Source: an uncultured Bacteroidales bacterium
GTDB taxonomy: Bacteria; Bacteroidota; Bacteroidia; Bacteroidales; CAIXZF01
DNA: 64,000 nt
Direction: 5' to 3'
Assembly (NCBI GenBank): GCA_903923925.1
Contig: CAIXZF010000035.1
Coordinates: 496,001-560,000 of the forward strand
Shown: positions 1-64,000 of the stretch, one piece after another
Layout: every line of letters starts with the position of its first letter
How positions within the stretch are numbered: position 1 is the stretch's first letter
Notes under the pieces: generated by a model
The model's database searches: none
What the model was told of the DNA's origin: nothing
Seen by the model: the letters and a program-made list of their open reading frames with translations, nothing else
Translations under genes and position numbers: made by a program

Positions 1-3000
1 AATAGTTTTTAAGTTTATCAATATGGTTTAGAAGAAGATCTAACTGATTGTTTGTAACAGTAACCATTGTTCTTCCTGAAGCTGTATCTGAAGGGAAATT
101 TAAAATAGTATCAGCTTCACTAATAAAATTGTCTGCATTAACCACTTCAGTTCCATTAACAATAACCGGAATTTCCCTTTCTTCTCCATCGATGTAATTA
201 TCGTTTGTTTTGAACGAATATTCAACCTTGTATTTGCCTGCTGAATCAATTGACATAGTTAACGAATCCGTCAGAAAAGTCTTTACGCTGTGGGATTGGG
301 AGAACTTCTGGCCTTTATTAATGCTGAATAATGTTGTTACAGGGATTTCTTTATCTGTGTAATTATATGTCTTTCCAATTATTTTTATTGAATCATTTTC
401 AACCATAAATTTCGGAAGAGCAAGTGTCGCATTCAGAGGTTTATATGCTTTAATGTCGGATAGTCCCAAGCCGGTTCTTTTGTGGTAATCAATTGCAGGA
501 ACCATTGTTTTCCAGAGGGTTTGATTGTCGGGAAAAATAACAGTAAAATGTGTTTCACCCTTTTTATCAGTCAGTAAGTTTGGAATAAAATAGGCATAAT
601 CCCTGAATTTGGATCTTATCCTGTTAGCATTCGTATCTCCTTTAATCCTATCGAGAAATTCGTTGAATTTATTTTTCCCTTTAAGCGAATCAGAATCAGA
701 TGATGAAGTTGAATTTGCATCAGAGCCGGCATCAGATCCGGGAAGAATTGATTTGAAAAGATTGCTTTTTCCCAATGTTGAGATTACTCCTGCAACGCTT
801 CCTGTAAATAATCCAAATGACATTCCTCCCATAGACGTAATCTGTATGTTGTTAAGGCTGGCACATGCACTAGTATAACTGTCTGTGCCATATCTCATTG
901 CATTGTCAGAAATAACAGATTCGTTCAGTACCCAACCATAAGGCTGGCCTGCTGAGTTTGGAAGAAAAAGATGGATTTCGGTATGCTTGCCAATAGCCAG
1001 GAATAGTTGATTAACGGTATAAAATTTGCCATTAACAAATATCTTAAGCTGAACATTCACATTTTGCCCGGCTTCCAATCCAAAATAACCGATCTGGTTT
1101 GTAATTGCTCCGTTAATAAATTCTCCAGCATTTTCCATGAAAATCGTCACCCTGTCGATAGGATTATTATTCTGATCGAAAACATATCCGCTTAATTTCG
1201 TTGTCTTCGAAATTCCTTTATCTATCCGTTTAATTTCGGTTATTGGGACAGGAGGGTTATCGAAACCTCTGGGAGCAGGTCTGTTCAGTTCAACAATTCG
1301 TTCTTCTGCTTTTGTAATTAACAAACTATCATAGGGTTGAAAATTTGTTGAGCTGATAAATTTGTAGTTGCTGCCATCTGCTTTTACAGGATAATTTTTA
1401 AAGAAACAAATTGAATCGTCACCAGTGACGATCAGAATGTCGTAACGTCCAGGTTTCAAATTATAATTAGTAAAGCAAGGATTGTAACAAATTCTTGAAG
1501 ATTTCTCCTCTTCTTTGTTGAATATCCAGATCTTTTTAATCGCTCGACCGGATAGATTTTTAAATATCAAATTCGACCAGGGATTTTCATTCCAGGTATA
1601 CCCATAATCATGCAATGCAGGGTGGTTTCTAACAGGTTTTGAAATTGAAACCGGAGGTGGGATAATTTCATGTTTCCCAATTTGATATGGCCATTCGTAT
1701 CGCCTGTCCGCCAATGGTATAATCGATGATGGTGCCATGTTCAGCATGTTTAAAGGTACCTTATCTGCTACTTGAGTGAGATCTTTTGAAGTTATAGAAT
1801 TATCGTAGAAACGATAGCCTGAGCCAGGTTCAAAGTAAAATTCAGAAGTGTCAAAACCAGGAAATACCAATTTTATGGCACCTCGTTCAAAAGGACCGGC
1901 AATGTAATAATTCCCGGTTTCAGTAACAGCTGCAGTATGACTATATGTAGTACCGCAATAAACTTTATTTCCTTGCACAAGGAAAAAATGTCTGGTTTTT
2001 TTTACAAAATTCGAATTGAAATAAAGGAGATGTTTTGATATTTCTGTTTGTTCTTCTTTCAAATAAGGGGACTGGAGTGTAACATAGGACACATCAGGAA
2101 TTTTTGTCAGACTGTCATCCTGCAAACAAAAAAACAGTTTTTTGCCTTTTTTAAGCTCAATATTTTCAAGTGTAATTATCCTTGAGGCTGTTCGAATCTG
2201 TACCTGGTGTTTTCCAGGGTCTGCCTGGAAAGAATATGGATTCCGTATATTCGTATTTGCTACATAAATTAATTTTTTATCAAGATAAACTGCATAAATA
2301 GGTTGATTTTGCCTGTCTTTAAAAACAAAAGGGCTGAATTCTGCTTTTTCATTTTCAATTTCCTCATAAACCTTACCGAACCCGGAGTTATTAAATGCCA
2401 GCTGATAATATGGACTTTCTGAAAAAAGTGGAAATTTGATGTAGAATGATGTTACTGGTTTGTAATTCTGAATGTTAGCCTGTGAATTAAAGGTGTTGAA
2501 AGGCTTTAATATTCCGTATTTCTTTTTACCAAAATAGGGGAGTTCTGGAGTCCTGATTTCCCCAATCTGACTGTTAATTGCATATGCGGCCAGGTTGACT
2601 TTTTTAACATCTTTGTTCTTGTAATCGGTAACATGAACACGTATTGGTACTTTTTGTCCCGGGTAAATAATGTCTGGCTGATCTATTTTAACATTCAGAC
2701 CCTTGTCGGTTGAATGGAAACTCTCCTCCTTCACATACTCAATACTTTTCCATCTGAAAGAATATATTACATGGTACGATTGGTCTGATGGTTGGTATTT
2801 TAAATATTCAAGGTGAGTTGCACTCCCCCCCTCAACAAATGTTTCTCCGTGATAAATCTTGTAATTAACATTGATTCCCAGAGGGTTGATAAGATTAAAA
2901 CAGATTGAATCATAAGTTCGGTAGCCTGAAAAACCAATGCTATTCGATAAAATTTCCTCGAGTTCGTAGGATGCCTGAAGCTTATTGCCTGTAAAGATCT

Positions 3001-4462
3001 GGTAAACAGTAGCGAAACACTCCACTTTTACTGAAATTGGCAGGGTAACTTCTCTTTCCTGCAACAGAGTATTATTGTAAATTTTAATTGTAGCTTTTTT
3101 AGAGGATATTTTTGAATTATACAGGTATACGAATTTTATGGAATCATTCTCCTGTTTAATCTGGTAGCGTTCCAAAGTTGGATCATAGGTGAAAACGAAA
3201 TTAAAATTCTTGCTTTCGCCTTCTGGGTTTGAAATTGTAATTAATGCATTAAACTGCATATTGGCATTGCACAAAAGACTGTCGGGAAAGTTAATTTCAG
3301 ATATGCCTGAAGGATCTGTGAGCGCTGAATATTCCCAGAACTTTTGCGACCATGAAAAGGGTACGAAAAGACTATCTTTAAAGAAATCAGATAGTTGAGT
3401 CATAGTTACAAGAACTTTCACTCTGGCATCAAGGATTGGAAGTTCATTTGCATCAAAAGTTGTAACTGTAAAACGGATTTTTTCACCTGCATAGAAGTAA
3501 TTTTTATTGATCTTCGCATCGAAAAAAGATTTTTTGAGATTATAGTTTTCAATCTGAAAATTCTCATATTTTAATTGGCGGTTTCTTCGATTAAGCAGTT
3601 GAAGTGAATATTGGGTATCAATTGTAAGTGAATCAGCAATAATAAATTCAGAATTATATGCTCCGGGGGAAGCAGCAGAGATAAACTCTTTTTTAATCTG
3701 AGCACCATTTGTGTTATTAGAAACAATAGCCCTGATGTTTTTCCGGTAAGGTTTCCCATTTGGCTTAAGCAAAAACGCCTTCCATTTAAGCGTATCAAGA
3801 AGTTTAAATTTCGGTTGATTCAGTACAAGATATCCTGGAAGTATAGTGTATCCATAATTATTTACAGCAGCTTCAGCCTTGCGATTTTGTCGCTCATTCT
3901 TTTCAGTTAAATATGGAGACTCGCAGCTGAATGACCCAAAAGTGAAATCGGCTCCCCTGTAGACCATGAAGTCTACAGGTAAGATTTGTGATTTTTTGTT
4001 TGAAAGCTGAATTGGATAACAACCACAATCTTCATGGTAATTTATTGTGTTACCATTGCTGTTTAGTTGGAGCCGGGCATCTGTTATCCCTTCCCCTTTC
4101 AGATTGTAAATATATACAAAGATCTGATTATTAATACCCAACGAGCGAAGTGTGAACACCGGCTGTTCATAAACCCAATATTTAACATTATTTTCTTCAC
4201 CCTGAATAAACAGGTAATGTCCTGGTTTAAGCGTAGTATAGTCAAAGGTGGTATTGTATCGGAATTCACCATAATAGTTGGCAAAATATTTAACGGAATC
4301 ACGTAAAGCTCTGACTGAATAAATTTCTTTCGCAGATGTTGAATCAAGTTTGTAAATGCTGGTGTAAAGGGTATTTTTAAAATTGTTCTGTAGCTGTTGT
4401 CCCAAACAGATAATTGTGGAAATAAAGGCGAGCGTAACGAGTAATGGTCTAAGAATCTTCAT
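1..4462 (-). CDS. Alpha-2-macroglobulin family protein, 3' part missing
   Basis: An open frame starts at an ATG at 4460-4462 and runs leftward off the window, giving at least 1487 residues. It opens with a signal peptide (MKILRPLLVTLAF...) ending near residue 23. Repeated beta-rich macroglobulin-like segments follow. A carboxypeptidase-regulatory-like segment (LSGYVFDQNNNPI) lies near residues 1090-1150 and a Ser/Asp-rich linker near 1240-1265. The conserved A2M domain comes next, with the family's TD..G...F..PDNQT.W pattern at about residues 1300-1330. The frame leaves the window at LLNHIDKLKNY, where family members continue into the thioester motif and helical domain, so the thioester cannot be checked. 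Bacterial A2Ms are envelope proteins thought to trap foreign proteases. The gene diverges from the type B secreted protein at 4760. Family is fairly certain; the client is unknown. Confidence 0.8.
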   Translation of the reverse strand, partial: MKILRPLLVTLAFISTIICLGQQLQNNFKNTLYTSIYKLDSTSAKEIYSVRALRDSVKYFANYYGEFRYNTTFDYTTLKPGHYLFIQGEENNVKYWVYEQPVFTLRSLGINNQIFVYIYNLKGEGITDARLQLNSNGNTINYHEDCGCYPIQLSNKKSQILPVDFMVYRGADFTFGSFSCESPYLTEKNERQNRKAEAAVNNYGYTILPGYLVLNQPKFKLLDTLKWKAFLLKPNGKPYRKNIRAIVSNNTNGAQIKKEFISAASPGAYNSEFIIADSLTIDTQYSLQLLNRRNRQLKYENFQIENYNLKKSFFDAKINKNYFYAGEKIRFTVTTFDANELPILDARVKVLVTMTQLSDFFKDSLFVPFSWSQKFWEYSALTDPSGISEINFPDSLLCNANMQFNALITISNPEGESKNFNFVFTYDPTLERYQIKQENDSIKFVYLYNSKISSKKATIKIYNNTLLQEREVTLPISVKVECFATVYQIFTGNKLQASYELEEILSNSIGFSGYRTYDSICFNLINPLGINVNYKIYHGETFVEGGSATHLEYLKYQPSDQSYHVIYSFRWKSIEYVKEESFHSTDKGLNVKIDQPDIIYPGQKVPIRVHVTDYKNKDVKKVNLAAYAINSQIGEIRTPELPYFGKKKYGILKPFNTFNSQANIQNYKPVTSFYIKFPLFSESPYYQLAFNNSGFGKVYEEIENEKAEFSPFVFKDRQNQPIYAVYLDKKLIYVANTNIRNPYSFQADPGKHQVQIRTASRIITLENIELKKGKKLFFCLQDDSLTKIPDVSYVTLQSPYLKEEQTEISKHLLYFNSNFVKKTRHFFLVQGNKVYCGTTYSHTAAVTETGNYYIAGPFERGAIKLVFPGFDTSEFYFEPGSGYRFYDNSITSKDLTQVADKVPLNMLNMAPSSIIPLADRRYEWPYQIGKHEIIPPPVSISKPVRNHPALHDYGYTWNENPWSNLIFKNLSGRAIKKIWIFNKEEEKSSRICYNPCFTNYNLKPGRYDILIVTGDDSICFFKNYPVKADGSNYKFISSTNFQPYDSLLITKAEERIVELNRPAPRGFDNPPVPITEIKRIDKGISKTTKLSGYVFDQNNNPIDRVTIFMENAGEFINGAITNQIGYFGLEAGQNVNVQLKIFVNGKFYTVNQLFLAIGKHTEIHLFLPNSAGQPYGWVLNESVISDNAMRYGTDSYTSACASLNNIQITSMGGMSFGLFTGSVAGVISTLGKSNLFKSILPGSDAGSDANSTSSSDSDSLKGKNKFNEFLDRIKGDTNANRIRSKFRDYAYFIPNLLTDKKGETHFTVIFPDNQTLWKTMVPAIDYHKRTGLGLSDIKAYKPLNATLALPKFMVENDSIKIIGKTYNYTDKEIPVTTLFSINKGQKFSQSHSVKTFLTDSLTMSIDSAGKYKVEYSFKTNDNYIDGEEREIPVIVNGTEVVNADNFISEADTILNFPSDTASGRTMVTVTNNQLDLLLNHIDKLKNY

Positions 4463-4759
4463 AATTTCAGAATGATTTATTTCTGCAATAAGCTTACAAA
4501 AAGTTAATATTTTGTTAAAACGAGACTAATGCAAATTTCTTGCCTTTGCTCTTTCGTAATATTCAAATTAGCAAGGATATTAACTATTCAGGATACATGA
4601 ATATGCATATCTTTAAAAAGTTTAGTATATTTGTTAAAAGCCTCGATAAATTGACAATTATGGAATTGCTTTTTAGGATAATTTGATGAATTTCCAAACC
4701 ATTGATTAATGAAATTGTTTCAGAAACTAGAGAGCGATTAATTTGTAAATTGATTATTG
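4463..4759. other. Divergent intergenic region
   Basis: This AT-rich spacer separates two divergent surface-protein genes, so it must hold both promoters. The only full match I see to the Bacteroidetes -7 element is on the plus strand at 4626-4633. No gene or RNA was recognised in it. Confidence 0.5.
4626..4633 (+). promoter_or_regulatory. Possible -7 promoter element
   Basis: TATATTTG matches TAnnTTTG. It lies 126 bases before the ATG at 4760, which would give a long leader. No TTG element is found at the usual spacing upstream, so the call is weak. Confidence 0.25.
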
Positions 4760-7700
4760 ATGACGGTACACAAAACAAGACAGAATAAAAGCCTTATCCT
4801 ACATATTTTGGTAGGCCTGTGCTTGTTATTTAGTATACCAGCTTTTTCTCAGACCGATACCGAATTCTGGTTTGCAGCGCCTGATGTAAATCAGGTTCAT
4901 GCCGACAGACCCATTTATCTGAGAATGACCTCAATGAATCAGGCATCTGTGGTAACGATATCTGAACCAGCTAACCCGTCTTTTCCTATTCTAACGTATA
5001 CCATAGCACCATTCAGTACTCTGTCTGTTGACCTCACTCCGTATATAGACATGATAGAAACTGCTCCATTTAATACTGCTCTTAATTATGGTTTGAAAAT
5101 AAAGGCTACTGCTTCTATAACTGCATATTATGAAGTAATGACATCATGCAATTGTAATCCTGAGATTTTTGCTCTTAAAGGAAGAAATTCACTTGGAACA
5201 AACTTCCTGACTCCTTTTCAGAATTTTGTTCCCGCTGTTAGTTCTCTTTATCATTCCGGTTTTGTAATAGTTGCGACCTCCGATAATACTACAATCACAA
5301 TAACTCCAACTCAGGACGCAATAGGTCATCCTGCGAATATTCCTTTTGTTATTGTTCTCAATAAAGGAGAGACTTATTCTATTATGGCAAGTGGATTTGC
5401 TGCCAATCAGCGACTTTGCGGCACTACAGTAATTTCAGATAAACCAATAGCGATAACGCTTTACGACGATTCTGTGAGTGGTTCGTACTTTACCGGAACT
5501 TGTGCAGATCTATGCGGGGATCAGCTGGTGCCTGTGGAAATTATAGGGATGGAATATATTGTAATCAGAGGATGGCTTACTGGTGGCATTGAGAAAGTAT
5601 TTATTCTGGGGACTGTTAATAATACTCAAATATTTGCTGGTGGAAATCCGATTCCTATTGGTACAGTGAATAAAGGTCAGACTTTTATGTATGATCTAAG
5701 CACCACTTCTGTTTATATACAATCAGATAAACCTGTTTACCTTATTCACCTTTCGGGTTTTGGTTGTGAACTGGGATTGCCTGTTTTGCCCCCAATCCAT
5801 TGTACAGGCTCTAAAATTGTTGGATTTACAAGGTCGATTGCCAATTTTTTTGGAATAATCCTTTTAGCAAAAAGTGGCTCTGAAGGAGCATTTCTGTTAA
5901 ATGGTAGTAGTTCTTCTATTTTAGCATCCGATTTTTCTCCTGTTCCCGGAACGAATGGAGATTGGTTAGCTGCCAGAATAGATCTGACAAGTTTATGCCC
6001 GGTTGGTGTGGGTAGTTTGATAACCAATACTGTATCGTCATTTCATCTTGGAATATTTAACGGGAATAATCTAAGTGGATGTAGATATGGGTACTTTTCA
6101 AACTACAGCAATCTTTACCTCGGTTCCGATGTTAAGAAATGTCCTCTCGATTCGGTGTTGCTGGATGCGGGTTATGGTAAAGATTCTTATTTATGGAGTA
6201 CTGGAGATACAACACAAAGCATTTATGTAACACAACCTGGTACATATTGGGCAAGAGCCGGGTTTGGTGAATGCGAAGTTTCAGATACTATTTTAATTGA
6301 AAATTTTTATCTTCCTCCAATTAATCTTGGTAATGATACTGCACTATGTGCCGGGTCGGCTTTTACCATAAATACAACTTCTGTTTATTCAGCTTATTTA
6401 TGGAGTAATGGAGCTACTGTTCCACAAATAACAGTAAATCAGAATGGTAGATATAAAATTACCGTAACTGAAAACAATTGTATTGATACTGCATCCAGAA
6501 AAGTAATTTTTATGAATGCTAATATACTTAATAATGATACGCTTCTTTGTGAAGGTCAATCGATAACACTTTCAACGTTTGTAACAGGAACTGACACAAC
6601 AGGGTTTGAGTATTTATGGTCGACAGGAGATACAACTTCTAAAATTCATGTAACGCCTTCAATAACAACAATATACTCGGTTACTGTCAGCTGTATGAAT
6701 ACAATTTGTACAGACCATGTTCAGGTGAGTATACTGCAAGGAGGGATAAACCTTGGGAATGATCTTGATACTTGTTCCGGGTATAATTACACATTAACCG
6801 GTCCTTCCGGTTATTCTGCTTACCATTGGTCAACCGGGGCACTTTCTCAATCAATAGATGCAGCCCAATCCGGACAATACTGGCTTGAAGTTACAACTTC
6901 GCAAGGTTGCCCTTTCAGAGACACAATAAACGTTTTTTATAAACCATTGCCTGTAGATTTGGGCGATGCAATTATTCCGAGCCATGTAGGTCTTGTAAGC
7001 TGGTATCCATTAAATAACAACGTTTTGGACAGCAGTATTTTCTTTAATAGTGGGCTCTCTCACAATATTAGTTATACTGCTGACAGAAATGGAAATCTAA
7101 ATAAAGCGGCACTGTTTAATGGTTCGGGTTATTTTTCAGTGGCGAATTCCACCTCATTGCAATCACCACAAACAGGAATTACAATTGCATGTTGGGTTAA
7201 ACTTGCAAGCCTTACCAATGCCTGCATTTTATGTAAAACGGATCAGCAATCGCTCTCCCCATTTCAATACAGGGCTGGATTTCAAGGAAATACTGCATAT
7301 CTGGGATTTAAAAATTCATCAAACTCATACATAGATTTATTTGCAAATTATACAATGCCTCTGAACCAGTGGAAATTTACTGGTTTTACGTATGATGGGC
7401 AGAGCATAAATTATTACCTTGGTCAGAATCTTGTGGCGCAGCTTTCTCAGTCCGGTCCAATTTTTCCGGATACTAAAAACCTTGAAATAGGTCGGGATGT
7501 GCATGGTACAGTAAAGTATTTCAACGGAGCCATGGATGATGTCCGAATATACAACAGATCGCTTTGCATGTATGAACTTAACCTGATTCCAACTCCAAGA
7601 ATTTTAGGATTATCTGTTAATTCATCAAACATTTGTTCCTCTGATAGTGCTTTAATATCGATACTCAACCCTCAGCCAGGAATTACCTATCAACTATTCA

Positions 7701-9472
7701 CAATACCCGACTATATCCCTTTTGGTTTATCCCAGCTTACTTATTGTGATAGCCTGATTCAATTCTCAACAGGCCCGCTGACAAGCAATACGCAATACAA
7801 AATTTTGGCAAAAGACATTTCTTACGGTTGTCAGAGATGGTTGAACTCCACTATTAATATTAATGTGAAACCTGTTCCGCTTGTAACAATAACTCCCGCG
7901 AATCCAGTTCTTTGCGAAGGAGATTCTGTTGCATTAGTGGCTTTAAGCAGCCTCACTTCAACAAATTTTACCTGGAGTACAGGATCAAACCTTTCAACAA
8001 TAATTGTAAAGCCAACTCATGACAGTATTTTTTCTGTGATCGGAATCTTGAATGGATGTGCTGACTCGACAGATGTTGCAGTGACTGTTAATCCCGTTCC
8101 TGTTGTAGTGATTACGCCAGGAGATACTGCAATTTGTAAGGGAAACTCTGTTGTATTAACTGCAAGTACGGGTATTCCTGGTACTTCTTTTTTGTGGAGC
8201 AATAGTGCTTCAACTTCAGTTAACTCGGTAATGCCTTTGTTAACAACTGTTTACGTAGTAACTGCCAGTCTGAATAATTGTATTGACACTGCACAGCGGA
8301 AAGTAATCATTAAACCTATCCCTAATATTTCGTTTACTCCTGTTTCCCCTGCAGTTTGCGAAGGGGAACAGCTAATCCTGCAGGCACATTCCAATCTTCC
8401 TAATTCTCAATGGCAATGGTTAAACGGACCAGCAACATCTACATTTACCCTTATTCCTACTCAAAGTGCCTATTATTTTACTCAATGTACTGTTAATAAT
8501 TGCACAACTAACGACAGCGTTTACCTTACTGTTAATCCCCAGCCACATATTGCTATTTCGCCGCAAGATCCTGAAATTTGTCTGGGGGATCTGCTTACCC
8601 TAAACGTAAGCAGTTCACAGCCAGGAACCATTTTTACATGGAATACAGGAGCTACAGGTAATTCTTTGGCAACATCTCCTTTGGTAAATACTTATTATTC
8701 TGTGCTTGGTGTTTTAGGCGGATGTAAAGACTCAGATACAGTGGAGGTTAAGGTTAAACCAAAACCTTTTGCCTTGCTTACTCCGGCGGATACAACAATC
8801 TGTAAAGGCTTTTCCTACACGTTAACTGCATTCAGTAATATGCCGGGTTCTTTATTTTTATGGAGTACTGGCGATACAACCTCACAAATTATTCTTACTC
8901 CTCTTGCCTCAGCGCAGTATAATGTTGTAATAGCAGTCGATGGCTGTAAAGACACTGCTGTAGCAAAAGTTGAAGTCATTACCCCTCCTGTAATTGATTT
9001 GGGATCAGATGATTTTTTATGTATTGGAGATATCTTTACATTATCAATATCAAGTGGTTATACTTCTTATTTCTGGTCAGATGGTAGTAATGGAAACAGC
9101 ATAGTTGCTCTAAATCCCGGGATATACTGGGTTGTTGTAAAGGAACAATTATGTGAAACTTCTGATACCATTAGGTTAAAGGACTGTTCCGAGATGTGGA
9201 TTCCAAATGCATTTACACCTGATGGCAGTGGTATAAATGACTACTTTCTTCCAAAAGGTGTTGAGATACTTGATTATGAGATGTTTATATTTGATCGTTG
9301 GGGTGAGCATCTTTTTAAATCTAATGAAATAAGCATTGGATGGGATGGAAGGTATCATGGAATAGATTGTAAAAGCGATGTTTATTACTACCTGATAAGG
9401 TACACTGGAATAGGAAGACCCGGCGCTGATAAAAAACAAGTCAGACACGGACCATTCACCCTGATCAGATGA
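4760..9472 (+). CDS. T9SS type B secreted protein with IgGFc-binding, Ig-like and LamG domains
   Basis: The protein has 1570 residues. I chose the ATG at 4760 over a TTG one codon earlier. A signal peptide ends near SIPAFSQ (about residue 31). The next ~430 residues resemble the IgGFc-binding protein N-terminal domain, starting TDTEFWFAAP. About ten Ig-like modules follow, each marked by a WSTGDTT-like strand, and they are split by a LamG/concanavalin-like domain at roughly residues 743-941 (WYPLNNN...DDVRIYNRSL). From about residue 1478 the gliding-motility-associated type B sorting domain is clear (IPNAFTPDGSGINDYF, then DRWGE...WDG). Such proteins are exported by Sec, then moved across the outer membrane by T9SS and kept at or released from the surface. 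An adhesive or binding role is inferred from the domains; the ligand is unknown. Confidence 0.88.
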   Translation: MTVHKTRQNKSLILHILVGLCLLFSIPAFSQTDTEFWFAAPDVNQVHADRPIYLRMTSMNQASVVTISEPANPSFPILTYTIAPFSTLSVDLTPYIDMIETAPFNTALNYGLKIKATASITAYYEVMTSCNCNPEIFALKGRNSLGTNFLTPFQNFVPAVSSLYHSGFVIVATSDNTTITITPTQDAIGHPANIPFVIVLNKGETYSIMASGFAANQRLCGTTVISDKPIAITLYDDSVSGSYFTGTCADLCGDQLVPVEIIGMEYIVIRGWLTGGIEKVFILGTVNNTQIFAGGNPIPIGTVNKGQTFMYDLSTTSVYIQSDKPVYLIHLSGFGCELGLPVLPPIHCTGSKIVGFTRSIANFFGIILLAKSGSEGAFLLNGSSSSILASDFSPVPGTNGDWLAARIDLTSLCPVGVGSLITNTVSSFHLGIFNGNNLSGCRYGYFSNYSNLYLGSDVKKCPLDSVLLDAGYGKDSYLWSTGDTTQSIYVTQPGTYWARAGFGECEVSDTILIENFYLPPINLGNDTALCAGSAFTINTTSVYSAYLWSNGATVPQITVNQNGRYKITVTENNCIDTASRKVIFMNANILNNDTLLCEGQSITLSTFVTGTDTTGFEYLWSTGDTTSKIHVTPSITTIYSVTVSCMNTICTDHVQVSILQGGINLGNDLDTCSGYNYTLTGPSGYSAYHWSTGALSQSIDAAQSGQYWLEVTTSQGCPFRDTINVFYKPLPVDLGDAIIPSHVGLVSWYPLNNNVLDSSIFFNSGLSHNISYTADRNGNLNKAALFNGSGYFSVANSTSLQSPQTGITIACWVKLASLTNACILCKTDQQSLSPFQYRAGFQGNTAYLGFKNSSNSYIDLFANYTMPLNQWKFTGFTYDGQSINYYLGQNLVAQLSQSGPIFPDTKNLEIGRDVHGTVKYFNGAMDDVRIYNRSLCMYELNLIPTPRILGLSVNSSNICSSDSALISILNPQPGITYQLFTIPDYIPFGLSQLTYCDSLIQFSTGPLTSNTQYKILAKDISYGCQRWLNSTININVKPVPLVTITPANPVLCEGDSVALVALSSLTSTNFTWSTGSNLSTIIVKPTHDSIFSVIGILNGCADSTDVAVTVNPVPVVVITPGDTAICKGNSVVLTASTGIPGTSFLWSNSASTSVNSVMPLLTTVYVVTASLNNCIDTAQRKVIIKPIPNISFTPVSPAVCEGEQLILQAHSNLPNSQWQWLNGPATSTFTLIPTQSAYYFTQCTVNNCTTNDSVYLTVNPQPHIAISPQDPEICLGDLLTLNVSSSQPGTIFTWNTGATGNSLATSPLVNTYYSVLGVLGGCKDSDTVEVKVKPKPFALLTPADTTICKGFSYTLTAFSNMPGSLFLWSTGDTTSQIILTPLASAQYNVVIAVDGCKDTAVAKVEVITPPVIDLGSDDFLCIGDIFTLSISSGYTSYFWSDGSNGNSIVALNPGIYWVVVKEQLCETSDTIRLKDCSEMWIPNAFTPDGSGINDYFLPKGVEILDYEMFIFDRWGEHLFKSNEISIGWDGRYHGIDCKSDVYYYLIRYTGIGRPGADKKQVRHGPFTLIR

Positions 9473-9485
9473 TGCTTAGCTTTGC

Positions 9486-9500
9486 CCTGAAAAAATCAGG
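9486..9500. terminator. Weak hairpin between convergent genes
   Basis: CCTGA and TCAGG form a 5-bp stem around an A5 loop, between the stop of the type B gene at 9472 and the stop of the 14-kb gene at 9521. The short stem makes it only a possible terminator. Confidence 0.3.
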
Positions 9501-9520
9501 TTTCACATACAAGTAGATAT

Positions 9521-12500
9521 TTACTTTATCAGTACAATTCTGTCAGATTTCCTTAGAATACCTGTTTTGGTTTCTACTTCTAATAAGTAGAAGTAAATGC
9601 CTGGTTTTAAACCCGATAGATCGTAGAAATTCTGGTGATCAGTTGCCTGAAGTTTTTCATTTCTCATTAACACAGCTACAACTTCTGCATTCGTATTTAA
9701 TAATTCTAATGTTACATTGCCTTCATCTGGTAAAGTGTAATTGAAGAAAAGATAATCATTGGTCGGATTAGGATAAGTTTTTACAGTGAATTCAGACTTA
9801 TAGAGAATGAGTTTCGGATAGTTGAGATAGACTTCATTGAAAGCTAAAGCATTATTGTCAGCAATTTCACTTATCCCATCAATACAAAAATTAATACTAT
9901 TCTCATTAACGTTCGTAATATCAGTTGTCTTTAATTTAATATTCAAAAGAATATCATCAGAATTTAATATCATTTCGTTCATACTGAACCATGAAATACG
10001 AAGTACGCCATCAGAGGCATTAAACAAGAGGTTGCTCTGGTCATTGCCAGAGATTAAAACATCTTCGATAGAAAATAAATTAGCAGGATAATACATCACT
10101 AATGAAATAGCTCCAGTACGGATTGCTGTATTCACTCTGATAGGTATTGCATATGAATTCATAGATCTGATTTTCAAAGCTCCTCTTGTTTCTAAAATGA
10201 TTGTAGGGACTGTTTTAACCGAAGGTGGAATGTAGTTCGCATTGATGTCGCCGACACATAAAGCATGAAAGTTATTGGTAATGTTTGAGTTAACAATATT
10301 GATATTGTTTATTTCAAATACCCAATCGCCAGCATTAAAGGAATTAATCTGGTGCACAAACCTTTTTGTTGTCATAAAGGCATCAATGGAGTTCACTGCG
10401 TTATCAGCATTTACATCAGCGGCGATTAATTTTAATCCACTTAATATTGAACCAGGAACATGAGCGAAATGTTTGAGAATCAATAATGCATCAGCTGAAT
10501 TAACGCCTCCCCATGGCTTACTGCATGCTGCTTTTACCTGATAAATTCCTGGCAGAAGATTTACAAAGGAATAATTACCATCAAAATCTGTTGTTGCTGT
10601 TGATATTTGCGTCGTTCCCTGAAAAAGTTTAACAGTAATATTATTCATGATTGTTCCAGCTGCGTTAAGATAAGTTACTTGTCCCGCAATACTGAAAATA
10701 TTAGAAAGCACATTAACTGAGACTAAGTCGTTTCCGGTACATCCTGAGTTGTCTGTTACTAATATAGAATACGCAGTTGTAACAGATGGAGTAGCTATAG
10801 GATTTGCAATTGTTGGATCAGATAGCGTATTTGCTGGTTGCCATGAGAAAAGGTAGGGCTCGGATCCTCCCAAAACAATCCCGTTTAATTGGACGCTTCC
10901 ACCTGAAAGGATTGTTAAATCTGTGCCTGCATTTACAGAAGGATTTGGGTTTATATTTACAGGTAAAACAGATGGAACTTCAGCGGCACAACCAGAGGCT
11001 GAGTAAATAACACTAACTGATTGCTGACCAGAGTTATTCCATGATACTGAAACATTATTTGAAGAGGATCCTCCTCCAGATGTAATGACGCCTCCTTGTG
11101 ATACATCCCAGATATAATCTGTGTTGTCGCTTTCAGTAGTATATGTTGTAATTCCTGAACCTATACATATGCTTTGTAATCCTGAAATGGAGGGTATAGG
11201 AAGAGCATTCACAATAACCTCTAATTCAGCTGGTTCCAAACCGGCACAATTACTTTCAGTGTAATTTACACGTATCCATTGAGGGCCAAATGAATCCCAT
11301 CTGACAGTTGCGGAACTACTTGAGGAAGTTCCTCCATTGATTATTACTCCACCAGGGGAAATCGTCCATATGTAGTTTGTTTTTCCAGATTGTGTCTGGT
11401 AGATATTATTCGCTGAATTTTCACAAACAGTTGATGGTCCGGCTATTGTTGGTGTTGGTCTTGGATTAATTGTAACCGGGTAGTTAGTTGGACTTGCAGC
11501 TGTGCAGCCAAACGAATTGGTATAAGTAACAGTAATTGCCCCCATTCCTGTTGCTCCCCAGGCAATGCTTTGGTTATTCCCTGAGTAAGGTCCACCTGGT
11601 ATTATTGCACCGTTACCAGAAATTGTCCAGAGATAATCGGACATACCTGTTTGAGTGGTGTAAACAGCACCTGTTGAGTAAGCACAAACAGTTGATGGTC
11701 CATTTACAACAGGAGTTGGAAGTGAGTGTACTGTTACATTGTAGTTCGTTGGATTAACAGCTGTACATCCACTGCTATTAGAGAAGTTTACACCTACGAT
11801 CTGTGTGCCTGTTGAGTTCCAATTGACAGTTACGCTGTTACTTGAGTTTGTACCTCCAGCTGTTATTGTACCGCCCCCTGAAACAAACCAGTTGTAATTC
11901 GACATTCCTGCCTGTGTAGTGTAAACGTTGGCTGCTGAATTCTTGCAAACTGAATTTGGGCCACTTAATGAAGGAATTGGCAAAGAATTTACAATTACAG
12001 CAATAATAGTAGGAGTGGGTGCTGAACATCCGTATGCATCCTGATAATTTAAACTAACTGTTTTATTACCAGAAGAAGCCCAGCTTAATGTTACAAAATT
12101 ATCAGTGGCTCCTCCTCCTGAGGTAACAACTCCAACAGGGCTTATTGACCATTGGTATTGAGTCATTCCTGGCTGCGCTGTGTATAAATTGGCAGTAGAA
12201 CCAGAGCAGGCGCTATTAGGTCCCAAAATTTCTGGTATAGGGATAGAATGAACACTAACAGCAATAATAGCAGGACTTAATGAAGAGCATCCATTTTCAT
12301 CAGTGTAGTTTACACTAACACTGCTGTTTCCTATAGTTTGCCAGCTTATTGTTGCTGTATTGCTTGTTGAATTACCTCCAGATGTAAGCACTCCACCAGA
12401 TGAAATGTTCCAGGAATAATTTGTTTTTCCAGGATCAGTGCTGTAAATATTTCCTGAAATTCCTGAACATACAGACGCTGGGCCAGTGATTTGTGGAATT

Positions 12501-15500
12501 GGGCGAGCATTTACCATCACATTGTATTGAGTTGCAGAAGTAGCATTACAGGAATTCTCGTTACTGTAATTTACACTAACAACTTGCATGCCTGGGATAT
12601 TCCAACTTAGTGTAACTGTGTTGCTTACTGATGTTCCTCCTGAAATTATTGTTCCTCCAGGACTAATATTCCACTGGTAGTTTAGCATTCCTGGTTGAGT
12701 GGTATAAACTATTGCGGTTGCGCCTTCACAAACAGAGGATGCTCCTGAAATTATTGGTTGTGGCAATGGATAAACAACAACATTGTAAGAAGATGGGACG
12801 ATTGCTGTGCAACCTTCAACATCATAATAGTTAACGCTTAAATGGTGATTCCCTGGGTTATTCCATGTAATCGTAATTGTATTGTCAGTTAAACTACCAC
12901 CAGAAACAATGCTCCCTCCGGGTGATATGTTCCAACTATAATTGGTCATACCTGCCTGAGTTGAATAAATGGATGTTCCTCCTGTTCCACATATTGTTGA
13001 AGGACCGAATATTGTTGGAACGGGCAAAGGATTTACTATTACCGGGAATCCAGGTGAATTAGATGCAGCACAACCATTTTTCGTAATATTTACAAAAACA
13101 GTTTGCTGCCCCGCCGAATTCCAGGCTACAACAACATTATTAGTTGTATTTGAACCTCCTGCTGTAATTGTACCTCCAGGGGAAACAGACCATGTGTAAT
13201 TATCCATTCCGGGGATAGTAGTGTATACATTTGAGATTGTATTTTGACATACTTCAGAAGGACCAGTTAGTACTGGATTCGGAAGTAAATTTACAAGGAC
13301 ATTAAAAACAGTATCACTAGAGGCAAAACAACCCAGGATGTTAGCATAATTTACTCTGACAGAATGAATTCCTGATTCAATCCACGTAATTGTTACTTCG
13401 CTACTTGATGAGGTTCCTCCATCAGTAATAATTCCCCCGGCAGAAATTTCCCAATTGTAATTAAACATGCCAGACTGTGTAGAATATATATTTCCAGAAG
13501 AAGGTGCGCAAACGTTGGTAGGTCCACTTAAAACAGGGACAGGTGAGGGTAAAACACTTACATTGTAATGAGCGGTAGATGTTGAGATACAACCACTTTG
13601 ATTGGTGTAAGTAACTGAAATTGTTTCAGTTCCATTTGGGATCCAATTGACTGTAATGGTGTTGTCGTTCAGACTACCACCTGATGTTACGATTCCACCT
13701 GATGTTATTGTCCAGATGTAATTACTCATTCCGGCCTGTGTGCTGTAAATATTGCCAGTAGTATTCGCACATACTACTGATGGTCCGCTTAAGGTTGGAG
13801 TTGAAATTGCATTTACGATTACATTTAATATCCCCCCATTTATTGAAGTACAGCCATTTTCATTTGTGTAATTTACACTTAATGAATGATTTCCTGGTGT
13901 ATTCCATCTGATTATAATGTTAGAACTGCTTGTTGTTCCTCCATTAATAATTGTCCCTCCCGCTGAAACTGACCATAAATAGTTTGACATTCCGGTCTGG
14001 GTAGTATAAATGGAAGGTGAGTTGTTGTTGCAAAGAACAGAAGGACCGTTAATTGCGGGTTCAGGTAAAGGCGAAACTGAAAGTCCATAGTAAGTGGACG
14101 ATGACGCAGTACATCCATTAGAATTGGTATAGTTGATATTAACTGAATGCTCCCCGGTAGTTATCCATTTTATTGTTATATAGTCGTTACTGCTTCCACC
14201 GCCAGAAGTAATAACACCTCCCGGTGAAACTATCCATGAATAATTACTCATACCGGCCTCGGTATTATAAATATTACCCGTTGAATTAACACATACGGAT
14301 GAAGGTCCCAATATTGTTGGTATTGGTAATGGGTTAATTGTTACAGGGTAAATAGCAGGATTAACTGTTGAGCATCCATATGAGTTTGTATAAGCAACAC
14401 TTAATGAATGTGTTCCGGGAGAATTCCAGACAATCGAAATATTCTGACTAATAGATCCTCCTCCTGCAAGTATAGATCCTCCTTCTGATATACTCCACTG
14501 ATAATCAGACATGCCTGGCTGAGTTGAATAAGTGTATCCATTATTTGAAAAACAAGATGCAGCAGATCCACTGATAGTTGCAACCGGCAATGCATGGATT
14601 GCGATTGTAAGACTTCCATTGTTAATGGCAGTGCAACCTGCAGAATTAGTGTAGGTTATGCCTAAAATTCCGTTCCCGGGGGCATTCCATCCAATTGTTA
14701 TTGTATTATCAAATGGTGTCCCACCAGAAATGATGGTTCCATTGGAACTGACATTCCAGTTATAATCAGACATGCCAGCCTGAGTCGAATAAATGTGGCC
14801 AGAGGAGTTTTCGCATACGTTTAGGGCTCCGCTTAAAGTTGGAGTCGGAAGTTGATTTACAGTGACTACAACAAATGCAGTATTTACAGAGGCACATCCA
14901 CTCGAATTTAAATAATTCACACTAACTGTTTTATTGCCGGAGGTTGTCCATGTAATCGTTATTGTGTTGTCATTGGTGCCTCCGCCAGATGTTACAATTC
15001 CACCTGAAGAAACACTCCAGGAATAATTGGACATTCCTTCTTCTGTTATATAAACATTGCTTATTGTTCCTGCACATACTGAAGTTGGCCCGTTTAATGA
15101 AGCAGAAGGTAATGGATTTACATAAACCGGGAAAATTGTTGGATTAATCGCCGAACAGGTATTTGACGAATAATTTACACTAAGTGTTTGTGGACCGGCT
15201 TCTGTCCAGGCGATAATTATGAAATCATCCCCCTGACCACCACCTGAAGTAACAGTACCACCTGAAGTAACGGACCATATATAATTTGATTTCCCTGATT
15301 GAGTAAAATATAAATTTCCAACAGACCCCTCACAAATAGATGTTGGTCCAGATATTATCGGTGATGGAGTGGGTACAACATAAACCGGAAGAATATATGA
15401 ATTTAATGCGTTACAACCTTGTAGGTTTAAATAATTTACACTTACCCACCTTGAACCGGATACTGTCCAATCAACCATAATATTCGGACTAAAAGGTGAA

Positions 15501-18500
15501 CCACCAGAAGTAATTACACCGCCAGGCGAAATATTCCATGTGTAATTTGTCATTCCTGTTTCAGTTGAATAAATATTTCCGCTGCTTCCTGCACACATGC
15601 TAAGTGGACCTGAAAGAGATGGCGAAGGTAAATCGTATACCTGAACGGAATAAATTGCAGGATTCTCGGCGGTGCAGCCATTAACTGTAGTATAATTAAC
15701 ACTTACTGTTTGGGCTCCTGATCCATTCCAGGTAATTGTAATACTATTACTGCCAGTTGTTCCACCATTAGTTATTGTACCACCGGATGAAACAGTCCAG
15801 AAGTAATTAAGCATTCCTGCTGAAGTGAAATAGGTGTTGAATGAAGAACTTGCACAAGCAGTTGCAGGACCCGTTATTGTAGGAGGTGGTAATGGATTGA
15901 TATTTACAGGATAAATTGTTGGAGAAGCTGCTGTACAACCATTCCCATTTGTATAAATTACAGTTACTTGTTGAGGAATAACTGAACTCCAGGTAACTGT
16001 GGCGGTGCTGCTTATTAATGTTCCACCTGAAGTAATTGCTCCACCTGAAGTAACTGTCCATATATAGTTACTCATTCCCTGTTGAGTGCTGTAAACATTT
16101 CCGCTTGCATTTACACAACCAGTATTTGGTCCTGTAATTGCCGGGACAGGAAGCGGATTTACAAAAACAGAGTAGTTAGCTTGATTAGAGTTCGTGCATC
16201 CGTTTGAATTTGTATAATTAACACTTACACTTGCAGGGCCAGTTGTATTCCATGTAATTGCTACTGTGTTGCTTGATGATGTTCCACCCTGAGTTATAGT
16301 TCCGCCTGAAGAAATTGTCCATAAATAATTAATCATTCCAGGCTCTGTTGTATAAATATTCCCCTCACTTGCAATGCATGCTGCTAAAGGACCAGAAATA
16401 CCTGGAGAAGGTAAGGCGTAAACAGTAACCGGGTATGAAACTGGGTTTATTGCCGAACAACTATTTTCATCAGAATAATTTATACTCACAGATTGAGAAC
16501 CTGCTGTATTCCATGTAACGGTTACAGTATTACTTGTGGAGGTTCCACCACCTGTAACAATGCCACCAGCAGATACCGACCATATGTAGTTTGTTTTACC
16601 TGCTTGGGTAGTATATACATTACCGTTTGTTAATGCACAAGCGCTTGCCGGGCCCGTCAATGTTGGTACAGGCAATGTGTTTACAGTTACTGGATAAACA
16701 AATGCACTTGCAGAACTACACCCATTTCCATTTGTGTAATTTAAACTAATACTTTGTGGTCCTGCTGTATTCCATGTAACTGTTACTGAGTTGCTTGAAG
16801 AAGAGCCCCCGGCAGTTATTGTTCCTCCTGGAGAAACAACCCATAAATAATTTGTCATTCCACTTTCAGTAGAGTAAATCTTTCCTGAAGAACCCGAACA
16901 GGCTGATGCGGGACCTGATATTGCTGGAGTTGCAAGACTATTGACTGTTACAGGATATATGGCAGGAGATGCAGAGGTGCAGATGCTATTGTTGTAACTT
17001 ACACTTATGTTTTTTAGGCCTGTTGTATTCCATGTTACTGTTACACTGTTACTTGTTGAAGTTCCTCCTGCTGTTATAAGGCCTCCGGGGGGAATTGTCC
17101 AGAGATAGTTACTCATACCACTTTGAGTTGTATAAACATTTCCTGACGAATTTACACAAACCGATGATGGGCCTGTTAACATTGGAACAGGCAGGCTAAT
17201 AACATTTACTGGATAATTAACTGCTGTTGCTGCTGTACAATTATTTAAATTTCTGTAGTTTACGCTTATGTTATTGGCGCCGGCAGTGTTCCATGTTACT
17301 GTAATTGTGTTGCTTGAAATGCTTCCTCCTGCTGTAATTGTACCTCCGGGGGAAACAGTCCACAGATAGTTTGTCATTCCTGATTCAGTTGTGTAAACAT
17401 TCGACGTTGTATTTGCACAAATAGAAGAAGGTCCGGCAATTGTTGGTGTTGGAAGCTCATTAACGGATACTGGATAGGTTGTTGAAGATAATGCAGAGCA
17501 ATTGTTTCCGTTAATGAAATTTACCCCGATATTTTTACTTCCAGTTGAAGTCCATGTTATTGTTACAGAATTACTTACGGAAGTTCCTCCAGCACTTATA
17601 ATTCCACCAGATGGGATGTCCCATTGATAATTGGACATTCCTCCTTCAGTTGTATAGACATTACCTGTTGAATTCAGGCAAACAGAATTTGGCCCTGTTA
17701 ACGTAGGAACTGGCAATCCGTGAACTGAAATATTGTAAATCGTTGCGGCTCCGGCCGAACATCCATTATCTGAATAATTTATACTGATTGTTTTTGAACC
17801 TGTAGTAGTCCATGTTACAGTAACAGTATTACTTCCGGATGTCCCTCCTGAAGTTATGTTTCCACCCGATGAAATATTCCAGCTATAATTACTCTTACCG
17901 GGCTCTGTTGAATAAACATTCCCTGTGGAATTAATGCAGACAGATGTTGGTCCTGATAGTATAGGTGAAGGCAATGGAATAACATTTACCGGGTATAATG
18001 TTGCACTGGATGAAGTGCATCCATTTGTATTGGTATAGCCTGCACTAACAGATTTGCTTCCTGCAGCTGTCCACGTGATAGTCGATGAATTGCTGTTTGA
18101 AGATCCTCCCGAAGTGATTAGACCTCCTGTGGAAACTGACCATGAATAATTAGACATTCCTGGCTCAGTTGTGTATGTATTTCCGATTGCATCTTTGCAT
18201 ACAGATGAAGGCCCACTCAGAACAGGAACCGGTAATGGATTAATTGTAACAGTTTTATCTGTTGGTGCCAGGGCAGTGCATCCATTAACATCATTATAAT
18301 TAACTGTTACATGACCCGTGCCACTGCCGCCCCAGGCAACATTTATAAGTTGCCCTGAACCAGTGTAAGTTCCACCGGAAACCGTCCAGGCATAAGCTAA
18401 CATCCCACCTTCAGTTGAATACGTATTTGTAATTGAACCTGTGCAAACAGATGCAGATCCTGTAATAGTTGGTACCAGGAACTGACTAAAATTCATAGAA

Positions 18501-21500
18501 ATATTGAATGGGATTGAGGTACATGAATTCAAACCAGCAATGCTTCCGGCAAAAGTATATGCTCCCTGAGGATAATTCCCATTAATCCTGAAGGGTGCCA
18601 ATGTTCCGTCTGTTTGATATTGAATGCCATCAATCAGTTGATAATCTGTTCCTAAAAGTCGAATATAAAACATCGGAGCATTCCCATGGATAACATTCCA
18701 GGCAGCACCTTGCCAGCCCGAGCCAGGTCCGTTTACTCCTAAACCAGCGTAGTACGATATTAATGCTGAGTTTGATGATGTCAGCGTAAAAGAGTTTAAG
18801 GTTGTTGGCTGAATTGGAATATTTAGATTCAAACTGTTGATGTCAAGAAAATAATATGCTAATGCGGGATTTAAACACATTGAATATCCGTTGCCAATAT
18901 TCCCATTAACCGGCACCCATGTTGATGAAATATCTGTTAAGGAATATTGTAAACTTAAGGATAGGGCTACTGGTAAAGGATCGACCGAAACATTTTTTAT
19001 TGTAGCAATCGGTGCAGAACAGAAAAATTCATTTTCGTAATTAACAGAAACGCTTTGAATACCTGGTGTATTCCATGTAACTGTTATAGAATTGGTTGTT
19101 AATCCTCCAGTTATCGAGCCTCCTGATGAAATCGACCAGGAGTAGTTTGATTTTCCGGATTGAGTAGTGTAAATTACCCCTGTTGAGCCTTCACAAGCAC
19201 TTATTATACCTGATATTGTTGGCGATGGAAGCTCATTTACTGTTATAGATTTTAAAGTCGGTGAATTAGCAGCACAAGAATTGCTGTTTACGTAATTTAC
19301 AGTAATGGTTTGTAATCCTGAAGTATTCCAGTTTACATGAATCGTATTTGAATTTTGCCCGGAAATAATGGTCCCTCCACTGGAAATTGTCCAGATGTAT
19401 GCTGTCATCCCCGCTTGCGTTGAATAGGTTACTGAAGTACTTCCTGTGCAGATTGTCCCTAAGCCTGTTATTGTTGGTACTGGAAGTGGATTAACTGCAA
19501 CATTTTTTATTGTTGGTATTAAAGCAGTACAATTATTTGAGTTTGTATAGCTTACAGAAATATTTTCAGATCCCTGATTAATCCAGTTTACAAGAATTGT
19601 ATTTGTTGAACCACCAGAAATAATGGTTCCACCTGATGAAATTGTCCAGTTATAAGCTGTCATTCCGCTTTCTGTTGAATATGACTGATTATTTGATCCC
19701 ACACAAACCGTCCCGGCACCAGTAATTGTTGGAACTGGTAAAGGGTTTACAGTCACTGCTTTGTTCGTAGCATTAAGTGAGGTACAAAGATTTTCATTAA
19801 TGTAATTTACAGTAAGACTTTGGGGTCCAGCTGTATTCCATGATATTGTTATATTATTCGTGCTGCTGCCTGATGTTATTATTCCGCCTGAAGATATTGT
19901 CCAGGTGTAACCTGACATGCCTGATTCTGTGGAATAACTTATTGAAGTGGCCCCTTCGCAGGCATTGGCCTGGCCAGTTATAGCAGGTATTGGTAAAGCA
20001 TTAACTGTAACGTTTTTCATTGTAGAGCTAGTTGCTGAGCAACCCAAAATATTGTTATAATTAACACTAACTGTTTGAGCTCCGCTTGTATTCCAACTCA
20101 CAGTAATAGCGCTTGTTCCGTTTCCTGAGGTAATTGTGCCACCCGATGATACGCTCCAGCTGTAAGAACTCATCCCGGATTCTGTGCTGTAACTATTTCC
20201 GGAACTTCCAATACAAACAGATCCGGAGCCATTTATTGTTGGAGTTGGCAATGGATTAACTGTTACATTTTTTATACTTGCAGTGGATGCTGAACAAGAA
20301 TTTAAATTTGAATAATTTACTGTAACTGTTTGTAAACCAGGCATATTCCATGTTACTTGTATGCTATTTGTGTTTCCTCCTGAAGTAATTACACCACCTG
20401 CAGATATCAACCAGTTATAATTTGCCATTCCTGATTCAGTTGAGTAAGTATTTGCAGTTGATCCGACACATGCAGCTGATGAACCACTGATTGCAGGTAC
20501 TGGAAGTGGGTACACAGTAATATTTTTGATTGTTGGCAATGAAGCATTGCAATTGAAACTGTTTGAATAATTTACGCTCACAGTTTGAGCAGCTGCAGTA
20601 TTCCAGCTTACTATGATTGCATTTGTTCCACTTCCTGAGGTTATTGTTCCACCTGATGAAACCACCCAGACGTAATTTGACATTGCTGCTTCAGTTGAAT
20701 ATGTAATTTCCGATGCACCCTGGCAGCAGCCCGAAATTCCTGTAATTGTTGGTACTGGAAGAGGGTTAACTGTAATGCTTTTACTGCTGGGAGTGGAAGC
20801 TGCGCAACCATATGAATTACTGTAGTTTGCTGTAATTGTTTGCGCGCCGGTGGTATTCCATGATACTGAAATACTATTTGTGCTTCCTCCTCCTGTTATA
20901 GTTCCTCCTGAACTAATTGTCCAGGAATAAGCACTCATTCCTTCTTCCGTTGTGTATAAAACTCCGCTGTTCCCGGCACAAACTGAAGCTGAACCAGTAA
21001 TTGTTGGAATTAGAACCAGATTAACTGTTACCCCTTTATTTACTGCCGACGCTGCACTACAGCCATTCTGGTCTGTGTAATTTACAGTAATGTTCTGTGC
21101 CCCGTTTGTATTCCAGTTAACTGTAATAATATTCGTATTCTCTCCTGAGCTTATCGTACCCCCGGATGAAATTGTCCAGGTATATCCTGTCATTAAAGCC
21201 TCAGTTGCATACGTTACTCCTGTTGCACCGGCACAAACGATTGCAGCACCAGTGATAGTAGGAACAGGTCGGGCATTAACAGTAACATTTTTCACTGTAG
21301 CAGATGTAGCAGTACATAAATCTGAGTTGATGTAATTTACTGAAACTGAATTAGCTCCAGCTGTATTCCATGTAACAGTTATATCTTTACTTCCTGAACC
21401 AGCTGTTATACTTCCTCCACCTGAAATTGTCCAGTTGTAAGCTGTCATTCCAGCCTCTGTTGAATAGGTTACGCCTGCTGACCCCGCACAGGAAACTGCC

Positions 21501-23536
21501 GTGCCTGTAATAGTCGGAACTGGTAAAGCGTTTACAGTAACATTCTTAGTTGTTGGACTTGTAGCTGTACAATTATTCCCATTCGTGTAATTTATACTTA
21601 TTGTTTGTGGCCCGGTTCCAACCCAGTTTACACTTATTGAATTTGTTGTACTTCCGGCTGTTATCGTGCCTCCGGCTGATATTATCCATAAATAGGATGT
21701 CATTCCGGATTCAGTTGAGTAAACAACTCCGGTTGAACCTGCACATGAACTGGACACTCCTGATATAGTGGGTGTTGGAAGCGGGTTTACTGTTACATTT
21801 TTTGTTGAAGCACTTGACGCCGGACACCCAAAGGAGTTGTTGTAATTTGCAGTTATTGTTTGCCCTCCGCTTGTATTCCAACTAACTATAATAGAGTTTG
21901 TTGTCGCACCTGACGTTATTGTTCCGCCTGAACTTATTGTCCATGAGTAAGCAGTCATACCACTTTCAGTCGAATATATGATTCCGGTTGAACCGGCACA
22001 TGCTGATGCTGTTCCAATAATATCTGGAATTGGTAGCGAATTAACCTGTACATTCTTAATAGTAGGAGAAATAGCTGGACAACCAGCTGAATTGTTGTAA
22101 CTTATACTTACTGTTTGAGCTCCGGTAGAATTCCAGCTGACTGATATTGAGGATGTTCCATTTCCGGATGTGATTGTACCACCTGATGAAATACTCCAAA
22201 TATAAGCAGCCATACCAGTTTCAGTGGTATAAGTTATTCCTGTATTACCATTACATACATTTGCTAATCCAGTTATTGTTGGCACCGGAAGTGAACTAAC
22301 TGAAACACTTTTACTTGTAGGCGCAACCGCTGTACAACCATTTATATTTGTATAATTTACACTAACAGTTTGGGCGCCAGCTGTATTCCAATTAACAGAA
22401 ATACTATTCGTGCTTCCGCCTGATGATATTGTTCCGCCTGAAGATATTGTCCAGGTATACCCTGACATGCCTGATTCTGTGGAATAACTTATTGAAGTGG
22501 CCCCTTCGCAGGCAGTGGCCGTACCAGTAATTGTTGGTGTCGGATTTGTGAAATACGTGATTCCAAATGACATTGAGCTGGAAACACAACTATTGGCTCC
22601 GGAAACTGTTCCTGTATACGTATAAGTCCCTGCTGGATATGTGCCATTAACTCTGAAAGGAGCAATTGTTCCATTTGCTTGATACTGAGCACCGTCAATT
22701 AATGAATAATCAGTTCCGACAAGCCGGATATAAAAAATTGGAGCACTGCCATGAATGATATTCCATATCGCACCATTTATTCCGGTTCCCGGACCTGTGA
22801 TTCCTTGTGTTGCATAGTAGGAGAGAAGACCAGGATTTGAGGCAGGCAGACTAAATCCGAATAGGCTTGTTGGCTGAAGTGAAACTGCTGATGTTAAAGT
22901 ATTTATATCCAGGTATATATAACTGGCTCCCGGATCAAGACAAAGGTTGAAAGCGGGAAAGCTTCCTCCTGTTGCTGTCCACGTTGGACCTGCAGCAGCT
23001 GTTGATGACTGAAGTGTTATTGCCGTAACCTGAGGCAGTGCATTTACAACAAAGCGTATTGTAATAGTGCTGTAGGTGGCCTCACCTGCATCCAGTTGCT
23101 GGTTGCTGTTTACATCATCATAAGGCGTAAATACCTGGTCAACAGAACCTGTGATTCCCCCGCTTACTGTATATGGGCCATAAGTCGCAGCAAAAAATGC
23201 TGCAGCTTGTGCAGCCGTGATATTCCCGGTTAAACCCAATGTCAATGGAGTACCATTCCGGCTGATGCTTCCTCCCGAAAGGTTACCAAATTGATAACGG
23301 TAGCTCAACGTTGGAGAGCTTGTTCCAAATGAACTAAGTGATATCGATCCGGAGTTACAGATTGTAACATTGCCAATATTTGTACCCGGGCAGTCATTTG
23401 CTGAAATTGTATTGCTATTAAAAGTTATTGAAAAATGCCAGGTAGGGCTACAAGCAGCGTTTACCTCATTTATTGATGTAAATAGTCCGGATAGTACCTG
23501 GATACTAACTAAGAAATATAAAATTCTTGTCTTCAT
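9521..23536 (-). CDS. Giant 4671-residue T9SS type A secreted repeat protein with dockerin- and cohesin-like domains
   Basis: One uninterrupted 14-kb frame. A signal peptide (MKTRILYFLVSIQVL...) ends near residue 27. An unrecognised domain fills residues 28-165. A 164-residue module follows (166-330), then 14 Ig/PKD-like repeats of 85 residues (about 331-1520), a second copy of the module (1521-1685) and 29 further repeats of 82-88 residues (to about 4197). Repeats carry two conserved cysteines near positions 13 and 71, consistent with one disulfide each. Next come a PKD domain, a carboxypeptidase-regulatory fold, a dockerin-like pair (WGGVNSADALLILK; DVNADNAVNSIDA), a cohesin-like domain (about 4440-4580) and a type A sorting tail (TYPNPTNDYLFFNY...). 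Repeats make up about 79% of the chain. The likely role is a long surface stalk or released filament; the ligand is unknown. Confidence 0.9.
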   Translation of the reverse strand: MKTRILYFLVSIQVLSGLFTSINEVNAACSPTWHFSITFNSNTISANDCPGTNIGNVTICNSGSISLSSFGTSSPTLSYRYQFGNLSGGSISRNGTPLTLGLTGNITAAQAAAFFAATYGPYTVSGGITGSVDQVFTPYDDVNSNQQLDAGEATYSTITIRFVVNALPQVTAITLQSSTAAAGPTWTATGGSFPAFNLCLDPGASYIYLDINTLTSAVSLQPTSLFGFSLPASNPGLLSYYATQGITGPGTGINGAIWNIIHGSAPIFYIRLVGTDYSLIDGAQYQANGTIAPFRVNGTYPAGTYTYTGTVSGANSCVSSSMSFGITYFTNPTPTITGTATACEGATSISYSTESGMSGYTWTISSGGTISSGGSTNSISVNWNTAGAQTVSVNYTNINGCTAVAPTSKSVSVSSLPVPTITGLANVCNGNTGITYTTETGMAAYIWSISSGGTITSGNGTSSISVSWNSTGAQTVSISYNNSAGCPAISPTIKNVQVNSLPIPDIIGTASACAGSTGIIYSTESGMTAYSWTISSGGTITSGATTNSIIVSWNTSGGQTITANYNNSFGCPASSASTKNVTVNPLPTPTISGVSSSCAGSTGVVYSTESGMTSYLWIISAGGTITAGSTTNSISVNWVGTGPQTISINYTNGNNCTATSPTTKNVTVNALPVPTITGTAVSCAGSAGVTYSTEAGMTAYNWTISGGGSITAGSGSKDITVTWNTAGANSVSVNYINSDLCTATSATVKNVTVNARPVPTITGAAIVCAGATGVTYATEALMTGYTWTISSGGTISSGENTNIITVNWNTNGAQNITVNYTDQNGCSAASAVNKGVTVNLVLIPTITGSASVCAGNSGVLYTTEEGMSAYSWTISSGGTITGGGSTNSISVSWNTTGAQTITANYSNSYGCAASTPSSKSITVNPLPVPTITGISGCCQGASEITYSTEAAMSNYVWVVSSGGTITSGSGTNAIIVSWNTAAAQTVSVNYSNSFNCNASLPTIKNITVYPLPVPAISGSSAACVGSTANTYSTESGMANYNWLISAGGVITSGGNTNSIQVTWNMPGLQTVTVNYSNLNSCSASTASIKNVTVNPLPTPTINGSGSVCIGSSGNSYSTESGMSSYSWSVSSGGTITSGNGTSAITVSWNTSGAQTVSVNYNNILGCSATSSTMKNVTVNALPIPAITGQANACEGATSISYSTESGMSGYTWTISSGGIITSGSSTNNITISWNTAGPQSLTVNYINENLCTSLNATNKAVTVNPLPVPTITGAGTVCVGSNNQSYSTESGMTAYNWTISSGGTIISGGSTNTILVNWINQGSENISVSYTNSNNCTALIPTIKNVAVNPLPVPTITGLGTICTGSTSVTYSTQAGMTAYIWTISSGGTIISGQNSNTIHVNWNTSGLQTITVNYVNSNSCAANSPTLKSITVNELPSPTISGIISACEGSTGVIYTTQSGKSNYSWSISSGGSITGGLTTNSITVTWNTPGIQSVSVNYENEFFCSAPIATIKNVSVDPLPVALSLSLQYSLTDISSTWVPVNGNIGNGYSMCLNPALAYYFLDINSLNLNIPIQPTTLNSFTLTSSNSALISYYAGLGVNGPGSGWQGAAWNVIHGNAPMFYIRLLGTDYQLIDGIQYQTDGTLAPFRINGNYPQGAYTFAGSIAGLNSCTSIPFNISMNFSQFLVPTITGSASVCTGSITNTYSTEGGMLAYAWTVSGGTYTGSGQLINVAWGGSGTGHVTVNYNDVNGCTALAPTDKTVTINPLPVPVLSGPSSVCKDAIGNTYTTEPGMSNYSWSVSTGGLITSGGSSNSNSSTITWTAAGSKSVSAGYTNTNGCTSSSATLYPVNVIPLPSPILSGPTSVCINSTGNVYSTEPGKSNYSWNISSGGNITSGGTSGSNTVTVTWTTTGSKTISINYSDNGCSAGAATIYNISVHGLPVPTLTGPNSVCLNSTGNVYTTEGGMSNYQWDIPSGGIISAGGTSVSNSVTITWTSTGSKNIGVNFINGNNCSALSSTTYPVSVNELPTPTIAGPSSICANTTSNVYTTESGMTNYLWTVSPGGTITAGGSISSNTITVTWNTAGANNISVNYRNLNNCTAATAVNYPVNVISLPVPMLTGPSSVCVNSSGNVYTTQSGMSNYLWTIPPGGLITAGGTSTSNSVTVTWNTTGLKNISVSYNNSICTSASPAIYPVTVNSLATPAISGPASACSGSSGKIYSTESGMTNYLWVVSPGGTITAGGSSSSNSVTVTWNTAGPQSISLNYTNGNGCSSASAFVYPVTVNTLPVPTLTGPASACALTNGNVYTTQAGKTNYIWSVSAGGIVTGGGTSTSNTVTVTWNTAGSQSVSINYSDENSCSAINPVSYPVTVYALPSPGISGPLAACIASEGNIYTTEPGMINYLWTISSGGTITQGGTSSSNTVAITWNTTGPASVSVNYTNSNGCTNSNQANYSVFVNPLPVPAITGPNTGCVNASGNVYSTQQGMSNYIWTVTSGGAITSGGTLISSTATVTWSSVIPQQVTVIYTNGNGCTAASPTIYPVNINPLPPPTITGPATACASSSFNTYFTSAGMLNYFWTVSSGGTITNGGTTGSNSITITWNGSGAQTVSVNYTTVNGCTAENPAIYSVQVYDLPSPSLSGPLSMCAGSSGNIYSTETGMTNYTWNISPGGVITSGGSPFSPNIMVDWTVSGSRWVSVNYLNLQGCNALNSYILPVYVVPTPSPIISGPTSICEGSVGNLYFTQSGKSNYIWSVTSGGTVTSGGGQGDDFIIIAWTEAGPQTLSVNYSSNTCSAINPTIFPVYVNPLPSASLNGPTSVCAGTISNVYITEEGMSNYSWSVSSGGIVTSGGGTNDNTITITWTTSGNKTVSVNYLNSSGCASVNTAFVVVTVNQLPTPTLSGALNVCENSSGHIYSTQAGMSDYNWNVSSNGTIISGGTPFDNTITIGWNAPGNGILGITYTNSAGCTAINNGSLTIAIHALPVATISGSAASCFSNNGYTYSTQPGMSDYQWSISEGGSILAGGGSISQNISIVWNSPGTHSLSVAYTNSYGCSTVNPAIYPVTINPLPIPTILGPSSVCVNSTGNIYNTEAGMSNYSWIVSPGGVITSGGGSSNDYITIKWITTGEHSVNINYTNSNGCTASSSTYYGLSVSPLPEPAINGPSVLCNNNSPSIYTTQTGMSNYLWSVSAGGTIINGGTTSSSNIIIRWNTPGNHSLSVNYTNENGCTSINGGILNVIVNAISTPTLSGPSVVCANTTGNIYSTQAGMSNYIWTITSGGIVTSGGSLNDNTITVNWIPNGTETISVTYTNQSGCISTSTAHYNVSVLPSPVPVLSGPTNVCAPSSGNIYSTQSGMFNYNWEISAGGIITDGGTSSSSEVTITWIESGIHSVRVNYANILGCFASSDTVFNVLVNLLPNPVLTGPSEVCQNTISNVYTTIPGMDNYTWSVSPGGTITAGGSNTTNNVVVAWNSAGQQTVFVNITKNGCAASNSPGFPVIVNPLPVPTIFGPSTICGTGGTSIYSTQAGMTNYSWNISPGGSIVSGGSLTDNTITITWNNPGNHHLSVNYYDVEGCTAIVPSSYNVVVYPLPQPIISGASSVCEGATAIVYTTQPGMLNYQWNISPGGTIISGGTSVSNTVTLSWNIPGMQVVSVNYSNENSCNATSATQYNVMVNARPIPQITGPASVCSGISGNIYSTDPGKTNYSWNISSGGVLTSGGNSTSNTATISWQTIGNSSVSVNYTDENGCSSLSPAIIAVSVHSIPIPEILGPNSACSGSTANLYTAQPGMTQYQWSISPVGVVTSGGGATDNFVTLSWASSGNKTVSLNYQDAYGCSAPTPTIIAVIVNSLPIPSLSGPNSVCKNSAANVYTTQAGMSNYNWFVSGGGTITAGGTNSSNSVTVNWNSTGTQIVGVNFSNSSGCTAVNPTNYNVTVHSLPTPVVNGPSTVCAYSTGAVYTTQTGMSDYLWTISGNGAIIPGGPYSGNNQSIAWGATGMGAITVTYTNSFGCTAASPTNYPVTINPRPTPTIAGPSTVCENSANNIYQTQSGKTNYIWTISPGGVIINGGTSSSSSATVRWDSFGPQWIRVNYTESNCAGLEPAELEVIVNALPIPSISGLQSICIGSGITTYTTESDNTDYIWDVSQGGVITSGGGSSSNNVSVSWNNSGQQSVSVIYSASGCAAEVPSVLPVNINPNPSVNAGTDLTILSGGSVQLNGIVLGGSEPYLFSWQPANTLSDPTIANPIATPSVTTAYSILVTDNSGCTGNDLVSVNVLSNIFSIAGQVTYLNAAGTIMNNITVKLFQGTTQISTATTDFDGNYSFVNLLPGIYQVKAACSKPWGGVNSADALLILKHFAHVPGSILSGLKLIAADVNADNAVNSIDAFMTTKRFVHQINSFNAGDWVFEINNINIVNSNITNNFHALCVGDINANYIPPSVKTVPTIILETRGALKIRSMNSYAIPIRVNTAIRTGAISLVMYYPANLFSIEDVLISGNDQSNLLFNASDGVLRISWFSMNEMILNSDDILLNIKLKTTDITNVNENSINFCIDGISEIADNNALAFNEVYLNYPKLILYKSEFTVKTYPNPTNDYLFFNYTLPDEGNVTLELLNTNAEVVAVLMRNEKLQATDHQNFYDLSGLKPGIYFYLLEVETKTGILRKSDRIVLIK
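10320..10515 (-). other. Dockerin-like segment of the giant protein
   Basis: Two F-hand-like calcium-loop candidates lie here. The first begins at WGGVNSADALLILK; the second reads DVNADNAVNSIDAF, with the Asp/Asn spacing expected of a dockerin loop. The segment ends at GDWVFE. The same order occurs in the gene at 60456, where it is WGGVNASDALVILK, DVDGSGYVNSSDAL and GDWVFE. Confidence 0.65.
10946..18481 (-). repeat. B-type Ig/PKD-like coding repeat array, 29 units
   Basis: Twenty-nine consecutive units cover 7536 bp, averaging 86.6 residues. Typical features are LSGP near the start, a Cys at about 13, YTTQ.GMSNY..W, then GGTITAGG, SNSVTVTW, VNY.N.NGC and YPVTVN. The first unit (about 82 residues) is intermediate and begins like an A-type unit. 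They differ from A-type units by the Pro after SG and a 2-3 residue insertion before the V.W strand. Confidence 0.85.
18482..18976 (-). repeat. Copy 2 of a 165-residue module inside the giant gene
   Basis: This module separates the two repeat arrays. It matches copy 1 at 22547-23038 along its length: shared elements include YFLDINSLNLNIPIQPT against YIYLDINTLTSAVSLQPT, and MFYIRLLGTDYQLIDGIQYQ against IFYIRLVGTDYSLIDGAQYQ. The fold is not recognised. Confidence 0.85.
18977..22546 (-). repeat. A-type Ig/PKD-like coding repeat array, 14 units of 255 bp
   Basis: Fourteen units occupy exactly 3570 bp, an average of 255 bp; each unit I counted has 85 residues. Consensus features are LPVPTITG, Cys 13, YSTESGM..Y.W, SSGGTI, WNT.GAQ, VNY.N..GC (Cys 71) and KNVTVN. 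The constant length suggests expansion by unequal recombination in register, with selection against indels. Confidence 0.9.
22547..23038 (-). repeat. Copy 1 of a 164-residue module inside the giant gene
   Basis: This is the N-terminal copy of the module found again at 18482-18976. It starts LPQVTAITLQ and ends just before the first A-type repeat. Copies agree in motif order and length but have clearly diverged. Confidence 0.85.
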
Positions 23537-23941
23537 GTCAGTAATTCTTTAAATTTTAAAAACGAAATTAATCTCTTACACTTTTGAAAATCAATATATA
23601 TTAAGGAGTCAGTAGAAATAATAAAATTAGTATGTGTCTGAATATTATATAATTATGTAATATTTCAATTTTGGAAATCTTACAACATTGGGAAAAATAT
23701 GATATCATTAAAGTTACATCATTTTACACTATTATGAGTAGTAACTGTCTTGAAATCTAAAAAATAAATTAACATTTTCTGTATTCAATGCCCCATTTTT
23801 AAAGACTTCCAGAAATAATTGTTAATAAAGTAAAAAATAATAAAAAAAATACGTAGAAAACATATGTATTTTGAAGTCTTTAATTAAATTAATTTCAGAA
23901 AGAATAGTGATGTTAAAGCGATTTAATTGATAGATTATTAT
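23537..23941. other. AT-rich divergent spacer
   Basis: About 400 bases between the giant gene and the thioredoxin gene are strongly AT-rich. No open frame or RNA gene was recognised; the spacer should carry the two divergent promoters. Confidence 0.5.
23563..23570 (-). promoter_or_regulatory. Possible promoter of the giant gene
   Basis: On the minus strand TAATTTCG (one mismatch to TAnnTTTG) lies about 27 bases before the ATG, with a TTG 21 bases further upstream. Plausible but imperfect. Confidence 0.3.
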
Positions 23942-23949
23942 TACATTTG
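23942..23949 (+). promoter_or_regulatory. -7 promoter element of the thioredoxin gene
   Basis: TACATTTG is a perfect TAnnTTTG match 33 bases before the ATG at 23983. It overlaps a TTG at 23947 that would otherwise extend the frame, so translation must start downstream of it. Confidence 0.6.
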
Positions 23950-23982
23950 CACTTCAAATTAATTCTGAAAAAAATTCATACT

Positions 23983-24405
23983 ATGGTAACTTTCATCATC
24001 ATTGCAGCAGTCCTGACCATAATTTTCGGTTATTTGTATTACATGGCTAAGAAGATAAGGAGTATGCCTGAAGTTGAACCTCATAAGAAAGTCATAAACC
24101 TTACAAATGCAAACTTTAAACAACATACACAAAACGGGATTGCGCTGGTAGATTTCTGGGCTGCTTGGTGTATGCCTTGTAAAATGATGGCGCCTGTTTT
24201 GAATGAACTTGCTGAGGAAGTTCAGGATAAAGCAAAAATTTGCAAGCTAAATATTGAGGAACAACAACAGCTTGCAACTAATTTTAAGGTAAAAAGTATA
24301 CCAACCATAATCCTATTCAGAAATGGAAAAGAAGTCGACAGAGTGGTCGGAGTTAAAACAAAAGATTTCCTGCTTCAGAAAATTGAACGATTGAAGTATA
24401 TCTGA
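23983..24405 (+). CDS. Membrane-anchored thioredoxin-like protein
   Basis: The protein has 140 residues from the ATG at 23983; a longer frame from a TTG at 23947 runs into the promoter and is rejected. Residues 2-20 form a hydrophobic anchor (MVTFIIIAAVLTIIFG), followed by a charged linker and a thioredoxin fold. The redox motif WCMPC is at residues 62-66, with Met in the usual first variable place, and the cis-proline motif SIPT is at 106-108. It probably faces the periplasm and reduces or exchanges disulfides, though a cytoplasm-facing arrangement cannot be excluded. Its neighbours encode secreted proteins, one with dozens of Cys-pair repeats, so a role in their disulfide state is conceivable but only inferred. 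Confidence 0.85.
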   Translation: MVTFIIIAAVLTIIFGYLYYMAKKIRSMPEVEPHKKVINLTNANFKQHTQNGIALVDFWAAWCMPCKMMAPVLNELAEEVQDKAKICKLNIEEQQQLATNFKVKSIPTIILFRNGKEVDRVVGVKTKDFLLQKIERLKYI

Positions 24406-24419
24406 TCTCTAAACTGCAG

Positions 24420-25313
24420 CTATAACAGTATTACCTTACGAACCTCTGAGTACGTTCCTGACTGGAGTCTTATAAAATAAACTCCTTTCATTAAATTGAC
24501 TGTTTTAAAAGAACTGATGAAATCAGGGCCAGATGTGTCGGGAGTTAAGGTTTCAAGCGTCTGACCAGTTATATTCAGCAATGTTATCCGGCTATTGTAT
24601 AACCCACTTAGATTACAGTGAAATGTAAAACTTTCATTTGAAGGATTCGTCATTATTTCTAATCTTTCCGGAATGGAATGTTCTGTAATTCCGGCCACAG
24701 TACCGGAAAACGTGATATTGTCGACGTATAAATAGCTGTCAACATAGGGTGATGGCCCGCTTGATGAAAGAATAATTACTGCTGTATCAGGATTGTCTCC
24801 AGTTAAATAATTTAGTGTAATGTTAAAAGTTGCCCAACTCATAACCATTCCAGGCAATGCGTATTTTCTCAGAGCAACAGTATCTCTTCGACTTAGATTA
24901 GAATTCCATTTTGTAAGATAAACAGCAATAAAACCTGCTTCCGGACCATATGCCATAAATTGCCATTTCCCGGTGAGTTTCTGCGGACGCTGTGTAAAAG
25001 GAAATCCCGATAAAGGTGCAAGTGTAACAGGATCAAGTGCTCCGCTTATAGCAAATCCGGGAACAACTACTCCCGTTGACAAAGCCTTTGAGGTTAAATT
25101 TAAGTAACTGTTTCCTGGATTTCCCGGTGTTCCTTTAGTTGCAGTAAATACATTAAAAGAGGCAGTATAATCATTTAGTGTTCCCCATTGCTGAGGAATT
25201 TCATAAGTTCCCATTGATGTCCAATCTTCAAAACTATTGTTTGGAATCTGTGCAATTATTCCAGAGGATGATAACAGAAAACTCAATAATAGAACAAAGT
25301 ATATTTTTTTCAT
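24420..25313 (-). CDS. T9SS type A secreted protein, PCMD-like
   Basis: The protein has 297 residues. The signal peptide (MKKIYFVLLLSFLLSSSGIIAQ) ends at about residue 22. The mature part starts IPNNSFEDW and continues with a beta-sandwich pattern ending LYVDNITFSG near residue 205. This resembles the Bacteroidota PCMD (putative carbohydrate metabolism) domain, whose members also open with a NxxFExW motif. The last ~80 residues are a type A sorting domain (MTNPSNESFTFHC, then LKGVYF-like MKGVYFIRL). The gene is convergent with the thioredoxin gene, with 14 bases between their stops. Substrate unknown; secretion through T9SS is well supported by the tail. Confidence 0.8.
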   Translation of the reverse strand: MKKIYFVLLLSFLLSSSGIIAQIPNNSFEDWTSMGTYEIPQQWGTLNDYTASFNVFTATKGTPGNPGNSYLNLTSKALSTGVVVPGFAISGALDPVTLAPLSGFPFTQRPQKLTGKWQFMAYGPEAGFIAVYLTKWNSNLSRRDTVALRKYALPGMVMSWATFNITLNYLTGDNPDTAVIILSSSGPSPYVDSYLYVDNITFSGTVAGITEHSIPERLEIMTNPSNESFTFHCNLSGLYNSRITLLNITGQTLETLTPDTSGPDFISSFKTVNLMKGVYFIRLQSGTYSEVRKVILL

Positions 25314-25336
25314 TCGTATAATATTAAAAACTTGAC

Positions 25337-25344
25337 TAAATGTA
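25337..25344 (-). promoter_or_regulatory. Possible promoter of the PCMD-like gene
   Basis: On the minus strand TACATTTA (one mismatch to TAnnTTTG) lies about 24 bases before the ATG, with TTTTG 16 bases upstream of it. Confidence 0.3.
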
Positions 25345-25406
25345 TAAAAAATTACGTTGACAAAATCATGAACTTATTTTAGGTCATGAAATGGGGAATT
25401 AGTTTC

Positions 25407-28400
25407 CTATTGCAATACAATTTTTGTACTTCTGAACCCTAAATTAGTATTAACTTTCAGATAATAAACTCCTGATGGCTGCCTTGAGATATCAATGATT
25501 TGAGAAGAACTCCCGTTGTGTTTGCTGTTGACCTTTTCGAAAACGAGCTGTCCCTGAGGGGAGTAAATGCTGATTGTATTAAAATTGATATTGCCTTCCG
25601 GATTTATTGTAAAAATCCCTTTAGATGGATTTGGAAATAAACTAAATCCAATCCCATTAAACGCAAAAGTATTTATTGAGGAATAATCACTGATAACTAC
25701 ATTATCCAGGTATATATTGTTACTCATATTGCTGTAGGTTTCAAATGCAATTTTTACATTCTTTTTTCCTGCATATTGAGTGATATCAATTGAATAACAA
25801 CTGCTTCCAAAGCTACCACCACACCAGTCATTTTGAATCATTGGTACAAAACTGCTTGTCATAGGAATATGAGTGGAGAATGTACCTGTACCATCATCTC
25901 CTGTTGAAAATATCCTGGACCAACTTTGTGCGCAATCGTCTGAAGCGTAAACAATCAGCGAATCAGAATAATCTGTTTGATATTGCGCATATGCATGCAT
26001 GAAACTAATCGTAGGATTAATAACTCCTGTGAAATCAAATGTCGGGGTAATTAAACGATCGCGTTTACCCATCGAATTTGTGCCATAAATCTGTACTCTG
26101 GCAGATTTATTTCCGGTGCTGTTTCCCCCTGTAGTAACAATTTCCCAGGTTTTATCATAGTTAGGATTCTCTATAGTCCATGATTTGGTATTTAAGTTTC
26201 CACTTTCAAAATCATCTGTAAAGGGTAGGGGAATACCTCCTACTGTAACAAAGGAAGGAAGGGTGAGAAATACTGTACCGTTAACATTGCCAACTGTAAG
26301 ATTAACAGTGTATTGGCCATCTCCATTGAATTGAACAACTGGGTTTTGTGATGTTGCTGTAGTATTGTTCAAAAAAGTTACTGTTGCTGGAGTAAAAGTC
26401 CAAAGCCAGCTTGTAGGACAATACTGGCTTGTGTCGTAGAAATTAACAACTGCATTTCCTGAGCAAAAAATACTGTCGCTTACAATAAAACCAGGTACTG
26501 GAAGGATGGCACTGTTAATATTAATGTATGAAGGCATGATCAGGGTGTCGCTTCCCTGGCTGTTCGAAACAATCAGGGTAACATTGTAAGTGCCAGTATT
26601 AGCATATGTAATGTTCTGAGGGTTCTGTGAGAAAGATGTGGCAGGCATGCCTCCGTCAAAAGTCCATTTCCAGGATGTTGGGAAACCTAAACTTAAATCT
26701 GTAAAATTAATACCACAACCTGCCGGTACACTGTTAAAATTTGCAGTAAAAGCTGCAACAGGCTGATTCTGATATAAACCAGATTCCCACAAACCACGCC
26801 CGTAAGTCGCAGCCCTGATACGGTTATTCTCGGGGTTTACAAGGTCATAATAAATTTCCAGTTCATTGATGTTTCCGGTTAACGGAAGGCCATTGCTGAA
26901 AAATGTCCAGTCGGGCATAGATAAATCCTTAAAAAAAACACCAACGTCTGAACCTACATAAAGTCCTTCCTGACTTCCTTTGCAATAAACAATAGTTGTA
27001 TAAACCACATCAGGTAGTCCGAATGTAATATCTGTCCATGAAGTTCCTTTGTCAACTGACTTAAAAACTTTACTGCCACTCGTCATATAGATAATGCTTG
27101 AAATGTACGGATGACATTCCAGATCAGAAGGTGTTGCTGTTGAAGGAAGATAAGCAGTAAGTTCAGTCCAAATCGGTGATGCTGAATTTGCATTATCTGT
27201 CCTGTACATTCTATGATTCTCTTTAACAACATACAGAATATCAGGGTTGGCAGGCGATTGCTCCAGTACACTACAGTTACTTCCGTTAAACCCACTTATT
27301 TTGGTCCAGGTAACTGCTCCAGTATTTAATGCTTTAATATTAGTGCTTCTCCACACATTTTTATAACCAATAAACATTGAACTCGGGTTATTTTCACCAA
27401 TAATAAATGGTGTTATCCAGGCTCCCTCTTCAGTTATTCCATGAGAACCATTACTTGCAATATTCCCCTGATTATTGAAATTGTAAATTCTGTCGATGCT
27501 CCCGTAATAAACAGTACCATATTTATACAAACTATTCGTTGGGTCAATGGCACATTCCATACCATCTCCACCCATTACGTTTGTCCATCCGGTACTTCTG
27601 TGACAAGATGTTCCGTTATCCTGGTAACCATTCATTACAAGGTCTCTGTCTGTTGTACTCTGGCCAATTTTGTAAACTTGTCCTATTGTAAGTCCCTGAC
27701 TAATCATTGACCAGGTATCGCCTTGATTATTAGTATAATACACTCCTCCGTCATTTCCTGCATATAATTTCCCACTAATAGGAGAGTAGGCTAAAACATG
27801 AAGATCTGCATGTACATTTGCTACCTGGCAATCTCCCCACCAATGTGCAACAATTTCCCAGTTAACACCACCATCAGTTGATCTGAAAATATTAACACCT
27901 CCTGCAAAAATAACATTAGGATTATCTGGATCTACTGCAATTGCCAAATCATACCATGCCTGGCCACCGGTTCCCCCGGTGCAGCCCCAGCTTAGAATAT
28001 TCGGACTGTCTGATTGTAAAGTAAATGTAATACCCTCATCTGTTGAGCGATAAGTAGCTTTGTATGAGTCTGAGTTTCCCAGAAGGAAATAAACTATGTT
28101 GGGATTTGCCCTTGATACTCCGATTACTCCCCGGTTACCTCCAGGTAAGCCTGTGCTGGTTGATGACCAATTATCGCCACCATTTGTCGATTTATATAAG
28201 GTGCCACCGGAGGCAGCATAAACGACATCCGGGCTTCCGGGTTTAAAAACAATGTCTTTGTAATTTCCGGAATTGGATGACACCAATACCCAATTTAAAC
28301 CAGAATCTGTTGATTTGTAAATACCCCCACTTGTTGCTGCTAGCAGAACATGGGAATCATCCGGATTAATAAGCATCTTCCCAACAGTCACATTTCCCAT

Positions 28401-29093
28401 TCCCGAATTTGATTGATTCCAGGTATTCCCTCCATCAATACTCTTCATTACTCCTAAGCCCGGAGCATCTCCTGCATCACGGTCGCCAGTTCCAATATAA
28501 ATTATATTAGGATCAATTTGGCTGATCACTACCGAAGAAACACCGAGTGTCGGGAGATTATCTGTATTGCTCGTCCAGCTTAATCCTCCATCGGTAGTTT
28601 TCCATAGTCCCCCTGCCGGTGCACCTATATAAATAATCTGGGGATTTGTGGGATGAAAACCAATTGCATTCACACGTCCCAAGCCATTTGAACCAGTTGG
28701 AAGATTTGCAGGCCCCATTTCTATCCAGTTACCATGAACCTCTTTGCCAATTAAATGCTTGGTTTTGTACTCGTTATATGCTTTTAAATTCCGGTCTGCT
28801 GCTTCTCTTTCTCCATTGGATTTCATTCGTCTAACTGCATTATACTCCCATCTTTTGAATGGTTTCCAACCACAACTTTTGGTAATTGGCCGGTCCTTCC
28901 AATAAATCTCAAAAGCCCGCTGGACAGCAGGAATACTGATCGATTGATCCTGCATCATGTCAATCCAGTATGGAGTTGTGGCTGTATCTCCTGAATTCAC
29001 TTGCGTAAGACTTTGTGAATTACAGGTAAATGATATAGTAAGCATCGTAAAAACTAAACCAGAGAGAAGCAAAGTTCTGTGAGTGTGGATCAT
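25407..29093 (-). CDS. T9SS type A secreted beta-propeller (sortilin/BNR-like) protein with PKD domains
   Basis: The protein has 1228 residues. A signal peptide ends near CNSQ (about residue 27). Residues ~120-770 hold many Asp-box strands (TTDGGLSW, SIDGGNTW, STDSGLNW, STNGGDNW), which form a multi-bladed propeller like sortilin or sialidase folds. I see no sialidase arginine triad, so catalysis is not claimed. Two PKD domains follow (VAAFTANFNS and VPGFIVSDSI), then a choice-of-anchor J beta-sandwich (TDDFESGNLNTKSW...IYLDNVVISD) and a type A tail (FSLFPNPSKGIFTI). It is exported by T9SS and probably binds or degrades extracellular polymers; the target is unknown. A clear -7 element lies upstream. 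Confidence 0.85.
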   Translation of the reverse strand: MIHTHRTLLLSGLVFTMLTISFTCNSQSLTQVNSGDTATTPYWIDMMQDQSISIPAVQRAFEIYWKDRPITKSCGWKPFKRWEYNAVRRMKSNGEREAADRNLKAYNEYKTKHLIGKEVHGNWIEMGPANLPTGSNGLGRVNAIGFHPTNPQIIYIGAPAGGLWKTTDGGLSWTSNTDNLPTLGVSSVVISQIDPNIIYIGTGDRDAGDAPGLGVMKSIDGGNTWNQSNSGMGNVTVGKMLINPDDSHVLLAATSGGIYKSTDSGLNWVLVSSNSGNYKDIVFKPGSPDVVYAASGGTLYKSTNGGDNWSSTSTGLPGGNRGVIGVSRANPNIVYFLLGNSDSYKATYRSTDEGITFTLQSDSPNILSWGCTGGTGGQAWYDLAIAVDPDNPNVIFAGGVNIFRSTDGGVNWEIVAHWWGDCQVANVHADLHVLAYSPISGKLYAGNDGGVYYTNNQGDTWSMISQGLTIGQVYKIGQSTTDRDLVMNGYQDNGTSCHRSTGWTNVMGGDGMECAIDPTNSLYKYGTVYYGSIDRIYNFNNQGNIASNGSHGITEEGAWITPFIIGENNPSSMFIGYKNVWRSTNIKALNTGAVTWTKISGFNGSNCSVLEQSPANPDILYVVKENHRMYRTDNANSASPIWTELTAYLPSTATPSDLECHPYISSIIYMTSGSKVFKSVDKGTSWTDITFGLPDVVYTTIVYCKGSQEGLYVGSDVGVFFKDLSMPDWTFFSNGLPLTGNINELEIYYDLVNPENNRIRAATYGRGLWESGLYQNQPVAAFTANFNSVPAGCGINFTDLSLGFPTSWKWTFDGGMPATSFSQNPQNITYANTGTYNVTLIVSNSQGSDTLIMPSYININSAILPVPGFIVSDSIFCSGNAVVNFYDTSQYCPTSWLWTFTPATVTFLNNTTATSQNPVVQFNGDGQYTVNLTVGNVNGTVFLTLPSFVTVGGIPLPFTDDFESGNLNTKSWTIENPNYDKTWEIVTTGGNSTGNKSARVQIYGTNSMGKRDRLITPTFDFTGVINPTISFMHAYAQYQTDYSDSLIVYASDDCAQSWSRIFSTGDDGTGTFSTHIPMTSSFVPMIQNDWCGGSFGSSCYSIDITQYAGKKNVKIAFETYSNMSNNIYLDNVVISDYSSINTFAFNGIGFSLFPNPSKGIFTINPEGNINFNTISIYSPQGQLVFEKVNSKHNGSSSQIIDISRQPSGVYYLKVNTNLGFRSTKIVLQ

Positions 29094-29131
29094 AGATCAG
29101 AGGTTAAGAATTGCTGTTCGTTTTATTTCCA

Positions 29132-29139
29132 CAAAGATA
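29132..29139 (-). promoter_or_regulatory. -7 promoter element of the propeller gene
   Basis: On the minus strand TATCTTTG is a perfect TAnnTTTG match 38 bases before the ATG at 29093. An ATTT lies about 19 bases further upstream in place of the usual TTTG. Confidence 0.5.
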
Positions 29140-29164
29140 ACATTATGTTTTATGACTTAAATTA

Positions 29165-32014
29165 TTAACTCACGTTTCTGTTACATACCGGAGCATAAGC
29201 ACATTGGGAACAAATTACCAGATCACTACATTGTGAGAATGGAATAGTTGAGTCGAAGACTTCATCCAGTATATCATTGAGTATTTGCTTAAAATTATCA
29301 GAAATTTGTGAGTTAAAGACATTCCCCTGAGGTGTATTTACAAATTTCGGACCACCCGACAACTGCCTGAATGAGATGATAGCCGACTTTATACCTGACT
29401 CTAACCCATTTTGTCTGGCGTAAACGAAACTATAGAACAAAAGCTGGAAACACTTGTCAAGTTTGCTTTCTGAAATAAGATTGTCCCAGTCTTTAAAACT
29501 TAAATCACTATCCTTTACATATCCCGTTTTGTAATCAATTAGCAGATACTCATTGTTTATCTTATCAATCCTGTCAATCTGACCAATTAAATTTACAGTA
29601 TGCCCATTTGTTAACAAAAGTTCTGTTTTAATATTCTGTTCTGTTCCGATTGGCATAATTACCTGATTGGAGGAGGCTGATTCTCTGAGTCTTTCAAGTT
29701 CCTGCAGCAGAAACCTTTCCATTAAACGCTTACTTACTTCAACCAGGAGGTGACTTTTCCCAATATTTAATTCTCCCTGTGGAAAATGCTTTAGGAATGA
29801 ATCAAGAATCAGATTAGGAACCTCGGTTCTCATTCTGTTTATCTTTTCTTCGGATAATTGACCGTCTTGACATATGGGAGCGTATAAATTTTCCAGAACT
29901 TCGTGCAATGCTGTTCCAAGTGTTTGGGCATCAATTGTTTCTGATATCTCTTCTAATTCTTTGATTCCGGCAATATCACTAAAATAGAACTGTAAACTAC
30001 AGCGCCGGTATTTATTAATAGATGTGGGGCTAAATCCTCTTTCTGCTTTATTCTCAAGGGCTTTAAGAATATTTTCACGCTTCTGAATTAGTATAGGTTC
30101 ATCTTTTTCCTGCTCATAACCAGGAGCCGACAACAAGCTTTCTTCAATTTCAATTTCAGGATTATATTTTCTAAGTTCATTAAGAATCTGAAGAATGAAC
30201 CTGCTTTTATCTCCACCATTTAATTTACCTGCTTCAGTATTATATATTAGAAAAATACACTTTGGCCTTTGCAGCAATCTATAAAAGTGATACGCCGTAA
30301 CAGCCTGTTTTTCTCTGAATGTTGGCAAACCGAACTCATTTCGGATTTCGTACGGGATAAACCCCTGAAGACCACTTCCTGAAGGCAGAATACCCTCGTT
30401 TACATTCATAACTATCACATTGTCAAAATCAAGTGTCCTGGTTTCCAGCATACCCATTATCTGAAGTCCTTTCAGCGGTTCGCCATAAAATGGAATTTTT
30501 ACTCTTTGAACTGCCTGCCTGTATAATTTCTGAAGACTCCTTAAATCCATTTTAACAGGATAATTTTCAAGAAAATCTTTCATCGTGGCAAACAAACCGG
30601 AAAAATGAAAAAGAAACTCTCTGGTCAATAACTCTGGGGTCAAACCTGTATCCTTTGTTTTCTCAAATGATAAATCAGTATTTTCCTTAAAAAGTAATAT
30701 CAGATGCTGGCAACTTGAAATGAATTTTTCAGGATCTTCGGCTTTATCAAAAATAAAACTAAGTGAATTGAAAGTTTCTTCCGAATTATTGAAAATAATT
30801 TGATGAATTTCTTCTTTTGTAAAATAGATTTTATTTGAATTAAGTATCTGTTCCGAAGTTGTACTATCTTGATTCAGTGAGACTTCTAATGCAGAACGCA
30901 CATAGGGGTGTTGAAAGAATAAAAGAAGATTCCGGAAATAAAATCGGTTTGATGATTTTACAGCGTGGATATGCAGTTCAAAAAAAGATTCAAATAACTG
31001 ATGAAGTGAAACACCTGACATGGGTAAGCCCATTGTAATATTCATTCCCCCAATCCCTTCAGGCAATGAATTGAGCATTGGCATCAGCATATCCTCTTTA
31101 CCCAGGACGAGTGCAGTTGTTGAGAGGTCATCCCCGGAATTATTTATGTCCTTAATTATCTGACCAACTGCTTTGGCCTGTCCAATATTTTTTGCAACAC
31201 CAAGTAAAGCAATCTTTTTAGGGCCTGTTCTGAATTCGTCAGTTATCCATTTAATCTCCTTCAGGTTTTTATTTAGAAAACTTTTCCGAAGAAAGGTCCC
31301 GGCTTCCTGTATTTCATTATCAAGGTAATAATGATCAGCATCCCAGAGAATATCTGCTTTACCCGAGGAAACAAGACAGTTGATAATCTTTTCCTCAGAT
31401 TTGGTCATTGCATTAAACCCCGCAAAAATGATCTTTTCCCATGGGATATTTAGTTCACTGCTATCAATCTTTTCAGCAAGCTCCCTGTATGCCATTCCCT
31501 GAGTGGCTTTTCCCTTTTCATTTAAACTTCTTTTAAGACCATTATAATAGTCTATTAATGATCTGAAAAATTCCAGATATCGCTGTTCAAAGTCGGTGAG
31601 TTCATTTTTATCCGGACTCCATAACGAAATAGCTTTACTGTCAGTAAGATAGGTGAATATCGATCTTGCATCAGCCAGATAATGATCTATTTCCTCAAAA
31701 TCCTCAAGCGCGGTTGGCGCCCAATCAATAAAATCATCGAAAGATTGAGTTGTATTCCCAATCTGTTGATGAACATGAAACATTTCAAACAAAAGTTCCT
31801 CATTTTGCACCGGAGTTTTCTCTGTCAGATGGAAAATAAAATCTTCAATTGAATAGCAGTTTGGAAACCATACAGGTTTATCAATCAGATCCGCTAAATG
31901 TTTTCTCAGGAAAACAGAAGCCCTGCGGTTAGGAAAAACAAGTGCAAGCTTTTGAAAATTACCTGAATAATTATCGTTTATATGTTTTGCGACTTTTAAT
32001 AAAAAACCTTCCAT
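29165..32014 (-). CDS. AddB-like PD-(D/E)XK nuclease
   Basis: The protein has 949 residues. The N-terminus (LALVFPNRRASVFLRKHL) matches the AddB/RexB-type opening in which a helicase-like core is degenerate. The C-terminal nuclease shows GQIDRID and LLIDYKTG (about residues 805-830), the PD-(D/E)XK catalytic core. A cysteine near residue 671 (YRRCSLQFYF) plus Cys 935, 938 and 944 form the C...CxxCx5C set that binds a [4Fe-4S] cluster in AddB nucleases. Family knowledge puts it in double-strand-break end processing together with an AddA helicase, but no addA lies in this window. Its ATG follows the stop of the MurU-like gene by two bases, so it is translated in the same operon. Confidence 0.82.
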   Translation of the reverse strand: MEGFLLKVAKHINDNYSGNFQKLALVFPNRRASVFLRKHLADLIDKPVWFPNCYSIEDFIFHLTEKTPVQNEELLFEMFHVHQQIGNTTQSFDDFIDWAPTALEDFEEIDHYLADARSIFTYLTDSKAISLWSPDKNELTDFEQRYLEFFRSLIDYYNGLKRSLNEKGKATQGMAYRELAEKIDSSELNIPWEKIIFAGFNAMTKSEEKIINCLVSSGKADILWDADHYYLDNEIQEAGTFLRKSFLNKNLKEIKWITDEFRTGPKKIALLGVAKNIGQAKAVGQIIKDINNSGDDLSTTALVLGKEDMLMPMLNSLPEGIGGMNITMGLPMSGVSLHQLFESFFELHIHAVKSSNRFYFRNLLLFFQHPYVRSALEVSLNQDSTTSEQILNSNKIYFTKEEIHQIIFNNSEETFNSLSFIFDKAEDPEKFISSCQHLILLFKENTDLSFEKTKDTGLTPELLTREFLFHFSGLFATMKDFLENYPVKMDLRSLQKLYRQAVQRVKIPFYGEPLKGLQIMGMLETRTLDFDNVIVMNVNEGILPSGSGLQGFIPYEIRNEFGLPTFREKQAVTAYHFYRLLQRPKCIFLIYNTEAGKLNGGDKSRFILQILNELRKYNPEIEIEESLLSAPGYEQEKDEPILIQKRENILKALENKAERGFSPTSINKYRRCSLQFYFSDIAGIKELEEISETIDAQTLGTALHEVLENLYAPICQDGQLSEEKINRMRTEVPNLILDSFLKHFPQGELNIGKSHLLVEVSKRLMERFLLQELERLRESASSNQVIMPIGTEQNIKTELLLTNGHTVNLIGQIDRIDKINNEYLLIDYKTGYVKDSDLSFKDWDNLISESKLDKCFQLLFYSFVYARQNGLESGIKSAIISFRQLSGGPKFVNTPQGNVFNSQISDNFKQILNDILDEVFDSTIPFSQCSDLVICSQCAYAPVCNRNVS

Positions 32015-32016
32015 TT

Positions 32017-32739
32017 TTAATCTTTGAATAATTTTGAGGCTGCTCTCAGGCTCTCAGATTTACCTACATCAATCCACTTATCACTATCATGCGCATAGGC
32101 AATAATCTTCTCATTTTCAGATAATTGTAAATAGGCTTCAATAATTGAGAATTTGCCTTTAAGGGTCAGCTTATCAAAGAATTGGGTGCTAATAATCTGA
32201 ATCCCACTGAAAGCTAGCTTGTTAAGATTCAATTCGTTATACCCATTATTAATTTTAATCTGATTATTATTTTCGTTTTTCCACCCTCGCAAACAATTAG
32301 TATTATCAAAAAGCAAATATCTGCTGGTACTCCTCTTTCTTACTGCTAAGGTTGCCAGAGCTTCATTCTCCATATGCCAGCTGAACATTGTATTAATGTC
32401 TATAGAACTCAGTATATCAACATTATAGACAAGAAAGCTTTCATTGCCCAGAAATTGGCGCGCTTTCTGAATTCCTCCTCCTGAATCGAGCAATTGATCG
32501 CTTTCGTCAGAAATCACAATAGTTACTCCAAAATTATTTTTGGAATTTAAATATTCTTTAAGCATTCCTGCAAAGTGATGAGTATTTACAACAATCTCCT
32601 CAATTCCTGAAGCAATAAGTTTGTTAATACAGATCTCAAGTAAAGTCTGGCCATTTATCTCAATTAATGCCTTGGGCTTGCTAATAGTTAATGGAAGCAG
32701 CCTTGTCCCCAACCCGGCTGCAAGTATCATGGCTTTCAT
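32017..32739 (-). CDS. murU: MurU-like sugar-1-phosphate nucleotidyltransferase
   Basis: The protein has 240 residues from the ATG at 32739; the longer frame to 32805 overlaps the upstream gene and is rejected. The N-terminus MKAMILAAGLGTRLLPLT, followed by KPKALIEING, is the nucleotide-binding signature of NTP transferases (GxGTRLxPxT...PK). YNVDI near residue 105 supplies the metal-binding Asp. The gene starts one base after the stop of the AmgK-like kinase. Kinase and nucleotidyltransferase in that order form the AmgK-MurU route, in which MurNAc is phosphorylated at C1 and converted to UDP-MurNAc, bypassing de novo synthesis. Specificity is inferred from context; a related sugar nucleotide (for example GDP-mannose) is the alternative. 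Confidence 0.78.
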   Translation of the reverse strand: MKAMILAAGLGTRLLPLTISKPKALIEINGQTLLEICINKLIASGIEEIVVNTHHFAGMLKEYLNSKNNFGVTIVISDESDQLLDSGGGIQKARQFLGNESFLVYNVDILSSIDINTMFSWHMENEALATLAVRKRSTSRYLLFDNTNCLRGWKNENNNQIKINNGYNELNLNKLAFSGIQIISTQFFDKLTLKGKFSIIEAYLQLSENEKIIAYAHDSDKWIDVGKSESLRAASKLFKD

Positions 32740-32740
32740 T

Positions 32741-34177
32741 CTATTGGTTTGCTGTTTTTGGAAAGGATTGTTCCTTGTGATTAAGTTCCAGAGTAAGATT
32801 ATCATACTTCTTCAGATAATTCGCTAGCATTTCTGCCAAGTAAACAGACCGATGCTGCCCGCCGGTGCATCCAAAGCTAATCATCAAATTTGTGAATCCT
32901 CTCGATTGATATGTTTTTACACTCTGATCAACCAAGGCAAGAACATGCGTGGAAAATTCGTTTACTTCTTTAAAACTGTTCAGATAATCAGCAACTTCTT
33001 TATCTTTTCCGGTTTTACCTTCATATCCTTGCAAACGACCAGGGTTTGGCAGAGCTCTGCAATCGAAAACAAAACCGCCACCATTACCGCTTAAATCGGT
33101 GGGAATCCCTTTTTTATATGAAAAACTATTAATATTTACTGTTAATTTTAATTGAGCAATTGTCCTTAATACAGGTGAATTAATAATTTGATTGAGGACC
33201 TTTGTCAGTACGGGTAGTTTTATTGGAATCGGATGGTTTTCAAGTAAGTACTCAAGATTTTTCAATGCATAAGGAATGCTGAGCAGAAAATGCAGTTTTT
33301 TTTCATAGAATCCACGGAATCCATATGCTCCCATTGCCTGCATTATTCTTATATAAACAAAGGCGTAATAATAATTCAGAAAACTGGATTTTTCTATTGG
33401 AACGAATTCAGATAATTTGTCCAGGTAATAGTCTATTAATTCTTTTCTGAGATATTCAGGTAAATCTGCTTTTGCATCGTAAAGTAAAGAAGCAATATCA
33501 TAGTGCAGTGCTCCTTTTCTACCGCCCTGATAATCAATAAAATAAATCTCATTGTCTTTAATCATGATATTTCTTGACTGAAAATCACGGTAAAGGAAGT
33601 AAGTGCTGTCAGGCTTAAGAAGGAAGTTGCATAATGTTTCAAAATCTTCTTCCAGAGCTTGTTCATCAAAATTTATATGGGATAGTTTCAGAAAATAATA
33701 CTTAAAATAATTAAGGTCCCACATTATAGATTGTTTATCAAATGCAGGCCTGGGATAGCAATTCCTGAAGTCGATTAGCTTTGCACCCTTTACTTGGAAT
33801 TTTGGCAGCCAGTTTATGGCTTTTTTGTAAAGTGCAATTGCATCCTCTGGAAATTCAAGCCCGTTTTGGAGTCCTGTTAGTGTTGAAAACAAAGTATGAT
33901 CACCCAAATCTTCCTGAAGGTAAACACTTGAATCATCTTTCCAGCCATAGATTTCAGGAACTGGAAGCCCTTGGTTTTTGAAGTGATTACTAAGATATAT
34001 AAAAGCGGCATTTTCTTTCAGGTCGTCATTAACAGCACCTATCATACTTCTTTCACCTGAGATTATTCTGAAATAGATTCTGTTGGATCCTGACCCGGGT
34101 AGCATGGTGATACTTTCTGGCAGTTTACCGGTAGTTTTTAGATAGAGTTCCTGAAGGAGTTGGATGTCTTTTTTCAC
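32741..34177 (-). CDS. amgK: AmgK-like aminosugar kinase fused to a RapZ C-terminal domain
   Basis: The protein has 478 residues from a GTG at 34177, my preferred start; a TTG at 34222 adds 15 poorly convincing residues. Residues ~1-320 are an aminoglycoside-phosphotransferase-type kinase with the catalytic loop YRDFQSRN (Asp 198) and the metal-binding FIDYQGG (Asp 215), as in AmgK, which phosphorylates MurNAc and GlcNAc at C1. Residues ~345-465 match the RapZ C-terminal half: SFSYKKGIP, FDCRALPNPG, TGKD and SFGCTGGQHRSVY. In E. coli that domain binds GlcN6P and the GlmZ RNA; the RapZ N-terminal ATPase is absent here. The fusion suggests that recycled aminosugar levels tune the kinase, which is inference. 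MurU follows one base downstream. Confidence 0.8.
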   Translation of the reverse strand: MKKDIQLLQELYLKTTGKLPESITMLPGSGSNRIYFRIISGERSMIGAVNDDLKENAAFIYLSNHFKNQGLPVPEIYGWKDDSSVYLQEDLGDHTLFSTLTGLQNGLEFPEDAIALYKKAINWLPKFQVKGAKLIDFRNCYPRPAFDKQSIMWDLNYFKYYFLKLSHINFDEQALEEDFETLCNFLLKPDSTYFLYRDFQSRNIMIKDNEIYFIDYQGGRKGALHYDIASLLYDAKADLPEYLRKELIDYYLDKLSEFVPIEKSSFLNYYYAFVYIRIMQAMGAYGFRGFYEKKLHFLLSIPYALKNLEYLLENHPIPIKLPVLTKVLNQIINSPVLRTIAQLKLTVNINSFSYKKGIPTDLSGNGGGFVFDCRALPNPGRLQGYEGKTGKDKEVADYLNSFKEVNEFSTHVLALVDQSVKTYQSRGFTNLMISFGCTGGQHRSVYLAEMLANYLKKYDNLTLELNHKEQSFPKTANQ

Positions 34178-34244
34178 GTTTCTGCTAATATTTTGATGTA
34201 CTACAAAATAAAAGAAAATCAACGAAAAAAAGCCTGAAAATCCC

Positions 34245-34252
34245 TACTTTTG
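34245..34252 (+). promoter_or_regulatory. -7 promoter element of ferritin-like gene 1
   Basis: TACTTTTG matches TAnnTTTG and lies 38 bases before the ATG at 34291. No TTG is seen at the expected upstream spacing. Confidence 0.55.
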
Positions 34253-34290
34253 CAATATAATAACTCTAAGACTACAAAAAATCAAATTAT

Positions 34291-34797
34291 ATGGAAACAA
34301 AAACTGCTACCGACATCCTGAAAATGGCTATACTAATGGAAAAACGCGGTAAAGCTTTCTATGCTCAAGTTGCACAGCAAACGCAAGACGAAGAAGCTCG
34401 TTCGATTTTCCAATTCATGGCTGATGAAGAACAAATGCATGTTGAATTTCTGGCAAAGCAATATTTATATTATGAGAAAAACCAAAAATTTGATGTAAAT
34501 GCTCCAATAGCCAGTGGCGCCGACGAGGGAGTAGTACTTTCAATTTTGAATGAAGGAATGAAATCTCAGATTACTGCTGCAAGCTACGAAGCTGCAGCTA
34601 TTTCAGCTGCCATAGATTTTGAAACAAAAGCAATTGAGTATTATTCAAAAATGGCTGAGCAGGCGACTGATGAAAATGAAAAACAGATGTATACCTGGCT
34701 TGCAGAATGGGAAGGTGGGCACCACAAAGTGCTTTTTCAGATGAACCAGGAGTTAATGGAAAAAGTTTGGAACGATAATCAGTTCTGGCCTTTTTAG
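34291..34797 (+). CDS. Ferritin-like diiron protein (rubrerythrin type without rubredoxin domain)
   Basis: The protein has 168 residues and is a four-helix bundle with two ExxH-type half-sites. Ligand candidates are Glu 17, Glu 47 and His 50 (EEQMH) in the first half and Glu 111, Glu 141 and His 144 (EGGHH) in the second. No CxxC rubredoxin motif is present. Rubrerythrin-like proteins reduce peroxide or store iron in anaerobes; which of these applies is not decided by sequence. The last four bases overlap the stop of the convergent Nramp gene. A second, shorter ferritin-like gene at 37741 flanks gdhA. Confidence 0.82.
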   Translation: METKTATDILKMAILMEKRGKAFYAQVAQQTQDEEARSIFQFMADEEQMHVEFLAKQYLYYEKNQKFDVNAPIASGADEGVVLSILNEGMKSQITAASYEAAAISAAIDFETKAIEYYSKMAEQATDENEKQMYTWLAEWEGGHHKVLFQMNQELMEKVWNDNQFWPF

Positions 34798-36062
34798 TTT
34801 AGGAAACTTAAAAATAACCTGATATTTAGGTATGCTACAATCGCGGCAATGACAAGGATCAATGCCGTGGTTCTTTTTTTGTTCACATATTTCCCCATTA
34901 CCTTTTTTGAAGATGTAAGGTAGATTTGAGATAAAATCGTGAATGGTAGTTGAATACTTAATATCATTTGAGAATAAACAAGCCCGAGAAAAGGATTCCC
35001 AACGAAAAAGATAACAAAAAGAGCTCCGAAAAGGGAGATTCCGACTCCTAATTTGGAATGGCTATCTTTTATGTCGTAAGGTTCATTGAACATTCCGGAA
35101 AAAATACTGCCTCCAGCCATACCTGAAGTAACAGTGGAGGCAATCCCGGCAAATAATAAGGAAAGTGCAAAAATAACCGACGCATAATTCCCCAATAAAG
35201 GTTTTAATAAATTTTGTGCCTGCTGTAATTCACCTACCTGAACATGCTGGCTAAAAAACGCAGTAGCTGCAAGTAAAATCATTGCACTGTTAATTGCCCA
35301 GCCAATCACCATTGATAATAGTGTGTCGGTAAATTCAAACTTTAGTTGCCTGCTTATAATTGCATCATCTTCCAGGTTCCATTGGCGGCTTTGAATTATT
35401 TCTGAATGAAGGAAAATATTGTGAGGCATAACAACTGCCCCCAGAACGCTCATTATCACTAATATAGATCCTTCAGGAATGCTTGGTGTAACCCAACCTT
35501 CTGCGGCAGCTCCCCAATCAATATGAACCAGAGTTAGCTCATAAATAAAGGAAAGTCCAATAATGCTAACAAACCCGATTATCCATTTTTCCAAACGTTG
35601 GTAAGTATTAAAAAACAATAAAAATCCTACAACAATTGTAACCATAGCAGCTGCAATTTTTATTGGGATGCCTAATAGCATATTCAATGCTATTCCACCT
35701 CCGAGAATTTCAGCCATAGATGTTGACACCGAGGCCACCATTGCTGTACTAAGTACCCCTTTCGAGATCCATTTTGGCAGATAAATTGTAGCAGCTTCTG
35801 ATAAACAAAGCCCGGTTGCAATTCCAAGATGTGCAATATTGTGTTGCAAAACAATTAGCATAATTGTCGACAATGTCACCATCCATAGAAGTACATAGCC
35901 ATATGATGAACCGGCGGCCAGATTTGATGCCCAATTACCGGGATCAATAAACCCAACGGTAACAAGCAAGCCCGGACCAATATATTTTATTATATCCAGG
36001 CCGGAATAGCCTGGCTTATGATCTTTCCTTTTTAAATCCTTTAAAAAATTAAAAAACTTCAT
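34794..36062 (-). CDS. mntH: Nramp-family divalent metal transporter (MntH-like)
   Basis: The protein has 422 residues and about 11 hydrophobic segments. Metal-site motifs of the family are present: DPGN at residues 40-43 in helix 1 and VVMPHN at 210-215 in helix 6, with Met 212 as the soft-metal ligand typical of Mn/Fe-selective Nramps. It imports Mn2+ or Fe2+ with protons across the inner membrane. The gene converges on the ferritin-like gene with overlapping stop codons, and diverges from gdhA. Substrate preference between manganese and iron cannot be read from this alone. Confidence 0.9.
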   Translation of the reverse strand: MKFFNFLKDLKRKDHKPGYSGLDIIKYIGPGLLVTVGFIDPGNWASNLAAGSSYGYVLLWMVTLSTIMLIVLQHNIAHLGIATGLCLSEAATIYLPKWISKGVLSTAMVASVSTSMAEILGGGIALNMLLGIPIKIAAAMVTIVVGFLLFFNTYQRLEKWIIGFVSIIGLSFIYELTLVHIDWGAAAEGWVTPSIPEGSILVIMSVLGAVVMPHNIFLHSEIIQSRQWNLEDDAIISRQLKFEFTDTLLSMVIGWAINSAMILLAATAFFSQHVQVGELQQAQNLLKPLLGNYASVIFALSLLFAGIASTVTSGMAGGSIFSGMFNEPYDIKDSHSKLGVGISLFGALFVIFFVGNPFLGLVYSQMILSIQLPFTILSQIYLTSSKKVMGKYVNKKRTTALILVIAAIVAYLNIRLFLSFLN

Positions 36063-36201
36063 ACCTTTAGAACAGAAATAGAAATAAATAGTTCAATTAT
36101 ATATCCCGTAAAATCTACTGGTTATCATATTTATAAAGATTACAATAAGATTTGATTGATTTATTTTTTTTGTTTCCTTAAAATTAATTAATTTTGTCTT
36201 G

Positions 36202-36232
36202 TTAAATAATTAACAGTGTTATTTAATTAACA
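36202..36232 (+). promoter_or_regulatory. Candidate operator upstream of gdhA
   Basis: An inverted repeat (TTAAATAA at 36202-36209 and TTATTTAA at 36219-36226) overlaps a direct repeat (TAATTAACA at 36207-36215 and 36224-36232, 17 bp apart). It lies about 30-60 bases before the gdhA ATG and could be a regulator site. AT-rich sequence produces such patterns by chance, so confidence is low. Confidence 0.3.
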
Positions 36233-36262
36233 TTACTACAAAAATCAAATTTACACAACATC

Positions 36263-37600
36263 ATGGACGTAGAAAAATTTATGCTCGAACTTGAGCGGAA
36301 ACACCCGGGGGAAATGGAGTATCTTCAGGCAGTAAGGGAAGTCCTTGAATCTATCGAGGAAATTTATAACGAAAATCCGCAGTTCGATTCTGCAAAGATT
36401 ATTGAACGTTTGGTTGAGCCTGACAGGATTCTCATGTTTAAAGTGCCATGGGTAGATGACAATGGCCAGGTGCATGTTAACCTGGGCTACAGAGTTCAGT
36501 TTAATAACGTTATCGGACCTTACAAAGGTGGCTTACGTTTCCACCCGAGCGTTAATCTCAGTATCCTGAAATTCCTTGGATTCGAACAAATCTTTAAAAA
36601 CAGCTTGACTACATTACCTATGGGTGGTGCAAAAGGTGGTTCAGATTTTGATCCAAAGGGTAAATCAAATGCAGAAATTATGCGTTTCTGTCAGGCTTTT
36701 ATGCTTGAATTATGGAAAATTATTGGACCTGAAACTGATGTTCCTGCTGGTGATATTGGTGTTGGAGGAAGAGAAATCGGTTTCATGTATGGTATGTATA
36801 AAAAACTTGCCAGCGAAAATACAGGTGTATTAACTGGAAAAGGTCTGAATTGGGGTGGTAGTTTAATTCGCCCTGAGGCTACAGGGTTTGGCGCAGTTTA
36901 TTTTGCTGAGGAGATGCTTAAAACCAGGAATACTTCTTTCCAGGGAAAAACTGTTGCAATCAGCGGTTTTGGAAATGTTGCCTGGGGAGCTGCCACTAAG
37001 GCTAACGAATTAGGTGCAAAGGTTGTAACAATTTCAGGCCCTGATGGTTATATTTATGATCCAGATGGAATATCAGGAGAAAAGATTAACTACCTCCTCG
37101 AACTAAGAGCTTCAAATCAAGACATAGTTAAACCGTATTCATATGAATTTCCAAGTGCTCAGTTTGTGCAGGGAAAACGTCCATGGGAAGTTAAATGTGA
37201 TATTGCGTTGCCCTGTGCTACTCAGAATGAACTTGATAAGGACGACGCATTAAATCTTGTTAAAAACGGTTGTTTCTGTGTTGCCGAAGGTGCAAACATG
37301 CCTAGCACTCCAGGCGCAATTGAAGTTTTCCTTGAATCAAAAACTCTTTTTGCCCCAGGCAAAGCTGTTAATGCCGGAGGAGTAGCTACTTCTGGTTTGG
37401 AGATGGCGCAAAATGCTATGAAAATGAACTGGCCAATGGAAGAGGTCGACCAACGTTTACACCAGATCATGAAAAGTATCCATGGCTCTTGTGCAAAATA
37501 TGGTACTGATTCTGAAGGTTATATAAATTACGTTAAAGGTGCAAACATTGCAGGTTTCCTTAAAGTTGCCAATGCAATGCTTGATCAGGGCGTGATTTAA
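36263..37600 (+). CDS. gdhA: NADP-type glutamate dehydrogenase
   Basis: The protein has 445 residues, the normal size for the hexameric class I enzyme. It catalyses reductive amination of 2-oxoglutarate to glutamate. The substrate-binding segment PYKGGLRF (Lys 88), the catalytic PMGGAKGGSDFDPKGKS (Lys 124) and PAGDIGVGGREIG (Asp 164) are complete. The Rossmann motif GFGNVA is at 235-240; the acidic residue favouring NAD is not evident after the second strand (TISGPDG), which fits NADP use. A strong hairpin follows the stop. In this neighbourhood it is the main ammonia-assimilation gene; it diverges from the Nramp gene. Confidence 0.95.
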   Translation: MDVEKFMLELERKHPGEMEYLQAVREVLESIEEIYNENPQFDSAKIIERLVEPDRILMFKVPWVDDNGQVHVNLGYRVQFNNVIGPYKGGLRFHPSVNLSILKFLGFEQIFKNSLTTLPMGGAKGGSDFDPKGKSNAEIMRFCQAFMLELWKIIGPETDVPAGDIGVGGREIGFMYGMYKKLASENTGVLTGKGLNWGGSLIRPEATGFGAVYFAEEMLKTRNTSFQGKTVAISGFGNVAWGAATKANELGAKVVTISGPDGYIYDPDGISGEKINYLLELRASNQDIVKPYSYEFPSAQFVQGKRPWEVKCDIALPCATQNELDKDDALNLVKNGCFCVAEGANMPSTPGAIEVFLESKTLFAPGKAVNAGGVATSGLEMAQNAMKMNWPMEEVDQRLHQIMKSIHGSCAKYGTDSEGYINYVKGANIAGFLKVANAMLDQGVI

Positions 37601-37614
37601 TCCGACAATTTATT

Positions 37615-37678
37615 AAAAAACGCGCATGGGTTTGTTTTGAGGGTTATGCCCTCAAAATACTGCTCATCCGCGTTTTTT
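37615..37678 (+). terminator. Compound hairpin terminator after gdhA
   Basis: The inner hairpin is TTTTGAGGG (37635-37643), loop TTATG, CCCTCAAAA (37649-37657). It sits inside an outer stem of AAAAAACGCG (37615-37624) with CGCGTTTTTT (37669-37678), so the T-run closes it. The base-paired A and T tracts would let it act on both strands. Confidence 0.8.
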
Positions 37679-37683
37679 TAATG

Positions 37684-37714
37684 TTTGAAAAATACCAAAA
37701 ATCAACTATGTTTG
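37684..37714 (+). promoter_or_regulatory. Promoter of ferritin-like gene 2
   Basis: TTTG (37684-37687) and TATGTTTG (37707-37714) are separated by 19 bases, a full Bacteroidetes promoter. It starts just after the gdhA terminator and lies 26 bases before the ATG at 37741, so it fixes that start and rules out the in-frame ATG at 37681. Confidence 0.75.
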
Positions 37715-37740
37715 TGAGCCTAAATGAAACAAGAATTTAT

Positions 37741-38196
37741 ATGGAAGAGTTTAAAAATATTAATGATGTATTGGACTTTGCAATACAGAGTGAACAGGAT
37801 GCTGTTGATTTCTACACAACCCTAAGTAACTCATCTACAAATACTGAAATGGCTGACATCTTCCGCCAATTTGCCAAAGAAGAAATGGGACACAAAGCCA
37901 GGTTAACCAGAATTAAAGAGCAGGGAATTTTCAATATCCAAATTGAAAATGTTCCTAATTTAAAAATTGCTGAATTTCTGGTTGAATTAAAAGCTACTCC
38001 CGGAATGAGCTACCAGGATGCCCTGATACTTGCCATGCATAGGGAAAAGGCTGCTTTTAAGTTGTATTTGAAACTGGCCGACAATGCTCCTGATCCTAAT
38101 TTAAGAGAAGTTTTCTATGGTCTTGCCCTTGAAGAATCAAAACATAAACTTCGATTCGAACTTGAATACGACGAATTTATTCTCAAGGAGAATTAG
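37741..38196 (+). CDS. Ferritin-like diiron protein 2
   Basis: The protein has 151 residues from the ATG at 37741. It shows the same two half-sites as ferritin-like protein 1: Glu 18, Glu 48 and His 51 (KEEMGH), then Glu 102, Glu 132 and His 135 (EESKH). It lacks a rubredoxin domain. The two proteins are related but clearly diverged, so this is an old duplication or a separate acquisition. The role is probably peroxide detoxification or iron handling. It has its own promoter after the gdhA terminator and is therefore not co-transcribed with gdhA by default. Confidence 0.8.
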   Translation: MEEFKNINDVLDFAIQSEQDAVDFYTTLSNSSTNTEMADIFRQFAKEEMGHKARLTRIKEQGIFNIQIENVPNLKIAEFLVELKATPGMSYQDALILAMHREKAAFKLYLKLADNAPDPNLREVFYGLALEESKHKLRFELEYDEFILKEN

Positions 38197-38253
38197 GAAT
38201 GGTTTTCGCCAGCCCTGAATAATAAATAGCAGCCTTTTTTTGAAGTATTGATT

Positions 38254-40407
38254 TTACCTCAAAATTGTAAGAGTTCCGTCATATTTATACTCGCCACTAC
38301 GCTTACCTGTTCTCAGTAAGTAATAATATGTCCCATTCGGAAAATCCTTTCCATTCCAGTCGTTCAGGTATGGTGATGCCTCGTAGACTTTCTTTCCCCA
38401 ACGATTGTAAACGATCAAACTATTTTTAGGAAGATATTGAAGATTTGTTATAACGAAATTATCATTTTTTCCATCCCCGTTCGGTGTAATAATATTTGGA
38501 ATAGTTAATTGTTCCATTGGTGTTATAGTAACAGGTTTTGAGATAGAATCTTTACATCCTTTATCCGACATAACCCACAGCCAGACATTAAATGTTCCGG
38601 TTTCTGTAAAAGTATAGGAAGGACTTGGTTCATTCGAATTTCCTTCGATTGAATCGCTGAAACTCCAGAGGAAATTTGTACAATTTGCTGAACTTAGATT
38701 TGTAAAAGTAATCAGTGACTCGTCGATTGAAACACTATCAGGTGTCGCGGTAAAATCCGCCGTTGGCAATGGAAATACTTTGATAAGGTTATCCACTGTA
38801 TAATTCTTTGAACAGCCTTCTGGCGTAGTTGCCGCAATATATACTGTATAAGCTGGAATATTCGGATCGTAATGAAAAGTATGCAGAGGATTTTTTGCGG
38901 TATCAGATGTACCATCACCAAATGTCCAGTACCAGTTGCTGATAGTATTCGGAGTAGTAATGTTTGTAAATTGCACCACCAACGAATCACAGCCCTCATA
39001 AATCTCTGGTTTAAAACTGATCATTGGATTTAAATTATAAGTAACATGCACGGAATCTGTAGCAACAGAGCAACGTGTACTATCTTTAACCACTACCGTA
39101 TAAACCGTATTTTGATTCATAGTAGCTAATGGATTAACAGAGTGAGGATTACTCAGTGTTTGTATAGGTGACCATTGTATCCCATAAGGAGGTGCACCTC
39201 CGGTTGGATTAATGTTCAGTTGCACTGCAGACTCACAAACAGCAGTATCATTGCTTGCCGTCATTGTAATATTTACGTAGTCGTAAATAGGAATTATTAT
39301 TGTTGTGTCTGTTAGCGTACAAATTGATGTTCGTATTTTAACTTCAACTGTTTCAACTCCTTCCGGAATTCCATCGTATGCTGGTACTATTGATAAATTT
39401 CCTGCAACATGAAATGGAAGTATCATAACAGTACTGTCAATCGGATTATAATTACCAAGAGTAAAGTCTGTATTCCAAATAGCAGTACCTGTCATTATGT
39501 TATGAATTTTAACATACTGAGTATCAGCTTTAGCAAAAGGCAAGGTAAATTTAACTGCTGCATTACGACATCCTTCAATTGCTATAGGAGCTGTCATAAA
39601 TGGATTTCCAGGGCTGCTGTAAACAGTATTAACATTTAATGAAGTACTCGTAAAACTGTTTTCTTCAAGGAATACACCAGAATCATAAGCCTGGTCACTT
39701 ACATCAGCAATTGCAAGTTTAATATGATAGGTTTGGCATGGAATTACTGCGTGCCAGGCAGTTAAAACTGTTGTAAATCCATCATACTGCACTGTAAGTC
39801 CACCTGTGTTTGAAATATAATACTGTGTATTGATATTCTGGTTTACATTGTTAATAGCTACTGCGGTAGATGTATTTGGAATAAGAGCAATATTTACTGC
39901 ATTATTCGTAAAAGGTCCAGTAATCCCGGGACCGCTCACAAAAAATCCGAAAACATCATTAAAACTCGTCCCGACAAATTCAGGATATTCTTCAGAGGCA
40001 AAAACATACCTGAATCTTATAGTATCGGACTGTGGAATAAAATCAAATGCAAGTACACAGCAATTTTGTACAGTACCTGTTGCAATTGCCTGCAAATCTG
40101 GATCTATATTAGGCCAGTTATTTGATGCCGTAGCAGATGTGGAATTATTTGGACCCGGAGCAATATTTATATCCCCTGAAGTCAACAATACACCACTGTT
40201 AAGTCCTATATTTGAGTTACTTACGAATGTTCCAGCAGCAAGCGGAGCACCATTATAGGTTATGTTGCTGGTAGTAACTCCTTGTCCAACCAAAACATCC
40301 TGAACCCACTGGGTTGGTGTTAAAGAACTACTTACAAGCAACTGTGCCTGGCAATAACCTGAAACAATTAGCAGTAAGATGATTGCTGAAAATCGTAAAT
40401 TCTTCAT
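38254..40407 (-). CDS. T9SS type B secreted protein with choice-of-anchor L domain and PKD domain
   Basis: The protein has 717 residues. I chose the ATG at 40407 because the signal peptide (MKNLRFSAIILLLIVSGYCQAQ) begins there; 15 extra upstream residues are hydrophilic. The choice-of-anchor L domain follows, with VGQGVTTSNITYNG near residue 38 and FASEEYPEFVG near 135. After it come two beta-sandwich segments, PKD-like domains (FGDGTSDTAKNPLHTF around residue 530) and a complete type B sorting domain (IPNIITPNGDGKNDNF, DRWG-like YNRWGKKVYE, NDWNGKDFPNGTYYYLL). Such proteins are exported by T9SS and tethered or released. The choice-of-anchor L domain has no assigned ligand. Confidence 0.88.
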   Translation of the reverse strand: MKNLRFSAIILLLIVSGYCQAQLLVSSSLTPTQWVQDVLVGQGVTTSNITYNGAPLAAGTFVSNSNIGLNSGVLLTSGDINIAPGPNNSTSATASNNWPNIDPDLQAIATGTVQNCCVLAFDFIPQSDTIRFRYVFASEEYPEFVGTSFNDVFGFFVSGPGITGPFTNNAVNIALIPNTSTAVAINNVNQNINTQYYISNTGGLTVQYDGFTTVLTAWHAVIPCQTYHIKLAIADVSDQAYDSGVFLEENSFTSTSLNVNTVYSSPGNPFMTAPIAIEGCRNAAVKFTLPFAKADTQYVKIHNIMTGTAIWNTDFTLGNYNPIDSTVMILPFHVAGNLSIVPAYDGIPEGVETVEVKIRTSICTLTDTTIIIPIYDYVNITMTASNDTAVCESAVQLNINPTGGAPPYGIQWSPIQTLSNPHSVNPLATMNQNTVYTVVVKDSTRCSVATDSVHVTYNLNPMISFKPEIYEGCDSLVVQFTNITTPNTISNWYWTFGDGTSDTAKNPLHTFHYDPNIPAYTVYIAATTPEGCSKNYTVDNLIKVFPLPTADFTATPDSVSIDESLITFTNLSSANCTNFLWSFSDSIEGNSNEPSPSYTFTETGTFNVWLWVMSDKGCKDSISKPVTITPMEQLTIPNIITPNGDGKNDNFVITNLQYLPKNSLIVYNRWGKKVYEASPYLNDWNGKDFPNGTYYYLLRTGKRSGEYKYDGTLTILR

Positions 40408-40456
40408 AATTAATAGGATGTGGTGTAAATGGTAAATTCGTATTGTAAACAAACGC

Positions 40457-40464
40457 CAAATTTA
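40457..40464 (-). promoter_or_regulatory. -7 promoter element of the anchor-L gene
   Basis: On the minus strand TAAATTTG is a perfect TAnnTTTG match 49 bases before the ATG at 40407. It lies between that ATG and the 15-residue longer alternative, supporting the shorter protein. Confidence 0.45.
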
Positions 40465-40560
40465 TAAATAAAACAACAAATCTAGCATTTTGTTAGACCC
40501 AATTAAAAGACAAATTTAACGTTAAAAAGTTGCATGGGTTTTTGTTACTGTTGAAATCTT

Positions 40561-40568
40561 TACCTTTG
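40561..40568 (+). promoter_or_regulatory. -7 promoter element of the BatA-domain gene
   Basis: TACCTTTG matches TAnnTTTG, with TTTG 16 bases upstream (40541-40544). It is 70 bases before the ATG at 40639 and just before a GTG at 40582 that I reject as the start. Confidence 0.5.
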
Positions 40569-40638
40569 TCCGCTGTTTCCGGTGGTTTCCGGACTAATTT
40601 ATGCAGCGTTTCATTATATTAGAAGTAGAATTTTAATT

Positions 40639-42684
40639 ATGAATTTTGTTAACCCTCTATTTCTGTTTGGTCTTTCTGCAATCGCAGTTCCGATTGTAAT
40701 TCATCTTTTTAATTTCCGGAGATTTAAAAAGGTTTATTTTACAAATGTCCGCTTTATTGAGGAACTTCAGCAGCAAACTCAAAAGCAATCTAAATTAAAG
40801 CATCTGATAATTTTAACACTTCGGATCCTTGCAATAATCTGTTTGGTATTAGCGTTTGCTCAGCCCTATATTCCTTTGACTGACAGTAAAATAAATCTCG
40901 AGGCAAAATGTGCAGTGAGTGTATTTGTCGACAATTCCTTTAGCATGGAGGCAAGATCTTCAAGGGGAATGCTTTTGGAAGAAGCAAAAAATCGGGCGTT
41001 GGAAATTGCTTCTGCATACAAACCTTCAGACGTTTTTCAACTTCTGACTAATGATTTTGAGGGCCGTCATCAGCGTTTTGTTTCTCGCGACGAGTTTGTA
41101 GATCTGGTAAATGAAGTTAAAATTTCGCCGGCTTCAAAGAAAATTACTGAAATACAAATCCGACAGGATGACCTTCTGAAAAATTCTGGATCAGCTAACC
41201 ATATGGCTTATTTAGTTTCTGATTTTCAACTGAGTATGGCAAATGTGCCTGAACTGAAACAGGATTCTGGAGTTACTCGTTTTCTTATTCCTCTTTCCGC
41301 AAATCAGGTAAATAATCTTTACATAGATAGCTGCTGGTTCGAATCACCAGTTACTCAGCTTAACCAGCAATGTAAACTCTTTGCCCGCGTAAAGAATGCT
41401 TCAAATACTGATTTTGAAAAAATTCCAGTAAAACTGATGATTAACGGTACACAAAGAGCAGTTACCAGTTTCGACTGCAAAGGTGAGGCATCTGTTGAGA
41501 TAAGCCTTTCATACACAAATTCATCTACCGGAATACAGTTTGGTTCTCTCGAAATAACGGATTACCCGATTACGTACGACGACATCTTCTATTTTTCTTA
41601 CAGGGTTCTTGATAAATTACCGATAATTTCAATAAACGAACAGGCTGAAAATATTTATCTAAATGCTTTATTCGGCAAGGATTCGTCGTTTAATTATTCA
41701 AATTCAAATATCAAAGGTCTTGATTATGCAGCACTTGCATCCCATAATCTGATTATCCTGAATGGCGTTAACTCAGTTTCTTCGGGCCTTACTCAAGAAT
41801 TAAAAAAATTCCTCGACAATGGCGGAAGTATTATAATATATCCACCAGAAAAAATGGATGTGATGATGTATTCCGGTTTTCTGGCCAACCTCGGAAGTGT
41901 GACTTTTGGTGCACTTGATACTGTTTCTACCCGGGTTTCAGGTTTGGATCCAACGCAGGAGATTTACAAAGGAGTTTTTGAGAAAATTCCGGAAAACATT
42001 GATTTACCAATAGTTAATGATCACTACTCATTGTTGCTTTCTTCCAAATCTGGTGTTGAAACCCTGCTAAAGCTCGAAAATGCTGATCCTTACCTTACCC
42101 TGCAGCATTTAGGGAATGGTAAATTGTATATGTTTACAACTCCTTTGAATTCAAGCTATACAAACTTCGGAAAACATGCCTTATTTGTCCCAACTCTCTA
42201 CCAAATTGCACTCTTAAGCCAATTTCAGGAAAAACTGTACTATACGATTAGTTCAGATGAGCCAATTATTTACAAAGATGCGCAGATAAAAGGCGAAGAT
42301 GTATTAAAAATTACCAGGAAACAGGGTGGAGTTGAATTTATTCCTGAAATAAGACCTGTTAACGGGCAGGTTAATATTTTTGTTCATGACCAGGTAAAAG
42401 AATCAGGTAACTATTCGCTTCTAAATGAAAAGGAAGAAGTTATGGGGCTGGGATTCAATTACAACCGTCAGGAGTCAGCACTTAACTTCAGAAAATCCGG
42501 AGAATTACTGGAGGATATTAAAAAATCCGGCCTCAAGAATTATTTCATTCTCGACACAAAAGAAAAACCGCTTTCAATGGCTATAACTGCTTTTAGCAAA
42601 GGCGTGCGTTATTGGAAACTCTTTATTATACTTGCACTGCTTTTTGTTGCCGCGGAGGTAGCCCTGCTACGGTTCTGGAATTAA
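40639..42684 (+). CDS. BatA-domain membrane protein with von Willebrand A-like region
   Basis: The protein has 681 residues. The N-terminus MNFVNPLFLFGLSAIAVPIVIH is the standard BatA (aerotolerance-related) two-helix opening, which sets this start. A second helix lies near residues 55-75. A vWA-like fold begins with VSVFVDNSFSME (about residues 90-105), where DxSxS supplies metal-ion-site residues. A glutamine-amidotransferase-like segment (LIILNGVNSVSSGL) is near 370. A single helix closes the protein (LFIILALLFVAAEVALL). It is anchored in the inner membrane with a periplasmic body. The Bat operon has been linked to oxygen or envelope stress, though the exact role is unsettled. It lies 12 bases before parC. 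Confidence 0.82.
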   Translation: MNFVNPLFLFGLSAIAVPIVIHLFNFRRFKKVYFTNVRFIEELQQQTQKQSKLKHLIILTLRILAIICLVLAFAQPYIPLTDSKINLEAKCAVSVFVDNSFSMEARSSRGMLLEEAKNRALEIASAYKPSDVFQLLTNDFEGRHQRFVSRDEFVDLVNEVKISPASKKITEIQIRQDDLLKNSGSANHMAYLVSDFQLSMANVPELKQDSGVTRFLIPLSANQVNNLYIDSCWFESPVTQLNQQCKLFARVKNASNTDFEKIPVKLMINGTQRAVTSFDCKGEASVEISLSYTNSSTGIQFGSLEITDYPITYDDIFYFSYRVLDKLPIISINEQAENIYLNALFGKDSSFNYSNSNIKGLDYAALASHNLIILNGVNSVSSGLTQELKKFLDNGGSIIIYPPEKMDVMMYSGFLANLGSVTFGALDTVSTRVSGLDPTQEIYKGVFEKIPENIDLPIVNDHYSLLLSSKSGVETLLKLENADPYLTLQHLGNGKLYMFTTPLNSSYTNFGKHALFVPTLYQIALLSQFQEKLYYTISSDEPIIYKDAQIKGEDVLKITRKQGGVEFIPEIRPVNGQVNIFVHDQVKESGNYSLLNEKEEVMGLGFNYNRQESALNFRKSGELLEDIKKSGLKNYFILDTKEKPLSMAITAFSKGVRYWKLFIILALLFVAAEVALLRFWN

Positions 42685-42696
42685 GCCGGATTTGAA

Positions 42697-45342
42697 ATGG
42701 AAGAAGAATTTATTGACGCTATCGGAGAACCTGAAGACGAATCCACAACTGGAGATGTTGGTGGTGTTGAAATTCAGAAAAGTGTTCACCTTTCTGGTAT
42801 GTACCAGAACTGGTTTCTTGATTATGCCTCATACGTAATACTCGAACGTGCAGTTCCTGATATTGTTGATGGGTTAAAACCTGTTCAGCGACGACTTCTT
42901 CATTCGATGAAAGAGTTAGACGATGGAAGGTACAACAAGGTCGCAAATATAATTGGCCATACTATGAAGTATCATCCGCACGGAGATGCTTCGATTGGTG
43001 ATGCCCTCGTGCAAATGGGGCAGAAGGAACTGGTAATTGATGCTCAGGGAAACTGGGGGAATATTCTAACCGGCGACAGTGCTGCAGCTCCCAGGTACAT
43101 TGAAGCGCGATTGTCAAAGTTTTCTCTTGAAGTAGTTTTTAACCCCAAAACGACCACCTGGAAATTAAGTTACGATGGAAGGAATAAGGAGCCAATAACG
43201 CTTCCGGTTAAGTTTCCCCTTTTACTTGCACATGGATCAGAAGGAATTGCTGTAGGCCTGGCATCAAAGATTCTACCCCATAATTTTCTTGAAATTATTG
43301 ATGCCTGTATCGACAGGATGAACGGAATTATAACTCCTATTTTTCCCGATTTCCTTACCGGTGGTGCTGTGGATGTATCAAGGTATAACGACGGACTCAG
43401 AGGTGGACGTTTAAGAATTCGGGCAAAAATTAGTCAGCTCGATAAAAAAACACTGGTAATAAGTGAATTGCCTTTTGGATGTACAACAACGAGTTTGATT
43501 GATTCAATTCTTGTTGCCAACGAAAAAGGGAAAATAAAAATCCGGAAAATAGATGATAACACTTCCGATACTGTTGAAATTTTAGTTCATCTTCTTGCAG
43601 GAGTGTCACCTGATACAACAATTGATGCATTATACGCATTCACAGATTGTGAAATCACGGTAGCTCCAAACTCCTGTGTTATTGATAATGGAAGGCCTCG
43701 TTTTGCCGGTGTGAGCGAGATATTAGCCACAAACTGTGACAACATTGTTGAACTGCTCAGGCGTGAACTCGAAATTAAAAAAGCTGAACTTCTGGAACAC
43801 TGGCACTTTTCTTCGCTCGAAAAAATATTTATTGAGAAGAAAATATATCGCAATATTGAAGAATGTGAAACTTGGGAGGCTGTTTTAGAATCTATTGATC
43901 AGGGACTTGAGCCTTATAAGAAGCAGTTTTACCGGACAATTACCCAGGATGATATTATCCGTTTAACGGAGATTAAAATCAAGCGGATCTCAAAATTCGA
44001 TTCTTTTAAAGCTGATGACCTGATCCGGAAAATTGAGGAAGATATAAAGCAGATTGAACTCTATCTTGCCAACCTTATCGGGTATGCCATCGATTATATG
44101 AAGATGCTCAGAGAAAAATTCGGTAAGGGAAAGGAACGCAGAACAGAAATCAGAAGTTTTGATACTATTGAAGCCACAATGGTTGCAGCAATAAACCAGA
44201 AACTTTACGTTAACAAATTAGAGGGCTTTGCAGGAACAGGTCTGAAAAAAGATGAATTTGTTTGTGACTGTTCTGATATTGATGACATTATTGTTTTCAG
44301 GGAAAATGGAACTGTTATTGTCAGTAAAGTAAGTGATAAAACGTTTATAGGCGAAAATGTCATCCATATTGCTGTTTTTAAAAAGAACGATGAACGCACT
44401 ATTTATAATGTTGTTTATCAGGATGGTAAAAGAGGCAATGTAATGGTAAAACGTTTTGCTGTTGTTGGGGTTACCCGCGATAAAGAATATAACATTACAA
44501 AAGGAACTGCTGATTCTAAGGTTATGTATTTTAGTGCAAATCCGAATGGAGAGGCAGAAGTTCTGAATGTTATTCTTCGTCCAAAACCAAAACTGAGACG
44601 TCTGAATGTTGATTTCGATTTCAGCACTATATCAATAAAGAACAGGAATTCAATCGGTAATATTTTATCCAGAAATCCTGTAAGAAAAATCCTCAAAAAG
44701 GAAGAAGGCATTTCAACACTTGGTGCCAGGGATATATGGTGGGACGATGTTGTTAGAAGATTAAATGCAGAAGGCCGTGGAAGTAGAATCGGAGCATTTG
44801 AAGGAGATGCTAAAATTGTTACCATCTATAAATCAGGGTGCTACAGATTTACTAATTTCGATCTAACCAATCATTTTGAAGAAGACTTGCTGATAATTGA
44901 AAAATTTAATCCCCAGAAAGTTATTACTGCAATTTATATTGAATCGGAAACCGGACTGCATTATGTGAAACGTTTCCAGGTTGAACCGGCTGATAAAAAA
45001 GTTGATTTTGTGGGTGAGGAGGAAGGAAATAAACTGATTCATGTTTGGACTTCCAGTTTCCCCTTTGTAGAATATATATATGAAAAGAAAAAAACAGGAG
45101 AGAGAATCAATGTTAATCAGGAACTTGTAGAGTTTATTGGTGTTAAAAGTTATAAAGCAAAGGGAAAACGTTTAAGTGATCATGAAATTGTTGATTTGAT
45201 CACCTCTCAGCTTCCTGAGCCAGAACCTGAACCGGAAGTACAGCATGAAGTTGTAGCAGAGCTGCCAGCACCTATTACATTCAATAACGATGATGATGAT
45301 CGCCCGGAGGGTACACCAATCCAGATGACACTTGATTTCTAA
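42697..45342 (+). CDS. parC: DNA topoisomerase IV subunit A
   Basis: The protein has 881 residues. It is the DNA-breaking subunit that, with ParE, decatenates daughter chromosomes. The 5Y-CAP domain starts GLKPVQRRLLHSM, and the catalytic Arg-Tyr pair is at 133-134 (APRYIEARL). The quinolone-binding helix reads HPHGDASIGDALVQM (residues 93-107): Asp 102 matches GyrA Asp 87, but Ala 98 stands where GyrA Ser 83 is. The C-terminal part is a beta-pinwheel with an acidic tail. The Bacteroidota-type opening (VHLSGMYQNWFLDYASYVIL) and length distinguish it from GyrA. parE is not in the window. Confidence 0.92.
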   Translation: MEEEFIDAIGEPEDESTTGDVGGVEIQKSVHLSGMYQNWFLDYASYVILERAVPDIVDGLKPVQRRLLHSMKELDDGRYNKVANIIGHTMKYHPHGDASIGDALVQMGQKELVIDAQGNWGNILTGDSAAAPRYIEARLSKFSLEVVFNPKTTTWKLSYDGRNKEPITLPVKFPLLLAHGSEGIAVGLASKILPHNFLEIIDACIDRMNGIITPIFPDFLTGGAVDVSRYNDGLRGGRLRIRAKISQLDKKTLVISELPFGCTTTSLIDSILVANEKGKIKIRKIDDNTSDTVEILVHLLAGVSPDTTIDALYAFTDCEITVAPNSCVIDNGRPRFAGVSEILATNCDNIVELLRRELEIKKAELLEHWHFSSLEKIFIEKKIYRNIEECETWEAVLESIDQGLEPYKKQFYRTITQDDIIRLTEIKIKRISKFDSFKADDLIRKIEEDIKQIELYLANLIGYAIDYMKMLREKFGKGKERRTEIRSFDTIEATMVAAINQKLYVNKLEGFAGTGLKKDEFVCDCSDIDDIIVFRENGTVIVSKVSDKTFIGENVIHIAVFKKNDERTIYNVVYQDGKRGNVMVKRFAVVGVTRDKEYNITKGTADSKVMYFSANPNGEAEVLNVILRPKPKLRRLNVDFDFSTISIKNRNSIGNILSRNPVRKILKKEEGISTLGARDIWWDDVVRRLNAEGRGSRIGAFEGDAKIVTIYKSGCYRFTNFDLTNHFEEDLLIIEKFNPQKVITAIYIESETGLHYVKRFQVEPADKKVDFVGEEEGNKLIHVWTSSFPFVEYIYEKKKTGERINVNQELVEFIGVKSYKAKGKRLSDHEIVDLITSQLPEPEPEPEVQHEVVAELPAPITFNNDDDDRPEGTPIQMTLDF

Positions 45343-45379
45343 GTTAACCGACTTCTTCATTCTAAAGATAAATCCGAAT

Positions 45380-46603
45380 ATGAACGACACTCAAATTCTC
45401 GAACTTACTCCCTCTGTCAATTGGATCGGAGTTCTCGATCCTGACCTGGTAACTTTTGACGTTGTAATGGCAACACAATACGGAACTACCTACAACTCCT
45501 ATTTCATCGATGCCGAAAAGAAGACTGTGATTGACACATGCAAGGAGCAATTCTGGCCTGTTTATGAGGCTAAGCTTAGAAAACTCTGTAATCCGGCAGA
45601 AATTCAATATATCATTATTAACCACACTGAACCGGACCATTCGGGTTCTTTGGCAAATCTGCTGAAAATTGCACCTGATGCAACTGTTGTTGGCACAGGA
45701 AATGCAATCCGCTACCTTAATGATCTGCTTGGGTTTGAGTTTGCTCATCTAATTGTTAAAGATGGCACGCAGCTCGGATTAGGGAATAAAACTCTTCAGT
45801 TTATTGGTGCGCCTAATCTTCATTGGCCTGACACAATGTATACTTACCTTCAGGAGGATAGATTGCTGTTTACCTGCGATTCTTTTGGTTGTCATTATAG
45901 TCACAAGGGTGTTTTTGATGATCAGGTTGGTGGTTTTGATGATGCATTCAAATACTATTATGATGTCATTCTCAAACCATACAGTAAATTTATGCTGAAG
46001 GCTATTGAGAAGATCAGACATCTGGATATTCTTATGATTTGTCCCGGACATGGACCGATTTTGAGAACTTACTGGAAGAAGTATTTTGATATTACTGAAC
46101 AGTATGCCACAGCTGCCATGCAATTGCCCAATAAAAATAAAGTCTTAATCGCTTATGTTTCTGCTTATCAGAATACAGGTAAACTGGCCGAGTTGATTGC
46201 TGAAGGAATCCGTCAGGCTGATCCTGCTTTGGAGCCTGAGCTATTCAACCTCGAAGGAGTAAGCCTTGAGGAAGTAGAACAAAAACTGATTGAAGCAAAT
46301 GCTTATATTATTGGTTCTCCGATAATTAATCAGAATATTTTACTTCATATTTACCAGCTTTTTGCTATGGTTAATCCAATCCGCGACAGAAATAAACTTG
46401 CAGGAGCATTCGGATCGTATGGATGGAGTGGTGATGTAATGAAGATAATTGAGCAGAACATACAAAGTTTGAAACTTAGATTTTTTGGAGAAAGTGTGTT
46501 CATCAAATTCTCTCCACATGAGGACGGATACAGGCAATGTATAAATTATGGCCGCGCTTTTGGCCTTAAAATGCTTGAAGCAACAGGATGCGAAGCCGAA
46601 TAA
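45380..46603 (+). CDS. A-type flavodiiron protein (FprA/NorV-like)
   Basis: The protein has 407 residues from the ATG at 45380; a TTG start at 45332 would run into parC. The N-terminal metallo-beta-lactamase-type domain holds the diiron ligands His 82, Glu 84, Asp 86, His 87 (HTEPDH), His 148, Asp 167 and His 224 (CPGHG). The C-terminal flavodoxin domain (VLIAYVSAYQNTGK, from ~250) binds FMN. Such enzymes reduce O2 to water or NO to N2O and protect anaerobes; which gas is preferred here is not decidable. It overlaps the downstream lipoprotein by 16 bases and follows parC closely. Confidence 0.93.
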   Translation: MNDTQILELTPSVNWIGVLDPDLVTFDVVMATQYGTTYNSYFIDAEKKTVIDTCKEQFWPVYEAKLRKLCNPAEIQYIIINHTEPDHSGSLANLLKIAPDATVVGTGNAIRYLNDLLGFEFAHLIVKDGTQLGLGNKTLQFIGAPNLHWPDTMYTYLQEDRLLFTCDSFGCHYSHKGVFDDQVGGFDDAFKYYYDVILKPYSKFMLKAIEKIRHLDILMICPGHGPILRTYWKKYFDITEQYATAAMQLPNKNKVLIAYVSAYQNTGKLAELIAEGIRQADPALEPELFNLEGVSLEEVEQKLIEANAYIIGSPIINQNILLHIYQLFAMVNPIRDRNKLAGAFGSYGWSGDVMKIIEQNIQSLKLRFFGESVFIKFSPHEDGYRQCINYGRAFGLKMLEATGCEAE

Positions 46604-47409
46604 TACCGTTTCTGATTCTGCTACTTTTAGCTTCCTGCAATCTTGAGAAGCGAATGGCGAAGGATTATTTGTCTCAAAAGCAAAACAGATCGGTTCTGCT
46701 CATGCATGCCGACTATGTATTCAAAACAAACAGGAAAACGGATTCGATTCCAGGTTTTAAAAAACTAAACCAATCAAAAAAAGATTCTGCTTTATTTGAA
46801 AGCAGTAAATTCGCTAAGTATCTGAAGGATTCAGTTGTGTTAGCTAATTATATGCAAGCACTTGATAATGAGCTTAATAATCTTGGATTTCGGGTATTCA
46901 GAGAAAATAGTATCGATAGTTTTTTGTTATTAAAAACTCCGGCATTTATCCTGAACCTGGCTCAGGCTGAGATTGAGGAATATGCGATTCCGTATGTAGA
47001 TTCAAAGGTTTATGACGATACCTTGAAATATACCCGGAAATTCGGGTTAAATGCTGTTAATCTGAATTGCTGGTTTGAACTCACAAAGTTAAATTCAGAC
47101 ACTGCAGCAGTTGTTTTATATAGTACACATTCAGCTTCAGACCAGGTAAATGGCAGGTTTAAACGAAATCCATTGTTTCTGGAGGTAAGTTACCGGTATA
47201 CCACACATTTTATTTCGATTGATGAAGTAAACGGACTAATCAGCTATTCAGGCAACAGGGATGCAGCGTATTTAAATGACTATCTTCTGAATGAAGAGTT
47301 GAAGCACGAATTTCCTGCAGATTATCAGCCCACAACTTATTGGCATTACAACCGGATTGAAAATAATCTCCTTCCTGCCGGCGAATGGCGGTTTGTAAGA
47401 CAGAATTAG
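46588..47409 (+). CDS. Lipoprotein of unknown function
   Basis: The protein has 273 residues. The lipobox LLLASC at residues 12-17 marks it as a lipoprotein, with the mature Cys followed by NLEKR, so it is probably moved to the outer membrane. No domain was recognised; the body is mixed alpha/beta with a conserved-looking NCWFELTKL stretch. The start overlaps the flavodiiron gene by 16 bases, so both are translated together, which may hint at a shared role but does not prove it. The end of the gene abuts an antisense TPR remnant. Confidence 0.72.
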   Translation: MRSRIIPFLILLLLASCNLEKRMAKDYLSQKQNRSVLLMHADYVFKTNRKTDSIPGFKKLNQSKKDSALFESSKFAKYLKDSVVLANYMQALDNELNNLGFRVFRENSIDSFLLLKTPAFILNLAQAEIEEYAIPYVDSKVYDDTLKYTRKFGLNAVNLNCWFELTKLNSDTAAVVLYSTHSASDQVNGRFKRNPLFLEVSYRYTTHFISIDEVNGLISYSGNRDAAYLNDYLLNEELKHEFPADYQPTTYWHYNRIENNLLPAGEWRFVRQN

Positions 47410-47921
47410 AATGTTGACTTTGCAATGTAGATAGAAATTGTTTATACTCTTTTTCAGAGAGGAAACCGGAGTTCTTTTTTATTTGTTCAGAAAAAATCTG
47501 AAATGATTCAATCATTTTGGATTCAGCCTCGCTGAAATTTCCGGTTAACTTCCTTAGCGTTAAAAGTGCATGCAGTTGTTTTACGTAAGCAATGTTTTTT
47601 TTACCTATTGTAGTTTCGGTTATTCTTAGTGCTTCTGCCTCAAGGGACATAGCCTGGTCAATACGATTCATTTGAAAATTGAGCATTGCCAGATCATTTA
47701 ATGTAGTGGCATAGTCTGGGTGCTTTATACCTACTGCCTTTTTGTAAATTTCAAGCGTTTGGAGTAACAGTCTTTCAGCCAATTCGTATTGGACCAGTTT
47801 CCTGATAGAAGGCGGAGAGGTTGTTAAGTTTTTTTGCAAAATTTACTTGATCCTTGCCAATGGCTTTTTTATCGATTTCCATGGCCTTAATAAGAAAAGG
47901 TTCAGCTTCTAAAGAAGCTAC
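47400..47921 (-). pseudogene. Frameshifted TPR-protein remnant
   Basis: Read leftward from 47921, one frame gives a TPR helix pair (AEPFLIKAMEIDKKAIG, then KLNNLSAFYQETG) up to about 47800 and then hits a TGA at 47775. The continuation QYELAERLLLQTLEIYKKAVG lies in another frame and carries on through further TPRs to about residue SVLQ near 47400. The join is a single frameshift near 47800. The 5' side has no start: an in-frame stop precedes 47921. The 3' side runs into the antisense end of the lipoprotein gene. It resembles the kinesin-light-chain-type TPR part of TPR-CHAT proteins and looks dead. Confidence 0.75.
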
Positions 47922-48324
47922 TCACGAATACCTGGAAATTCTGAGCGTTCGCATTGTTAAAAAAGCGAATCATTAGCAAGATAGCAATTGTAATTAACCG
48001 TGTTTTAAAGCAGGTTCCGATAAATTTTAATGTCTCATAACCGCCATAACTTTATATGAAGAGTATCAAATTTACAACTTTATTCTTATTAGTAAACTCC
48101 CTGATTAAAAGCCCACTGCTTTTCCACTCGTATAAAATCATATTTAATCCTGAAGGAATTTTTTAACTGCAGACAAAATTACGTTCATCAGGAAATTATA
48201 TACGTTTATTAGTAAATTTACATCGTTTATACATTTGTATTTTATTTTTGGATTGAACGCTTTAACTTTTGGGCTCATTAATAAATATTTTTTTTAGTGC
48301 TATCTGAATTTAAGCAAGCTAAGA
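47922..48324. other. Intergenic stretch
   Basis: About 400 AT-rich bases between the TPR remnant and the sensor-kinase gene. I see no gene or RNA. A near-match to a -7 box (AACTTTTGG, 48264-48272) lies about 50 bases before the kinase ATG. Confidence 0.4.
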
Positions 48325-51300
48325 ATGCTAAACAACTACTATTCATTAAAGTACAGGCAATTTAAATTAATTGGATTTGTACCTGCTAAGTATTCATGCT
48401 TCCATCACCTGGCAAAACATTGTTTTTTAGGAAGGATTGCGTTTTTTTTCCTCATTTTCCTGATTCCGTTCCAAATATTTTGCCAGAATAAGCAGTATTA
48501 CACCAAAACCTACACAACTGATCAGGGCCTTGCAAACAACCACGTTACCAACATTATTCAGGATAAAACGGGCGCACTCTGGATAGCCACTTTTGATGGT
48601 CTCAGCAGGTATGACGGGTACGAATTTAAAAACTACTACAGCTATCCTAAAGATACAAATTCACTGGGGGTGGCGCAACTTGATGCTATGGCAGTTGATT
48701 ATACTAATAATTTATGGGTTCTAGCCCGAGGCAAAATTTTGTATAAATTCAACAGAAAGGATGAAACATTTTCAAAATTCAATAATAAATTGAGTAGAAC
48801 TGCTGAATTGTTATCTCAGTTCTGTCTTCCAATCGACAATTCTGGTAATTTGTGCTTGTTGTCTTCAGAAGGATTATTAAAGTTTAACCCTGTGACGTAT
48901 CAAACTGAGCAAATCCCTTTTGAAGATCCTAACCTAATCCCTGAAATGGATAGAGGATATATGTCAATTGATGATAAAGGGGGGATCTGGATAATAAATC
49001 GCGATCTGGTTTTTCATTTTATCTTTCATAAAATCAGCAATGATTTGACAAAATTGAAGCTTAAAGAAAAATTTACCTGGTTTGCCGGTAAGAATAAAAT
49101 CATTTTACAGTCTAATTTTAGTTTCAATTATTCGATCATTCATTCGAGGACTAACAACCGTTGGTTGACTTCCAATTACGGCCTTTTACTTCTTGATAGC
49201 GTGAGCGGTAGATTTTTGAAATACAGTAAGAAGATACCTGAAAATGAGTTCTCTGACAATCAAATTGTCAAATGGTCAGATTTTGAAGACGGTCTTCACA
49301 TTTACTACCCGAAGAGCAAACAGCTTGTTCGTATAAACAGTCAATCAGGCTATGTAATCGAATCATTTTTAATTGATGACCAGGGGAATATCTGGACTGG
49401 GTCTCTTTCAGCAGGTTCAGAAGAAGGTCTGGGGCTGCAAAAGAGCATCCTGATGGACAAGGCTTTTCACAATGTTATTCTAAAGAACAAGTCAAACGAA
49501 AATAAAAACAGTGCTGTTTTTGCGATAAGCAAGGACAGAACAGGGAACATCTGGATAGGAACCAGGGACAATAATTACTTGATCGAGGTGTCCCCGGATG
49601 GAATATTAAAGAAAGGTTTTAGTATTCCGATCAAAGATCATTCTGCCGGTATTTCGCCAAGGGCTATTTTATTTGACAGCCTGGATAATGTTTGGGTTGG
49701 ATATCTCAGCGATTTATTGGTACGATATAGTCTGACCAGGCACAGTACTACTTATTACAATCGAACTGCATTCTTTAGGAAGGAACTGCCCTTTATAAAA
49801 AGTTTCAGAAAGTTGCAAAACAGCTCAAATGGCGATCTGTGGGCTGGTGGAACGAACGGCTTTTGTAAATTTAATCCTATTCATGAAAAAGTTTCTTTTT
49901 CCGACCGCCTGCCTGATTTAGGGGGAGCAGTTTCTTTTTACATTAATGAGAAAAAATCCGAATGCTGGCTTGGCATGCACGGAAATGTTAAATATTATAA
50001 AGACCTGAAATTTGTAAAGTTTATTGAAATAAATGATAACCGTTCTGACATTTCTTCCTTTCTTGAATATGATGACAGCACGCTGTGGATGCCACTTTTT
50101 GGAGGTGGTATCTGTAAGTTAAATACCCATACATTCAGTGTTGATCAGTTTACTACTGCTGATGGTCTCTCCAATAACTCCGCCTACAACATCTTTAAAG
50201 ATTCAAGGGCGAACCTATGGATATCAACCAACAAAGGGATCTCAAGGTTTAATCCAGTTACCAAACAATTCTGGAATTTCGGGGTTTCCGATGGTTTGTT
50301 AATAGAAGAATTCAACGGGAATGCAGCATTCCAGGCTAAAGATGGAGAGATCATCTTTGGTGGCATGGGTGGAATTGTTCACTTCTATCCTGATAGTATT
50401 GATTTTCATGCAGATACTGTCGTTCATGACCTTGTCATTTACGATTTCATGGTGTCGGGTCTCCCACAAGCTTTCGACAGTGCTGTTTCAGAAAAAACAG
50501 AATTTATTCTCCAAAAAGGTCAGGATAATTTCTCCTTCAACTTTGCCTGCATCGATCTTAAGAATGCGGATAAGATTAAATACAGGTATTGTCTTTCAGG
50601 AGTAAAAAACGAATGGATTTATACTGATAGCAAGCACAGGTACTTAAGTTATGCTAATCTGGATCCTGGCACCTACTTCTTTATAATTGAGTCCTCGGAT
50701 ATGAGAGGGGAGTGGCGGAACAGAAAAATAATATCTGTAACCATCCCACCTTCATTCTTTCAGATGCTGCTTGTCAGGATCTTTGGTTTGCTTATTTTAG
50801 CTTCAATAATTTTGCTTGTTATTGTTACGACTTTCAGTAATCTAAAGGAAAAAGTTAAAAAAAGGAATGAAGCGCTCAGGAATGAAGTGAACTACCGTGG
50901 ACAAATGAACCCTCATTTTATCTCCAATGTAATGACATCGATCAGCGGATTTCTGAGTAGAAAAGATGAAGCAGGCGCGAATAAATTTCTTTCAACTTCC
51001 CACGATCTGATCAGAAAATTCCTTTACAATTCTGAAAATGATTATGTTCTGTTTCGTGATGAGCTGGATATTCTTGAATTGTATGTTGAACTTGAAAATC
51101 AATGCCGTGAACAGAGAATAGAATTCGAAACAAGTGTTGATGAAGCAATTGATCCGGATGTCCTGAGGCTTGTTCCTTCTCTGATTCAGCCACTTTTAGA
51201 AAATTCAATTGTACATGGATTTAAATCCTTGAATGGGAAAGTCCCAAGTTTGAGGATTAAGTTCAAGTATGAAAATGAGCACATGATCACCTGCATTGTT

Positions 51301-51501
51301 GAGGACAATGGCAATGGAAGGTCTTTTGAAGCTAAAACTGAATCATCCAAACCACGCAAAAACAGGTCTGTAGCTATTGAGAATATAAGGAACAGGCTGT
51401 ATATACATAGTTTTCTGACAAAACGGTCGTACAACCTGAAATATCTTCCCGGTGAAACAGGTGGGACCATTGCAATGATCAATATTCCGGCAAAATATTA
51501 A
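48325..51501 (+). CDS. LytS-type sensor histidine kinase with periplasmic propeller
   Basis: The protein has 1058 residues. A long n-region precedes a signal segment ending IFCQ (~54). Residues ~60-680 carry seven-bladed propeller repeats of the two-component-regulator type (TTDQGLANNHVTNI; KTGALWIATFDGLSRYDG; LWISTNKGISRF). A Y_Y_Y domain follows, then one membrane helix (LLILASIILLVIVTTF, ~835), and a LytS-type kinase core: MNPHFISN with His 864 and the N-box QPLLENSIVHG near 955-965. It probably senses an extracellular ligand and phosphorylates the LytTR regulator 18 bases downstream. HPHFIxN differs from the usual NPHFLFN only in side chains, so activity is expected. Confidence 0.87.
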   Translation: MLNNYYSLKYRQFKLIGFVPAKYSCFHHLAKHCFLGRIAFFFLIFLIPFQIFCQNKQYYTKTYTTDQGLANNHVTNIIQDKTGALWIATFDGLSRYDGYEFKNYYSYPKDTNSLGVAQLDAMAVDYTNNLWVLARGKILYKFNRKDETFSKFNNKLSRTAELLSQFCLPIDNSGNLCLLSSEGLLKFNPVTYQTEQIPFEDPNLIPEMDRGYMSIDDKGGIWIINRDLVFHFIFHKISNDLTKLKLKEKFTWFAGKNKIILQSNFSFNYSIIHSRTNNRWLTSNYGLLLLDSVSGRFLKYSKKIPENEFSDNQIVKWSDFEDGLHIYYPKSKQLVRINSQSGYVIESFLIDDQGNIWTGSLSAGSEEGLGLQKSILMDKAFHNVILKNKSNENKNSAVFAISKDRTGNIWIGTRDNNYLIEVSPDGILKKGFSIPIKDHSAGISPRAILFDSLDNVWVGYLSDLLVRYSLTRHSTTYYNRTAFFRKELPFIKSFRKLQNSSNGDLWAGGTNGFCKFNPIHEKVSFSDRLPDLGGAVSFYINEKKSECWLGMHGNVKYYKDLKFVKFIEINDNRSDISSFLEYDDSTLWMPLFGGGICKLNTHTFSVDQFTTADGLSNNSAYNIFKDSRANLWISTNKGISRFNPVTKQFWNFGVSDGLLIEEFNGNAAFQAKDGEIIFGGMGGIVHFYPDSIDFHADTVVHDLVIYDFMVSGLPQAFDSAVSEKTEFILQKGQDNFSFNFACIDLKNADKIKYRYCLSGVKNEWIYTDSKHRYLSYANLDPGTYFFIIESSDMRGEWRNRKIISVTIPPSFFQMLLVRIFGLLILASIILLVIVTTFSNLKEKVKKRNEALRNEVNYRGQMNPHFISNVMTSISGFLSRKDEAGANKFLSTSHDLIRKFLYNSENDYVLFRDELDILELYVELENQCREQRIEFETSVDEAIDPDVLRLVPSLIQPLLENSIVHGFKSLNGKVPSLRIKFKYENEHMITCIVEDNGNGRSFEAKTESSKPRKNRSVAIENIRNRLYIHSFLTKRSYNLKYLPGETGGTIAMINIPAKY

Positions 51502-51519
51502 CTCAAAATCTGGTAATAC

Positions 51520-52293
51520 ATGAATGTGATACTTGTTGATGATATGAAGGTTCATTTGGATGACCTGCAATTTAAAATCGAAAAATACTGTCCTGAATTA
51601 AATATTGTTGCCACAGCCGATTCCGTTACTTCTGCGTTGAGAATGATACATGCTCACCCGCCGCAAATACTTTTCCTTGATGTGGAACTGGGAGATGAAA
51701 CAGGTTTCGATCTCCTGAGCAACCTTAACAAAATTGATTTTAAGGTCATTTTTGTTTCTGGCCTGGAAAAATATGCACACAGGGCATTTAAATACCTGGC
51801 CATAGATTACTTGTTAAAGCCAGTTAGGGAAATCGATCTGATCAATGCAGTTATTAGAGCAAAAGAAGAGTTGACAAGAGGAATAGATTCTGCGAATATT
51901 GATAAGCTGAATACTATAGAAGACCTCGGCAAACCCTTTGATTTCTTTTGTATCAATGAAAAAAAAGGATTTACAGTTGTTTACTTTTCAAACCTGATTA
52001 AATGTGAGGCAGATGGTAATTGCACCCATTTCTATCAGCTTGATGATGAAAAAAAGGCTGTAATTAAGGTTACAAGTTCTCTCAACTTGCGCAACTACGA
52101 GGAACAACTTTTTGATCATGATTTTATTCGCGTACATCGGTCTCATATCATCAATTCGAAGCAGATAAACAGCTATAACAGCCATGAACAGGAGATCCTG
52201 CTAATCAAGGGACTTTCAGCACCACTGGGAGAATCATATAAAAACACTTTCCTGAATTTTATTAAAAAAAGAGGCAGAAATAACGGTTCATGA
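51520..52293 (+). CDS. LytTR-family response regulator
   Basis: The protein has 257 residues. The receiver domain has Asp 7, Asp 8, phospho-acceptor Asp 54, Ser 80 and Lys 100. Residues ~140-250 form a LytTR DNA-binding domain ending in the typical FIRVHRSHIIN and IKGLSAPLGESYK stretches. It is the partner of the upstream LytS-type kinase, with an 18-base gap that fits one operon. It probably activates genes by binding direct repeats upstream of them. The regulon cannot be read from this window. Confidence 0.92.
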   Translation: MNVILVDDMKVHLDDLQFKIEKYCPELNIVATADSVTSALRMIHAHPPQILFLDVELGDETGFDLLSNLNKIDFKVIFVSGLEKYAHRAFKYLAIDYLLKPVREIDLINAVIRAKEELTRGIDSANIDKLNTIEDLGKPFDFFCINEKKGFTVVYFSNLIKCEADGNCTHFYQLDDEKKAVIKVTSSLNLRNYEEQLFDHDFIRVHRSHIINSKQINSYNSHEQEILLIKGLSAPLGESYKNTFLNFIKKRGRNNGS

Positions 52294-52373
52294 TTTTTAG
52301 AATTTCAAAAAGATTCCAATCACAATCCAACCGGTTTCATAAATGAACTGAAGCTGGATAAAAATTTATTTCT

Positions 52374-52526
52374 ATGAAAACAATTACTCTGATTATCACA
52401 TTGATGGCTGTTTCCATGCTATCCTTTTCACAGATTATTGAGTTGAAATTCACAGCACTTAACAATGGAGTACATGTGAATATCGACAGCGTTAGAGTTA
52501 CTAACCTCACACATTGTTGGAGGTAA
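52374..52526 (+). pseudogene. Remnant: signal peptide and start of a FISUMP protein
   Basis: The 50-residue frame begins with a signal peptide (MKTITLIITLMAVSMLSFSQ) and IIELKFTALNNGVHVNID, and stops at VTNLTHCWR. In related secreted FISUMP proteins that line continues into a beta-rich mature region. Here it ends in a premature TAA, and about 60 bases later the end of a FISUMP domain appears in another frame (NKENGFSVRCMKD). The sequence between looks deleted, so the piece is probably a gene relic. Confidence 0.55.
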
Positions 52527-52626
52527 CAGTCTGCCGGTACACATTTTTTTACGTACAAGTCTTCCACAAAAGGGGTAAATACTTAACTATGGGGGCAACA
52601 AGGAAAATGGTTTTTCGGTACGTTGT

Positions 52627-53565
52627 ATGAAGGATACCTGCACATTGTCACCTACTACATCTGATGCAGGTCCAGACCAAACGATTAACAGCAATACTAC
52701 TACTTTGAACGCTAATACACCTATCGCTGGCACAGGCAGCTGGAGTATTATAATAGGAATTGACGGAATTGTATCACAACCCAATAATGCGAATTCAAGC
52801 TTTTCCGGAATTCCAGGAGGAACTTATTTTTTGACCTGGACAATCAGCACAGGTTGTGCAATTTCTGTTGACACATTGGTAATCTCCCTTAGTAATCAAA
52901 ATCCAGGAATTCCTTGCCCGGGAATTCCTTCATTTACCTATGGTGGCCAGACTTACAATACCGTTCAGATTGGGAACCAATGCCAGATGCGGGAGAATTT
53001 GAACATTGGAACCATGGTAACAAGTATTGGTACAAGTACCGCTCATTCAGATTGCAGCAACAATGGCATTATTGAAAAGTATTGTTACAACAACGACACG
53101 GCAATTTGTTCAATTTATGGCGGTTTGTATGACTGGGACGAAATGATGGGATATACAAGCACGGTTGGAGGGCAAGGTATATGCCCAACGGGCTGGCACC
53201 TCCCAACAGACGCAGAATGGTGTACTCTAACCATTTATCTCGATGCAACGGTGAACTGTACAAACTTTGGTTGGTCTGGTACGAACGTAGCTGGTAAACT
53301 GAAAGAAACAGGTTTCTCGCATTGGTCTTCACCTAATACGGGTGCTTCCAACGAAAGTGGATTTGCGGCCTTAGGAGCCGGCTACCGCTACTCATCTGGA
53401 GGTTCATTCCAGCAGATTACTTGGTTAGCATCTTTTTGGTCTTCTTCGGAGGCCACATCGATAAAGGGGATCACCCGGTGGTTGGATTTCAACTATTCGG
53501 ATATCGAAAGGTACAGCATGAACAAGAAGAGTGGTTGTTCAGTGCGTTGTGTAAAGGATGATTGA
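52627..53565 (+). CDS. FISUMP-domain protein, 5' truncated
   Basis: The frame has 312 residues from the ATG at 52627, but it is open upstream back to the preceding stop and reads NKENGFSVRC, so the ATG is not a natural start. That prefix is the end of a first FISUMP domain. An Ig/PKD-like segment follows (TSDAGPDQTINSNTTT), then a complete FISUMP domain (about residues 95-312: YGGQTYNTVQIGNQCQMREN, WHLPTDAEW, FWSSSE, CSVRCVKDD). There is no signal peptide left, so export is doubtful. FISUMP proteins are surface or secreted proteins of unknown role. It is best seen as a tandem-FISUMP gene that lost its first domain. Confidence 0.65.
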   Translation: MKDTCTLSPTTSDAGPDQTINSNTTTLNANTPIAGTGSWSIIIGIDGIVSQPNNANSSFSGIPGGTYFLTWTISTGCAISVDTLVISLSNQNPGIPCPGIPSFTYGGQTYNTVQIGNQCQMRENLNIGTMVTSIGTSTAHSDCSNNGIIEKYCYNNDTAICSIYGGLYDWDEMMGYTSTVGGQGICPTGWHLPTDAEWCTLTIYLDATVNCTNFGWSGTNVAGKLKETGFSHWSSPNTGASNESGFAALGAGYRYSSGGSFQQITWLASFWSSSEATSIKGITRWLDFNYSDIERYSMNKKSGCSVRCVKDD

Positions 53566-53672
53566 CAATTAATTCGAAACTATGATTAACCAACTAAATT
53601 GAGAATAGCATGGCTATTTCTCAGAGTGCATTAATTATTGCTGAGAACATACCTATAACTCCGATTTTCATT

Positions 53673-53680
53673 TACTTTTG
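53673..53680 (+). promoter_or_regulatory. -7 promoter element of the BNR-repeat gene
   Basis: TACTTTTG matches TAnnTTTG and lies 37 bases before the ATG at 53718. It is also the nearest plausible start of transcription after the FISUMP frame. Confidence 0.5.
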
Positions 53681-53717
53681 AATAGACATCTGCAAAGATT
53701 TCTTCAACTAAAATAAA

Positions 53718-55757
53718 ATGAGGTTTAGGTTATTACTTTCTCTTGCATTCTGCATAGCCTCTTTATCGATTTTGGCTCAATGGCAATCTGTTAACGGTCC
53801 CAATGGAGGGTTTGTCAGGTCGTTTATTTTTGATGACTCCTGTGTATATGCTGCCACCAGTGGAGGCGTTTGGGTTTCTGGAAATGAAGGGATTAGCTGG
53901 ACCCTTCAGAATTCAGGTTTAAGCAGTTGTGATGTAAAATGCTTTACTAAAACAGATAGCTTTGTTTTCGTAGCTGGAAATGAAAATGTATTCCGTTCCA
54001 ATAACCATGGACTTAGCTGGCAGGAATGCGGTTCAGGATTGGAAGGGAAGTATGTGAAAACGATTATCCAAAACAATGGTGTTTTATTTGCAGGTACATA
54101 TCTGCATGGGATTTACCGGTCTGCAGATGAGGGTTTAAACTGGACAGTGATAAACATTGGCCTGCCAGCAAAATATATATACTGGCTCGCAACCGATGGC
54201 GCTGTGATTTATGCTGGTACTTACCTTAATGGAATGTACAGATCCACAGACATGGGTGACACATGGACTACTGCGAACTCGGGAATAAGTGAAACTGCAA
54301 TAATGGCCATTTGTGCATTTGAAGGTAAGGTTTATGCCAGTACAATATCTTCAGGCGTTTTTATTTCTTCCGATAGTGGTATCTCCTGGCAGCCCCTTGG
54401 TACTAACTTGCCATCAATAAAGGCTTTTGCTAGCGCAAACGGGGTTCTTTATGCAGGATCTTTTGGTGGGGGCGTATTTAAATCGAGTGATTCTGGTTTG
54501 ACATGGACTGTTGTTAACCAGGGCTTGAACGAGACCGATTTATGGGCAATAGGATGCAGTGATTCAGTGCTTTTCGCCGGAGCTTCCAGTGGACATATTT
54601 ATAGAAGTACAAACTATGGAACAAACTGGGTTGGCAGCAATACGACTTCATTTAAACCAAGTGTAAGTTCCCTGATAAGTGCCGGAGGTTCTGTGCTGGC
54701 TGCGACTTATGGCTCAGGTTTGTTTAAATCAGCTAACGGAGGAAGTACATGGGTTAAGAATTCAAGCATACAAACTGTTGAAGTCAGGTCGGTGTATAAT
54801 GTTGGTAATATAGTGCTTGCGGGGACTGACATGCTTGGCATATATAAATCGACTGATAACGGGTCGACATTCACCCTGGCTAATACTGGACTTAGCAGTA
54901 TGTGGTTTCAGGCATTTGCTTATTGTGGAAGTAAAATCTTCGCCGGGAGCAGGGATGAAGGTGTTTTTGTTTCTTCAAATAATGCCTCAAGCTGGATTGC
55001 AGCCAATACAGGTTTAGGATGTTTGAATGTTAGGGCACTTGTAAGTGATGGAGTCAACGTGTATGCCGGAACCAGGGACAGTGGTGTCTTCAGAAGTTCT
55101 GATCCCGGGAATAACTGGACAGCTGCAAATAATGGATTAAGCGACTTAAATATAACAAGTCTGGAAGTTCTGAACAATGCTGTGTTTGCCGGAACGCAGT
55201 CTGATGGTGTTTCTGTTTCCTATGACCAGGGATTGAATTGGAGCGTTTCATCGAACGGCTTACCTTCTCAGACTTATGTAAGGTGTTTGTATGTTTTTGA
55301 TTCAGTGTTATTTGCAGGAACCGATGAGTGTAAGATTTTCATAAGCTATAATTCGGGCGCAAATTGGTTGTCTTTTAATGATGGATTATCAGGAGATCCT
55401 GTGCTTTCGCTTTGTGTTTCTGGTAATTATCTCTTTGCTGGATTAAATTCGGGAGGAGTTTGGAAACGCCTTGTGTCGGAAATTGTAAATGTAAAAGAAA
55501 CTAATTCTGATGTTCCAACAGTAATATTTCCAAATCCTGTGAATAATTATCTTTTCATTAAAACACCTGATTTCTTCATAAATGGTAAAATAACGGTACT
55601 TACAAGCATTGGACAGACCGTATTTTCGAAAAACATTTTTGGTTCAGAAAATTCAATTGATCTTAGCTGTCTTCAGGAAGGAGTTTATAATTTGAAGATA
55701 GACACTGGAGAAAAATCCACAACTAAAAGGTTTGTGAAGCTAAAAGATTGTCCATAA
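53718..55757 (+). CDS. T9SS type A secreted BNR/Asp-box beta-propeller protein
   Basis: The protein has 679 residues. A signal peptide ends near SILAQ (about residue 21). The body is a chain of about fourteen short units of ~40 residues, each with a glycine turn such as GGVWVS, GVFRS or GIYRS and an Asp-box-like strand (SADEGLNW, SSDSGISW, STDNGSTF). This is the same fold type as the larger gene at 25407, but without PKD domains. A type A tail closes it (IFPNPVNNYLFIKT). Catalytic residues were not identified. T9SS export is well supported; the ligand is unknown. Confidence 0.85.
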   Translation: MRFRLLLSLAFCIASLSILAQWQSVNGPNGGFVRSFIFDDSCVYAATSGGVWVSGNEGISWTLQNSGLSSCDVKCFTKTDSFVFVAGNENVFRSNNHGLSWQECGSGLEGKYVKTIIQNNGVLFAGTYLHGIYRSADEGLNWTVINIGLPAKYIYWLATDGAVIYAGTYLNGMYRSTDMGDTWTTANSGISETAIMAICAFEGKVYASTISSGVFISSDSGISWQPLGTNLPSIKAFASANGVLYAGSFGGGVFKSSDSGLTWTVVNQGLNETDLWAIGCSDSVLFAGASSGHIYRSTNYGTNWVGSNTTSFKPSVSSLISAGGSVLAATYGSGLFKSANGGSTWVKNSSIQTVEVRSVYNVGNIVLAGTDMLGIYKSTDNGSTFTLANTGLSSMWFQAFAYCGSKIFAGSRDEGVFVSSNNASSWIAANTGLGCLNVRALVSDGVNVYAGTRDSGVFRSSDPGNNWTAANNGLSDLNITSLEVLNNAVFAGTQSDGVSVSYDQGLNWSVSSNGLPSQTYVRCLYVFDSVLFAGTDECKIFISYNSGANWLSFNDGLSGDPVLSLCVSGNYLFAGLNSGGVWKRLVSEIVNVKETNSDVPTVIFPNPVNNYLFIKTPDFFINGKITVLTSIGQTVFSKNIFGSENSIDLSCLQEGVYNLKIDTGEKSTTKRFVKLKDCP

Positions 55758-55788
55758 TTCCTGACTCGTCCTGGAATTTACCGTTTTT
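55756..55788 (+). terminator. Weak terminator after the BNR gene
   Basis: AATTCC (55756-55761) and GGAATT (55773-55778) pair around an 11-base loop, followed by a T5 run at 55784-55788. The stem overlaps the stop codon region. Confidence 0.35.
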
Positions 55789-56246
55789 GAATTGTTACGC
55801 TGGTAAATTAATATATTGGTAAATTCTTACATTAACCTCTGCTACAGCACAAATGTTATCTTCAGTGCTTCTATATTCAGAAAGACTTCTTTAAAACCTT
55901 ACCATTATATATTTAGTGGTCCTATTCACAATCAAAAGAGTATGCTTTTATTGGCTGATTTATAGAAGTATAAACCATTAATTTTTGACAAAATGCTCCC
56001 TTTCTCCTCAAGTAGAAAGGGCTGGGGATAGAGGTGAGGTCAGCAACAAGGAAAGAAACTTAATCCTTCTGGCCTAATGCCCGATCAATTAAACGTTATA
56101 GCAAAATTCCTGATTAAGATTTCTAAAATTCCCGTTTCGTTTCTTAACCAGGCACTTTCGTAAAGGATTTTTGCCGGTTCGTCATTTATCGTAATTCCTC
56201 CCTTCTTCACATTGTATTTTCGTTTCAGCATTTAATGCTAATCTCG
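55758..56246. other. Intergenic region with a hairpin element
   Basis: About 490 bases without a recognised gene. They hold the hairpin at 55998-56021 and its GC-rich flank. Nothing else was recognised. Confidence 0.5.
55998..56038 (+). repeat. Intergenic palindromic element
   Basis: CCCTTTCT (55998-56005), loop CCTCAAGT, AGAAAGGG (56014-56021) form a perfect 8-bp hairpin, followed by CTGGGGATAGAGGTGAGG. Its GC-rich text stands out in AT-rich surroundings and resembles short palindromes I recall from many intergenic regions. I cannot test other copies here, and it has no T-run, so it is not a normal terminator. Confidence 0.4.
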
Positions 56247-56495
56247 ATGATTAAGAAAGAATCAGATCCTAAGGTTTCTCAGGAAATTGAATTTCAATAT
56301 TCAAAGATGTTGATTTCGTCGAAAAACAGGAATTTGTATTTTGTTTTCAACGGAAAGGATCTGCCTGCTGCAAAGTTATTTCTTCAGGGGCATCCTGTTT
56401 CCTCGAGAATGGTTTACCTGGTCGTTAAAACCCCCGAGGGATTCCTTTGTGCAGACGCAGATGGAATAGAACAGATTCCAATTATGAATATTTAA
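56247..56495 (+). CDS. Small protein of unknown function
   Basis: The protein has 82 residues from the ATG at 56247; an ATG at 56235 would add four. I do not recognise it. It is charged at the start (MIKKESDPKVSQEIEF), then shows a beta-alpha pattern (NLYFVFNGKDLPAAKLFLQG, MVYLVVKTPEGF), without a signal peptide or membrane helix. It lies between an intergenic hairpin and an outer-membrane protein gene, with about 150 bases to the latter's start. It could be a real small cytoplasmic protein or a chance frame. Confidence 0.4.
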   Translation: MIKKESDPKVSQEIEFQYSKMLISSKNRNLYFVFNGKDLPAAKLFLQGHPVSSRMVYLVVKTPEGFLCADADGIEQIPIMNI

Positions 56496-56645
56496 TAAAA
56501 CCATATAAAACAAATGGATTTAACCAAACAATTAAAAACAAAAACTATGAAAACAATCATTATGAACAACGGAAGGATTGAAAACAATGTTGAACTGCAT
56601 GCACAGCATCAGGGCTTTTTAAAAACCATTTTAATACTAAAAAAC

Positions 56646-57338
56646 ATGAAAAAAGGACTTAAATTAATTGCATTAGTAGTATTAGTTTCTATTGTATCAC
56701 AGTCGATTGCGCAAACAAAATTTGGCATTAAAGGTGGTGTTAACCTCGCAAATATGGCATTCAAAGACATGGGTGACATGACAAAAAAAATGGCACCTTC
56801 TTTTCATCTGGGTGGCATAGTCCAGATTGGTGTTACTGAGAGTTTCTGTATTGAGCCAGGTTTATTCCTGAGTGGCAAAGGCTGCAAAATGGAGACTTCG
56901 GCAACCAATAGTGGTGTAACAATTACGGGTAAAAGTTCAATATTGCCGATGTATTTGGAGATTCCACTTAATGCAATGTATAAAATGGATCTTGGAAGTG
57001 CAAAACTTGAAGTATTTGCAGGCCCATATTTTGGATTTGGAGTTGCTGGCAAAACAAAGGTTGAATACACTGCTTCCGGATTACCATCTGGTGTTACGCT
57101 CGCCTCACTCGGCCTTAATGATGAATCAAATTCGATTAAATATGGAACTAAAGATGACAGCGACTTAAAGAAAACTGATTTTGGTTTAAATATGGGAGTT
57201 GGTTTTGAAAGCAAGAGCCTCTTTTTCAGACTCCAATATGGTATGGGACTTTCTGATCTGAGCCCGGTAAGTTCTAGCGATAATTATATTAAAAATAGAG
57301 TAATAGGATTGTCAGTAGGATTTCTTTTTAGTAAATAA
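56646..57338 (+). CDS. Outer-membrane beta-barrel protein
   Basis: The protein has 230 residues. I placed the start at the ATG at 56646, where the signal peptide MKKGLKLIALVVLVSIVSQSIAQ begins. The mature part has the alternating strands and GxKGGxNxA opening (KFGIKGGVNLANM) of the porin-family beta-barrels of Bacteroidota, and it ends in a terminal strand with Phe (GLSVGFLFSK). It sits in the outer membrane. The same frame is open for 44 more codons upstream to an ATG at 56514. Function is unknown: these barrels are often of unassigned role. Confidence 0.78.
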   Translation: MKKGLKLIALVVLVSIVSQSIAQTKFGIKGGVNLANMAFKDMGDMTKKMAPSFHLGGIVQIGVTESFCIEPGLFLSGKGCKMETSATNSGVTITGKSSILPMYLEIPLNAMYKMDLGSAKLEVFAGPYFGFGVAGKTKVEYTASGLPSGVTLASLGLNDESNSIKYGTKDDSDLKKTDFGLNMGVGFESKSLFFRLQYGMGLSDLSPVSSSDNYIKNRVIGLSVGFLFSK

Positions 57339-57394
57339 TTCTTGTTGTCCTTCACATTAAATACGTTGCTTTTAACAATTAAAACTAATTTATT

Positions 57395-58282
57395 ATGAAA
57401 TTCAAATTCGCATACATTAGTATTATGTTATTTTGTTTTAGTTCGTTTCTGTCAGGCCAGGTACTTACAAGTAAAAAGGGAATACCAATTCTCCCGGCTC
57501 CAGGAGATTTTTCCTTAGGAATAAGTGCCACTCCATTGCTTGATTTTGCAGGTAACCTCATCAAAATTAATAGCAACAGTGCATTCTCAAGTGATGCTGC
57601 CTGGAACTTTACCGGGCAGAATCAGGCCATTTATGCAAAGTATTTTCTAAAAGACAATACTGCAATCAGAGCACGATTACGAATTAATAACTCATCGAAA
57701 AAAGAGATAGCCCATTCTATTCAAAATCAATTGACGAATTATAATCAATTTCTCTATGTGGAAGATAGCTGGATTCATAAAACCTCCAATATTCTTTTTT
57801 CTGCCGGCTTAGAGAAAAGGAGAGGATATGGGAGACTTCAAGGGTTTTATGGGGCAGAATTATCGTTTGCTCTTACAGGAGCTTCCACTGATTCATACAG
57901 TTATGGAAATGCTATTGATTCAAATTTTCACAAACCTGCAAGAACCAACTTTAACAGCAATGTGCAAAGTGGAGGCAGTTTTGTTAAAGAGCATAAGACA
58001 AAAGCAATTTTCGGATTTGGTATTGGTGCTTTTGCTGGTGCCGAATATTTCATCCTGCCAAAAATATCGATTGGTGGCGAGTTTGGATGGAATATCGGAA
58101 TGAACCTTAGTAGCAGTAATGGTGAAGAATTTAGAAAATCAGAATATTGGGGTATCCCACCAGGTGCACCAACAGCTATGAGTGGAGTACAAACTGTTAC
58201 AGTAAAATATGGCAAAACCACGTTCTTCAATATCGATAACAGCCAAACTGCAGGTAATCTTTTTCTCTTGTTGCATTTCTAA
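57395..58282 (+). CDS. Probable outer-membrane beta-barrel protein
   Basis: The protein has 295 residues. A signal peptide ends near FLSGQ (about residue 22). The mature part alternates aromatic and polar residues in strands, for example AIYAKYFLKDNTAIRARLRI, and ends LFLLLHF with a C-terminal Phe, the typical outer-membrane insertion signal. It is 56 bases downstream of the previous barrel gene, so the two are probably one unit. It has no recognisable sequence family; the barrel call rests on pattern only. Confidence 0.65.
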   Translation: MKFKFAYISIMLFCFSSFLSGQVLTSKKGIPILPAPGDFSLGISATPLLDFAGNLIKINSNSAFSSDAAWNFTGQNQAIYAKYFLKDNTAIRARLRINNSSKKEIAHSIQNQLTNYNQFLYVEDSWIHKTSNILFSAGLEKRRGYGRLQGFYGAELSFALTGASTDSYSYGNAIDSNFHKPARTNFNSNVQSGGSFVKEHKTKAIFGFGIGAFAGAEYFILPKISIGGEFGWNIGMNLSSSNGEEFRKSEYWGIPPGAPTAMSGVQTVTVKYGKTTFFNIDNSQTAGNLFLLLHF

Positions 58283-58373
58283 GCTGTCTGCTTAAAAAAA
58301 AAATTCAGAATACCATTTACTTTTTACATAAAAGGAAGATAAGCTTGGTATAAACCCAAAAAATCCATTAAAC

Positions 58374-60440
58374 ATGAAAAAAATCATTTCAATTATTGCG
58401 TTGTTTCTGCTCTTTTGCAGTGCATCGTTCGCTCAGGTAGCGATAAACTCTGATGGCAGTACTTACGACAATTCAGCCATGCTGGATGTTAAATCCACAA
58501 CGAAGGGTTTTCTCCCTCCGCGGGTTTCATTAACTGCTATTAATGCAGCTTCCCCAATTACAACTCCAGCAACTGGTTTGCTGGTATACAATACAGCAAC
58601 AGCCGGAACAGCCCCAAATAATGTTGTACCCGGAAATTACTACTGGAATGGTACACAATGGGTCCCGGTTTCAGCACCAAAAGGCACAACCGCCGGGGAT
58701 ATGCTTTACTGGAACGGGACACAGTGGGCATCACTTCCCGCCGGGTTAAATGGTCAGATTTTAACTTTAAATGCTTCATTGCCTGTATGGGGTAACAGCT
58801 CAGCCAGCCAACCTTTTGTTACAACCAATGATGTGACCAATATTTCCTCAATTTCTGCCGTTTGTGGTGGAAATATTTCGGATGGAGGATCACCGGTAAC
58901 TGCAAGAGGTGTTTGCTGGAACACGACTGGAAATCCAACAATATCTGATCCTCATACAACCGATGGTGTTGGTGCCGGAGCATTTACAAGTTATATCACC
59001 GGTTTAACTGCAAATACTTCATACTATGTACGTGCTTATGCAACAAATAGTTTAGGAACAAGTTACGGTTCCCCGAAACCTTTCACTACAATAAATATTG
59101 TAACTGCAACTATAACTTCAATTGCAGCAACAACTGCTACTTCAGGAGGTACAATTGCCACTGACGGAGGGAGTACAATAAGCTCCAGAGGTGTGTGCTG
59201 GAGTACTTTATCTCCTCCTACTATTTATGATTCAAAAACAACAAATGGATCAGGAACAGGAACTTTTACCAGCAGTTTAGTGGGACTTAATGGAAATACA
59301 AGCTATTTTGTACGTGCTTATATTGTAAATGGTTTGGGTACTTTTTATGGTAATGAAGTTACATTTGTTACGGCAGCCTGCCTTCCCGTGATAACAACAG
59401 CTGACACCTCAAATGTTACACAAATATCTGCTCAAAGTGGTGGTACAATAACAAATGAATGTGGATGTATCATAACAGCAAGAGGCGTTTGCTGGAGCAC
59501 TTCTGCAAATCCGACCACATCAAGTAGTAAAACTACAAATGGTAGTGGTACCGGACCTTTTTCCAGTTCATTAACTGGTCTGTCAGCAGGTACTACTTAT
59601 CACATTAGAGCATACGCAATTAATTGTGCGGGAACAAATTATGGACAGGACATTTCGTTTATTACAAAGTGTTCAGCGCCTACTGTAACCACTGATACAG
59701 TATTAGGAATCTATCCAACAAAAGCCACCTTATTCGGTAATGTAACCTCCGCCGGAAATTCCACTGTAACAGAAAGAGGATTTTGCTGGAAAACAACCCC
59801 AAATCCAACCATTTTGAATAGTAAAATTGCATGCGGTACAGGAACAGGTATTTTTACTGGGGATGCAACAATATTAGTTCCCAATACCTTATATTATTAC
59901 CGTGCTTACGCTATATCAGCTTGTGGAACAAGCTATGGGGTAGTAAAAACATTTACAACTTCGAATGAGTGTTATAGCGGTTTTGAATCTGGTACTTTAC
60001 CGGCAGGTTGGGCTGGGTATCAATGGCAGGTTGTATCAACAGGTAGTCCTTATGAAGGATTTTTTCATTTAACTTCAACTCATACTGGAGACACTATCAC
60101 TTATACCAAAACACTCCCTCCTGGTGGTGGAATTATTGAGTTTTATTATAGAGGACAAAATTATTCACAGTACGTAGGAGGATATTGCAACAGTTGTTAC
60201 AGTTGTACTTATTATGCTAATACTCAGTGTACATTTTATATTGATAATATTATAATTACAACAACTCCAAATCCAATGTCTGAGAGTGTTTGGACACCCA
60301 AGTATTTCACATTACCAGTGACTGGTGGCACACATACATTTAAATGGAAAAATAATGGTTATGATTTCGGTTCCTGTATTGCAGGTAATCATTTTGGTCA
60401 ATGCTGGATTGATTTTGTGATTACTCCATGTTTACCTTAA
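58374..60440 (+). CDS. Secreted protein with four FN3-like repeats and no sorting tail
   Basis: The protein has 688 residues. A signal peptide ends at SFAQ (about residue 21). A tail-fibre-like region follows (GFLPPRVSLTAIN, then GNYYWNGTQW-like strands). About four FN3-like units then occur (TARGVCWNT, ISSRGVCWST, ITARGVCWST, TERGFCWKT), each ending VRAYA-like. The C-terminal ~150 residues are a beta-sandwich with clustered cysteines (CNSCYSC). The protein ends ITPCLP, with no type A or B tail. The next gene starts 15 bases downstream, so both are co-transcribed. It may stay in the periplasm, use another route, or be held by its partner. Confidence 0.78.
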   Translation: MKKIISIIALFLLFCSASFAQVAINSDGSTYDNSAMLDVKSTTKGFLPPRVSLTAINAASPITTPATGLLVYNTATAGTAPNNVVPGNYYWNGTQWVPVSAPKGTTAGDMLYWNGTQWASLPAGLNGQILTLNASLPVWGNSSASQPFVTTNDVTNISSISAVCGGNISDGGSPVTARGVCWNTTGNPTISDPHTTDGVGAGAFTSYITGLTANTSYYVRAYATNSLGTSYGSPKPFTTINIVTATITSIAATTATSGGTIATDGGSTISSRGVCWSTLSPPTIYDSKTTNGSGTGTFTSSLVGLNGNTSYFVRAYIVNGLGTFYGNEVTFVTAACLPVITTADTSNVTQISAQSGGTITNECGCIITARGVCWSTSANPTTSSSKTTNGSGTGPFSSSLTGLSAGTTYHIRAYAINCAGTNYGQDISFITKCSAPTVTTDTVLGIYPTKATLFGNVTSAGNSTVTERGFCWKTTPNPTILNSKIACGTGTGIFTGDATILVPNTLYYYRAYAISACGTSYGVVKTFTTSNECYSGFESGTLPAGWAGYQWQVVSTGSPYEGFFHLTSTHTGDTITYTKTLPPGGGIIEFYYRGQNYSQYVGGYCNSCYSCTYYANTQCTFYIDNIIITTTPNPMSESVWTPKYFTLPVTGGTHTFKWKNNGYDFGSCIAGNHFGQCWIDFVITPCLP

Positions 60441-60455
60441 ACCTAAGAAAGCTCT

Positions 60456-63400
60456 ATGAAACCTAACCAAATTATATTGAAAAGGTCGGGGAGAATTGTA
60501 GGGATACCTATTTTATTGCTCCTCCTGGCCTGGTGCAATTGCCTTTCACCCGCCTGGTCACAAAATGATATGATCGTGACAGGGACTACGTTTAAAGTAG
60601 CAGCAGGTACCACTGTAATATCAGAGGAAAACCTGATTATACAAAGTGGGGCTTCTTTAGGCAACGCTGGTACGCTGGTACTTAAGAAAAACTTCAACAA
60701 TGAGAATGGCTCCTCCAATTCAATCGGAACAGGAACTGTTGTGTTTTCAGGAACCTCTAATCAGGTCCTTTACGGGCAGAATATTTTCCAAAACCTTATA
60801 GTGAATAATGCCTACGGTCTTACCATGACTGGAAATACCAATGTAAACGGTATACTTTCATTAAATTCCGGAAAGATTACACTGGGAAGCAATAATCTTC
60901 TGATAGGGCCGGTTGCTACTATTTCGGGTACACCATCCGGTTCAACTATGATTGTGGCAAGTGGTAGCGGAGAACTCAGGAAAGAGTTTTCTTCAGCAGG
61001 CAGTTTTACATGGCCTGTTGGTGATGCCACGGTAACAGCTGAATATTCACCAGTTACGCTTAACTTTAATTCAGGAACTTTCGGTGCCGGAAATTATGTT
61101 GGTATTAAACTTGTCAATGCAGCGTATCCCGGAAGTACCGGAAACTACCTTAACCGCTACTGGACATTAACTCAAAACGGTATTACAGCACCAACGTATA
61201 CTGCAACGTTCCAGTATTTACCAGCAGATGTAAATGGCATCGAGAGTCAGATCTACTGCAAAAAAGTTGATGCTCCTACAGCAACTTATGGTGCTGCCAA
61301 TACTACACTTCACCAGCTTACTGCCAGTGGAATCTCAGTTTTTGGCATATTCACCGGGGGGCAGTCTGGAGAACCTCCAACAATTTTTAATGTTACAGGA
61401 GGTGGATCATTTTGCCAGGGTGGTAATGGTGTCGCAATTGGGTTAAGTGGTTCACAAACTGGTGTCAACTATACGCTATTGTTAAACGGGACAGCCACAA
61501 CCACTGTAGTATCAGGCAATGGTAGTGCAATAACATTTGGTGTTCAGACTGCTTCAGGTAGTTATACTGTAACTGCCATGAATACGACAACACTGGCCAC
61601 AGCCACAATGTCAAGCTCGGCAATAGTAACGGTAAATTCCCTACCAGTTGTAACCTGGCCAACCACAATTCCTGCTCAGTGCAGTAATACGACCACTTAT
61701 GCACTAACAGGCGCTTTACCGGCTGGGGGTACGTATTCAGGTATGGGTGTAACGGGTACAAATTTTAACCCTTCTGTTGCTGGTGCGGGCACATTCGTTA
61801 TTACCTATACGTATACAAATGCCAATGGATGTACGAATTCCGCTACAAACCAGATAACTGTCAATGCAACACCAACTGTAACCTGGCCAGGTACACTTGT
61901 ACCAAAATGTGTCAGTGCTACGACATATACATTAACAGGAGGAACTCCTGCTGGGGGAACATATTCCGGACCGGGAATTACAGGAACCAATTTCAATGCT
62001 TCAGTTGCAGGAGTTGGTACTCATACAATTACATACAGCTACATGTCGAATGGTTGTAATGGTACAGCAACAAAAACCATTGTAGTTAATCCTTTACCAG
62101 TTGTTGAGTGGACAACGGCATTGACTCCACAGTGTGTGATTGCAACAACTTATGTTTTATCCGGAGCAACACCGGCAGGTGGAACGTATTCCGGAACAGG
62201 GGTTACAGGAACCAACTTCAATGCTTCAATTGCTGGTGTTGGTACAAAAACGATAACCTATACTTATACAAATGGAAATGGGTGTAGCAATACTAAGACA
62301 AACACGATTACTGTTTATGCATTACCCACTGTTAGCTGGTCAAACACACTGACAGCACAATGTGTTAGTTCAGCAACATATGCTCTTACCGGTGGTTTGC
62401 CTGCTGGTGGTACATATTCCGGGACAGGAGTTACTGGTACTAACTTTAATGCAAGTGTTGCTGGTATGGGAACTTTCACCCTAACATATTCATACAGTGA
62501 TGCAAATGGGTGTTCTGGTTCAACAACCAATCAAATAACTGTTCATCAACCACCAACCGCTAATGCTGGAACTGATCAGACTATAACACTTGGCAATTCT
62601 GCAACACTCTCAGCCATTGCAACAGGCGGAAGTTCTCCGTATTCGTATTCTTGGGGAATTGGATTGAATACCCAAAGTATTATTGTAACTCCAACTTCAA
62701 CAACAACCTATTCTGTAACTGTTACAGATGCTTTTGCCTGCGCGGGTACTGATGAAGTTGTTGTAAATGTAACTCCATTACCATCTGTTCTAACAACAAC
62801 TGCGCCAACAAATACTGCTTGTCCGGGTGAAATTATTGTTCCAGTATCAGTTTCTAACTTTTCAGGTGTTGCTGCAATTTCACTAAAATTATCGTATGAC
62901 AATGCTATTCTAACGTATACCGGATATCAAAATGCACATGCCTCTCTGGCATCCGGAGTTCTGATCATTAATGCGACCAATTCTAAAGTACAAGTTGCAT
63001 GGTTTAGTATTTCTCCTGCTACAATCGGAAATGGAAAGTTATTTGATATAAAATTTACCGGTATAATAGGCGAAAGTTCACTTATCTGGAATATTGTTAA
63101 TCCGGGAGATTGTGAATATAAGGATTTTAACAGCATTACAATTCCTGCGGATTTTGTTAATGGGTTTGTTACAATCGGAAATTGCTCAAACCTGGAAGGT
63201 AACATGACCTACGACAACACCGTTTCTACTCCTATGAATAATAGTACAGCTCTGCTAAAGCAAGGTGCTAACACAGTGTACCAGGTAACTACAGACATTT
63301 CTGGTCACTTTCTGTTTGCTAACCTTGCTAATGGTTTGTACACTACTGCTGGCGCTTCATCAAAAGCATGGGGTGGTGTAAATGCATCTGATGCACTGGT

Positions 63401-64000
63401 TATTCTGAAATACTTCGTGGGTCAGACTACATTAACCGGAATCAGACTTGCAGCTGGTGATGTTGATGGATCGGGCTATGTTAATTCTTCCGATGCCTTG
63501 TCTGCAGCTAAACGTTTCATAGGGATAACAAATTCATTCCCGGTTGGTGACTGGGTTTTTGAAAAATTTAGTGTTCAGATAAACGGTACAGGTAATGTTA
63601 CGCAAAACATGAAGTCATTGGTTTTTGGAGATGTTGATGGTAGTTATATACCTGGAGCAAAAACAGAACCTGCAATTTATTTAGAGAACGACAGAACTAT
63701 AAGTATTACCGGGAAATCGGACATTGACATCCCTGTACGCATTAAAAATAATTCTGAAGTTGGTTCAATTTCCCTTGTATTGGATATTCCGGATCCTTCT
63801 CTAAAGGTTAAAGATGTTTTTACCAATAGCAAAGGGAATATAGTCTTCCAACAGGATGGAAGCAGTCTGAGAATTGCCTGGTATAGTTTAATACCAATGC
63901 AACTCAAAGAAGACGATATCCTTCTTACAGTGAAGTGTTCAACAGTCGATCCTGATTTATCCCAAAATAGTCTTTGGACAGTAGATCCTGTCAGCCAGAT
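60456..64000 (+). CDS. Large secreted protein with Ig-like, cohesin- and dockerin-like domains, 3' end missing
   Basis: An open frame starts at the ATG at 60456 and runs off the window, giving at least 1181 residues. A signal peptide ends near SPAWSQ (about residue 36). A beta-rich segment is followed by four ~80-residue repeats (GTYSGTGVTGTNFNAS type). A PKD-like domain is next (NAGTDQTITLGNSATL), then a cohesin-like domain (about 62796-63185), a carboxypeptidase-regulatory-like fold and a dockerin-like pair (WGGVNASDALVILK; DVDGSGYVNSSDAL). A second cohesin-like domain begins near 63675. The sorting tail, if present, is beyond 64000. The dockerin region matches that of the 14-kb gene. It follows the FN3-like gene by 15 bases. 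Confidence 0.82.
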   Translation, partial: MKPNQIILKRSGRIVGIPILLLLLAWCNCLSPAWSQNDMIVTGTTFKVAAGTTVISEENLIIQSGASLGNAGTLVLKKNFNNENGSSNSIGTGTVVFSGTSNQVLYGQNIFQNLIVNNAYGLTMTGNTNVNGILSLNSGKITLGSNNLLIGPVATISGTPSGSTMIVASGSGELRKEFSSAGSFTWPVGDATVTAEYSPVTLNFNSGTFGAGNYVGIKLVNAAYPGSTGNYLNRYWTLTQNGITAPTYTATFQYLPADVNGIESQIYCKKVDAPTATYGAANTTLHQLTASGISVFGIFTGGQSGEPPTIFNVTGGGSFCQGGNGVAIGLSGSQTGVNYTLLLNGTATTTVVSGNGSAITFGVQTASGSYTVTAMNTTTLATATMSSSAIVTVNSLPVVTWPTTIPAQCSNTTTYALTGALPAGGTYSGMGVTGTNFNPSVAGAGTFVITYTYTNANGCTNSATNQITVNATPTVTWPGTLVPKCVSATTYTLTGGTPAGGTYSGPGITGTNFNASVAGVGTHTITYSYMSNGCNGTATKTIVVNPLPVVEWTTALTPQCVIATTYVLSGATPAGGTYSGTGVTGTNFNASIAGVGTKTITYTYTNGNGCSNTKTNTITVYALPTVSWSNTLTAQCVSSATYALTGGLPAGGTYSGTGVTGTNFNASVAGMGTFTLTYSYSDANGCSGSTTNQITVHQPPTANAGTDQTITLGNSATLSAIATGGSSPYSYSWGIGLNTQSIIVTPTSTTTYSVTVTDAFACAGTDEVVVNVTPLPSVLTTTAPTNTACPGEIIVPVSVSNFSGVAAISLKLSYDNAILTYTGYQNAHASLASGVLIINATNSKVQVAWFSISPATIGNGKLFDIKFTGIIGESSLIWNIVNPGDCEYKDFNSITIPADFVNGFVTIGNCSNLEGNMTYDNTVSTPMNNSTALLKQGANTVYQVTTDISGHFLFANLANGLYTTAGASSKAWGGVNASDALVILKYFVGQTTLTGIRLAAGDVDGSGYVNSSDALSAAKRFIGITNSFPVGDWVFEKFSVQINGTGNVTQNMKSLVFGDVDGSYIPGAKTEPAIYLENDRTISITGKSDIDIPVRIKNNSEVGSISLVLDIPDPSLKVKDVFTNSKGNIVFQQDGSSLRIAWYSLIPMQLKEDDILLTVKCSTVDPDLSQNSLWTVDPVSQ
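63369..63552 (+). other. Dockerin-like segment of the partial 3' protein
   Basis: The order WGGVNASDALVILK, AAGDVDGSGYVNSSDAL, KRFIG and GDWVFE matches the segment at 10320-10515 of the giant gene, with the D-x-D-x-S calcium-loop spacing better preserved here. Confidence 0.65.

Follow-up and report, generated by a model that had tools for sequence, protein, structure and literature searches.

Which role does the C-terminal domain of RapZ assume when it is attached to a sugar kinase? The question is raised by a gene on the minus strand of the window, the stretch of 64,000 nucleotides from an uncultured Bacteroidales bacterium analysed in this study, whose product combines an AmgK-like sugar kinase with a RapZ C-terminal domain (RapZ-C; 32741..34177, as defined by its open reading frame and Pfam matches). 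RapZ is known as an RNA adaptor and as a sensor of GlcN6P, and the fusion attaches its pocket to a salvage enzyme while lacking most of the features that mediate RNA binding. A first-pass annotation had proposed that an amino sugar phosphate or an RNA would exert direct feedback on cell wall recycling through this domain.

Architecture of the fusion protein

The open reading frame, whose strand the first-pass annotation had left unstated, starts with a GTG codon at 34177 and its TAG stop ends at 32741, thus encoding a protein of 478 residues, with an in-frame TTG at 34222 as a possible alternative start. This single frame contains both domains that the first-pass annotation had described, a kinase (APH) domain at residues 26-252 (33422..34102, minus strand; PF01636, E 1e-10) and RapZ-C at residues 345-470 (32768..33145, minus strand; PF22740, E 2.3e-34), the latter scoring 118.6 bits at a cut-off of 27, and the RapZ landmarks SFSYKKGIP, FDCR, TGKD and GCTGGQHRSVY are all present in its translation. 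In a predicted model of the full-length protein (mean pLDDT 92.7), the kinase fold extends beyond the bounds of the Pfam domain to about residue 340, and its range 2-342 matches 3csv with a Z-score of 29.1 and a deviation of 2.8 Å over 310 residues. Residues 344-472 of the same model match the C-terminal domain of E. coli RapZ (5o5s; Z 20.0, 1.5 Å, 122 residues), as does RapZ-C when folded alone (Z 19.5, 1.5 Å, 122 residues, 36% identity), which provides the structural match by which the assignment was to be judged. The N-terminal P-loop kinase-like domain of RapZ is missing, the N-terminus of the fusion being formed by the APH domain, and the RapZ equivalog model covers only residues 328-469 (110.8 bits at a cut-off of 244).

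Two residues of the kinase, Asp198 in the loop YRDFQSRN (33584..33586, minus strand) and Asp215 (33533..33535, minus strand), are invariant in 58 aligned sequences including the window. By analogy to the APH family we take the former to be the catalytic base and the latter to be the metal-binding aspartate, as assigned before. Together with the APH fold and the adjoining MurU, their conservation bears out the description of the protein as an AmgK-like kinase. The adjoining gene encodes a MurU-like nucleotidyltransferase (32017..32739, minus strand; NTP_transferase, E 7e-25) and starts at 32739, leaving a single base between it and the fusion, as noted earlier. Its best NCBIfam model is MurU (NF045761), at 140.8 bits and thus under the cut-off of 250.

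Distribution and inheritance of the kinase and RapZ-C

Of 395 Bacteroidota genomes surveyed, 49 contain a RapZ-C match, which resides in a frame of 476-524 residues in 37 cases and in one of 134-169 residues in 12. All of the 37 long frames also contain a match to the kinase in a profile search, and none of the 49 RapZ-C frames in these genomes has the length of a classical RapZ. Since 37 of 49 RapZ-C genes are fused, chance and an accident of assembly can both be ruled out as origin of the protein. Beyond this survey, which had been called for in the annotation, a profile scan yielded at least 591 relatives in named genomes, the best 80 of which include members of Bacteroidota, Acidobacteria, Elusimicrobia, Calditrichia, Ignavibacteria, Neomarinimicrobiota and Gemmatimonadota. 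As the 80 named loci were picked via the patterns [FY]GCTGGQH or [YF]RDF[QN][SA]RN[IV], which biases their counts of Cys and Gln, residue counts refer to 41 profile-found copies, namely those fetched out of the 49 survey matches. Of the alignments used, A1 comprises 24 of 30 survey loci with the window counted, A3 57 loci and the window from 76 usable references, and A4 55 loci and the window from 75.

Of 29 fused survey loci, 26 have MurU on the same strand directly after the fusion, with no MurU found within the short flank covered in the remaining three. Among 76 fused named loci, MurU is directly downstream in 45 (one ending at a contig edge). The next largest neighbouring family recurs in just six named loci. 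Six fusion genomes were checked for a classical full-length RapZ, and two of them, from an acidobacterium and an elusimicrobium, contain one, so that the fusion represents a separate line rather than a mere replacement of RapZ. We conclude that the AmgK/MurU salvage system, which is of a known kind, has a genuine and widespread variant with RapZ-C as partner. In the open-access literature searched, no paper was found that names RapZ together with AmgK.

The kinase is present in all 49 genomes with RapZ-C, at 268.7-509.2 bits in a profile search of the 395 genomes. Since the underlying profile (A2) was built from 18 kinases that all originate from RapZ-C genomes, it favours the kinases of such genomes, and although 31 of the 49 are independent of it, the statement that a strong kinase comes with RapZ-C leans on the choice of profile sequences. 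Kinases were counted up to an E-value of 1e-30. An equally strong kinase is encoded in only one other genome (G009, 370.7 bits), which has no RapZ-C. A distant kinase (108-155 bits) in the absence of RapZ-C is found in 76 genomes of a single family, which judging by gene content is presumably Chlorobi-like. In all tests of co-occurrence, related genomes are counted as independent. In G009 (L123:5090-6801), the kinase lies beside MurU, and AnmK, MurQ and NamZ were likewise not found.

Among the 12 separate RapZ-C copies, seven show the order kinase-RapZC-MurU, one kinase-RapZC and one RapZC-MurU, and three are linked to neither, the kinase being located elsewhere in the genome in four cases (the RapZC-MurU pair and the three unlinked copies). 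The gene finder reported no RapZ-C frame in L045, L104 and L118 and a lone RapZ-C in L066. A quick tree of the kinase, in which 25 of 56 inner branches are weakly supported, places split forms beside fused ones on two occasions, on branches with SH-aLRT values of 98 and 99. These forms are most simply accounted for by two fissions after which both halves were retained, a direction that we infer from the tree. Such retention would suit successive enzymes, and the existence of split and unlinked pairs illustrates that the covalent link is dispensable, whereas the pair generally is not.

Cell wall sugar salvage and a missing step

A role of the gene family in peptidoglycan salvage is well supported, and the substrate of the kinase is probably an amino sugar of the MurNAc/GlcNAc type. 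As in the AmgK/MurU/MupP system of Pseudomonas, an anomeric amino sugar kinase is encoded together with a MurNAc-1P uridylyltransferase, in a genome where AnmK is present and MurQ was not found. The system described here differs by the distant relationship of its kinase and MurU, both under the NCBI equivalog cut-offs (for AmgK models 51.3 bits compared to 500 and 46.1 compared to 550), by the RapZ-C domain of its kinase, and by the fact that the source genome yielded no Gph/MupP-like HAD protein at 1e-8. A system for MurNAc salvage in the same phylum is the AmgK/MurU pair of Tannerella forsythia, whose expression in E. coli is described to allow labelling with MurNAc probes (PMC13041923).

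The low equivalog scores of the kinase and of MurU weigh against the assignment to this route, and they would also be compatible with a kinase that uses another sugar in an operon that supplies capsule or glycan synthesis with a different UDP- or NDP-sugar, in which case the link to the cell wall would be wrong, irrespective of the function assigned to RapZ-C. The structural matches of the kinase also leave room for this, as they comprise many APH-type kinases, with N-acetylhexosamine 1-kinase and glucosamine kinase in lower rows at Z-scores of about 19. We consider such a different substrate unlikely in light of the MurU model at the top of all NCBIfam models for the partner gene, the lack of any neighbouring family besides MurU in more than six named loci, the strong link to the absence of MurQ among AnmK-positive genomes detailed below, and the position of NamZ, a MurNAc-releasing enzyme, relative to the distant homologues. 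NamZ is encoded on the strand of the distant kinase, at a distance of about 1.1 kb, in eight of nine Chlorobi-like genomes examined by coordinates. In three loci read, this kinase and a longer nucleotidyltransferase stand in a row and NamZ comes after them. Pfam confirms NamZ in one distant-kinase locus, and in a second one it confirms a sodium symporter. The mere presence of NamZ is uninformative, since it was found in 76 of 80 genomes. The clusters L128-L130 from this group, which contain the kinase, the longer nucleotidyltransferase and NamZ, with a symporter-like gene in two of them, likely serve MurNAc uptake and salvage without RapZ-C.

The source genome contains AnmK and the AmgK/MurU-like pair, whereas no MurQ was detected at 1e-50 and, as mentioned, no Gph/MupP-like HAD protein at 1e-8, so that a phosphatase for MurNAc-6P seems to be missing. 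In Pseudomonas, MupP is reported to dephosphorylate MurNAc-6P before the step catalysed by AmgK (PMC5371407). The search for its counterpart relied on the Gph-type model TIGR01449 as a proxy for MupP, which is coarse. The source genome has six HAD_2 matches. Of three such proteins scanned, one is clearly above the cut-off for the beta-phosphoglucomutase family and two are nearest to models of glucose-1-phosphatase and TIGR02253 with scores under both cut-offs, and a MupP-specific model does not appear by name in the 25 best models for each of the three.

The combination of AnmK and an AmgK/MurU-like pair without MurQ is seen in 15 further genomes with RapZ-C in the survey, but it is not general. 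Of the 49 with RapZ-C, 16 contain both AnmK and MurQ, 16, including the source genome, AnmK alone, four MurQ alone and 13 neither of them, compared to 238, 2, 19 and 10, respectively, among genomes without the kinase. In the distant-kinase family neither enzyme was found in any of the 76 genomes, and the same holds for G009. When restricted to AnmK-positive genomes, kinase and RapZ-C are found together in 16 of 18 without MurQ compared to 16 of 254 with MurQ. In cells of the former type, the MurNAc-6P formed by AnmK would have to be dephosphorylated before it could serve AmgK. AnmK is absent in all 77 genomes with a kinase (at E up to 1e-30) and no RapZ-C, a contrast that rests on one family of 76 and one further genome. 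The presence of AnmK by itself was rejected as tracker of RapZ-C, as it is found in 32 of 49 genomes with and in 240 of 346 without the domain. Of 32 further fusion genomes, 25 contain AnmK and MurQ, two AnmK alone, one MurQ alone and four neither. This set, made up solely of fusion-bearing genomes, was chosen by hand among the named loci; it includes 25 genomes from other phyla and many metagenome bins whose completeness is uncertain.

Conservation of the RapZ-C pocket

The fusion shares with RapZ of E. coli and YvcJ of B. subtilis the C-terminal fold and the pocket loop C-T-G-G-x-H-R-S. It differs from both by the lack of the N-terminal P-loop domain and the basic tail, by substitutions in the pocket and by an additional glycine-rich stretch (SGNGGG). 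The loop encompasses Cys437-Thr-Gly-Gly-Gln-His-Arg443 followed by Ser444 (32849..32869, minus strand) and corresponds to the region C247-R253 of E. coli RapZ, which forms part of its malonate/sulphate pocket. In E. coli numbering, Cys247, Thr248, Gly249, Gly250, His252, Arg253 and Ser254 are retained in 41 of 41 profile-found copies, whereas Lys251 is replaced by Gln in 40. With the named loci added, the cysteine is found in 118 of 118 sequences and Arg253 in 117, as is each of Phe181 and Asp182, which are required for dimerization of the C-terminal domain. Outside the loop, His190, which is essential in E. coli RapZ, is substituted by Gly in all 41 copies and Trp191 by either Arg or Lys in 40, and the ligand has thus probably changed. 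In two full-length RapZ relatives compared, position 190 is occupied by a His in one and a Phe in the other. Given the retained anion pocket, an amino sugar phosphate would be a reasonable ligand, and it is a matter of speculation that the Arg or Lys gained at position 191 might meet the lactyl carboxylate of MurNAc.

A Cys separated by five residues from an Arg and a Ser is the signature of cysteine phosphatases, where a strand precedes the cysteine and a helix starts from the arginine around an anion, an arrangement shared by PTP, low-molecular-weight PTP and ArsC-like enzymes. The same succession is observed in RapZ-C, where in both models the cysteine ends a strand and the arginine starts a helix, although the overall fold of the domain differs from these enzymes as far as tested and no general acid was identified. 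Searches of Pfam and of PDB sequences revealed no sequence-profile kinship of RapZ-C with phosphatase families. Its structural matches are RapZ proteins, and the lone phosphatase, Ci-VSP (3v0i, Z 5.1), stands among background rows, although the absence of other phosphatase families from this list does not exclude such likeness.

Function of the RapZ-C domain

The features of this pocket suggest a role for RapZ-C that we narrowly prefer over its function as a sensor, namely that of the MurNAc-6P phosphatase of the salvage route, an assignment to which we attribute somewhat less than an even chance. The protein would in this case be a two-domain enzyme in a pathway generating UDP-MurNAc from recovered cell wall sugar. 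AnmK would convert anhydro-MurNAc to MurNAc-6-phosphate, from which RapZ-C would strip the 6-phosphate via Cys437 and the C-x5-R loop, in place of the HAD phosphatase MupP of Pseudomonas, before the AmgK-like domain would phosphorylate MurNAc at C1 and MurU, encoded by the next gene, would add UMP. Such activity is in line with the conservation of the C-x5-R-S loop in all 41 copies, the step that seems to be missing in the source genome, the tolerance towards splitting of the gene and the lack of AnmK in the 77 kinase genomes without RapZ-C, which comprise one family and one genome. It is also in line with the behaviour of E. coli RapZ, where the mutants C247A and C247S are reported to be inactive and a catalytic -SH group was suggested by the authors, and where the density in a crystal of the C-terminal domain with GlcN6P is described as 'likely a chemically transformed product', and with the phosphatase activity cited, besides an NTPase activity, for the RapZ homologue YvcJ (PMC7525490). 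The term 'phosphatase' is absent from the paper describing this pocket, and no paper in the open-access literature searched was found to pair RapZ with protein tyrosine phosphatases.

Several observations argue against this phosphatase role. The 13 of 49 genomes with neither AnmK nor MurQ have no known source of MurNAc-6P, a Gph-like HAD match, which in no case exceeds the model cut-off, is found in 47 of the 49 and could itself be the phosphatase, the six HAD_2 matches remain as candidates in the source genome, and 25 of the 32 further fusion genomes contain both AnmK and MurQ. The lack of a profile link to phosphatases, the match of the fold at background level and the absence of an identified general acid point in the same direction. 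The phosphatase activity of YvcJ may be located in its N-terminal domain.

It is nearly as likely that RapZ-C acts as a sensor that binds an amino sugar phosphate (GlcN6P, MurNAc-6P) or a UDP-sugar in the conserved pocket and switches the kinase on or off within the chain or a complex, such that salvage follows supply, which is the feedback idea without RNA. The isolated C-terminal domain of E. coli RapZ is reported to bind GlcN6P with a KD of 10 nM (PMC7073468), and the fold, six of seven loop residues and the two dimer residues are all retained in the fusion family. The presence of AnmK and MurQ in the 25 further fusion genomes would define a branch point where control pays, and sensing is compatible with the 13 genomes containing neither enzyme. 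However, the replaced residues at positions 190 and 191 suggest a different ligand, the invariant Cys-Arg-Ser loop is not explained by sensing itself, and the splitting and unlinking of genes would be less expected of an intramolecular switch, although a complex could survive it. We thus regard a sensor as a serious contender, albeit also at less than even chance. In contrast, it appears improbable that RapZ-C plays a structural role as dimerizer of the kinase or as dock for MurU with its pocket remaining as a relic. The C-terminal domain of E. coli RapZ forms dimers (PMC5737377), whose critical residues are conserved, and a separate RapZ-C gene beside MurU would fit a docking protein, but a relic would not be expected to retain seven pocket residues in 41 of 41 copies, and unlinked copies exist.

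Highly improbable is a mechanism where RapZ-C would bind a small RNA and thereby tie the activity or expression of the kinase to it. Although RapZ of E. coli is described to bind GlmY and GlmZ through its C-terminal domain, only Enterobacteriaceae are said to possess the tail used for RNA binding (PMC7073468). Seven basic residues line the path of GlmZ in the E. coli protein. Among them, R184 is retained in all 41 profile-found copies and K170 and R196 remain basic in 40 and 36, whereas R238 is aromatic in all 41, K251 is replaced by Gln in 40, R211 is scattered and K194 is mostly lost, and the mean net charge of the last 20 residues is near zero. With four of seven contact residues and the basic tail mostly lost, RNA binding is unlikely and this reading was set aside. 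Of the first-pass annotation, the AmgK-like kinase, the RapZ-C fold and the coupling to MurU are supported by our analysis, as is an amino sugar phosphate as a reasonable ligand in view of the retained anion pocket, whereas the route via RNA is not. Direct feedback may still apply, and a catalytic role of RapZ-C fits about as well.

The preferred phosphatase role might also extend beyond the fusion. In a more doubtful generalization, RapZ-C would be a C-x5-R cysteine phosphatase for amino sugar 6-phosphates, which in the fusion replaces MupP and feeds the AmgK domain of the same chain, while the same chemistry acting on GlcN6P underlies sensing in classical RapZ. If true, this chemistry would explain both the loss of function in C247S and the transformed GlcN6P in the crystal. 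A phosphatase would close a gap in the peptidoglycan recycling of some of these bacteria and could account for the unexplained requirement of E. coli RapZ for Cys247, whereas a sensor would provide direct control of the AmgK/MurU route at the level of the protein. Since RapZ-C is inherited with the salvage kinase in the Bacteroidota examined, the role of its pocket would be accessible to a simple assay.

Other genes at the locus

On the strand of murU and starting two bases behind it, a gene encodes a protein of 949 residues with a C-terminal PD-(D/E)XK nuclease domain (29165-32014), and a gene that appears similar by eye is located downstream in six named loci. On the other side of the fusion, the region 34291-38196 harbours two rubrerythrin/ferritin-like genes, one assigned by Pfam (34291-34797) and the other by eye (37681-38196). 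Between them lie genes for an Nramp metal transporter and for a probable glutamate dehydrogenase, the former of which overlaps the first rubrerythrin/ferritin-like gene tail to tail. In five named loci, a gene resembling rubrerythrin by eye is found upstream of the fusion on the opposite strand. Two large proteins of 1228 and 732 residues (25407-29093 and 38254-40452) are probably secreted and by eye resemble gliding or type IX secreted proteins. Finally, in two genomes where the kinase is encoded elsewhere (L032:4627-5907 and L034:4673-5950), the lone RapZ-C gene has close behind it a transporter gene, which in L032 belongs to the MFS according to Pfam and in L034 is assigned by likeness.
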